Shown one piece after another: positions 1 to 36,794 of a DNA stretch of 36,794 nt. The notes under the pieces were generated by a model, which saw only the letters and a list, made by a program, of their open reading frames with translations, had not been told where the DNA came from and did no database searches. The translations under genes and the position numbers were made by a program. The stretch spans positions 1 through 36,794 of the forward strand of contig JACRFA010000139.1 in NCBI GenBank assembly GCA_016218065.1, written 5' to 3'. Origin of the DNA: Ignavibacteriota bacterium (GTDB lineage Bacteria > Bacteroidota > Ignavibacteria > UBA10030 > UBA6906). The first letter of the stretch is position 1; each line of letters starts with the position of its first letter.

Positions 1-2
1 AA

Positions 3-140
3 GAACTCATTGCCAAAATTGAACACTTCATCAACGGGTACAACAAGCATCCCAAACCATTCATGTGGACTGCCACTGCTGATTCCATCTTTGCAAAAAT
101 CGAACGACTTTCTCAACTTATTTCTGGAACGCGACACTAG
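3..140 (+). CDS. IS630-family transposase, C-terminal end (partial)
   Basis: The open frame enters from the left edge and ends at TAG 138-140, leaving 45 codons. The visible residues include NGYNKHPKPFMWTATADSI and end in LISGTRH. This matches the conserved C-terminal end of IS630/Tc1-mariner-type DDE transposases, where an F-x-W-T-A-T/KAD motif precedes a short helix and a terminal SGT(R/Q)H. The catalytic DDE region lies outside the window, so it cannot be said whether the element is intact. No terminal inverted repeat could be identified in the following bases. The family is known to insert at TA dinucleotides, which matters for the TA-flanked small element at 9333-9473. Confidence 0.8.
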   Translation, partial: ELIAKIEHFINGYNKHPKPFMWTATADSIFAKIERLSQLISGTRH

Positions 141-257
141 CCGATTATACGTCCATAACCCGATTGTAATTCCCTTGACGCGAAATTATCTTCGTCCGAA
201 CATCATGGCATTTCGACTAACTCACATTATCAGACATTTGTAGAGAGGAGGACCGTC

Positions 258-533
258 ATGGCAGAGGAACAAACCCACAGCAACGGGTTCGGCAAGGGAA
301 TACTGATCGGCAGCCTGTTTGGCGCCGCTCTTGCCTTGCTCTATGCACCCAAAAGCGGCGCAGAGTTGCGCAAAGATGTCCGCAAGCGGGCGGATGGATT
401 CAAGACGAGCTTCACCCGCTACGCCCGGAAGATGAAAAAGCAGACGAACGGCATACTGAGCAAAGCGCTCAGCGACAGCGAGGAAGCTGGTGAGGAAGGA
501 ACACGGAGTCATCGATCGCGCACACACGTCTAA
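258..533 (+). CDS. YtxH domain-containing small membrane-anchored protein
   Basis: A 91-aa protein with a strong ribosome binding site (GAGAGGAGG) ten bases before ATG. Residues 12-30 form a single glycine/alanine-rich hydrophobic segment followed by YAPKSGAELR, the classic YtxH (PF12732) signature. The remainder is basic and helical (KDVRKRADGFK onward). YtxH proteins are general-stress proteins of unknown biochemical role, usually membrane-anchored by the N-terminal segment. The gene precedes the DUF892 gene by 35 bases on the same strand, so the two are probably cotranscribed. The family assignment is firm; the function is not known. Confidence 0.85.
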   Translation: MAEEQTHSNGFGKGILIGSLFGAALALLYAPKSGAELRKDVRKRADGFKTSFTRYARKMKKQTNGILSKALSDSEEAGEEGTRSHRSRTHV

Positions 534-568
534 GATTCGCGATCCATATTACACAAGAGGAGGCTTAC

Positions 569-1069
569 ATGAAGCTCACAAACCTGCATGATCTTTTTGT
601 CGATCAGTTGCACGACATCTACAACGCCGAGTCGCAGATCACCAAGGCGCTACCCAAGATGATGAAGTCCGCGTCGTCGCCGGAGTTGCGCGAAACATTC
701 CAGCACCATCTGAGTCAGACACAGAGCCAGATCGAGAGACTCGAGCAGATTTTCACAGGGATCGGCGCGAAGCCCGGCTCAAAGAAATGTAAGGGAATGG
801 AGGGCTTGCTCGAAGAAGGAAAAGAACTCATGGCCGAGGACATCACTCCGCAGGTGATGGACGCGGCGTTGATCGCGACCGCGCAGCGGGTTAAGCACTA
901 CGAAATCTCCGCGTACGGCACGGCGCGCACATTTGCCGAGCAATTGGGTCACAAGGATGCAGCCAACCTGCTTCAAACAACGTTGGATGAAGAGAGCCAA
1001 ACCGATCATCGGTTGACGGAGATCGCGCAGAGTTGGGTCAACGAAAAAGCGGCGCACGGAGTAGTGTAG
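569..1069 (+). CDS. DUF892 (YciE/YciF-like) ferritin-like protein
   Basis: A 166-aa protein starting at ATG after AAGAGGAGG. The N-terminus LHDLFVDQLHDIYNAESQI and the middle portion with RVKHYEISAYGTARTFAEQLG are characteristic of DUF892 (PF05974). This is a four-helix ferritin-like fold with E/H residues placed as possible metal ligands (YNAE near residue 19, KHYE near 108, LDEESQTDH near 139-147). Members such as E. coli YciF are induced by stress, and their reaction is not established. It follows the YtxH gene, forming a two-gene stress unit. Length is normal for the family and no defect is seen. Confidence 0.9.
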   Translation: MKLTNLHDLFVDQLHDIYNAESQITKALPKMMKSASSPELRETFQHHLSQTQSQIERLEQIFTGIGAKPGSKKCKGMEGLLEEGKELMAEDITPQVMDAALIATAQRVKHYEISAYGTARTFAEQLGHKDAANLLQTTLDEESQTDHRLTEIAQSWVNEKAAHGVV

Positions 1070-1100
1070 AGGTTTGCTGAAAAGCCCCGATGAAAGAAAC

Positions 1101-1149
1101 CCGCCAAGACTCCTCCAAAGGAGTCCCTTCGGGACAAGAGGCCAAGGCG
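1101..1149. repeat. Dispersed palindromic repeat, copy 1
   Basis: Positions 1111-1134 contain a CTCC-AAA-GGAG hairpin followed directly by a TCCC-TTC-GGGA hairpin. The same 24 bases occur identically at 24747-24770. Here the element lies in the gap between the convergent ends of the DUF892 and SRPBCC genes. It could act as a transcription barrier, but no T-run follows it. Confidence 0.75.
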
Positions 1150-1185
1150 CTGAAATGCAAATCGATGTTAAAGAATGGAACGCGG

Positions 1186-1227
1186 TCGACCCGTCGCGCG
1201 GGAGAGTTATCTGTCGCGGCGGGTCGA
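1186..1227. repeat. GC-rich inverted repeat across the 3' end of the SRPBCC gene
   Basis: Bases 1186-1198 and 1215-1227 are inverted complements over 13 positions with one mismatch, separated by 16 bases. The stop codon of the minus-strand SRPBCC gene (1207) lies in the loop. It may stabilise the 3' end of that mRNA. There is no poly-T tract, so it is not called a terminator. Confidence 0.45.
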
Positions 1228-1653
1228 TGCTTCAATATGTTCTTTGAAGTCGCGCAGCCCTCGCTCGAGTCGGGTGTCCAGCCTGCCAACGAGTTTTTCC
1301 ACGACGGGAGTTGCCAGGCCGGCAAGCGGCTGCACCTTTATTGTCACGGTGAGCTGCGTTTCCTGATTCGGCAGTTCGGCGAAGGTTACCTGTCCGCTGG
1401 TCTTGATGTCGCCTCGTTCATCGCTCGTCCACGCGATGCGTTGGTCCCTGTCGATACGCGTCGTGATGGAGTTCCATTCGATTGTTTTGCCGAGCGGCCC
1501 CTTCACCTTCCAATGGCTCATCTGATCATCCATCTTCTCCACCGACTTGACAGACTCCATGAATGTCGGGAAGCGATCGAAGTTGCTCCACGCTTCGAAA
1601 ATGCGGTGAAGATCTCCTTTGATGATGATGCTTAGAGTTTTGAGTTCCGCCAT
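1207..1653 (-). CDS. SRPBCC family protein (polyketide cyclase/START-like)
   Basis: A 148-aa protein with the helix-grip pattern of the SRPBCC superfamily. Around residues 10-33 an I-x-I-x-G-D-x-x-R-I-F-E-A-W segment leads into NFDRFPTFMESVKSV. Strands with WKVKGPLGKTIEWN and TRIDRDQRIAWTS follow, and the protein ends in a long amphipathic helix (VEKLVGRLDTRLERGLRDFKEHIE). This resembles the group annotated as cyclase/dehydrase or coenzyme Q-binding COQ10-like, which bind hydrophobic ligands; no ligand can be named. A strong ribosome site (GAGGGGAGG) precedes ATG. The gene starts 12 bases after the end of the upstream small membrane protein, so the two form an operon. Confidence 0.8.
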   Translation of the reverse strand: MAELKTLSIIIKGDLHRIFEAWSNFDRFPTFMESVKSVEKMDDQMSHWKVKGPLGKTIEWNSITTRIDRDQRIAWTSDERGDIKTSGQVTFAELPNQETQLTVTIKVQPLAGLATPVVEKLVGRLDTRLERGLRDFKEHIEASTRRDR

Positions 1654-1665
1654 GCGTTCCTCCCC

Positions 1666-1896
1666 TCAATTCAAACCCAAATGAACTTCCATATTCCTCC
1701 TGTCAGGAATACTGAGGCCGATGGTGCTGAACATGATCCCACCGATAAGCACGAAGACAACTGCCAGCAGCCCCACCGTCAGCACAAACGCAAGACCCAC
1801 CGCGTGGTCGATGTTATCGGTCCACCGCGTAGCGGCGCGCGCAACAATTCCGGCAAACAACACCACAACGACCGAGATCGGAACGATCATAATCAT
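1666..1896 (-). CDS. Small two-helix membrane protein, unknown function
   Basis: The start chosen is the ATG at 1896 because an AAGGAGGAGG ribosome site ends six bases upstream. A longer reading from 1974 would put that site inside the gene. The 76-aa product has two hydrophobic segments: residues about 2-20 (MIVPISVVVVLFAGIVARA) and about 31-56 (HAVGLAFVLTVGLLAVVFVLIGG). The short soluble tail ends in a polar, charged stretch. I do not recognise the family. Its position directly ahead of the SRPBCC gene and within a cluster of stress-type proteins suggests an envelope role, which is inference only. Confidence 0.65.
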   Translation of the reverse strand: MIMIVPISVVVVLFAGIVARAATRWTDNIDHAVGLAFVLTVGLLAVVFVLIGGIMFSTIGLSIPDRRNMEVHLGLN

Positions 1897-2098
1897 CTGA
1901 ACCTCCTCCTTGTCTGTTACGCGTCGCCCCCGTTTGTTCGCATGTTTGGTACGACAATCGGAGCGACGATGCAATCAAGGCTCTGCCGTAGTTTGCATTT
2001 GCGCGCACTGCGGGCTTCTCACTAAAAGAAACATACTATCCTTACTCGCGGCGTCCTCTCGATGCCCGAATGAGTTTCAGCTGATCGGCAAAGGGCGA

Positions 2099-3328
2099 TC
2101 ACAGATAACTGAGCAAAACACTTTTGTGTCGTGCCTTGACGTGGGCGTACCACAGGCACACGGGATAGAGCAACAGAATAACGAGAAACCAAAACGCGTA
2201 AACCGCTGGCAACGAAAATCCAAATCCGGCGGGGAATCCTCCGTAGCTATGCAGGAATGCCGTTGCCGGGAATCCTTGCAGCACGCCGATGAACAACGCC
2301 AGGCCGTGGATGACGAACAGATGAAGGATATAATAGAATAACGGTACTCTCCCGAAGACCATTATCCGCTGCGCGACGAGGCCGGCCGAGCGTTCGAGCA
2401 ACGCAAGAGCAATCAATGAAGGCCCGATCGTCATCATCACAAACAGCAACGACGGCGGATACTTCTGCGTGTTGACAAACGAGAACGCGGTCCGCATCAG
2501 TTCATCTTGTTCGTGCCAGGGCTGCGGGTCGCCATACAGGTTTGTCGCGCGGAGGATGATGAATCCAATCGTCAATCCGACGCCAAGTAACAGAATTGCG
2601 CGTCTGCGCCGGGGCGCCTCAATGGTAAAGGTGCGACCGAAGGCGTACCCAATAGCACACAGCCCCACCCACGGAATCAGCGGGTACTGCGGCTCGAACA
2701 CGCTGCCGCCGCCAAGACGTATTTCATCACGCACGTGAAGAATTTTCCAAAGCCACGCGTACGAACCGAATGCATTCGGAGAAGTTGTATCGAACGCGTT
2801 ATGAAGAACAATCACACTCAACGCAAACAGGGCAATGAGTATGTGTGGAAGGAAGATCAGTCCGGCCAGAAGAATCATAGACCATCCGATCGCCCAAATG
2901 ACCTGTCCAAAGAGATAGGACGCGCCGAAGTTGAACATCCAACCGAACCGCACGATGGTTAGCTCGAGAATAATCATCCAGACTCCCCGCGTGAAGAGAA
3001 AGGCTGCCAACTCGCTCTTCGTCTTTCCGTGTGTGCCGAACAAATAGGCGCCCGTCCCGGCAAGGAACACGAAGACGGGAGCACAGAAATGCGTTATCCA
3101 TCTCGTCATGAAGTAGCCGAACGTCGCCGTGGGAACAAAGAGAGGATCGGCCTGGCTTACGGCGAAGTAGTCGCGGGTGTGATCGAGCGCCATGACGATC
3201 ATCGCGATACCACGGACGATATCGATCGAGTCGATGCGCGAGCCTGTGCGCGCGCCTTCAACAGAAACGACAACCCCGCCGCCTTCTCGCTCGCGAGAAA
3301 CTACGGAAGAGTTGTCGTTGCCCCTCAT
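2099..3328 (-). CDS. DUF1624 / HGSNAT-like multispanning acyltransferase-type membrane protein
   Basis: A 409-aa protein. After a polar N-terminus of about 30 residues, it has the RIDSIDIVRGIAMIVMALDH motif (residues 31-50) followed by TRDYF. This is the hallmark of DUF1624/heparan-alpha-glucosaminide N-acetyltransferase-like membrane proteins (PF07786). The conserved Asp-His pair of that motif is present. About ten hydrophobic segments follow, including PVFVFLAGTGAYLF and the C-terminal FGRVPLFYYILHLFVIH. Relatives transfer acyl groups across a membrane; the substrate is unknown here. The gene begins ten bases after the end of the upstream 161-aa membrane protein and has only a weak ribosome site, so translational coupling is likely. 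Confidence 0.85.
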   Translation of the reverse strand: MRGNDNSSVVSREREGGGVVVSVEGARTGSRIDSIDIVRGIAMIVMALDHTRDYFAVSQADPLFVPTATFGYFMTRWITHFCAPVFVFLAGTGAYLFGTHGKTKSELAAFLFTRGVWMIILELTIVRFGWMFNFGASYLFGQVIWAIGWSMILLAGLIFLPHILIALFALSVIVLHNAFDTTSPNAFGSYAWLWKILHVRDEIRLGGGSVFEPQYPLIPWVGLCAIGYAFGRTFTIEAPRRRRAILLLGVGLTIGFIILRATNLYGDPQPWHEQDELMRTAFSFVNTQKYPPSLLFVMMTIGPSLIALALLERSAGLVAQRIMVFGRVPLFYYILHLFVIHGLALFIGVLQGFPATAFLHSYGGFPAGFGFSLPAVYAFWFLVILLLYPVCLWYAHVKARHKSVLLSYL

Positions 3329-3338
3329 CGCAAAAGAA

Positions 3339-3824
3339 TCAGCTGTTGTGATGAACCATGTCAGGACGCTTGCGCGGCGTGAACATGTAGAATGTTTCTT
3401 CCTCCGGCTTGTTCGACTCCGGCGGAGTCACATAGATCGCGCCGACGAAGAATCCATAGACGACGTGCAAGAAGACCGCTGAGAGTAGCCCACCGGTCGT
3501 CATCGGCATCTGAGAGAACGTGAACGATCCCATCGCCCCGGCAATGCCGGAGGCAACAGAGACTGCCAGCCAGAGAAGCGCACCGTATGCTGCTCCCTTC
3601 GCCCATCCTTTGCCGGGCAGCCGGAGATACACGGCGGGCCAAGCAAAGAGAAACGCGAACAGAATGCCATCAATGTGGTGTCGGACAAAGAACCACGCGT
3701 CGTCGGGGTACATCCCAAACATTCCGAACATACCCGCGAGATAATGATCGACTTGCGTCATCACATAGCCGCCGACGAATCCCGCAACGACGATGCTTCT
3801 GAGGTTTATTCCCTTGAGTGTCAT
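3339..3824 (-). CDS. Four-helix membrane protein, unknown function
   Basis: The start is set at ATG 3824 because TAGGAGGTGG lies immediately upstream; an in-frame ATG at 3878 lacks such a site. The 161-aa product has about four membrane segments, near residues 10-33, 52-68, 79-100 and 110-130. Histidines sit between helices (VDHYLAG and FVRHHIDG), and the cytoplasmic tail is polar. I do not recognise a named family. It is the first gene of a two-gene unit with the DUF1624 protein (10-base gap). It is divergent from the DUF2383 gene across a 230-base region that must hold both promoters. Confidence 0.65.
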   Translation of the reverse strand: MTLKGINLRSIVVAGFVGGYVMTQVDHYLAGMFGMFGMYPDDAWFFVRHHIDGILFAFLFAWPAVYLRLPGKGWAKGAAYGALLWLAVSVASGIAGAMGSFTFSQMPMTTGGLLSAVFLHVVYGFFVGAIYVTPPESNKPEEETFYMFTPRKRPDMVHHNS

Positions 3825-4054
3825 ACCACCTCCTACAATGTAATTCATCCACAAGATGACACATTGAGCGACAAACATTCAATCAAGGGAAGTGAGTATT
3901 CGATTGCTCGCGTCTTTCCCTAGTACTTTTCCCATAGCGTGTGAGCCGAGCATTTACAGGCTTGACTCGATTGCAACGTCTTGCCTGTGGATGTTAATTA
4001 GCGCCAATCGACGCCGAGAACGTTCATCAACAATCATTATCACCAGGAGGAGGT

Positions 4055-4486
4055 ATGGACTCAGAACAATTCAGGAAAGTGTTGCTTGATCTGAACGAGA
4101 TCAACAACGATCGCAATGCAGGATACGAGGCTGCCGCTAAGGAGACGAAGGACAAGAGTCTGCGGACTCTCTTCCATGAACTGGCGTCGCACAGCCAGAA
4201 TTTCAGCAAGGAGATTTCCAGCGAACTGCAGAACATCGGCGTCAGCCCCGTTCGCGGCACAAGCCAACCAGGAAGAACCTTTCGCGTTGCCGGCGTCCAG
4301 GATCGCAAGGGCATTCTCACCTCGTGCGAAACCGGCGAGAGCGAAGCCTTGAAGTTGTACCGAACGGTGTTGCAGACGAACGAGGACTGGCCGGGCAATA
4401 TTCGCAGCACGCTCGAGCGGCAAGCTCAGCTGATTCAGCAGGATCACGATCGCATCCGCAGTCTCAGAGATTCAATTTCTTCGTAG
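4055..4486 (+). CDS. DUF2383 (PA2169-type) four-helix bundle protein
   Basis: A 143-aa protein with a near-perfect ribosome site (AGGAGGAGGT) directly before ATG. The N-terminal half LLDLNEINNDRNAGYEAAAK and the later FHELASHSQNFSKEI, then EDWPGN and LERQ segments, match the DUF2383/PF09537 family. This is a ferritin-like four-helix bundle annotated as PA2169 family. Repeated E/H pairs could bind metal, but none is proven. It is followed 29 bases later by the DUF4142 gene on the same strand. Both families are small stress-associated helical bundles, which supports a common regulation. Confidence 0.85.
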   Translation: MDSEQFRKVLLDLNEINNDRNAGYEAAAKETKDKSLRTLFHELASHSQNFSKEISSELQNIGVSPVRGTSQPGRTFRVAGVQDRKGILTSCETGESEALKLYRTVLQTNEDWPGNIRSTLERQAQLIQQDHDRIRSLRDSISS

Positions 4487-4515
4487 ATATCTCAAGCAAA
4501 CGAGAGGAGAATGCT

Positions 4516-5076
4516 GTGAGAATAAAACTGATGAGGGAACTGGCTATGATGTTGTTCGCGGCTTTGTCCGTCGGGCTGGTCATCGCCGGTGCAAGCGACG
4601 ACAAGGACAAAACCAAGGGCAAGCTCTCCACTTCCGACGCGGACTTCTTAACTGAAGCTTGGCAGGGCGGCATGCTTGAAGTCAGACTCGGTCGATTGGC
4701 GAGTGAGAAGTCCACGAACGCCGATGTGAAGAATTTCGGCGAGATGATGAAGGACGATCACACAAAAGTCAACGACCAGTTGAAGCAACTTGCCGTGCGT
4801 AAGGGTGTGAAGCTTGATTCGAAAATGGAAAAAGCTCACATGGACACGTACTCGCGTCTGTCACGATTGTCGGGAACGGAATTCGACAAGGAGTACATGG
4901 ATCTGATGGTTGACGACCACGAAGAGGACGTCGACAAATTTCAGAAGATGGCCGAGGTTGCCGATGATCCGGACGTGAAGAGCTTCGCGAGCAAACACCT
5001 GAGCACGCTGAAGCATCATCTTCAGGAGGCAAAGCGAATCGATGGCAGCATCAAGGGGATGAGCAAGAATATTTAG
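4516..5076 (+). CDS. DUF4142 exported ferritin-like protein
   Basis: The start is placed at GTG 4516, preceded by GAGAGGAG. An upstream ATG at 4324 would overlap the DUF2383 gene in another frame. The 186-aa product has an N-terminal signal-like segment (residues 5-26, MRELAMMLFAALSVGLVIAG). A DUF4142 domain (PF13628) follows: DADFLTEAWQGGMLEVRLG, then EMMKDDHTKVNDQLKQLA, then MVDDHEEDVDKFQKMA. The conserved DDH motifs are typical of this putative periplasmic four-helix family. The biochemical role is unknown. With DUF892 and DUF2383 it makes three distinct ferritin-like families within five kilobases. Confidence 0.85.
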   Translation: MRIKLMRELAMMLFAALSVGLVIAGASDDKDKTKGKLSTSDADFLTEAWQGGMLEVRLGRLASEKSTNADVKNFGEMMKDDHTKVNDQLKQLAVRKGVKLDSKMEKAHMDTYSRLSRLSGTEFDKEYMDLMVDDHEEDVDKFQKMAEVADDPDVKSFASKHLSTLKHHLQEAKRIDGSIKGMSKNI

Positions 5077-5105
5077 ATGTGAGGGGAGAGAAGGAGTGGG
5101 TGAGA

Positions 5106-6095
5106 TCATCCACCGATCTGGCTCATTGTCCGCTCTGGACGGACGAAGCCGGGACGGTTGATGAGATGACCTTCCTCCTTCTTCTCTATCGCGTCGGTGA
5201 TGGATGCAATGATCTGTTGATCAGACGCGCCTCCGCGCAGCATTGCGCGCAGATCCGTTTCGTGCAGTGAGAAGAGGCACGTTCTGAATTTTCCGTCGCT
5301 CGTTATCCTGACGCGGTCGCAGTCCGTGCAGAACGGCTGACTGACCGAACTGATGAAGCCGATCTCTCCCGCGCCATCGGCAAACACGTACGTATCGGCC
5401 GGAGTCTTGTGATCGAGACGCGTGACGGGGACAAGCGGCGCGTATGCGTTTATCCTTTGCAACACTTCGGTGGTCGGCACAACTTTCTCCATCGTCCAGC
5501 CGTCGTCTTTCCCGATGGGCATGAACTCGATGAATCTGACGACGAACCCACGCGACCGCGCAAGCTCGGCAAACCGAGGAATCTCGTGATCGTTCACGCC
5601 GCGGATCAGCACAACGTTCAGCTTTATGGGGCGAAGCCCGAGTCGTTCAACTTCTTCGATTCCTTCCCACACCTGCTGGAAGTAATCACGTCGGGCGATC
5701 TCGGCGAAGAGGCGAGGATCGAGCGAGTCGAGACTGATGTTGATGCGATGCAGGCCGGAGTCGATGAGGTCGCGGGCTTGTTCTTTCAAGAAGAAGGCGT
5801 TCGTCGTCAGAGCAATGTCGTCCACGCCCTCGATGGCGCGCAGCATGCGGATGAGGCGATGAAGCTCCTTCCTCATCAGCGGCTCTCCACCCGTGAGACG
5901 AATCTTGTGAACACCAAGAGGCGCAACAAGAGCAACGAAGCGGGCGATCTCTTCAAACGAAAGGAGTTTATCCTTCTGAAGCCACTGCATTCCTTCTTCG
6001 GGCATGCAGTACGAACAGCGGAAGTTGCACCGGTCGGTCACCGAGATGCGCACGTTCGTCACTGTGCGCCCGAATCTATCACGTAAAAAGACCAT
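5106..6095 (-). CDS. moaA: GTP 3',8-cyclase MoaA (molybdopterin synthesis)
   Basis: Radical-SAM enzyme that, with MoaC, turns GTP into cyclic pyranopterin monophosphate, the first step of molybdenum cofactor synthesis. The start at ATG 6095 gives 329 aa, the usual length; a longer reading to 6296 would overlap moaE. The radical-SAM cluster ligands are C23, C27 and C30 (CNFRCSYC), and LTGGEPL follows. The second 4Fe-4S cluster ligands appear near the C-terminus as C-x2-C-x13-C (CTDCDRVRI...RTC). The protein ends in the conserved di-glycine GG required for activity. It is the last gene of glk-moaD-moaE-moaA, 25 bases after moaE. No moaC is visible in the window. Confidence 0.95.
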   Translation of the reverse strand: MVFLRDRFGRTVTNVRISVTDRCNFRCSYCMPEEGMQWLQKDKLLSFEEIARFVALVAPLGVHKIRLTGGEPLMRKELHRLIRMLRAIEGVDDIALTTNAFFLKEQARDLIDSGLHRINISLDSLDPRLFAEIARRDYFQQVWEGIEEVERLGLRPIKLNVVLIRGVNDHEIPRFAELARSRGFVVRFIEFMPIGKDDGWTMEKVVPTTEVLQRINAYAPLVPVTRLDHKTPADTYVFADGAGEIGFISSVSQPFCTDCDRVRITSDGKFRTCLFSLHETDLRAMLRGGASDQQIIASITDAIEKKEEGHLINRPGFVRPERTMSQIGG

Positions 6096-6120
6096 CGCTC
6101 TCAAAGAACATTTTGTAACA

Positions 6121-6564
6121 TTATTGCTGCTCCCGCGCGCCGGCGTAGTCAACATCGTGCTGCCCCACAACCCAGGCATTCCCCTCTTCAAAAATTTCTT
6201 TCTTCCAGATCGGCACGACGGCTTTGATCCGGTCAATGGCGTACCGGCACGCCTCAAACGCTTCAGCGCGATGCGCCGACGAGACTGCAGTAACAACCGC
6301 GATGTCTCCTACTTGCAGCAAGCCAATCCGATGCACGAGGGCGATGTTGTGGAGAATCCACTTCTGGTGCATCTCAGTCTCAATCTCCGCCATCAGTTTT
6401 TCCGCCATTGCAACATAGGAGGTGTACTCCAGCGCTTTCACCTGGCGGCCATGCGACTTGTTGCGTATCGTGCCGATGAAACAATCCACCGCGCCCGAAT
6501 GCAGAGTGTGCACCGAAGCGAGAATCGCCTGAACGTCGATTGTGTTTTGAGTAATTGCTATCAT
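6121..6564 (-). CDS. moaE: Molybdopterin synthase catalytic subunit MoaE
   Basis: A 147-aa protein that, with thiocarboxylated MoaD, inserts two sulfurs into precursor Z to form molybdopterin. Family features visible are VDCFIGTIRNKSHGR (residues 26-40), LEYTSY, and the HRIGLLQVGDIAV segment. The SSAHR motif and the PIWKKE segment follow. K114 and K121 sit at the same seven-residue spacing as the catalytic lysines K119 and K126 of E. coli MoaE. The gene lies 35 bases after moaD and 25 bases before moaA. Its ribosome site is weak: a GGGAGGG lies too far upstream, about 24 bases, so coupling within the operon is plausible. Confidence 0.95.
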   Translation of the reverse strand: MIAITQNTIDVQAILASVHTLHSGAVDCFIGTIRNKSHGRQVKALEYTSYVAMAEKLMAEIETEMHQKWILHNIALVHRIGLLQVGDIAVVTAVSSAHRAEAFEACRYAIDRIKAVVPIWKKEIFEEGNAWVVGQHDVDYAGAREQQ

Positions 6565-6599
6565 CTGTTTAATCCATCATCCATCATCCCTCCCGCTTC

Positions 6600-6851
6600 T
6601 CACCCTCCGCTCACCGGCGGAATGAAACTGATTTCGTCGCCGTCCTTCAACGCGTCAGTGAATGCGGCGTATTCGAGGTTGATCGCGATTCTCACGCTGG
6701 CTCTCCACTCTGCAAGACGCGGATGCGCGCGCGCCAGTTCGCTGAACGCCACTTCGCCTGTACATGCCGACTGAAGATCGACGACCAACTCGTCCTTCCC
6801 GACAACATCTTTCAACGGCCCGAAGAATCTTACTATGATCGATGCCATCAT
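6600..6851 (-). CDS. moaD: Molybdopterin synthase sulfur carrier subunit MoaD
   Basis: An 83-aa ubiquitin-like protein whose C-terminal glycine is adenylated and thiocarboxylated to carry sulfur for MoaE. It begins IIVRFFGPLKDVVGKDE, contains the AINLEYAAFTDALKDGDEI core, and ends FIPPVSGG. The terminal GG is the functional signature of the family. The start codon abuts the glk stop codon with no gap, and a second ATG follows directly (MM), so either may be used. Its place ahead of moaE is the usual arrangement. Confidence 0.95.
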   Translation of the reverse strand: MMASIIVRFFGPLKDVVGKDELVVDLQSACTGEVAFSELARAHPRLAEWRASVRIAINLEYAAFTDALKDGDEISFIPPVSGG

Positions 6852-7832
6852 CTAACCGTTCATTGAGAGCGCATAATGTGCGGCGCCGTAGAGCGCTGCT
6901 TCACTGTTCAAGACTACTGAGACGGGAATTGATTTCATCAGGTTCGAGAATCTCCCTTTCATCGTAAAAGAATCGAGGAACGTTGACTGCTGCAGCTCGG
7001 GAAGAATTTTGGGCGCAATGCCACCGCCGATGTACACGCCGCCCGTCGCCAAAAACTTGAGCGCGAGGTTGCCTGCTTCCGCGCCGTAGAGCGACACGAA
7101 TAACTCCAGCGTGCGCACGCATGCCTCGTCTTTGCCGGCCATTGCCGCGCTGGTGATCGCAGCTGCCGCGTCGGCGTCGGTGAACTGTGCTGCGAGCCAT
7201 TCCGGTTCGGGATGATTCACCTGCGTTCTGAAAAACTGGTACAGATTCACGATACCCATGCCCGAGACAATCCGCTCGTAGCTGATACGCTTGTGTTTTG
7301 TCAGAAGGAAGCGAAGAAGGTTAATCTCCACTTCGTTGCGCGGCGCGAAATCGGTGTGCCCGCCTTCCGTTGGAACAGCCTGATAGCGCGAACCGTTCCA
7401 GACGAGCGCGCCTTCGCCCAACCCTGTGCCCGCGGCAATTACAGCAATCGCGCCATGTTCCTGCGGCGCCCCTGCGTTGAGCATCAGCAGATCATTCTGC
7501 TCAAGTCGCAACACGCCGTACGCCGTCGCTTCGAGATCGTTGATCAGCCCGACTGCAGGCAACGCGCACGCAGAAGCAACCGCGCTGTTATCGACGACCC
7601 AGGGCAGATTCGTGGCTTCGCATCGGCCATTGACCACGGGGCCGGCGATGCCGAACGCCGCCATCGTGATATCGGGCGACGTTTCCTGTCGGAACGATTG
7701 TATCACATCCGTGAACGAGCTGAACTGTTTGCTCGGATAGCTCTTAAACTCGCCGCGAGCGAGTCGGCCATTATCGAGCGTGAAGCATGCGAGGTTTGTT
7801 TTTGTTCCGCCGATGTCGCCAGAGAGAATCAT
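6852..7832 (-). CDS. glk: Glucokinase
   Basis: A 326-aa ATP-dependent sugar kinase of the Glucokinase family (PF02685), phosphorylating glucose to glucose-6-phosphate in the cytoplasm. It starts MILSGDIGGTKTNLACF with the phosphate-binding DIGGTKT loop at residues 6-12. Further motifs are FGIAGPV (residues 61-67), GLINDLEATAYG with the catalytic Asp, IAAGTGLGEG, and the sugar-binding EGGHTDFAPR. Near the C-terminus GGVYIGGGIAPK forms the second nucleotide-binding loop. Length is standard. It heads the moa operon and is translated from ATG 7832. A link between glucose phosphorylation and cofactor synthesis is not obvious, and the linkage may simply be shared transcription. Confidence 0.92.
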   Translation of the reverse strand: MILSGDIGGTKTNLACFTLDNGRLARGEFKSYPSKQFSSFTDVIQSFRQETSPDITMAAFGIAGPVVNGRCEATNLPWVVDNSAVASACALPAVGLINDLEATAYGVLRLEQNDLLMLNAGAPQEHGAIAVIAAGTGLGEGALVWNGSRYQAVPTEGGHTDFAPRNEVEINLLRFLLTKHKRISYERIVSGMGIVNLYQFFRTQVNHPEPEWLAAQFTDADAAAAITSAAMAGKDEACVRTLELFVSLYGAEAGNLALKFLATGGVYIGGGIAPKILPELQQSTFLDSFTMKGRFSNLMKSIPVSVVLNSEAALYGAAHYALSMNG

Positions 7833-7858
7833 CCGTGTCCTGTGAAGTTTGGAGATTC

Positions 7859-7888
7859 AATATAGCAATCATCGCCGGTTGAAATCAA
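7859..7888 (-). promoter_or_regulatory. Candidate promoter of glk-moaDEA
   Basis: On the minus strand TTGATT (7883-7888) and TATATT (7859-7864) are separated by 18 bases. They lie about 27 bases before the glk start, giving a short leader. Four of six and five of six positions match the sigma-70 consensus. Confidence 0.4.
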
Positions 7889-7892
7889 ATGA

Positions 7893-8104
7893 GAATTTGT
7901 CATTCTGAGTTCCGAAAAGCAGGCGTGGCTATTTGAGGCAATGACGTGCGCTCCCATTTGTCATTCTGAACGAGCGGAGCGAAGTGAAGAATCCAGAACA
8001 GAGCACGACTGGGTTTCTGGATTCTTCGGCTCTGAAAAACGAGCCTCAGAACGACAAATTCATGTACGTCATTAGCAGTTCCGAAAAGCAGGCGTGGCTA
8101 TTTG
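7893..8104. repeat. Composite repeat: two 28-bp direct copies around a 13-bp perfect hairpin
   Basis: A 28-base unit is identical at 7908-7935 and 8077-8104, both times preceded within a few bases by GTCATT. Between them 7986-7998 and 8015-8027 form a perfect 13-bp stem (GAAGAATCCAGAA and its complement) with a 16-base loop. The left side carries the GAGCGGAGCGAAGTGAAGAA pattern that also appears in the element at 9333-9473. It looks like a small non-coding palindromic element family rather than a gene. Confidence 0.7.
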
Positions 8105-8147
8105 GGAAAATGAACCTATGCCGAAGTTTGTCGCGACTTTGGTATCT

Positions 8148-8322
8148 CACCCTTTCGGGGTTCCCTCGCTCCCGCTCGTTGTCGGTGTCGGGGCGTTGCC
8201 CCGACCTGTAGTATTTGACCCTTTCAGGGTCAGCCATTGTCCCCAACGGGGACATATACTACAGCCGAGGGCAACGCCCTCGGAAAGAAAACAACACGAG
8301 GAGCAAAACCCTGAAAGGGTGA
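8148..8322. repeat. Nested cluster of perfect hairpins
   Basis: Five hairpins lie in order: 8187-8205, 8216-8232, 8238-8254, 8265-8283 and 8308-8320. A nine-base outer stem (8206-8214 with 8256-8264, CTGTAGTAT and its complement) encloses the second and third, giving a three-way junction. The outermost arms, CACCCTTTCGGGGTT at 8148-8162 and an inverted near-copy ending at 8322, frame the whole set. No coding potential was found. Together with the composite repeat this explains most of the gene-free stretch 7833-8599. Bases 8323-8527 hold only a small ten-base palindrome at 8443-8452 and an AGGCTC/GAGCCT stem near 8417-8436. Confidence 0.75.
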
Positions 8323-8527
8323 CATCCGTACCGATGCGATCCTTTGCCCCGTGAGTTTGTTGGTTCTCCACCACACGTTAGATCTGCGTTCACTATGAAA
8401 ACCGAAGTTCACTAGCAGGCTCGCTTCTTAGAGCCTCCGTGCCTGCCGGCAGCCCATAACACCGTGTGCTTTCTACAAAATTCCATAGCCAACGTTGAAA
8501 ACATCCACTATTACTCTCGTTGCAGTA

Positions 8528-8555
8528 TTGACTCTTTTGGCTCGATTCTTATAAT
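8528..8555 (+). promoter_or_regulatory. Strong sigma-70-type promoter for the 8600-11515 operon
   Basis: TTGACT at 8528-8533 and a consensus TATAAT at 8550-8555 are spaced by 16 bases. Transcription would start near 8562, leaving a leader of roughly 38 bases before ATG 8600. The leader contains AAGGAG at 8583-8588. Confidence 0.7.
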
Positions 8556-8599
8556 TGAATTCAGCATAGAACATTTTTGCCGAAGGAGTGAGGGAAGCA

Positions 8600-9313
8600 A
8601 TGCGTAAACTACGTGTGGACACATTTCTGTCAGGCTCGGCTGATCAGGAGACCCGGCAATATCATGTGCTCGAGGGACTGAAAAGCCACTACGATGAGTT
8701 TTCACATAACCGTGTGTATCCGTCGTTGGCGGAGTTGGTGGATTTGTATGCGGCGCTGAAGAATATTTTGAACGGCATGAGCGACATTCAAGGTCGCTTG
8801 CCTCACGACATCAAGGAAGTGGATTTGGAGGAAGGGAAGCTCGTGTACGAAACACGCGGGATCAGCGACGACGACTTGACGCACGCGGCAGAACTGATCA
8901 CGTGGGCGCTTCCACAAATCAAGCAAGCCATCGAGGAAGGCGTGAGCATCTACACGTTTGTCGATGAACATATCCAGATCGAACAGGTGGGCATTCTCCC
9001 AATGTATCGCGAAGAAGGCTACTGGTTCGTTCCTGAAAACCGCGCGGCCTTGCTGCATCTTCTGCGGTACGAGATGTCGCTGTTCACCGCGGCGAATGAA
9101 CGGTTCAGGAGTTTGAAGACAACCAACATCGGCGAAGTGGAGCAGAAGCTCATCGTGCAATCGCCCGAATCGATCAAGCTGCGGCTCATCGCGCAGTATC
9201 GCGATCTCCCGAACCCGGCGACATTCATGTGCGAAACAGATTTGGATTTTCCATACGCCGAAACGATTTTGCCGATTGCAAAGCGAAAGTTGATGGCGCA
9301 GGTATTCTCATGA
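8600..9313 (+). CDS. Conserved-looking hypothetical protein, subtilase partner
   Basis: A 237-aa soluble protein of unknown family. The start is ATG 8600, with AAGGAG eleven bases upstream; an in-frame GTG at 8588 would sit inside that site. There is no signal peptide or membrane segment. The sequence is acidic and helical, with an YPSLAELVDLYAALKNILNGM helix near residues 43-65. A mixed segment IYTFVDEHIQIEQVGILPMYREEGYWFVPE follows around residues 115-145. The middle-to-C-terminal part resembles nothing I can name. It has its own strong promoter, and its stop codon lies six bases before the inferred native start of the subtilase gene. The two were therefore tightly coupled, suggesting a functional pair such as protease and regulator or substrate adaptor. 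That role is inference. Confidence 0.75.
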   Translation: MRKLRVDTFLSGSADQETRQYHVLEGLKSHYDEFSHNRVYPSLAELVDLYAALKNILNGMSDIQGRLPHDIKEVDLEEGKLVYETRGISDDDLTHAAELITWALPQIKQAIEEGVSIYTFVDEHIQIEQVGILPMYREEGYWFVPENRAALLHLLRYEMSLFTAANERFRSLKTTNIGEVEQKLIVQSPESIKLRLIAQYRDLPNPATFMCETDLDFPYAETILPIAKRKLMAQVFS

Positions 9314-9330
9314 GGCGGCATGCACGATAC

Positions 9331-9475
9331 TAACAGCGTGTTGAAAAGGCTCTCATGTCATTCCGAAGGAGCGAAGCGACTGAGGAATCTCTCTCTATTG
9401 GTATCAGATTCCTCACCCGCCAAAGAGCGTTGGGGTTCGGAATGACATTGACCTCAGTTTTTCAACAGCCTGCTA
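9331..9475. mobile_element. TA-flanked 141-bp MITE-like palindromic element
   Basis: Bases 9333-9473 are bounded on both sides by TA (9331-9332 and 9474-9475). The ends are imperfect inverted repeats sharing CA-G/-/-TGTTGAAAA (left 9334-9346, right complement within 9460-9472). Inner inverted arms carry GTCATTCCGAA near 9358-9368 and its complement TTCGGAATGAC near 9437-9447. GAGGAATCT/AGATTCCTC pairs also occur near the centre. TA duplication is the hallmark of IS630/Tc1-mariner-type transposition, and an IS630-type transposase end lies at 3-140. The element encodes no transposase. It separates the upstream ATG at 9320 from the subtilase body. Confidence 0.75.
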
Positions 9476-10899
9476 AATGTCCGATCTGCAGCCAGCATGT
9501 CGAGCAGTTGATCCGCGAGTTTCGCGGAGAGGGCGAGTTGCGCGTGGTGCAAAAGCTTCAGAGCCTCACTCCATCGTGGTCGCCGGCGGCCGGGCTGTGC
9601 GAGCGTTGCCTGTACCTGAATGAGTTTGCGTTGCGCGAGGAAGGCTTTCTTCCCGACCCTGACGCAATGGGAGTTCCGCAGCAGGCCGGAACGACTGCGC
9701 TGCGCAGCACGCTCTTTCGTCAGCGCGTCGGCAATGAGTTTGCCCTTCTGCCGACTCCGCTTCGACTCAACGCCGATCCGCGCTTCCGCGGCAAAGGCGT
9801 CACGATTGCGTTCATCGATTCCGGATTCTCTCCGCATCCTGATTTGATCAAGCGCTGGAATCGCATTCGAGCAATCGTGGACGTGACGGACGATCGATTC
9901 CCGCGCGCATACTTCTCTCATCCGCATGTTGAGAGCTGGCATGGCACCATGACGTCTGTAGCCGCTGCCGGCGATGGATACCTTTCGCGCGGCCTGTATC
10001 GCGGCATCGCATCGGATGCAGACGTTGTGTTGATCAAAGTGTGGGATACCAACACCCGCCACATCAGCATGCGGGACATCACCCGCGCGCTGCGATGGGC
10101 AATCGAGCACGCAGCCGACTACGGAATCAGAATCATCAGCCTCTCCGTTGCCGACGATGAACCTGCGTCGCTGCGTGAAAGCCCCGTTGATCTTGCGGTT
10201 GAGGACGCAGTGAGCAAGGGAATCGTCGTCGTCACGGCGGTGGGCAATAACCCGACGAAGCCCATCGTACCGCCGGCCAGCTCTCCCTCGGCAATCACAG
10301 TAGGCGGGCTTGATGATCAGAATCAGATCTGGAAAGACTATCGCCAGATGTTTCACTCCACGTTCGGCACAACGCTCGACGGCCACTTGAAACCGGAGTT
10401 GATTGCGCCCGCAATCTGGGTCGCCGGCCCGATTTTGCCCGGCACCGATCAATCGCAGGAAGCGCCGCTGCTCTTCAAGCTGTTGCACGTCGGCCAGCGA
10501 CATGCGGAGAACATTCTGGAGAACCATCGCGACATCTTGCATCACGCGCCGAAAGGTCTGGCAAAAGGAGACTACAAGTCGTGGGCGCGTTCGCGCATCA
10601 GCGAGATGAAATACATCGCTCCGCATTACAAGCACGTTGACGGCACGTCATTCGCATCGCCGATTGTCAGCTCGGTCGTTGCGCAGATGCTCGAAGCGAA
10701 TCCCGGTCTCTCTCCGGCCGATGTGAAAGCAATTCTCATGCATACCGCCGAGCCGCTGCGCCACGTCGCACGTGATCAACAGGGAAAAGGCGTTCTCAAT
10801 CCGCGTGCAGCCGTTGAGTTGGCGCTTGCCGGAACGCTGCGCGCCGGCGTACATCTCAGACATCCTCGCACACAACACATCCCCCACAATGAACAATAA
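9355..10899 (+). CDS. S8 family subtilisin-like serine protease with N-terminal CxxC/CxxC module
   Basis: The readable frame gives 514 aa. Catalytic residues are D155 (IAFIDSGFSPHPDL), H196 (SWHGTMT) and S432 (GTSFASPIVSS). The oxyanion Asn is in VVVTAVGNN (298/299). No signal peptide or prodomain is visible, so it appears cytoplasmic. Before the protease domain lie CPIC (C42, C45) and CERC (C82, C85), a likely zinc-binding pair. A helical insertion of about 60 residues (373-428) precedes the Ser motif. Codons 1-40 derive entirely from the TA-flanked element. Excising the element restores MHDTKCPIC from ATG 9320, giving a 478-aa native form. Present initiation at 9355 (AAAAGG upstream) or 9442 is uncertain. 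It overlaps the DUF4230 gene by 11 bases. Confidence 0.85.
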   Translation: MSFRRSEATEESLSIGIRFLTRQRALGFGMTLTSVFQQPAKCPICSQHVEQLIREFRGEGELRVVQKLQSLTPSWSPAAGLCERCLYLNEFALREEGFLPDPDAMGVPQQAGTTALRSTLFRQRVGNEFALLPTPLRLNADPRFRGKGVTIAFIDSGFSPHPDLIKRWNRIRAIVDVTDDRFPRAYFSHPHVESWHGTMTSVAAAGDGYLSRGLYRGIASDADVVLIKVWDTNTRHISMRDITRALRWAIEHAADYGIRIISLSVADDEPASLRESPVDLAVEDAVSKGIVVVTAVGNNPTKPIVPPASSPSAITVGGLDDQNQIWKDYRQMFHSTFGTTLDGHLKPELIAPAIWVAGPILPGTDQSQEAPLLFKLLHVGQRHAENILENHRDILHHAPKGLAKGDYKSWARSRISEMKYIAPHYKHVDGTSFASPIVSSVVAQMLEANPGLSPADVKAILMHTAEPLRHVARDQQGKGVLNPRAAVELALAGTLRAGVHLRHPRTQHIPHNEQ

Positions 10900-11515
10900 A
10901 TCATCGCTCATCATCATCGCCGTTGGCGTCGCGCTAGTTCTCGCAGCGTTCGCCGCTTACGTCGTTGTTGTGAAGATTCCGTCCGATCTGGCTGCGGGCA
11001 TCGCCAAAGGCGTCAACGAAGCGTTCAACTTCACGCCGCAGGTCAAGATGGAAAACACGGTCGTGATCGAACAGACGGTTCCGATCACCGAGCTTGCGAT
11101 TGTCTCGCGAGATATTTCTGTCGACTACACGTGGTCGCATGAATGGCTGGGAAGTACGAAGACGATTGCGCTGCGCGGAACGTTTACGGCAAAGGCGGGC
11201 TTTGATTTGCGCGAGCCGTTCGCTATCGAGATTACGAAATACCCTATCACCGTTCGGGCGAACATGCCGGCGCCACAACTTCTTTCTGTACAGATGAACA
11301 CGTACAAGATTCTTGAAGATGAAAGCGGGTGGTGGAATAGAATCACGAATGCCGATCGCGAGCTTGCTGTCGCAGCACTGCAACACCGAGCGCGGGAAGA
11401 AGCGATCAACTCCGGTATGCTCGCCGAAACGCGCGCGGCAATAGAAGCGCGTATCGCTGAGATCGTCAGGAAACACGACGCGACAATTGACCTGGGATAT
11501 TCATGGCGTAATTAG
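10889..11515 (+). CDS. DUF4230 membrane-anchored protein
   Basis: A 208-aa protein whose ATG (10889) lies inside the last codons of the subtilase gene, an 11-base overlap typical of translational coupling. Residues 5-26 form one membrane anchor (SLIIIAVGVALVLAAFAAYVVVV). The rest matches DUF4230 (PF14014): a strand-rich section with VEQ/IEQTVPITELAIV and the PITVRANMPAPQLLSVQM segment. The GWWNRITNAD loop and the helical REEAINSGMLAETRAAIEARIAEIV tail follow. Function of the family is unknown. As the third gene of the unit it may place the operon's activity at the membrane. No independent promoter is seen. Confidence 0.8.
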   Translation: MNNKSSLIIIAVGVALVLAAFAAYVVVVKIPSDLAAGIAKGVNEAFNFTPQVKMENTVVIEQTVPITELAIVSRDISVDYTWSHEWLGSTKTIALRGTFTAKAGFDLREPFAIEITKYPITVRANMPAPQLLSVQMNTYKILEDESGWWNRITNADRELAVAALQHRAREEAINSGMLAETRAAIEARIAEIVRKHDATIDLGYSWRN

Positions 11516-11531
11516 TTTTGTGGGAGGACAT

Positions 11532-11646
11532 GGCCCGGTCCCGTCACATGATGTTTCAGATTGGAAAGTTTAGAACGCAGGGTTTCGGCGCGTCAACAGG
11601 GCTGCGTCCGTTCAGGACAACACCGTCTCCTGGTGTCCGGGACCGG
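11532..11646. other. Nested inverted repeats in a gene-free gap, possible structured RNA
   Basis: In the 447-base gap 11516-11962, CCGGTCCCG at 11535-11543 pairs perfectly with CGGGACCGG at 11638-11646. Inside lie a small TTTC/GAAA hairpin near 11557-11570, a GAACGCAG/CTGCG-GTTC pairing, and GGACAACACC (11615-11624) with GGTGTCC (11632-11638). It matches no RNA family I can recognise. The rest of the gap shows only an ACGTGGACGA/TCGTCCACGT inverted pair at 11868-11877 and 11951-11960, and no convincing gene. Confidence 0.3.
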
Positions 11647-11962
11647 CTTCTTCAAACTGGGATTGTCAAACAACGAGGGGATTTTTGCTTGCCGTAAGAT
11701 ACAACATCGAAAGCCCGCGCGCCACAGTATTATCGCGGAATTTTATTTTGCGCAAAAGATTTTCGGCGGGAGTTAGGTTTTGCTACTATTATCGGTGCAA
11801 ACAAATCTCTGAATTGTGATAGTCAGATTTGTCAAATTGGATCTGTCGCATTCGTGTCTTGCTTGGGACGTGGACGAGAAGTAGCTTGTTCAAGATTTCG
11901 ATACCATCCTTGCAACAAAATCGACAGGTGAATTTTTGGGATACTATTTTTCGTCCACGTCT

Positions 11963-14005
11963 CTAGCGCACAATCACCAAGCTTCTCGTGAGTGACACGC
12001 TTCCAACTTCCAACCTATACCAATATGCGCCGCTCGGAAGTCCTTCAGCATTCCATTCCACAAAATGCGTTCCTGCCGGCCTCGTCTCGTTCACAAGTGT
12101 CGCGATCTCGCGGCCGAGAACGTCGAATACCTTGAGAGAGACAAATCCCAATTTGGTCCCGACTTTGTCGGAACCAAATCCCGATTGGCCATTGGCATTG
12201 GGGATTTGGTATATGATTCTCGTTGTTGGGTTAAATGGATTTGGATAGTTCTGCTCGAGACGAATATCCTGAGGCTGAGTATCTGTTGCAACTGATGTCG
12301 GCAGTTGGTTCCGATAGTAACTGAAGTTGCCGTTATACTCGCCGATGATGACGTCGGGTTTGCGGTCGCCGTCGAGATCGGCAAATCCGGGTGACGCATC
12401 CTGACCGACCTTGATTTGTGCAAGCATGGCGTCGTTGCGCGACCACACCGGAGAGAATCTCGTGCCGATGTTCTCGTAGTACAACATCGTTCCGCTGATG
12501 CCGCCAATGATCAGGTCGAAGTCGCTGTCGTGATCGAGATCGACAAACGCAGGTTGACCATTCCGCGCAGACGACACGCCTGCGATAATCGCGTTATCCT
12601 GCACGAACGAATTCCCTCCCTGATTTCGAAAGAAGGCGATCGCAGAGGCATCTTCCGCACCGACGAGCAGGTCCTTATCGCCGTCATCATCGATGTCCAC
12701 CAACGCGGGCGCGCTCATCCAGCCGACATCGATTGCAGCAAACATCGTTGTGTTTTGCGTGAAGGAGGTGCCATTGTTGATGTAGCAAAAGACTTGTCCC
12801 GCGAGTGCACCGGCAACAATATCCTGATCTCCATCCGAATCGATATCAACAAAGACCGGCGAGCTATAGGAGCCGACGTCGAGAGATGTGAACGTCGAAG
12901 TTGTCTTGGTGAATCGTGGAGCGAACCGCGTCCCGTCGTTACGAAAGTACTGTATGCCGCCCAGCCAATCGCCGCTGATCATGTCAAAGTCGCCATCGTT
13001 ATCGAAGTCCGTAAGCGACGCGGATGCGCCATTGCCGGAGATGCGGACGACCCGGAAGTAAGCAGGATCGTATTGAAACTGCGGCGACGTTCGCGTGCCG
13101 ATATTCTGATAGACGTACAGCGTGCCGTCAGAGGTTCCGTACGTGAGATCGAAGTCGCCGTCCCCGTCAAGATCTGAAAACGTGGGATCTTTCCAATACG
13201 TTGACGACTCCACGACGTTGAAGGTCGTTGAGTTGCCTGCCCAGCTTGGCGCGGTAACAGTTCCCGTATTTCTGAAGTAAACAAATGTCTGCAAATCTCT
13301 TCCGAGCAAGAGATCGAAGTCGCCGTCGTTATCGAGGTCTTTGAGAGTTGGATACGAATTCAATCCGATATCCGGAATGCCGATGACGAGCGAATCGGCC
13401 TGGACAAAATTCGGCTGCGTTCGTGTCCCGACATTGCGGAAGCCCATCGTGATTCCGGGGGTCGGACCGCCGAACAGCGACTCACCGATGCCGACGAGAA
13501 GATCACGATCGCCGTCGCCATCAAGGTCGGCGAATGCTGGCTTCGCATCAGTTCCGATGAGCGTGTTGACGTGTGAGAAGATTGTGGTGTCCTTCTGCCA
13601 AACCGGAGTGAGCGTGTCGCCGATGTTTCGATAGAAGAGTAGCCCGTTGTACCCACCGACGACAAAATCCCAATCGCCGTCGCCGTCGAGGTCGCATGTC
13701 GCGGGATAATCGGTGTTGGCGCCGGCTGCTCCTCCACTGTAGATCGAGGCAAAGGTCAGCGTGTCAGCGGCGTACTTCGGCGGCGCACCAACTCCCAGGT
13801 TGGTGAAATACCCGAGCCGTCCCGATGAGCTGCTGCCTAACAGCAAATCGAGCTTGCCGTCGCCGTTGAGATCGGCGAACTCTGGCGCAGAAAAATTCTT
13901 GACCGCGACGCCTGAGGGATTGAAGACAGTATCGATCTTCAGCCATTGCTGCGCATGCGCATGGGAGATGAGGAGGCAAGTCAAAAGCATTGTAAAGAAT
14001 TTCAC
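11963..14005 (-). CDS. Secreted ten-repeat VCBS/FG-GAP protein with T9SS sorting domain
   Basis: The start is GTG 14005, with AGGAG seven bases upstream; ATG 13990 is an alternative. The 680-aa product has a signal peptide (about residues 1-18, ending AHA-QQ). Ten FG-GAP/VCBS repeats follow, each with an F-x-D-L/I-D-x-D-G-D-x-D-L/I-x-x-G calcium-loop core and an ending like YFRNxG. The repeats span about residues 40-575. The type IX secretion C-terminal sorting domain starts at residue 583 (LEQNYPNPFNPTT) and ends SLTRSLVIVR. Such proteins are exported by T9SS and cell-attached or released; VCBS repeats form beta-propellers with adhesion or binding roles. A palindromic insertion adds residues about 603-621 to the sorting domain. 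Confidence 0.9.
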   Translation of the reverse strand: MKFFTMLLTCLLISHAHAQQWLKIDTVFNPSGVAVKNFSAPEFADLNGDGKLDLLLGSSSSGRLGYFTNLGVGAPPKYAADTLTFASIYSGGAAGANTDYPATCDLDGDGDWDFVVGGYNGLLFYRNIGDTLTPVWQKDTTIFSHVNTLIGTDAKPAFADLDGDGDRDLLVGIGESLFGGPTPGITMGFRNVGTRTQPNFVQADSLVIGIPDIGLNSYPTLKDLDNDGDFDLLLGRDLQTFVYFRNTGTVTAPSWAGNSTTFNVVESSTYWKDPTFSDLDGDGDFDLTYGTSDGTLYVYQNIGTRTSPQFQYDPAYFRVVRISGNGASASLTDFDNDGDFDMISGDWLGGIQYFRNDGTRFAPRFTKTTSTFTSLDVGSYSSPVFVDIDSDGDQDIVAGALAGQVFCYINNGTSFTQNTTMFAAIDVGWMSAPALVDIDDDGDKDLLVGAEDASAIAFFRNQGGNSFVQDNAIIAGVSSARNGQPAFVDLDHDSDFDLIIGGISGTMLYYENIGTRFSPVWSRNDAMLAQIKVGQDASPGFADLDGDRKPDVIIGEYNGNFSYYRNQLPTSVATDTQPQDIRLEQNYPNPFNPTTRIIYQIPNANGQSGFGSDKVGTKLGFVSLKVFDVLGREIATLVNETRPAGTHFVEWNAEGLPSGAYWYRLEVGSVSLTRSLVIVR
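12142..12208. repeat. Intragenic palindromic repeat in a T9SS sorting domain
   Basis: Bases 12151-12163 and 12167-12179 form a 13-bp stem with one mismatch and a three-base loop. Outer arms (CAAATCCCAAT near 12142 and its near-complement near 12208) frame it. It lies in frame in the gene 11963-14005 and encodes the Gly/Ser/Lys-rich stretch GQSGFGSDKVGTKLG. That stretch interrupts the usual beta-strand spacing of the domain in a loop. Confidence 0.65.
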
Positions 14006-14158
14006 GTCGTTACTCCTGGAATTGCTAAGTTGGCCGTCAGGGAACTCATCAAACGTTTCAGACGGTATGAGGGAAAAGACTCTGCTAATAAGAACACCAT
14101 ATTGCCACGGAAATGCAATCTGGATTTCGTGACGACAAGAAAGCACGTGACCATCGAT

Positions 14159-14187
14159 TTGCAATCGACAATCATTTGTAGTATCGT
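14159..14187 (+). promoter_or_regulatory. Weak candidate promoter for the methyltransferase gene
   Basis: TTGCAA (14159-14164) and TATCGT (14182-14187) are 17 bases apart and about 50 bases before ATG 14237. Each box matches the consensus at four of six positions. It lies in the 231-base region shared with the divergent VCBS gene. Confidence 0.25.
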
Positions 14188-14236
14188 TGAGGTGATTTTG
14201 CGAATCATTACTCCAACAACGAATACCGGAGGACGC

Positions 14237-15355
14237 ATGCCAAAGACGTTGACCGCTCCACCATCCAAGACGGGCAAAGCATCATCGCTCGATCCTCTTA
14301 TCGAAAAATTGAATTCATTCTCGACCAACAACTACTGGGATCTCGGCAAGTTTCTCGTCGAAAAAGTTATTCCGGCCGCGCTCAAGGAAGGAATCTTCGG
14401 CGAGCAGATGCTGAAGCGGATGGCCGATGTGCCGGGATTCAAGTTTCCGTTCAGCATTCTGAAGCAGTGTCAGATGTTCTACACATACTATCCCGACGTC
14501 GAGAAGCGACCGTTGCCGGAGATTTTCTACTTCGAACTTGCCACGAAGCTGGATGAGAGCAGAAAGCGCGCAGAGTACGAGAAGATGGCGATTGCAAACC
14601 GATGGACCATCTCCGATCTTCAGCGGCACATTCGCGAAGACGAGCTGGCGCGGCGCGAAGATGAGAAGACAAAATTCGGCTTCGACCTCAAGGAGAAAAC
14701 AATCTGGTCCGTTGACGCGCCCGACCCGCGCTTTGGAAAAGCGGGGTACAAAGGACGCCTGCCGGGCCAGCTGATTGCCAACGCACTTTTCTATTACTCC
14801 GAACCCGGCTGGCTTATTGTCGATCCGATGGCCGGAAGCGGCACGATTGGCAACGTCATCGAGACAATTCCACACTTCAGCAACCGCCACTGCCGCATGT
14901 ACGATCTTGATCCGAGCGATCAGCGCATTCAGCGCGCCAACATTCTGCAGACAGGAATCCCGGAGCAATCAGCGAGCGTTGATTACGTGTTCCTCGATCC
15001 GCCGTCGGAATTTTATCCGAAGTCCGATGACGCGGAGTTTTCTGTGAACGCGGCGAAAGCGGAAACGATGATGAAGCTGAAGACAATCATCCGCGAGGGA
15101 AACAGGATTCTCAAGCCAAAGGGGCGACTCTCCATCATCGTCGAGATGACGGTTGGCAATTTCGGGTTCATCGATTTTCCATTCGAAGTCACGTCGGTGA
15201 TGAAGGAATTGAACATGAAGCCGATCGGCAAAGTGTATTTGCCGAAGCGCGGCGATGCTGCAAAGGTGCATGCGCACACGTCAACCGAAGGCCCACGCCC
15301 GATGGCAAGCGATTGCCGTGAGCTGTTGACATTTGAGAAGCAGCCAACGGCGTAG
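14237..15355 (+). CDS. DNA methyltransferase-like protein with a DUF1016 (YhcG)-like N-terminus
   Basis: ATG 14237 follows CCGGAGG, giving 372 aa. Residues about 30-135 resemble the N-terminal HTH part of DUF1016/YhcG proteins. Visible there are NNYWDLGKFLVEKVIPA, a KFPFSILKQCQMFYTYYP helix, and KRAEYEKMAIANRWTISDLQRHI. The C-terminal half is a class I SAM methyltransferase. RLPGQLIANAL resembles motif X, DPMAGSGT (196-203) is motif I, and LDPPSEFY (253-260) is motif IV. The I-before-IV order excludes the beta class. DPPS rather than DPPY leaves the target (N6-A, N4-C or RNA) open. No restriction enzyme or specificity subunit is next to it, so it looks orphan. The PDDEXK nuclease normally following the DUF1016 N-domain is absent. 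Confidence 0.75.
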   Translation: MPKTLTAPPSKTGKASSLDPLIEKLNSFSTNNYWDLGKFLVEKVIPAALKEGIFGEQMLKRMADVPGFKFPFSILKQCQMFYTYYPDVEKRPLPEIFYFELATKLDESRKRAEYEKMAIANRWTISDLQRHIREDELARREDEKTKFGFDLKEKTIWSVDAPDPRFGKAGYKGRLPGQLIANALFYYSEPGWLIVDPMAGSGTIGNVIETIPHFSNRHCRMYDLDPSDQRIQRANILQTGIPEQSASVDYVFLDPPSEFYPKSDDAEFSVNAAKAETMMKLKTIIREGNRILKPKGRLSIIVEMTVGNFGFIDFPFEVTSVMKELNMKPIGKVYLPKRGDAAKVHAHTSTEGPRPMASDCRELLTFEKQPTA

Positions 15356-15416
15356 GGCGACTGACTCACAGTACGAGATGACTCTGAACTGAAACCGAAG
15401 CAGGGAGGAAAAGCTG

Positions 15417-15707
15417 ATGGCAATCCGACACAAGTTGTCGCATGAAGAAATCTCAGCAGGCTTGAAGTCGCTGAACGGCTGGACACTGACGAATGAGAAG
15501 CTTCACAAGGAATTCGTGTTCAAGGATTTTGTTCAGGCATTCGGGTTCATGAGCCGCGTCGCGCTCATCGCCGAACGCATGAACCATCATCCCGAATGGT
15601 TCAACGTCTGGAACAAAGTCGTGGTCGATCTTTCGACACATGATGTGGGCGGAATCAGTGAGCTGGATTTTGAGCTTGCCCGAACGATGGATGAGCGCGA
15701 GCAGTAG
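15417..15707 (+). CDS. Pterin-4a-carbinolamine dehydratase
   Basis: A 96-aa protein of the PCD/DCoH family (PF01329), which dehydrates 4a-hydroxytetrahydrobiopterin and so recycles pterin cofactor. Visible motifs are GW-x-L near residue 21 and the active-site HHPEW with the preceding [20 protein letters not shown] supplies the third conserved histidine. Length is normal. GGGAGGAAAAGCTG precedes ATG. No aromatic amino acid hydroxylase is in view, so its pterin partner is unknown. It lies 61 bases after the methyltransferase gene on the same strand and may share its transcript. Confidence 0.9.
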
Positions 15708-15744
15708 CAGCGTTACGGATTGCGGATCTGGCTGGTAGAATCGA

Positions 15745-15811
15745 CCACAGATTACACAGATGAGCACAGATTGAGTTCATCCGAGTCCGTGTCAATCTGT
15801 GGAATCTGTGG
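15745..15811. repeat. Palindromic CACAGATT-type repeat element
   Basis: The left arm CCACAGATTACACAGAT and the right arm AATCTGTGGAATCTGTGG are inverted near-complements bounding 67 bases, with more CACAGATT units inside. It lies between convergent genes, and the last codons of the minus-strand lipoprotein are read from its right arm. Confidence 0.75.
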
Positions 15812-16415
15812 CCAGCGATCCTACCAATCCATCGAAATCTTTTCGCGCCGCGTTCACGGTTTTCTCGGGACCGGTCAGCTTGAAGAACACTGAACCTTCG
15901 GGGGCGGCAACAATCGCGCCGAGCAGCTTATAGTTCTCCTTCTTGCCCGACGACTGCATCATCGGCCCGCTGGGCGAAAGGTACGTTCCTGCAATCGTGA
16001 TCAATTCGACTTTCATTCCGTTGACTGTCTTCGCGGTCTGGTTCGGCCGTGCATTCTCAAACTGACCAACCCACCGATCGATGTTCGTCTGCACATCGCC
16101 TCCCTGTCCCGATCCGAAATAGAACACGCCAAGCTCTCCGCCCTCTTCGTCGCCGGCAGCGGCGGGAATCACGTACGTTGCGACGCGCATTTGTTTCGGC
16201 GGCCCCTCCTTCCATCCTGTCGGCACAGCCCACTGCACACCCGCAACAGAATTTCCTCCACTCGCCGCAGAGATGTCGGGATGTCCGGGCGGCATTTGAG
16301 GCTCACCTTGTTGCTGCGACTGAAGTTCCTTCGGCGCTTCAGACTGCTGGCGATTCTTGTTGCAGCCAACGAGTACGATGCTCGCAGCCGCGGCGACAAG
16401 AAGAAGACGATTCAT
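15792..16415 (-). CDS. Putative lipoprotein, unknown function
   Basis: ATG 16415 is chosen because the peptide then begins MNRLLLVAAAASIVLVGCNK, a clean signal with lipobox LVGC (C18). An upstream start would bury it. The 207-aa product has a Gln/Pro-rich linker up to about residue 45. A compact domain follows with VQWAVPTGWKEGPPKQMRVATYVIP, FYFGSGQGGDVQTNIDRWVGQF and a final ALKLTGPEKTV-like segment. I recognise the general pattern of small lipoproteins whose domain predicts effects from an 'MRxATY' strand, but not a named family. The final six residues (ATDSTD) and the stop are encoded by the palindromic element. It has its own promoter just downstream of a terminator. Confidence 0.8.
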   Translation of the reverse strand: MNRLLLVAAAASIVLVGCNKNRQQSEAPKELQSQQQGEPQMPPGHPDISAASGGNSVAGVQWAVPTGWKEGPPKQMRVATYVIPAAAGDEEGGELGVFYFGSGQGGDVQTNIDRWVGQFENARPNQTAKTVNGMKVELITIAGTYLSPSGPMMQSSGKKENYKLLGAIVAAPEGSVFFKLTGPEKTVNAARKDFDGLVGSLATDSTD

Positions 16416-16460
16416 CGGAGTACCTCTGTTGTGTTCGATTGATATTTTTTGAAGTGACAC

Positions 16461-16489
16461 ATGATAGCGGAATTACCTCTTGCAGTCAA
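16461..16489 (-). promoter_or_regulatory. Promoter of the lipoprotein gene
   Basis: On the minus strand TTGACT (16484-16489) and TATCAT (16461-16466) have exactly 17 bases between them. They lie about 45 bases before ATG 16415. The terminator of the upstream operon ends just before it. Confidence 0.65.
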
Positions 16490-16514
16490 GCAGCGAGGAG
16501 AATTTCGCATCACA

Positions 16515-16544
16515 AAAAGTCCGGAACGTTTGTCCCGGACTTTT
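16515..16544 (-). terminator. Intrinsic terminator of the Gld-like ABC operon
   Basis: AAAAGTCCGG at 16515-16524 and CCGGACTTTT at 16535-16544 form a perfect ten-base stem with a ten-base loop. On the minus strand a run of T residues follows the stem. It lies seven bases after the DUF4340 stop codon. Confidence 0.85.
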
Positions 16545-16551
16545 GCAGGAA

Positions 16552-17442
16552 TCAACTTGCCGCGAGAAAGTCTTTTTGCCGTTTCAGGAGTTGTGTTGCT
16601 TTCCATTCCTGAATCGCAAACCACTGAGAGGAGGAAGAACTTTGTACGTAATACTTTCCGTCGGGTCGTTTGTAGAAACGCAATTGCGAACCGGCGGCGG
16701 CGATGGTGGTTGAGAGTTTCGGCATTGCTGTGATCGCGGTATCGACAAACTCGTCGGCTTGGAAATTTGCCAGCGCCGAGAGAAAGCTCGTGACAGTTGT
16801 GCTGTTCGTTGTCTCGCCGCCGATCACCCAGGCGGCGCTATCCTTTTTTGTTAGCATGAACGTCGTATCGCCAAACTGAAATGTCACGTTCGAGAGCAAT
16901 GCCTGATCCGTCTTGAAAATCGTTTTGTCGCGCCAATCCGTCGGCTGCTTCACGAACGTCATCGTCAATAGTCCTTCGACCGAATGAACATCGTTCGAAC
17001 CTTCCTTCCGCACATACGTTTCGGTCCAGCTATTGCTCGGCTTGCCGACACGAAACGCGGCAACCTCAGTATTGTTCGCGGAGATACGCACGAGCGTCGC
17101 CGATGAATCGACGGAAAAAGTGGTTTGCTTCGCCGGATTGGTCGAGACGAGGCTCATCACCTTCAGTTCTTTTCCTTTTCCTACCGCCGCAGCCACGGCG
17201 TTCACGTCCGCCGGGTAGCTGAGCGGAGTCGTGACCTTCCATTGCCCTCCAATCTTTTCCAGCGTTACGCTCCCCGACGTTGCGAGAAGCTCAATCTTAT
17301 CGACCGCCGCAGAGTCGTATGTGAAGAGCGGCTCGCCGGCTGAGGTCGAACTGCTTTGCTCGCCCGGCTGCTGCAGCACAATGAAGGCTGCGATCGTCAG
17401 CAGAATGAGAATACCACCGAGTATGATCCAATTGCGTTTCAT
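16552..17442 (-). CDS. DUF4340 domain-containing protein
   Basis: A 296-aa protein with one N-terminal membrane anchor (residues 5-24, NWIILGGILILLTIAAFIVL). A DUF4340 (PF14238) periplasmic domain follows, with the pattern YDSAAVDKIELLATSGSVTLEKIGGQWKVTTPLSYPAD. DUF4340 genes commonly lie at the end of GldA/GldF/GldG-type ABC operons, exactly the arrangement seen here. The molecular role is unknown; an accessory to the exporter is inferred from that context. It begins 32 bases after the GldG-like gene ends, and the operon stops at the terminator immediately after it. Confidence 0.85.
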   Translation of the reverse strand: MKRNWIILGGILILLTIAAFIVLQQPGEQSSSTSAGEPLFTYDSAAVDKIELLATSGSVTLEKIGGQWKVTTPLSYPADVNAVAAAVGKGKELKVMSLVSTNPAKQTTFSVDSSATLVRISANNTEVAAFRVGKPSNSWTETYVRKEGSNDVHSVEGLLTMTFVKQPTDWRDKTIFKTDQALLSNVTFQFGDTTFMLTKKDSAAWVIGGETTNSTTVTSFLSALANFQADEFVDTAITAMPKLSTTIAAAGSQLRFYKRPDGKYYVQSSSSSQWFAIQEWKATQLLKRQKDFLAAS

Positions 17443-17474
17443 GTCAGAGATTCATGGATGTGTGAGTGATGATG

Positions 17475-19058
17475 TCAGACCGACTCGAGCGCTTTGCGGC
17501 GCATCTTCCGCATCCTCCAACGCAGCAAGCCGAAGCCCATCACGAGGAGCGGCGGAACGAGCATGCTGCCAAACTTGTACACCTTCTTCGAACCGTCCGA
17601 AACTTGCTCGAGCGGCGGCAACGAAACATCCTTCGAACGAATGGTGATGAGTCCCGCATCGTCGGCAAGAAAGTCGATCAGGTTGGCAAACAGCGTGAGG
17701 TTGTCGCGTCCGCCGAGGTATTGATCTTTCGCGAAATCGCCGTCGCCGAAGAGCACAATGCGCGTTTCCGGACTTTGCGCCCGGGGCATGCCCGTGATCG
17801 GCGCAGCGCCGACACTCGTGTCCTGCGGGACCGGCTTTTCCGCGAAGAAACTCCTGAACGATCCGGTGACGACGGCGGCGAGCGGAATATTCTGTTCGCC
17901 AAACATCTCTTGCGTGTACTGCGCCATCGGATCAAACATAAAGACCTGCGTCTGACGTCCGGCTTGCTTCGATGAGCGGATGAGAAATTCTCCCTTCAAA
18001 CCGCGCGAGGCAAGTCGCGTCGTATCAACCGAGCTAACGAAGAACAGCACGATGCTTTGAAGGTTCTTGACAATCGTATTGTCTTTGTTGACTTCACTCG
18101 CAACGGGAATGTAGGGGAATTGAACCTGGCTTTGAATCGAGAAGCCGCCTTGCTGCTGCACAATGCTAACGGGTGCGCACTGCGCGTCGCGCACGAGATC
18201 GGGGTTGATGCGGAGTCCGTAATTCTCCAGCATGTCTTCCAGCTTGAGATCGAGCGTCTGACCGAAACGCTGCTGCAAATTCGCATCGACTTTGTTGAGA
18301 AGGAACGCCGCCTTCCCGCCCCGCATGATGAACTGATCGAGCTGATACTTCGCGACGTCGGAGAATGCATTCTTCGGCGCCATCACAACCGCGACAGTGA
18401 CATCGGGCGCGAGCGGCTGGCCTTTGCTGATGTCGGCGGTTTCAACCTGGTACTGGCGGCTGAGCAATTGCTGCGCCCGCTGCAGTTCCTGAAGCGTCGG
18501 CTCACCTTGTCCCGAGATGAACGCAATCTTCTTCTGCGACGTTTGCGTGAGCCGCTTGATCGTGCTGCTCAGATCGTATTCGAGCGTTGATGTGTTTTGA
18601 ATGACGGGCAAGACTTCCTTCTTGTCTTCATACAGCAGCACCAGTCCCATGTAGCCGCGCTTGACTTCCAGCTTGTCGTCGTTGATCACCTGCACTTGCA
18701 CGGGCTGAATGCCTTGCTGTTGCGCTTCCTGCTCGCCCTTCTCGCCCGACGGATCGATGAACTCGAACTGCATGTTACCCTGCGAGTACGCTTTGTACTC
18801 GTTCAGCTGGTCGAGCACTGTTCGGCGAATGTTATTGTACGGCGGTGGAAGCTCTTCGGTGAAATACGCTTTGACCGTCAGCCGATCGTCCAGCGATTTC
18901 ACAAGATTCTTGCTTGCATCGGAGAGCGAGAAGAGATCGTTCTTCGTCAGATCGAGTCGTCCGAAGAGACGCACGGAGACGAAGTTGAGAAGAATGAGAA
19001 TCGCGGCAACAATGCCGAGCTTTATCAGGGTCTGAGCTTTCAGAGTTTTCTTTGTCAT
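17475..19058 (-). CDS. GldG-like ABC exporter accessory protein
   Basis: The start at ATG 19058 has TAGGAACG upstream; a longer reading to 19085 would overlap the permease gene. The 527-aa product has an N-terminal helix (residues 11-30) and then DLTKNDLFSLSDASKNLVKSLDD. That opening and the RLTVKAYFTEELPPPY segment are characteristic of GldG/DUF7088-type proteins. The large domain contains KKIAFISGQGEPTL and ALFGDGDFA-like segments (RIVLFGDGDFAKDQ). A C-terminal membrane helix near 500-517 is followed by a basic tail. In Bacteroidota GldG partners GldA and GldF in gliding and type IX secretion, but Gld-like operons also occur in non-gliding bacteria. The substrate is unknown. Confidence 0.85.
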   Translation of the reverse strand: MTKKTLKAQTLIKLGIVAAILILLNFVSVRLFGRLDLTKNDLFSLSDASKNLVKSLDDRLTVKAYFTEELPPPYNNIRRTVLDQLNEYKAYSQGNMQFEFIDPSGEKGEQEAQQQGIQPVQVQVINDDKLEVKRGYMGLVLLYEDKKEVLPVIQNTSTLEYDLSSTIKRLTQTSQKKIAFISGQGEPTLQELQRAQQLLSRQYQVETADISKGQPLAPDVTVAVVMAPKNAFSDVAKYQLDQFIMRGGKAAFLLNKVDANLQQRFGQTLDLKLEDMLENYGLRINPDLVRDAQCAPVSIVQQQGGFSIQSQVQFPYIPVASEVNKDNTIVKNLQSIVLFFVSSVDTTRLASRGLKGEFLIRSSKQAGRQTQVFMFDPMAQYTQEMFGEQNIPLAAVVTGSFRSFFAEKPVPQDTSVGAAPITGMPRAQSPETRIVLFGDGDFAKDQYLGGRDNLTLFANLIDFLADDAGLITIRSKDVSLPPLEQVSDGSKKVYKFGSMLVPPLLVMGFGLLRWRMRKMRRKALESV

Positions 19059-19065
19059 GACGTTC

Positions 19066-19788
19066 CTACCACTTTCGTCGTTCAAGTGATACCGTTGCCA
19101 TCATCAGCGAGAAGGCGAGCATCGAGAGGAAGTAGATGATGTTTCGCGAATCGATCACGCCACGCGCAATGCTCGAATAGTGAAAATCGACGCCAAGAAA
19201 TTCCAACGTCGATGCCATGAAGTTTGGCAGGTACGGCAGAACTTTATCGAGCATGAAGATGATGAACGCGAAGATGAACCCCATGATGAACGCGACGATC
19301 TGATTCTCGGTCAGGCTTGAGGCAAGCAGCCCGAGCGCGACGAACACGCCGCCCATCAGCATCAATCCCACATAACCGCTGATCACCTGCCCAAGGTCGA
19401 TTGCGCCCAGCACCGCCATGATGATCACGTACAGGAACGTCGGCACAAGCGCGGCGGCAAGAACAACCCACGCCGCAAAGAATTTTCCGAGAATGATCTC
19501 GATATCCTTCACGGGCTTCGTCGTGAGCAGTTCAATCGTACCGGACTTCGTTTCCTCGGCAAGGAGTCGCATCGTGATGGCCGGCGCAATCACGAGAAAC
19601 AGAATCTTCACCAAAGGCGAATCGAAAATGATATAGAGTGAAGCGACGTTGTTGAGAAACAGGTTGCTGCCGAAGAACCAACCAAGAATCGCCAGAAACA
19701 CGACGATCACGACGTACGCGACCGGCGAATTGAAGTAGCTCCGCAGCTCTCGCTTAAAGATCGGAAGAATATTGGGAAGTGAGTTCAT
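19066..19788 (-). CDS. ABC-2 type permease, GldF-like
   Basis: A 240-aa protein with about six membrane segments. It starts NILPIFKRELRSYFNSPVAYVVIVVFLAILG, the common beginning of ABC-2 permeases of this group. A LLAEETKSGTIELLTTKPVKD loop follows, which is the coupling region recognised by the ATPase. Later helices include VFVALGLLASSLTENQIVAFIMGFIFAFIIFM. The ATPase gene lies 53 bases upstream and the GldG-like gene starts seven bases downstream, so these form one exporter. Assignment as GldF-like rests on order and topology. Confidence 0.88.
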   Translation of the reverse strand: MNSLPNILPIFKRELRSYFNSPVAYVVIVVFLAILGWFFGSNLFLNNVASLYIIFDSPLVKILFLVIAPAITMRLLAEETKSGTIELLTTKPVKDIEIILGKFFAAWVVLAAALVPTFLYVIIMAVLGAIDLGQVISGYVGLMLMGGVFVALGLLASSLTENQIVAFIMGFIFAFIIFMLDKVLPYLPNFMASTLEFLGVDFHYSSIARGVIDSRNIIYFLSMLAFSLMMATVSLERRKW

Positions 19789-19841
19789 AGTGTTGGATTG
19801 AGTTTTTCACATTCTAGAGTTGAGGGTCTCACGCATCGACA

Positions 19842-20786
19842 TTAGCTCGTCGTGAGTTTATGGAATACTTCTTCGAGCGTCGTCGCTTTGCGATGCATCT
19901 CTATGATCACCCACCCTTCAGCGACCGCCAGGCGGAATGCCGATTCGCGGACGTCGGCGCCCTTTTCGACGTGCAGTTCAAAGCGCGACGTTCCGTTGGA
20001 CTGGCCGAGCAGTTCAACGCCGCCAACGCCGGCAATGTTGCGCAACTTCGGCGAGATTTGCTGCAGCGGATCGGGCAAACCGGTGCGCAGCTCAAGCGTC
20101 AACGATTCGGCGCCCTGGAAGTCCTGCTGCAATTGTTGCGGCGTACCGTCGGCAACAATTTTTCCTTCGTTGATGATCAACACCCGATCGCATGTCGCTT
20201 GCACTTCAGACAAGATGTGCGTCGAAAGAACAACCGTCTTCGCGCGTCCGAGCTGCTTGATAAGATTCCGAATCTCGACAATCTGGTTCGGATCCAAACC
20301 GCTTGTCGGCTCGTCGAGAATCAACACGTCGGGGTCGTGAATCATTGCCTGCGCGAGTCCGACGCGCTGCCGGAATCCCTTCGACAGCTCGCCGATATCT
20401 TTGTGGCGAACACTCTCGAGTCCGCAGACGTGCACCATCTCTTTGATGCGATGCGTCACCTGATTTCTCTTCATGCCATGCAGCGCCGCGGCATACTCGA
20501 GATACTCAAGCACGTTCATCTCATGATAGAGCGGATTGTTTTCCGGCAGGTAGCCGATTTTGCTGCGCACGGCAAGCGAGTCGTCAATCGTACTCAGGCC
20601 ATCGACTTCAACTGTACCCGAAGTCTGCGGCATGTAGCACGTAATGATCTTCATCGTCGTTGTCTTGCCTGCACCATTGGGTCCCAGAAAGCCGAGAATC
20701 TCGCCGGACTTCACGTCGAAGGAGATTGAGTCAATAGCTTTCTGTTCACCGTACAGTTTTGTGAGAGTACGGACGGTAATTGACAT
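19842..20786 (-). CDS. ABC transporter ATP-binding protein, GldA-like
   Basis: A 314-aa ATPase. Walker A is GPNGAGKTT (residues 35-43), and the Q-loop region with PENNPLYHEM lies at 81-90. The signature LSKGFRQRV is at 134-142, and Walker B LILDEP with TSGLDP is at 155-166. STHIL contains the switch histidine. A C-terminal extension of about 85 residues follows the ATPase core, as in GldA and related ABC-2 exporters. It heads the operon ATPase-permease-GldG-DUF4340. Its ribosome site is weak. No clear promoter could be defined in the 348 bases upstream. Confidence 0.92.
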   Translation of the reverse strand: MSITVRTLTKLYGEQKAIDSISFDVKSGEILGFLGPNGAGKTTTMKIITCYMPQTSGTVEVDGLSTIDDSLAVRSKIGYLPENNPLYHEMNVLEYLEYAAALHGMKRNQVTHRIKEMVHVCGLESVRHKDIGELSKGFRQRVGLAQAMIHDPDVLILDEPTSGLDPNQIVEIRNLIKQLGRAKTVVLSTHILSEVQATCDRVLIINEGKIVADGTPQQLQQDFQGAESLTLELRTGLPDPLQQISPKLRNIAGVGGVELLGQSNGTSRFELHVEKGADVRESAFRLAVAEGWVIIEMHRKATTLEEVFHKLTTS

Positions 20787-21134
20787 AGAGCGAATTTGTT
20801 ATGATGAAAGAGCGAGCGCCGGCAGGTTGAGTTTCATCTGCGGGCCTTCACTGCGTGTTGGCATTTCAATGTGAAAGCGACAAAAATCTAAAAACGAGCG
20901 GAAAGAAAAGCAAGAATGCCTTCCGGCAATTAAAAAGAATTCATGCCGCCTTGGTGTCGCGTTCTTGCAAATATGTTGAGAAAGTCGTCCAATTTTCGTC
21001 AAGAAGGAATCGGCGGAAGCGGTCTCTCACTGACGCTGCAGAATGTTCCTCGCCTGCTTGCGTGGTGGGTAAGGCGCGGACAGAGCGAACATGCAAGAGT
21101 TCAAGGAACGACAAGGGTGTACTTGCGATGAATT
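20787..21134. other. Gene-free gap upstream of the ABC operon
   Basis: The 348 bases hold no convincing gene. Short open frames overlap on both strands without ribosome sites. The promoter of the minus-strand ABC operon must lie at its left part, but no good -35/-10 pair is seen. No strong hairpin or repeat was noticed. Confidence 0.5.
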
Positions 21135-21908
21135 TTATCTGCGAGCCACGACGAAAATGTCTTTGGATGTCTCCGGCGAGTACTTCTCGAGCGAAATGCC
21201 TCCATAGATCGACACCTGCGCGAAGCCGGCCTGCCGAAGTAGTGATGCTATCTCAGTCGAGCGGATTGGTCGCAACGGAATGGATAGAAGGTGGTGTTCG
21301 ACATCGTCGCCTTTCTTATCGAGTTTGAGAATGTTGAACCGAACAAGGTCATTCTCATAATCATAAAATCGTACGAACATCGTCTGCTGAACCTGTTTGA
21401 CGTTTTGTATGCGTTCGCGCTTCAGCAAGATGCGATCATAGTTCAGAAGCTGAACGAAGAGAGTGCCGTTCGGCGCCAACACCGACGCGAATCCGGCGAG
21501 CGCATCGAAGATGTCGTTTGGGTTAAGAAGATGCGCGACTGAATTGCCAAGACTAAACACGGCATCGAAGTTTGAATCAACGGCGTTCCTCACCTGAGCA
21601 AATGAAGATTGCAGAGCCTTGAGTTGAACGCCTGCCTGTTCCGCGTGCTGCAGAGTTCTTCGTACCATTTCGGGTGAGACGTCAACGGCAGTTACTGCGA
21701 CGCCGAGTTGAGAAAGTAGCAACGAATGAAATCCTGTACCGCAGCCGGCATCTAATGCGCTCTTGATTGCGTTTTGCTCCACAAGAAGTCGGAAGAACGG
21801 GCGCTCCAGTACGAACCGTCTTTCGAAGCCGGTCATTGCGTCGTAATCGGCAGCGACCGAATCGTAAAACCCGGCTGCCGCCGCATCGATGTTCTTCTCT
21901 TCTTGCAT
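21135..21908 (-). CDS. Class I SAM-dependent methyltransferase
   Basis: A 257-aa protein. It starts with helical residues FYDSVAADYDAMTGFERRFV. Motif I follows as ALDAGCGTGFHSLLLSQLG (residues about 51-69), then VTAVDVSPEMV with the acidic residue that binds the SAM ribose. FDAVFSLGNSVAHLLNPND gives motif II-III. This matches the Methyltransf_25/11 type. The C-terminal half has strands typical of small-molecule methyltransferases and ends STEIASLLRQAGF...IFVVARR. The substrate cannot be told. It lies 40 bases after the Rrf2 regulator and probably shares its promoter, so it may respond to the same redox or iron-sulfur signal. Confidence 0.85.
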   Translation of the reverse strand: MQEEKNIDAAAAGFYDSVAADYDAMTGFERRFVLERPFFRLLVEQNAIKSALDAGCGTGFHSLLLSQLGVAVTAVDVSPEMVRRTLQHAEQAGVQLKALQSSFAQVRNAVDSNFDAVFSLGNSVAHLLNPNDIFDALAGFASVLAPNGTLFVQLLNYDRILLKRERIQNVKQVQQTMFVRFYDYENDLVRFNILKLDKKGDDVEHHLLSIPLRPIRSTEIASLLRQAGFAQVSIYGGISLEKYSPETSKDIFVVARR

Positions 21909-21948
21909 GAGGTGAAAATGTTTATGACAAGAGCATCTGCATATATGG

Positions 21949-22401
21949 TTATGCCAGAGCCTGCGTTACACACTGAACGGACTGACATTCCCTTGCTGCC
22001 TCAGCCAACGTTTCGATATTCTTGCTGATAAGCATCTGGTAGATGGCTTCGCGAACGCTCGCCCATTCATCGTGCGTGGCGCACGGGGAATTGGCTGAAC
22101 ATCGGCGGTAGCCTAACACACACTTATTCGTGAAATCGATTCCGTCAATCGCTTCGATGATATGAAAGAGCGTGATATCGCGCGGAGGCATGCTGAGCAT
22201 GAATCCGCCGGTTGGACCGCGTGAAGAAACGAGCAAGCCCTTTCGCGAGAGCGTCTGTAGTATCTTGGCGAGAAAGTGATACGGTATGCTGAGGTGCTTT
22301 GTCAGTTCTTTCGCTGACACAAGTTCGCCTTTGGGCTGCAGGGCAAGGTACAACACGCTCTGCAGAGCATACTCACATTGACGGCTGAAGATGAGGCCCA
22401 T
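21949..22401 (-). CDS. Rrf2 family transcriptional regulator with a cysteine triad
   Basis: A 150-aa regulator. The N-terminal winged helix is clear: FSRQCEYALQSVLYLA, then VSAKELTKHLSIPYHFLAKILQTLSRKGLL (residues 28-57) and a wing with SRGPTGGF. Cysteines 94, 101 and 107 (spacing 6 and 5) occupy the position where IscR and NsrR bind an Fe-S cluster. Additional C139 and C144 lie near the end. Sensing of iron-sulfur status, NO or oxidants is therefore likely, though not proven. It has a good promoter overlapping an inverted repeat, which fits autoregulation. The adjacent methyltransferase follows in the same direction. Confidence 0.92.
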   Translation of the reverse strand: MGLIFSRQCEYALQSVLYLALQPKGELVSAKELTKHLSIPYHFLAKILQTLSRKGLLVSSRGPTGGFMLSMPPRDITLFHIIEAIDGIDFTNKCVLGYRRCSANSPCATHDEWASVREAIYQMLISKNIETLAEAARECQSVQCVTQALA

Positions 22402-22426
22402 TCACAAATAAGACTGATTTATCCGA

Positions 22427-22455
22427 AATATAAAACAGACAGAGCCTCATGTCAA
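22427..22455 (-). promoter_or_regulatory. Promoter of rrf2 gene with an overlapping inverted repeat
   Basis: On the minus strand a consensus TTGACA (22450-22455) and TATATT (22427-22432) are spaced by 17 bases. They lie about 26 bases before the start codon. The -10 box falls in TTTAT-N7-ATAAA (about 22418-22434), a possible operator for the regulator itself. Confidence 0.7.
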
Positions 22456-22577
22456 GTGTTTTATGCCTACACGGACACATTTAGTATAAACAAGTCTGAA
22501 ATCAAGCCGGATTGGCGAAGAAAAGGTTCGATCAGCCGCTTGAAGGAAGGCTCGAAAGAACTTCTGAACGCTCTCTT

Positions 22578-23717
22578 TCATCGCGTCGAAAATTGGTAGA
22601 TCGTTGTTTGTCGGTACACCTCGCCCGGTTTCAATGTGACAGAAGGAAATTGCGGCTTGTTCGGCGAATCAGGATAGCGCTGCGCCTCGAGACAGATTCC
22701 GGTCCGATGCTTGTACGCGATGTTCTTCTTTCCAACGATTGACCCGTCAAGAAAATTGCCGCTGTAGAATTGCAATCCCGGCTGATCGGTGAATACCGTC
22801 ATCACGCGTCCGCTCGTCGGCTCGACAACCACTGCCGCTTTGCGAACCTTTCCGTTTTGATTTCGCAAAACCCAATTGTGATCGTACCCTTTGCCAAACG
22901 TGAGCTGCTCGGAGGCGTCATTGATGTGTGCGCCAATGGCAATCAACTCGCGAAAATCCATGGGCGTCTTCTCGACCGCCGTTAACACGCCGGTCGTGAT
23001 CAATCCGTTGTCAACAGGTGTGATCGAGTCCGATTCGATTTGGAGTTGATGATCGAGAATTGTATTGGTCGGTGAGCCGGTTAAGTTGAAGTAGGAGTGA
23101 TGAGTCGGATTCAGGATCGTTATCTTGTCCGTCGTTCCACGATACTCAACAATCAACTCATTCTTGTCCGTGAGTGTGTAGGTCGCTTCAATGCTGATGT
23201 TTCCCGGATAGCCCTCGTCGCCGTCCGGACTTTTGTGCGTCAGCTTCACGCTTTGCGTTGAATCGGTTTGCGACGACTCGGCGTCCCACAACACTTTGTG
23301 AAACCCGTGTGCGCCGCCGTGCAGATGATTCTCGCCGTCATTCACCGTCGCCTGATACTCGCTTCCATCGAGCGTGAACTTTCCCTTCCCGATCCGATTC
23401 CCATATCGACCGACAATTACTCCCAGGTATGATTTGTCATTGACATAGCCGGACAACGAATCATATCCGAGAACAACGTCGTCGAATGCGCCATGCGCAT
23501 CGGGCGCAAGCACCGAGACGACAGCAGCGCCATAGTTCGTGATGCGAACCTGCATTCCGTGATGGTTCGTGAGTGTGAAGATGAGAGCCGACTTTCCGTC
23601 GGGAAGCGTTCCAAACGTTTGCTGATCGAGCATTACTACTTTCTCCTTGGGTTTCTGACAGGCAAGAATTACGCAACAAAGGCTGAGCACAAGAACTATT
23701 CTGATCGCGTTAGGCAT
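22578..23717 (-). CDS. Secreted lipoprotein galactose mutarotase (aldose 1-epimerase)
   Basis: ATG 23717 follows TGGAGACATCC, giving 379 aa. The N-terminus is a lipoprotein signal with lipobox ILAC (C20). The enzyme interconverts alpha and beta anomers of aldoses. Active-site features are NHLHGG (H131, H133), NPTHHSYFNL with the catalytic His at 206, and E344 in GICLEAQRYPDSPN as catalytic base. The family core VGRYGNRIGKGKF is also intact. Most galactose mutarotases are cytoplasmic; a lipoprotein form suggests action on sugars outside the inner membrane. It could act with the secreted carbohydrate-binding proteins encoded downstream, but the distance makes that weak. No sugar-uptake genes adjoin it. 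Confidence 0.92.
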   Translation of the reverse strand: MPNAIRIVLVLSLCCVILACQKPKEKVVMLDQQTFGTLPDGKSALIFTLTNHHGMQVRITNYGAAVVSVLAPDAHGAFDDVVLGYDSLSGYVNDKSYLGVIVGRYGNRIGKGKFTLDGSEYQATVNDGENHLHGGAHGFHKVLWDAESSQTDSTQSVKLTHKSPDGDEGYPGNISIEATYTLTDKNELIVEYRGTTDKITILNPTHHSYFNLTGSPTNTILDHQLQIESDSITPVDNGLITTGVLTAVEKTPMDFRELIAIGAHINDASEQLTFGKGYDHNWVLRNQNGKVRKAAVVVEPTSGRVMTVFTDQPGLQFYSGNFLDGSIVGKKNIAYKHRTGICLEAQRYPDSPNKPQFPSVTLKPGEVYRQTTIYQFSTR

Positions 23718-23922
23718 GGATGTCTCCAGAGTTGTTGAATGTGAATTCGACTTCGTGGCTTCTTCAATCCACTTCAGGTCAGGCTGCGTACAAGGACGCA
23801 TTTCTCGGGTGTGCAAGGCGGAAAGAACGGGAACAACCGGTTCCGGAAGTAGCGCAGTCACCTCCGCGAAGGAATAATACTAAGAATAGAACTGACTTTC
23901 ACGCGATCAAGCCTTGTCATCC

Positions 23923-24417
23923 TCAGAAAAAATATCGCGCGCCGATGCCCGCATCAATGCCGAAGCCTGTGCTCGATGTCAGTTGGAGGGAGGGAACCAC
24001 TTCGATGAAAATGTCGAGTGGCGTCGAACGCGGCAGCCATGCAATGCCCAGCACGCCGCGAACCGCAAGCGAGCCATCGTACCCTGCGCCGCTATTTATG
24101 CGGCCGCCGATGCCGTAGAACAGCGAAAACCGTTCCGATGATTCGATGGCATCAAATGAGTGCCAGAGATAGTCGACGTGAAAATGCACGCGGCTGCCTC
24201 CGTCGTAAAAACCTCGGTACTTGCCGATGCGGTCGCCGCCGACCGACCAGCCAAGGCCGAACGCAAGAGCGTTTCTTGAAGATGTCCAATACTTTGCACT
24301 GAGTCCCGTCGGCTCACCGACGATGAAGCCAAGACCGAACCGGCGCTCTTGCGCAGTCGAAGTCGTGGACACAAAAACCAGAGAGCACAAAACGAAGAGT
24401 ACACACACCTTCTTCAT
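23923..24417 (-). CDS. Small outer membrane beta-barrel-like protein (DUF3996-like)
   Basis: ATG 24417 follows a strong GGAGGAG site, giving 164 aa. There is a signal peptide of about 22 residues ending STTSTAQ. Then alternating strands appear: RRFGLGFIVGEPTGLSAKYW, NALAFGLGWSVGG, HFHVDYLWHSF, FSLFYGIGGRIN, LDIFIEVVPSLQL. The sequence ends GIGARYFF. A terminal aromatic residue is the usual signal for BAM-dependent insertion into the outer membrane. The pattern resembles DUF3996 proteins, but I hold that assignment loosely. It has its own promoter and appears monocistronic. Confidence 0.75.
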   Translation of the reverse strand: MKKVCVLFVLCSLVFVSTTSTAQERRFGLGFIVGEPTGLSAKYWTSSRNALAFGLGWSVGGDRIGKYRGFYDGGSRVHFHVDYLWHSFDAIESSERFSLFYGIGGRINSGAGYDGSLAVRGVLGIAWLPRSTPLDIFIEVVPSLQLTSSTGFGIDAGIGARYFF

Positions 24418-24444
24418 ATCACTACTCCTCCACAAAACGTCCTC

Positions 24445-24473
24445 ATTATAGAGTGAAGCCTCGCCGTATTCAA
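24445..24473 (-). promoter_or_regulatory. Promoter of the beta-barrel protein gene
   Basis: On the minus strand TTGAAT (24468-24473) and a consensus TATAAT (24445-24450) are spaced by 17 bases, about 27 bases before ATG 24417. Confidence 0.65.
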
Positions 24474-24599
24474 TAGGTCGAGGCTGTATTCTGATGTCAA
24501 GCGATGCATCTAGAATGAATGCTTGACTCAGCAAAAACTGAAGACGTCGGTGCGACATTCCCTGCGGATACTTATGTTACGCATGGTGCCTGTATCACC

Positions 24600-24780
24600 T
24601 CGTCACTACGTGACGAAGAACGCACGCTTGGTATCGAGTCGGCAGGCCATGAATGGTCTGCCTATCATCAATTCGTCCCTACGGGACGAACGAAACGAGA
24701 ATGACCGAAATGCCGCGTGGTGGTACACCGAAATTAGCCCGACCTTTCCTCCAAAGGAGTCCCTTCGGGATAAGGTCGGG
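24600..24780. repeat. Tandem set of different palindromic repeats, including copy 2 of the 24-bp repeat
   Basis: The 365-base gap 24418-24782 holds four palindromes: TCGTCAC-TAC-GTGACGA (24600-24616), a ten-base stem at 24641-24662, TTCGTCCC-TAC-GGGACGAA (24672-24690), and a two-hairpin unit closed by an eight-base outer stem (24738-24745 with 24773-24780). The inner 24747-24770 is identical to 1111-1134. No gene is apparent. The set ends three bases before the pirin stop codon. Confidence 0.75.
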
Positions 24781-24782
24781 AT

Positions 24783-25697
24783 CTAAGAGGTTGGCGATTG
24801 TTTCAGGAATGTCCCTTCGCGCAATTCGGCGAACGCCTGCCGCAACTCTTCATCAGTGTTCATGACAATCGGACCACGCCACGCAACAGGCTCTTCCAAC
24901 GGCTTTCCCGACACCAACAAGAAGCGAATCCCTTTGTCGCCCCCCTGCACAGTCACTTCATCGCCGGTGTCGAACAGAATGAGCGATCGGTTTCCGGTGA
25001 AGTCCATTGTCTCGCCATCCGTCATGCCGACTTTCTCTGTCATGACGATCTGCGGCTGCGACGCATCGCGAAACTTTCCCGAACCTTCGAACACGTACGC
25101 GAACGCGTGGCGTGTTGTTTCAACTGGAAGTGTCCTTCGTTTGTTCGGCGGAACCCACACATCAAGATATCGAGGATCAGCGGCAATGCCCTCGACGGGT
25201 CCGGTCTTTCCCCAAAACGTTCCGCATACAACTCTCACGATTGTTCCATCGTCGTCGGTGATTTCGGGAATCTCCTTCGAGGGAACATCCTGGTATCGGG
25301 GCGCGGTCATCTTCAGCGACGATGGGAGATTCGCCCAGAGTTGAAAGCCGTGCATGCGTCCGTTTGCATCGCCGCGCGGCATTTCCTGGTGCAGTATCCC
25401 GCTACCCGAGGTCATCCACTGCACATCGCCCGCGCCAAGCGAGCCGCGGTTTCCGAGACTGTCGCCATGCGTCACTTCTCCCGCCAGCACGTACGTGATC
25501 GTTTCAATTCCCCGATGAGGATGCCAGGGAAAGCCGGCGAGATAGTCCTCAGGATTCTCATTTCTAAAATCGTCAAACAGAAGAAACGGATCGAAGTCGG
25601 TTGTGTTGCCGAACCCGAACGCGCGCCGCAGGCGAACTCCTGCGCCTTCGATCGTTGGCTGAGCCTGGACAATTCGCTTCACCGGACGGATAGACAT
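24783..25697 (-). CDS. Pirin family protein
   Basis: A 304-aa cupin protein. ATG 25697 follows GAAAGGAAG; a start at 25712 lacks such a site. The metal ligands of pirins are all present: H59 and H61 (FPWHPHRGIETITYVL), H103 and E105 (GILHQEMPRG). Other family motifs are NPFLLFDDF-like DPFLLFDDF, GDVQWMTSGSG and GFQLWANLP. The C-terminal Pirin_C domain is intact. Bacterial pirins include quercetin dioxygenases and metabolic regulators; which applies is unknown. The gene appears monocistronic and has no recognisable promoter, though the region before it contains TTGAAG near 25757. Confidence 0.92.
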   Translation of the reverse strand: MSIRPVKRIVQAQPTIEGAGVRLRRAFGFGNTTDFDPFLLFDDFRNENPEDYLAGFPWHPHRGIETITYVLAGEVTHGDSLGNRGSLGAGDVQWMTSGSGILHQEMPRGDANGRMHGFQLWANLPSSLKMTAPRYQDVPSKEIPEITDDDGTIVRVVCGTFWGKTGPVEGIAADPRYLDVWVPPNKRRTLPVETTRHAFAYVFEGSGKFRDASQPQIVMTEKVGMTDGETMDFTGNRSLILFDTGDEVTVQGGDKGIRFLLVSGKPLEEPVAWRGPIVMNTDEELRQAFAELREGTFLKQSPTS

Positions 25698-25834
25698 ATT
25701 TCTTCCTTTCAATGAACAAAAACATCACAGTTGAACGTGTGATTACTTCAACACGAATCGGGGCGCAAACGTTCAAACTCCGACAAAGATACGTAATTGC
25801 TTCGGGAAACCTACGGCGGGATACAGCTCGCGGC

Positions 25835-27328
25835 CTACTCTTCCACCCTGATGATCGGCTCGACGGGGCTGTTGTGATGAAAATCCCAATGCGTTTTCCG
25901 GGTGAGATCCGCGACTCCCAGGCGATAATCAATGAGCGCGCTGAGCGCGTTCGTTCGTGCGGTCGTCAGCCGTTGCTGGGCTTGCGCAAGATCGTTGCGG
26001 GTGATGGTGCCGTTTTGAAATCGCTGCTGACTGATGTTGTAACTTTGCTGCGCCACGCCGACAGACTTCTTCAACACTTCGATGCGCGATTGCGCGACCT
26101 GGATCCTGTTGATGAGATCCATGGTCTCCTGGCTGATTTGTTGCCGCACGTAGTCGCGTTGCACGTTCGCATTCTTGTACTCCACTTCCGCCGCCTCGAC
26201 ATTCATCCCCGCGCTGCCCCAATCGAAAATTGGAACCGAGAGTGTCAGCGCTGCGCTCCGCGACCGATTGTAGCCATGAAAGAGATCTCTGAACACCGAA
26301 TCCGTTTTGTTCACGCCGAACCGCGCTGTGACATCGACCCTGAGATCGCTGCGCGCTTTCGCCTGGGCGATATCAATCTCACGCAGCTGAATGTCGCGCT
26401 CCGCTCGCAACGCCTCCGTCCGAAATGTCAGCGCCGACGAGAGCGCCTTCTCGACGTCGATCGTGATCGGCGCATATTCAACATCGACAGTCGCAGCGAC
26501 ACTGTCGCCGCTTTCGATTCCGACGAGCAGGCGGAAATCGTTTCTTGCCCGCGCAACCTCGCGCTCCGCGTTGAGCGAGTCATTCCGGCTCGCCGCAAGA
26601 TCGACTTCGGACTGCAGCACGTCGACCTCAGGAATCAATCCACCCGAAAATTTCGACAGCGCCGTCGTGTATGACTCCTCGTTCTGCTTCACCTGCTCTT
26701 TCACGATGTCGAGGCGCTGCGTTTGTTGGTAGAGTGTGTAGAAACGCTCCGTCACCTGGTACACGAGATCGAGTTGGGCATTCAGAAAGTCTGCCTCCGC
26801 ATCCTGCAACGCCAACTCCGCCCGCTCACGCGCAAGCCGATGCGTATTGCTCGTGAGAATCGGTTGGCGCAACTCAAGCGCAAAGTCGCCGAAGTAATCA
26901 CGCGCCGTGCTGTTGGATGACGACAAACCGGATGTTTGTTCGCGCCGCAGCAAATACTGGCTCAGCGTGAGCGTTCCGCCCGTGAGTGTGATTGGCTGGG
27001 ATATGTTCAGCGCAGCCTGCCAATCGGTGGACTTCAACCGATAGTACTCGTAGCTGGCGCTCAGCGGATTGAATTGCTGCCTGAGCGATTCGGTGAAATC
27101 GGGCGCAGTCACAGACAACGACACTGAAGTCCACAATGCCCGCCGTGCAGACTCCGCGCGATTCTTCGCGGCAAGATAGCGCGACGTGACATTGCTCGCT
27201 ACAAGGCCCTTCTGCACTGCAAGCTCAATGCTCTGTTGCACAGTAAGTTGATACTTCGTCTGAGTTGCCGAGATCGTAGAAACGAACAGAGCAAGCGCCA
27301 ACAGGTACACCGTCGAGGTCTTATTCAT
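25835..27328 (-). CDS. TolC-like outer membrane efflux channel
   Basis: A 497-aa protein with a signal peptide (residues 1-22). It has the duplicated helical pattern of outer membrane efflux proteins (PF02321): LTVQQSIELAVQKGL near residue 28, a beta-strand stretch around 93-125, and AELALQDAEADFLNAQLDLVYQVTERFYTLY in the first half. In the second half come SALTFRTEALRAERDIQLREIDIAQAKA and QRFQNGTITRNDLAQAQQRL. It forms the outer membrane conduit of a tripartite pump. Its start overlaps the permease gene by eight bases, so it is the last gene of the adaptor-permease-channel operon. Confidence 0.9.
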   Translation of the reverse strand: MNKTSTVYLLALALFVSTISATQTKYQLTVQQSIELAVQKGLVASNVTSRYLAAKNRAESARRALWTSVSLSVTAPDFTESLRQQFNPLSASYEYYRLKSTDWQAALNISQPITLTGGTLTLSQYLLRREQTSGLSSSNSTARDYFGDFALELRQPILTSNTHRLARERAELALQDAEADFLNAQLDLVYQVTERFYTLYQQTQRLDIVKEQVKQNEESYTTALSKFSGGLIPEVDVLQSEVDLAASRNDSLNAEREVARARNDFRLLVGIESGDSVAATVDVEYAPITIDVEKALSSALTFRTEALRAERDIQLREIDIAQAKARSDLRVDVTARFGVNKTDSVFRDLFHGYNRSRSAALTLSVPIFDWGSAGMNVEAAEVEYKNANVQRDYVRQQISQETMDLINRIQVAQSRIEVLKKSVGVAQQSYNISQQRFQNGTITRNDLAQAQQRLTTARTNALSALIDYRLGVADLTRKTHWDFHHNSPVEPIIRVEE

Positions 27329-28628
27329 AGCGAAGAGATTCTATCGGATTTTGAGATGCAGCCTTCTTTGCGGGATAGTAACCGAATGCAACGCCAACCG
27401 CAGCAGAGACGGTGAACGCGAGAATGACCGCGGCTACCGACACGACTGTTCTCCATCCTGCATACAGCGTGATGATGCTCGTCAGCGCCCACCCGATGAA
27501 GATTCCAATGATGCCGCCGACCACACTAATAAAGAGCGCTTCGAACAGAAACTGTGTGAGCACATCGCCGCGCGTTGCGCCAACGGCGCGCCGGATGCCA
27601 ATCTCTTTCGTTCGCTCAAGCACCGACGCCAACATGATGTTCATGATGCCGATGCCGCCCACGAGCAACGAGATGCCGGCAATCGCGCCCATCACGACGT
27701 TGAAAATTTGCTGCGTCTTCTGGCTCTGCTGAACAAGCGCTTCGGGAACGACGACTTCATAGTCGCTGATTCCGTAATGTCGCCGCGCCAGAATGCGTTT
27801 GACTACCTCAGCAACCTCCTCGATGCGGGCGTTCGGATCGAGTTTCACCGTCATCTGATCGAGTTCCATTTTGGGGCGCGGTGTTCTGTCTCGATTGGAA
27901 AAGGAAACGCCTCCTCCGCGAAATGTCACGCTGCCTGTTCCGCTGCTCCTGTATCTGACCATCTTGTATTGCGCTGTTGTGAGCGGGATGTACACATCGA
28001 TGTTCAGATTGCGAATGTCAAGACTCTCCACTTTCTTGCTCGGCGCGAGCTGCCGCGTCATCACGCCGATGACGCTGAACCATTGATCATCGACCTTGAT
28101 CGATTTGCCGATCGGCGTCTCGAACGCGAAGAGCGCATCCTTCACATCAACACCAATCACACAGACGTTTGCCTGTTCGCGCATCTGCTCGGCTGTGAAG
28201 AATCTCCCAAACGAAATCGTGTATCCGAAGCCCGCCAGGAATTCAGGCGTCGTGCCGATGAGCTTGATCTCCTCACGCTCGGACAAAAATTGTGCAAACG
28301 TTGACTTCTCCCAATGCGGGATGACGTAATCGATCCCGGGACACACCTGATGGATCGCCTCGCCGTCGAGCGCGGTCAATCCGGGCGAGAAGTTTGCTTT
28401 CGCCCTCTCCTCCGTTTGTGCGCTTAGCTCTTTCGTTTTGATGATGATGTTGTTGACGCCCATCAGACGAATTTGCTCGAGCGCTTCAAGACGCGCCCCT
28501 TCGCCGATGGAAAGCATGGCGATCACGGCGGCGACGCCGAAGATGATGCCGAGCGCCGTCAGCACGGAGCGCACACGGTGGGCAAGCAGTCCCGCCAGCC
28601 CGATGCGGATGCTTTCGTCAAAGTTCAT
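27321..28628 (-). CDS. MacB/FtsX-type ABC transporter permease
   Basis: A 435-aa permease. The first helix lies in VRSVLTALGIIFGVAAVIAMLSIGEGA (residues 17-43). A large periplasmic MacB_PCD domain follows (about 45-300). Three C-terminal helices of the FtsX domain (PF02687) are marked by VGGIGIMNIMLASVLERTKEIGIRRAVGATRGDV and FTVSAAVGVAFGYYPAKKAASQNPIESLRYE. The ending is the classic MacB/LolC tail. No nucleotide-binding domain is fused to it and none is encoded in the operon, so the ATPase must come from elsewhere. It overlaps the adaptor by four bases (ATGA) and the channel by eight. Confidence 0.9.
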   Translation of the reverse strand: MNFDESIRIGLAGLLAHRVRSVLTALGIIFGVAAVIAMLSIGEGARLEALEQIRLMGVNNIIIKTKELSAQTEERAKANFSPGLTALDGEAIHQVCPGIDYVIPHWEKSTFAQFLSEREEIKLIGTTPEFLAGFGYTISFGRFFTAEQMREQANVCVIGVDVKDALFAFETPIGKSIKVDDQWFSVIGVMTRQLAPSKKVESLDIRNLNIDVYIPLTTAQYKMVRYRSSGTGSVTFRGGGVSFSNRDRTPRPKMELDQMTVKLDPNARIEEVAEVVKRILARRHYGISDYEVVVPEALVQQSQKTQQIFNVVMGAIAGISLLVGGIGIMNIMLASVLERTKEIGIRRAVGATRGDVLTQFLFEALFISVVGGIIGIFIGWALTSIITLYAGWRTVVSVAAVILAFTVSAAVGVAFGYYPAKKAASQNPIESLRYE

Positions 28629-29899
28629 TTCGATTTTTCGCCGGCGGATTGTGCGGATGTGCCTGTCTCATTTATAGTAGGATCGCGCAGCGCGACTTTG
28701 TCTCCCGGCTTCAGCCCGCTATTGACGATCACGAAGTTGCTGTTCTTCGCGCCGAGAGTCACTTCCTGTGGGCGGGCGCTTGAACCGCTCGTTCTGTACA
28801 CGACCGTCTTGCCGTCCTTCTCAAACACTGCTTCAATCGGAACGAAGAGCGTGTCGCGGAGAGACGACATGATGATCTCGTTGCTGGTTGTCATGCCGGG
28901 CTTCAAGATCGGATCAGTCCCGTCAATATCGACAATCACTTCGAACGTTTTCAGATTGGACTGATTGCGCTGCTGCCCGATGGTGGCAACCGAATTCAGT
29001 ATTCCGGCAAATTCCTTTTCGGGAAACGCATCCAATCGCACTCTTACCTTCTGCCCCTTCTTCACTTTGCTTACCTCTACCTCGGAAACACTCGTCATGG
29101 ATTGCATCTTCGACAAATCCGGAAGACTCACGATGGGCATGCCGCCCCACGGCTGATCACCGACAGCAATCTTGCGTCCCGTGCTCCAGTTATCTTCATA
29201 CACAACCAATCCTCCCAGTGTCGCTTTGACCGTGAACAACTCTTTGTCTTCCTGCGCCCGCGTCAAGTCCCCCTGAATTTGCTGCAGCTTCAATGTGAGC
29301 TTCTTCTCTTCGGATTTGTCCACCACGTGCTGTGATTCAATTTTCCGCTTCGCCTGCTCGAAGGCAATACGGTTGCGCTCAAAGCCAATCTCCGCCTCCC
29401 TCTTCTGGAGTTCTGCTTCGAACTTCGTCTTTTCCAGTTGAAGATTTGCCTGTTCATACTGCAGCTCGGCGTTACGAAGGTTTCCCTCCAGCTCCGATGA
29501 TCGTAGCGCTTTGTCGGCGCGGAATTTTGCCAGATCGGATTGGCTGATACTCGACTCGGATTGTTTGTCCGAGATCATCTTATCGACATCCGTCGTCCCA
29601 AACCGCACAATAACATCACCGGGTTTCACCGTCGTGCCTTCCGGAGTCAGATAGATGATCTGCATCTGACCGTATCGGAGCCGTGGCGTTGTAATCGTGA
29701 GGGAGTTTGTTGCGCGAATCTCGCCGCTCGTTTTGATGCTAATGAGAAATTCGCCGCGCCGGACATCCGCCGAAGCGATCGCTTCCTTGTTCAGGGCGGA
29801 CATGATGATGTACGCGAGAATGAGAGCGATGCCTCCCAACAAGGAGAAGGCGACCTTCTTGTTCTTCAGAGACTTCAGTGTTGAGTCGAGGAGTTTCAT
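28625..29899 (-). CDS. HlyD/MacA-like periplasmic adaptor protein
   Basis: ATG 29899 (424 aa) is preferred over TTG 29929, since neither has a strong ribosome site. Residues about 17-37 form an anchor (VAFSLLGGIALILAYIIMSAL). A barrel-sandwich strand follows, containing RRGEFLISIKTSGEIRA and LTPEGTTVKPGDVIVRF. A long coiled coil runs from about 100 to 235 (KQSESSISQSDLAKFRADKALRSS... EEKKLTLKLQQIQGDLTRA). The second lipoyl half and beta-barrel (KGQKVRVRLDAFPEKEFAG) come next. It bridges the permease and the outer membrane channel of the pump. It is the first gene of the operon; substrate unknown. Confidence 0.88.
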   Translation of the reverse strand: MKLLDSTLKSLKNKKVAFSLLGGIALILAYIIMSALNKEAIASADVRRGEFLISIKTSGEIRATNSLTITTPRLRYGQMQIIYLTPEGTTVKPGDVIVRFGTTDVDKMISDKQSESSISQSDLAKFRADKALRSSELEGNLRNAELQYEQANLQLEKTKFEAELQKREAEIGFERNRIAFEQAKRKIESQHVVDKSEEKKLTLKLQQIQGDLTRAQEDKELFTVKATLGGLVVYEDNWSTGRKIAVGDQPWGGMPIVSLPDLSKMQSMTSVSEVEVSKVKKGQKVRVRLDAFPEKEFAGILNSVATIGQQRNQSNLKTFEVIVDIDGTDPILKPGMTTSNEIIMSSLRDTLFVPIEAVFEKDGKTVVYRTSGSSARPQEVTLGAKNSNFVIVNSGLKPGDKVALRDPTINETGTSAQSAGEKSK

Positions 29900-30292
29900 A
29901 CGGGTTTTGAGATCGTGTGTGGAGGGCAAACGCTTTTTCCGACGGCAGACATGGAACTGAGTTTCGGATTCTCCGCAGGACGCTTCTTGTTGTTCGAGTG
30001 AACCGGTCGGATCAACGCTGGAGGAACGGCGGAATCATTCCTCACGACAATACAATTTACTGAAAACGGATTTGAAATCCATACGCTTCCGCGTAACAAA
30101 ACATTAGTGCTATTCTCCTAATTCGATTCTATCGTATTTACACCAATAGCCTGATTGGAAAACTTCGTTCGTGGTGTTATGTTCATCCCAATTTTTTATA
30201 ACGATTTTCTGTAACGATGATGATGACAATGCTACTACTTTCTTACGGATCATACCCACATTTCTTCCGTCAGACCTAAAAGGATCCCCCAC
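29900..30292. other. Divergent gene-free region between pump operon and carbohydrate-binding protein gene
   Basis: The 393 bases must contain promoters for both directions, but no good sigma-70 pair was found. A TATAAC near 30198 has no convincing -35 partner at 16-18 bases. A small TACGC/GCGTA hairpin lies near 30083-30096. Nothing else stands out. Confidence 0.4.
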
Positions 30293-33200
30293 ATGCGCGG
30301 CCAATCATATCTTTTCCGTAACGCTCTGTTGGTTATGTTCGCTTTGACGTTTAGAACCGTCGCGTCGAGCCAATCTCAATCTCCCTACTTTGGCGCTCCG
30401 TTTTCTATTCCGGGAACAATTCAGGCGGAAGATTTTGACAACGGAGGCGAAGGCGTTGCCTATCACGACGTCGATGCTTCGAACAATGGCGGACGTTACC
30501 GGCAGACTGGCGTCGATCTGCGTACTGTGGCCGACGCGGGCGGTGGGTATCATATCGGATGGATCAAAGCGGGCGAGTGGGTCGAGTACATGATCGATGT
30601 CGATTCAGCCGGCATGTACGACATCAATCTCCGCATTGCTTCAGCGTCGAACGGCGGCACGCTGCACGTCGAGTTCAACGGCGTCAACGTTACGGGAACG
30701 ATAGCAATTCCTCACACCGGCAGCTGGGACACGTACAGAACGATAACGAAAGCGGGAGTGTCGCTCACTGCCGGCGAGCAAGTAATGCGGCTTGCATTCG
30801 ACGCCAACGGATCAGCAGGCACGCCCTGCGATGTCAACTACATTTCCATTTCACCGGTAGCGTCGGGATCGGCTCCGACGATCACCGCGCATCCCGCAAG
30901 CCAAACTGTCGCTGTCGGACAGACGGCAACGTTTGCAGTCTCGGCATCCGGAAGTGAGCCGCTGCAGTATCAGTGGCAGAAGAACAATCTCAACATCGGC
31001 GGCGCGACAAGCTCATCGTACACGACGCCGTCGGTGAACACAAACGACAACGGCTCGACGTTCCGCTGCATCGTGAGCAACAGCATCGGGACGGTGACCA
31101 GCAATTCCGCGACACTCAGCGTCTCAAGCTCTTCTGATCCTCAGAGTCCGTTCCTCGGCACGCCGTTCAGTATTCCCGGCACTATGCAAGCGGAAGATTT
31201 CGACAACGGCGGTGAAGGGTTCGCGTATCACGATGTCGACGCGTCGAACAACGGCGGACAGTATCGACAGACCGGCGTTGACTTGCGTGTCGTCTCCGAC
31301 GTGGGCAGCGGCTACCATGTTGGATGGATCAAAGCCGGCGAATGGCTGGAGTACACAGTCAATGTCGGCGCAGCGGGCACATACACAATTGCATTGCGAG
31401 TCGCGTCTGCGACAACCGGCGGCACGCTGCACGTCGAGTTCAACGGCGCCAATGTCACCGGCGCAATGACGATTCCGAGCACCGGCAGCTGGAATACATA
31501 TCAGACACTAACGAAAACAGGTGTATCGCTTAACGGAGGGCAACAGGTCATGCGAATTGCTTTTGACACTGACGGATCATCCGGAACACCGGGAGATCTC
31601 AATTACATCTCGGTAACCGCGGAAGGTTCACCATCGGCGCCAACGATTACATCGCATCCATCCAACCAAAGTGCTTCAGCCGGACAGGCGGCAACGTTCA
31701 CCGTCTCCGCTGCGGGAACGACACCGCTCTTCTATCAATGGCAAAAGAATAATCTCGATGTTGGCGGCGCGACGAACACATCGTACACGACACCGCCAGT
31801 GAGCACGAGCGACAACGGTTCGACGTTTCGCTGCATCGTAAGCAACAGCGCCGGGACGGTGACAAGTAATTCGGCAACACTCAATGTTACGAGTTCTAGT
31901 GAGCAGACTCCATTCCTCGGCGCGCCGTTCGCGATTCCCGGCACAATACAGGCGGAGGATTTTGATAACGGCGGCGAGGGCGTGGCTTATCATGATGTCG
32001 ATGCATCGAACAATGGCGGGCAGTACAGACAAACAGGTGTTGACCTGCGCCCTGTCAGCGACGCGGGCGGAGGCTATCATATTGGGTGGATCAAAGCAAG
32101 TGAGTGGGTCGAGTACACCGTCAATGTTGCGTCGGCCGGAACGTACGCTCTTGGTCTGCGCGTCGCTTCGGCATCGAATGGCGGCGCATTGCATGTGGAG
32201 TTCGGGGGCGTCAATGTCACCGGCGGCGTGACGATTCCCAATACGGGCAGCTGGAATACATACCAGTCGATCACAAGAACAGTCTCGCTCAACGCAGGTC
32301 AGCAGGTGATGCGTCTGGCGTTCGATAACGACGGATCAGCGGGGACGCCGTGCGATGTTAACTACATCGCTATCACCTCTGGCGCTTCCGGATCGGCGCC
32401 GACCATCTCACAACATCCTTCGAATCAAACTGTCGGCCTCAATCAAACGGCGACATTCACGGTCAGCGCTTCGGGAAGTGAACCGCTCGCGTATCAATGG
32501 CAGAAGAACACTCTCACCATTAGCGGCGCCATGAATTCATCGTACACAACGCCGCCCGTGAGCGTGGCCGATAGCGGCTCGACATTCCGGTGCGTCGTCA
32601 GCAACAGCGTCGGAACAGTAACGAGTAATTCCGCGATGCTCGCCGTGACTACCGCGGGCGGTCCGACTCCTGTGCCGTTCCAGTACGTGCTCATCGACAA
32701 CCAGAATCCGCCGCACCCGCATCAAACCGCGGTCGGCGACATCAGCGGCGATGGATTTCCCGACATCGCTCAAGCAAGCGGCGACGGTTTCCGAACCGGT
32801 CTCTTCTGGTGGAAGTATCCTCAGTGGACGAAGACGCTGATCGACACGGGATCGTATAGCACGGACATGCAGATGGGCGACATCGATAGCGACGGCGATC
32901 TCGATATCGTCATCACTCGCGGAATCGATTACGGCATCAGTGTGTGGTGGTATCAGAACCCGCTGCCCACCGGCGACCCGACCGTAGCGCCATGGACACG
33001 TCGCTTCGTCGGAAACGCAGCAACGCATGATCTTGAACTTGGCGACATCAATCAGGATGGGAAGCTCGATATCGTCGTGCGCAACACAACGCTGACGATC
33101 TTCTTTCAGGAGCCGGACACCACATGGCGCAGCACTATCATAAGTCAGCGACCGTGGGAAGGAACCGCGCTTGGCGACATTGACTGCGACGGCGATCTCG

Positions 33201-34117
33201 ATATTGCGATCAACAGTTACTGGTACGAGAATCCGCTTCCCGCGGAAGATCCACGCTTCACGTCGTGGACCGAACGCTTGATCGATGCCAACTGGCCAAC
33301 GTCGGTCGGCGTGCATCTTCGCGATCTCAACGATGACGGCCGTATGGATGTGGTGCTCGCGCCATCAGCGGCCAACTCAGGCAGACTCGCGTGGTACGAA
33401 ACCCCGAACCCGCTCACCGGTCCGTGGACGCAGCATGTGATTGACACGTTCGTCAAATGCGTTCACACGTTCAAGACTGCCGATATGGACCTCGACGGAG
33501 ACATCGACATTGTAACCGGGGAAGGTCACTACTGCGGCGCCCCACATTACATCACAGTCTATCTCAACCAGGACAGCGCATCGTCGTGGTACACACAGCG
33601 CGTCGCGACCACTGGCATTCACAATTTGCGCATCGCCGATATCGGTTCCGATGGCGACATTGATATCGTCGGATCGAATGCGCACAATCAGAATGGCAAT
33701 ACTCACGGCTCGCCGTTGGAGATGTGGGAGAATTTGTTACGCAGTCCGAACCAACCCGCGAGGCCTGCGGACGCGGTTGTGCAACACTTCCCCCAGGAGT
33801 TTTCGCTCGAGCAGAATTATCCCAATCCGTTCAATCCAATAACAACAATTCGATTCACGCTTCCGACCAATGTTGGAACAGAGCCCGCCGGAACAGCCTT
33901 GGCGGGCATGCATGCCCTGTCCCTACGAGTGTATGACGTGCTAGGCAGAGAAGTCGCGACGCTCGTGAACGAAGAGAAACCTGCCCGTCCGGCAGGCGGG
34001 CCGCCGGGAACATACAACGTGACATTTGACGCGTCGCATCTCCCAAGCGGCATGTACATCTATCGTCTTCGTGCAGGGCCATTCACAGATGCAAGGAAAC
34101 TCGTTGTCGTGAAGTAG
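30293..34117 (+). CDS. Giant secreted protein: three CBM6-Ig units, VCBS repeats, T9SS sorting domain
   Basis: A 1274-aa protein starting at ATG 30293 with AAAGGA upstream. Signal peptide about 1-26. CBM6-like modules span about residues 33-188, 285-440 and 541-694, each with IPGTIQAEDFDNGGEG and GYHIGWIKAGEW-type motifs. Each is followed by an Ig-like module (194-277, 449-533, 702-785) with YQWQKN and TFRCIVSNSIGTVTSNSATL-type strands. VCBS/FG-GAP repeats cover about 791-1145, with DISGDGFPDIAQA and DIDSDGDLDIVITRG. The T9SS sorting domain begins at residue 1170 (LEQNYPNPFNPI). No catalytic domain is seen, so it is a glycan-binding, adhesin-type surface protein rather than an enzyme. Its sorting domain carries two palindromic insertions. 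Confidence 0.9.
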   Translation: MRGQSYLFRNALLVMFALTFRTVASSQSQSPYFGAPFSIPGTIQAEDFDNGGEGVAYHDVDASNNGGRYRQTGVDLRTVADAGGGYHIGWIKAGEWVEYMIDVDSAGMYDINLRIASASNGGTLHVEFNGVNVTGTIAIPHTGSWDTYRTITKAGVSLTAGEQVMRLAFDANGSAGTPCDVNYISISPVASGSAPTITAHPASQTVAVGQTATFAVSASGSEPLQYQWQKNNLNIGGATSSSYTTPSVNTNDNGSTFRCIVSNSIGTVTSNSATLSVSSSSDPQSPFLGTPFSIPGTMQAEDFDNGGEGFAYHDVDASNNGGQYRQTGVDLRVVSDVGSGYHVGWIKAGEWLEYTVNVGAAGTYTIALRVASATTGGTLHVEFNGANVTGAMTIPSTGSWNTYQTLTKTGVSLNGGQQVMRIAFDTDGSSGTPGDLNYISVTAEGSPSAPTITSHPSNQSASAGQAATFTVSAAGTTPLFYQWQKNNLDVGGATNTSYTTPPVSTSDNGSTFRCIVSNSAGTVTSNSATLNVTSSSEQTPFLGAPFAIPGTIQAEDFDNGGEGVAYHDVDASNNGGQYRQTGVDLRPVSDAGGGYHIGWIKASEWVEYTVNVASAGTYALGLRVASASNGGALHVEFGGVNVTGGVTIPNTGSWNTYQSITRTVSLNAGQQVMRLAFDNDGSAGTPCDVNYIAITSGASGSAPTISQHPSNQTVGLNQTATFTVSASGSEPLAYQWQKNTLTISGAMNSSYTTPPVSVADSGSTFRCVVSNSVGTVTSNSAMLAVTTAGGPTPVPFQYVLIDNQNPPHPHQTAVGDISGDGFPDIAQASGDGFRTGLFWWKYPQWTKTLIDTGSYSTDMQMGDIDSDGDLDIVITRGIDYGISVWWYQNPLPTGDPTVAPWTRRFVGNAATHDLELGDINQDGKLDIVVRNTTLTIFFQEPDTTWRSTIISQRPWEGTALGDIDCDGDLDIAINSYWYENPLPAEDPRFTSWTERLIDANWPTSVGVHLRDLNDDGRMDVVLAPSAANSGRLAWYETPNPLTGPWTQHVIDTFVKCVHTFKTADMDLDGDIDIVTGEGHYCGAPHYITVYLNQDSASSWYTQRVATTGIHNLRIADIGSDGDIDIVGSNAHNQNGNTHGSPLEMWENLLRSPNQPARPADAVVQHFPQEFSLEQNYPNPFNPITTIRFTLPTNVGTEPAGTALAGMHALSLRVYDVLGREVATLVNEEKPARPAGGPPGTYNVTFDASHLPSGMYIYRLRAGPFTDARKLVVVK
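33867..34008. repeat. Two intragenic palindromic insertions in the second T9SS sorting domain
   Basis: At 33867-33923 lie GCCCGCC/GGCGGGC arms (33883-33889, 33901-33907) and a perfect 14-base palindrome GGGCATGCATGCCC (33904-33917). They encode NVGTEPAGTALAGMHAL between two strands. At 33980-34008 lies CCTGCC-CGTCC-GGCAGG and a GC-rich tail encoding ARPAGGPP just after NEEKP. Both fall in loops of the domain and keep the reading frame. Confidence 0.6.
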
Positions 34118-34165
34118 TATCAACCGATATCTTAATAAATATTTCTTGAAGGGAGGAAAGACGAG

Positions 34166-36794
34166 ATGGAACAGAATCGACTACGCAACATTCTTATGAC
34201 GCTCGTTCTCGCGCTGAGCATGACACGAGCTGCCTTGGGACAGTCGCTCATAACAAACTCCGGTTTTGAGAGCGGCACATCATCCTGGAATTTCTACAGC
34301 AACAGTAGCGCGGCGTTCGCCGCGGATGCAGCAGGGAATAGCAGTCCGCGCTCCGGGCATGTTACAATCAATTCCCAGGGATCAAACGTTCAACTCTTTC
34401 AAACGGAATTTCTCCTTGAAGAGGACGCACAGTACACACTCACGTTTGCGGCCTATTCCAACACGGGACGCGACTTCTCCGTGTCCGTTCAAAAACATAC
34501 ATCGCCGTACTCGATGTATGGACTGGCCGATCAGACGTTTAATCTCGGAACGTCGTGGCAAACATTCTCTGTTCAATTCACCGCGTCAGGATTCTCCGGG
34601 ACGACGAGCGACACGCGGCTGCGCATTTGGTTCGCGCCGTTCGATGTTGCCGGAGATCAGTACTTCATAGATGATGTTGTGCTGACAAAAGCCGGTTCGA
34701 ACGGCTCCGCTCCGGCGATCGCTTCCCAACCGGCAAATCAGAGCGTTGCTCCGGGTCAGAGCGCCACATTCAGCGTCGCGGCAAATGGCGCGGCGCCGCT
34801 TTCGTACCAATGGCAGAAGAACGGCTCCAACATCAATGGCGCGACAAGCTCATCATACACAACGCCGCCTGCAACAGCGTCGGACAATGGCTTGGCCTTC
34901 CGTTGCATAGTGGGTAACTCCGCCGGCGCGGCGACGAGCAACAATGCAATCCTCACGGTGACGGCAACTTCAGACCCACAGACTCCGTTCCGCGGCGTTC
35001 CCTTTGCGATTCCCGGATTGATTGAGGCGGAAGATTTTGACAACGGCGGTGAAGGGATCGCGTATCACGATCTTGAAGCAACAAATCAGGGCGGCGCGTA
35101 CCGAACATCCGGAGTCGATATCCTGGGAACAGGTGACGTGAATGGCGGCTACAAGATTGGCTACGTCCAAGCGGGCGAGTGGCTTGAGTACACCGTGAAT
35201 GTTGCCCAAGCGGGAACCTACACCATCACTGCCCGCGTCGCGGCGCCCGGCAGCGGCGGCACATTCCACATCGAAATGAACGGCGCTGATGTTACAGGAC
35301 CGCGCGTCGTTCCCAACACCGGCTCGTGGGATTCATTTCAAGATGTTGTGATGTCGGGGATTGCTCTCAATGCCGGTCAGCAAATCCTCCGCCTCTCGCT
35401 GAATGCCAACGGCACGACAGGCTGGATCGGAGATCTCAACTTCATCAATATCACTTCCGGAGGCGGATCAAGCAACACTCCCCCGACCATCACGACGCAG
35501 CCGTCTGACCAGAGCGTTGCTCCGGGAGAGACTGCGACATTCAGCGTCGCGGCATCGGGAAGCTCGCCGCTTTCTTATCAGTGGCAGAGAAACGGCGGCA
35601 ACATTTCCGGCGCAACGAGTTCATCGTACACAACGCCGGCGGTAAGCGCGGGGGACAATGCCTCGACGTTCCGCGTGATCGTCTCGAATCCCTTCGGCGC
35701 CGTTACCAGCAATACGGCGGTGCTGACAGTCTCGGGTGGAGGAGGCGCTTCCGTTCTGGCAAATTCTGGATTCGAGTCGGGAACATCGCCCTGGTCGTTC
35801 TACGCGAACAGCTCTGCGACGTTCGACAACAATCTCGCAGGGCCGGGCAGTTCGCGCGCAGCGCGCATTGTTATCACAACTGCCGGTTCGAACATTCAGC
35901 TGTTTCAAACCGATTTTCCGTTGGAAGCGAACACGCAGTACACGCTCACGTTTCAGGCGTACTGCAACACCGGCCACGATTTTTCAGTCTCGCTGCATCA
36001 ACACACATCTCCTTACGGCTCGATGGGATTGATGAACCAGGTCTTCGACCTCGGCACATCATGGGGAACGCATTCGGTGCAGTTCACGACGTCAGGTTTT
36101 ACGGGAACGACGACTGATGCGCGATTCCGCTTCTGGTTTTCGTCGCATAGCACAAGCGGCGATCAGTACTTCATCGATGATGTTGTTCTGACTGCTGGAA
36201 GCAGCGGCGGCGGCACTTCGGCGCCGATCATTACGTCGCAACCGTCGAATCAAACAATAACAGTCGGTCGCTCAGCAACATTCAACGTCGCAGCGACCGG
36301 CACCGCGCCGCTCAGCTATCAATGGCAGAGGAACGGCGCGAACATCGGAGGAGCCAACTCGGCATCCTACACAACTCCACCAGCGAGCACGTCGGATAAC
36401 GGATCGTCTTTCCGTTGCGTGGTCAGCAACTCAGCGGGTACCACGACGAGCAACACTGCAACGCTGATCGTTGGCGGCTCTTCGTCATCAGGTATGTCGT
36501 TTCAACAGCGCACCATCGACTCGAACAATCCGCGCAACCCGCACTGCAAAGCTGTGGGAGATATTGACGGCGATGGATTTGTTGACGTGCTCGCCGCGAG
36601 TTCGTCGGACTTCACGGAAGGCATTTTCTGGTACAAGTATCCATCATGGACGAAGTACAACATTTCTGGTGGATCATTCTCAACGGATATGCAGACGGGT
36701 GATGTGGATGGCGATGGCGATCTGGATGTTATCATTCCCAAAGGAAGCAGCCTTGGCAATGCCGTCTATTGGTATGAGAATCCTCGCCCGTCCG
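34166..36794 (+). CDS. Paralogous secreted CBM/Ig/VCBS protein (3' end outside window)
   Basis: The frame opens at ATG 34166 after GGGAGGAAAG and stays open for 876 codons to the window edge. Signal peptide about 1-26 (ends AALG-QS). Order: a CBM4/9-like module about 31-176 (SGFESGTSSWNFY, GDQYFIDDVVLT), Ig 182-267, a CBM6 about 272-430, and Ig 439-524. A second CBM4/9-like module (531-677), Ig (686-770), and a VCBS region from 776 follow. The VCBS start (CKAVGDIDGDGFVDVLAASSSDF, GIFWYKYPSWTK) closely parallels the upstream gene, so a T9SS domain is expected beyond the edge. It lies 48 bases after that gene, probably in one transcript. Confidence 0.9.
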   Translation, partial: MEQNRLRNILMTLVLALSMTRAALGQSLITNSGFESGTSSWNFYSNSSAAFAADAAGNSSPRSGHVTINSQGSNVQLFQTEFLLEEDAQYTLTFAAYSNTGRDFSVSVQKHTSPYSMYGLADQTFNLGTSWQTFSVQFTASGFSGTTSDTRLRIWFAPFDVAGDQYFIDDVVLTKAGSNGSAPAIASQPANQSVAPGQSATFSVAANGAAPLSYQWQKNGSNINGATSSSYTTPPATASDNGLAFRCIVGNSAGAATSNNAILTVTATSDPQTPFRGVPFAIPGLIEAEDFDNGGEGIAYHDLEATNQGGAYRTSGVDILGTGDVNGGYKIGYVQAGEWLEYTVNVAQAGTYTITARVAAPGSGGTFHIEMNGADVTGPRVVPNTGSWDSFQDVVMSGIALNAGQQILRLSLNANGTTGWIGDLNFINITSGGGSSNTPPTITTQPSDQSVAPGETATFSVAASGSSPLSYQWQRNGGNISGATSSSYTTPAVSAGDNASTFRVIVSNPFGAVTSNTAVLTVSGGGGASVLANSGFESGTSPWSFYANSSATFDNNLAGPGSSRAARIVITTAGSNIQLFQTDFPLEANTQYTLTFQAYCNTGHDFSVSLHQHTSPYGSMGLMNQVFDLGTSWGTHSVQFTTSGFTGTTTDARFRFWFSSHSTSGDQYFIDDVVLTAGSSGGGTSAPIITSQPSNQTITVGRSATFNVAATGTAPLSYQWQRNGANIGGANSASYTTPPASTSDNGSSFRCVVSNSAGTTTSNTATLIVGGSSSSGMSFQQRTIDSNNPRNPHCKAVGDIDGDGFVDVLAASSSDFTEGIFWYKYPSWTKYNISGGSFSTDMQTGDVDGDGDLDVIIPKGSSLGNAVYWYENPRPS

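Follow-up and report, generated by a model that had tools for sequence, protein, structure and literature searches.

An IS5-type MITE inserted in the start of a subtilase gene, and a putative translational restart at an ATGA overlap

The protease locus and its palindromic insert

The window, i.e. the whole stretch of 36,794 nucleotides that was analysed, carries on its forward strand, in this order, a gene of a family without name (8588-9313), a subtilase gene (Pfam PF00082, E 5.6e-39) and a DUF4230 gene (10889-11515). The upstream gene adjoins the protease in five relatives, and synteny is conserved in relatives on both sides of the protease. A palindromic insert separates the stop codon of the upstream gene (9311-9313) from the conserved KCPIC motif of the protease. 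Upstream of the operon, at 7893-8070, there is a further palindrome, a repeat of the GTCATTCTGA...GAAGAATCC type devoid of IS5-type ends.

The insert covers 139 bp (9334-9472, forward strand) and is bordered on both sides by CTAA (9330-9333 and 9473-9476), a target-site duplication for which the same-genus genome G001 has one uninterrupted CTAA at the same place. The left terminal inverted repeat, CAGCGTGTTGAAAA, occupies 9334-9347 and is a variant of the family form CAGGCTGTTGAAAAA, which is present on the minus strand at the right end (9458-9472). An inner hairpin spans 9355-9448 on the forward strand, with perfect 13-bp arms (9355-9367 and 9436-9448) that contain both candidate ATGs discussed below. 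Folded as single-stranded DNA, the element reaches -30.2 kcal/mol vs -16 kcal/mol for its shuffles (z -4.7). With these repeats and this duplication, its small size, the lack of a transposase gene, its multiple copies and its empty sites, the element has the features of a MITE. It has no match in Rfam, a plasmid search using the element gave none either, and a text search with the repeat sequence returned chance matches only.

The signals of the native start are intact. A Shine-Dalgarno-like GAGG (9312-9315, forward strand) is followed by the native ATG (9320-9322) in the context GAGG-CGGC-ATG, and this ATG has the same position in the two same-genus genomes, G001 and G002. The initial annotation had described the start of the gene as replaced by a MITE-like element at 9333-9473, and had placed ATG 9320 seven bases after the upstream stop codon. 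A MITE-like insertion has indeed displaced the start region of the protease, and ATG 9320 does follow closely on the upstream stop; the distance to TGA 9311-9313 is however six bases, the borders are 9334 and 9472, and the start itself is still there, the element being located after codon 4.

The protease gene pair was compared with its counterparts in G001 and G002 and in the same-family genomes G006, G009 and G012 (the G012 protease is truncated at a contig end). In G001, which corresponds to a public Chlorobi bacterium assembly (L061), and in G002, the orthologous place shows the upstream stop, 6-7 nt, an ATG, three codons and KCPIC. The protease N-termini read MNSPKCPIC and MFSPKCPIC in these genomes, and joining the flanks of the element in the window gives MHDTKCPIC. 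Alignment with relatives lacking the element, which the initial annotation had put forward as a check, thus reveals the empty-site allele in both genomes. Because same-genus relatives keep this allele the insertion is proven, a proof that does not extend to ongoing production of the protease. The IS5-type MITE insertion in this gene start is real and has well-defined borders; it occurred after the split from the same-genus relatives. As the element is repeated and the assembly consists of 319 contigs, the locus could also be a chimera assembled at the repeat, but the identical CTAA on either side and a synteny that spans the element in at least three relatives make such an artefact extremely improbable.

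Copies and parent of the element

Dozens of copies and related ends are present in the genome that contains the window (G000). The left flank of these reads (C/T)TA and the right one TA(G/A), and identical YTAR 4-mers border 12 of the 18 scored copy pairs, vs a mean of 4.07 in shuffled pairs (p about 1e-4). Since, within a copy, the bases beyond TA are also the same at both ends, the duplication is a 4-bp YTAR, here CTAA, and a TA-only duplication was rejected. YTAR is the known duplication motif of IS5 (PMC10359306). Most of the copies are located between genes or at gene edges, as judged by inspection, so that the copy in the window, by interrupting the start of a gene, is an unusual one for its genome. 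One copy, around 1509-1670 of locus L012, lies at the 3' end of a 551-codon frame and apparently extends the protein with element-encoded residues. The genome also holds a second MITE type, with the same terminal repeats and a different inside (GATCCACGA...TGGATAAG), which was found at loci L066, L068, L069, L072, L077, L078, L080, L082, L086 and L087.

Searching 100 related genomes for the terminal repeat with YTAR led to full-length elements of 1359 bp in G044 (locus L139) and 1370 bp in G082 (locus L159), which share the terminal repeat CAGGCTGTTGAAAAA with the MITE and are bordered by CTAG on both sides. The protein of the G082 element is an IS5-family transposase (NF033581, E 2.1e-70, above cut-off), and that of the G044 element is 64% identical to it. 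More relatives of this transposase, with YTAR-type flanks and similar ends, are found in genomes of the same order. The element at 9334-9472 is an IS5-derived MITE, because the full-length elements that share its ends and are bordered by CTAG duplications encode an IS5-family transposase. With that family (NF033581 type; DUF772 and DDE_Tnp_1) it shares the terminal repeat and the YTAR/CTAG duplication, and unlike its full-length members it is 139 bp long and encodes no transposase.

The transposon is thus to be classed with IS5 instead of IS630. The initial annotation had deduced IS630/Tc1-mariner activity from TA flanks. Other copies with the same ends do exist in the genome, as it anticipated, but their flanks are YTAR rather than TA alone, and DDE_3, the transposase family of IS630, has no match in G000; in a search that covered this genome and 40 relatives, the few DDE_3 loci found elsewhere lacked matching ends. 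A reading frame at the contig start (window 1-140) resembles the terminal part of an IS630-type transposase (PFMWTATADSIFAKIERLSQLISGTRH), an identity that was not confirmed by any model; this frame is unrelated to the 9334-9472 element. Other candidate parents were rejected: DDE_Tnp_1_6 (IS1182-like) gave a single contig-edge match whose ends differ, DDE_5 (IS701-like) was absent from the own genome, and DDE_Tnp_1 gave one IS4-like element with different ends. The latter (positions 1-1400 of locus L113, contig C150 of G000) is unrelated to the MITE: it is a complete transposon whose ends read CACTACTGTCCAAC and whose DDE_Tnp_1 transposase is intact.

No relative of the IS5-family transposase was found in G000, a 319-contig draft that may miss repeats and whose lineage may have lost the parent, and none of the ORFs adjoining unpaired ends in this genome looked transposase-like on inspection. 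Neither the MITE nor its ends were detected in G001 and G002. Since no relative of this transposase was found in G000 and these two genomes have neither MITE nor ends, the family most likely spread in its own lineage after the split from G001 and G002.

Candidate starts and the ATGA overlap

As the initial annotation had noted, the frame opened by ATG 9320 runs into a stop at 9443-9445, and ATG 9355 and ATG 9442 lie inside the element, in the frame of the protease. The native frame (9320-9445, forward strand) now has 41 codons and encodes MHDTNSVLKRLSCHSEGAKRLRNLSLLVSDSSPAKERWGSE; its stop codon, TGA 9443-9445, overlaps ATG 9442 in an ATGA (9442-9445). The frame from ATG 9442 encodes MTLTSVFQQPAKCPIC, the predicted peptide for this start being MTLTSVFQQPAK; it corresponds to an S8 subtilase at 9442-10899 on the forward strand. 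ATG 9320 has the lowest opening cost (about 14 kcal/mol) and the best Shine-Dalgarno pairing (-5.6 kcal/mol). The pairing is close to that at ATG 9442 (-5.4), where opening costs about 21 kcal/mol, while ATG 9355 (9355-9357, forward strand) has the highest cost, about 23 kcal/mol, and the weakest pairing (-3.2).

Bacterial gene pairs overlapping in ATGA are translationally coupled by termination-reinitiation (PMC6728339). The non-autonomous IS5-family MITE entered the subtilase gene at a CTAA located in its codons 4-5, and we propose as the best reading that the protease is still made by this mechanism, to which we give a probability of about one half. The ribosome-binding site of the native start and its ATG 9320 now open the 41-codon frame through the element; ribosomes loaded there would melt the hairpin, terminate at TGA 9443-9445 and begin anew at ATG 9442, which overlaps this stop. 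The 11-codon leader MTLTSVFQQPA, encoded by the MITE, would then replace MHDT before KCPIC. The initial annotation had left a choice between a new start supplied by the element and the shutdown of the gene. Both of its candidate starts are in the element, but it had overlooked the stop/start overlap, which suggests a third outcome. The fit may also be luck, since by a simple count of entry frame, exit frame and orientation about 1/18 of insertions would have it by chance. The insertion itself is of a known kind; the restart mechanism is attractive and may apply, but is putative.

A self-sufficient start within the element is also conceivable, either at ATG 9355, where the spacing AAAAGG-CTCTC-ATG is suitable and the frame is open to the protease, or de novo at a TTG/ATG near 9442. 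Starting at 9355 would give a leader of 40 element-encoded residues (MSFRRSEA...). The opening cost and the pairing at 9355, the poorest of the three starts, speak against it, as does the lack of a promoter-like site in the element; we consider such a start unlikely. Judged by consensus, the element contains neither a promoter nor a terminator. The restart at 9442 is preferred to a de novo start at 9355 because ribosomes arriving from 9320 would open up the stem in which 9442 is hidden.

The left end of the window copy bears on an in-frame fusion from ATG 9320. In most other aligned copies with this end the A-run is one base longer, and with the usual A-run the insert would add 144 bases, i.e. 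48 codons of open frame; the native start would then read through to the protease if the run had been shortened by an assembly or sequencing error, or if slippage occurred. Short reads rarely miscall short homopolymers, however, and four A in a row offer little opportunity for slippage. Moreover the window copy has other private differences at this end, so that real divergence is likely, and we see only a slim chance for the fusion. The window copy and its closest copy both lack a C. Because an element one base longer adds 48 codons, the insertion may at first have been in frame, in the manner of Rickettsia palindromic elements (PMC10969869), and the present frame a later state, or the short A-run may be an error.

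The overlap was also examined across the family. ATGA is present at the right end of all 36 scored copies, and the frame remains open past the element end in 28 of them. The left end also has an outward ATG, open in 21 of the 37 places scored, a count in which a few places are right ends caught by a loose pattern. That the family acts as a portable restart cassette, with an outward ATG in open frame at each end and the right one always within ATGA, is a speculative reading that we rate as rather improbable. If it held, a 5' insertion in the right phase would create a coupled leader-plus-gene pair instead of killing the gene, and the survivors would be kept.

State of the protease and likeness to known systems

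The protease frame consists of 474 codons uninterrupted by stop or frameshift, with its CxxC motifs and D/H/S triad intact. Compared with G002, pN is 0.22 and pS 0.68, and in relative-rate tests against G001 and G002 the amino-acid rate is not raised (chi-square no higher than 1.8). Because of saturation at synonymous sites, dN/dS is uninformative on selection after the insertion, which is inseparable from selection before it. A CBM48-like domain (Pfam AMPK1_CBM, CBM_48), which four relatives keep at the C-terminus (L032-L035), is lost from the protein, and the new 3' end of its gene (window 10840-10899) now falls inside the start of the DUF4230 gene. As this domain is lost as well, decay of the protease is possible. 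The insertion would in that case have inactivated the gene, hairpin and frame change abolishing useful translation, and the protease would be an early pseudogene. The broken native frame and the stable stem that holds both in-frame ATGs, each of which costs more than 20 kcal/mol to open, agree with such a fate. The open codons, the catalytic residues and the normal amino-acid rate argue against it, though weakly, for a recent event would look alike; inactivation is a possibility we take seriously but find doubtful.

The locus is a clean example, bounded by empty sites, of a short transposon inside a coding sequence, which possibly leaves expression in place through a stop/start overlap. To our knowledge, the ends of the window family differ from those of ERIC, RUP, Correia and BOX. 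The family also differs from these bacterial MITEs by its outward-facing ATGs at both ends, and resembles them in being short, palindromic and multi-copy, with terminal inverted repeats and a duplication (PMC10969869). Bacterial MITEs sometimes carry frames that fuse to genes (PMC10969869). The Rickettsia palindromic elements (RPE) are likewise palindromic, about 150 bp long and located inside protein genes (PMC10969869). RPEs are however read through in frame, whereas the window element shifts the frame, so that reading from the native start stops before the protease, which then depends on a restart or an internal start. Should the restart be real, such insertions would be one route to ATGA overlaps and to new N-terminal leaders. 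The window has the same 4-nt stop/start overlap as known ATGA pairs (PMC6728339), but these consist of two old genes, whereas here the overlap was made by a transposon splitting one gene.
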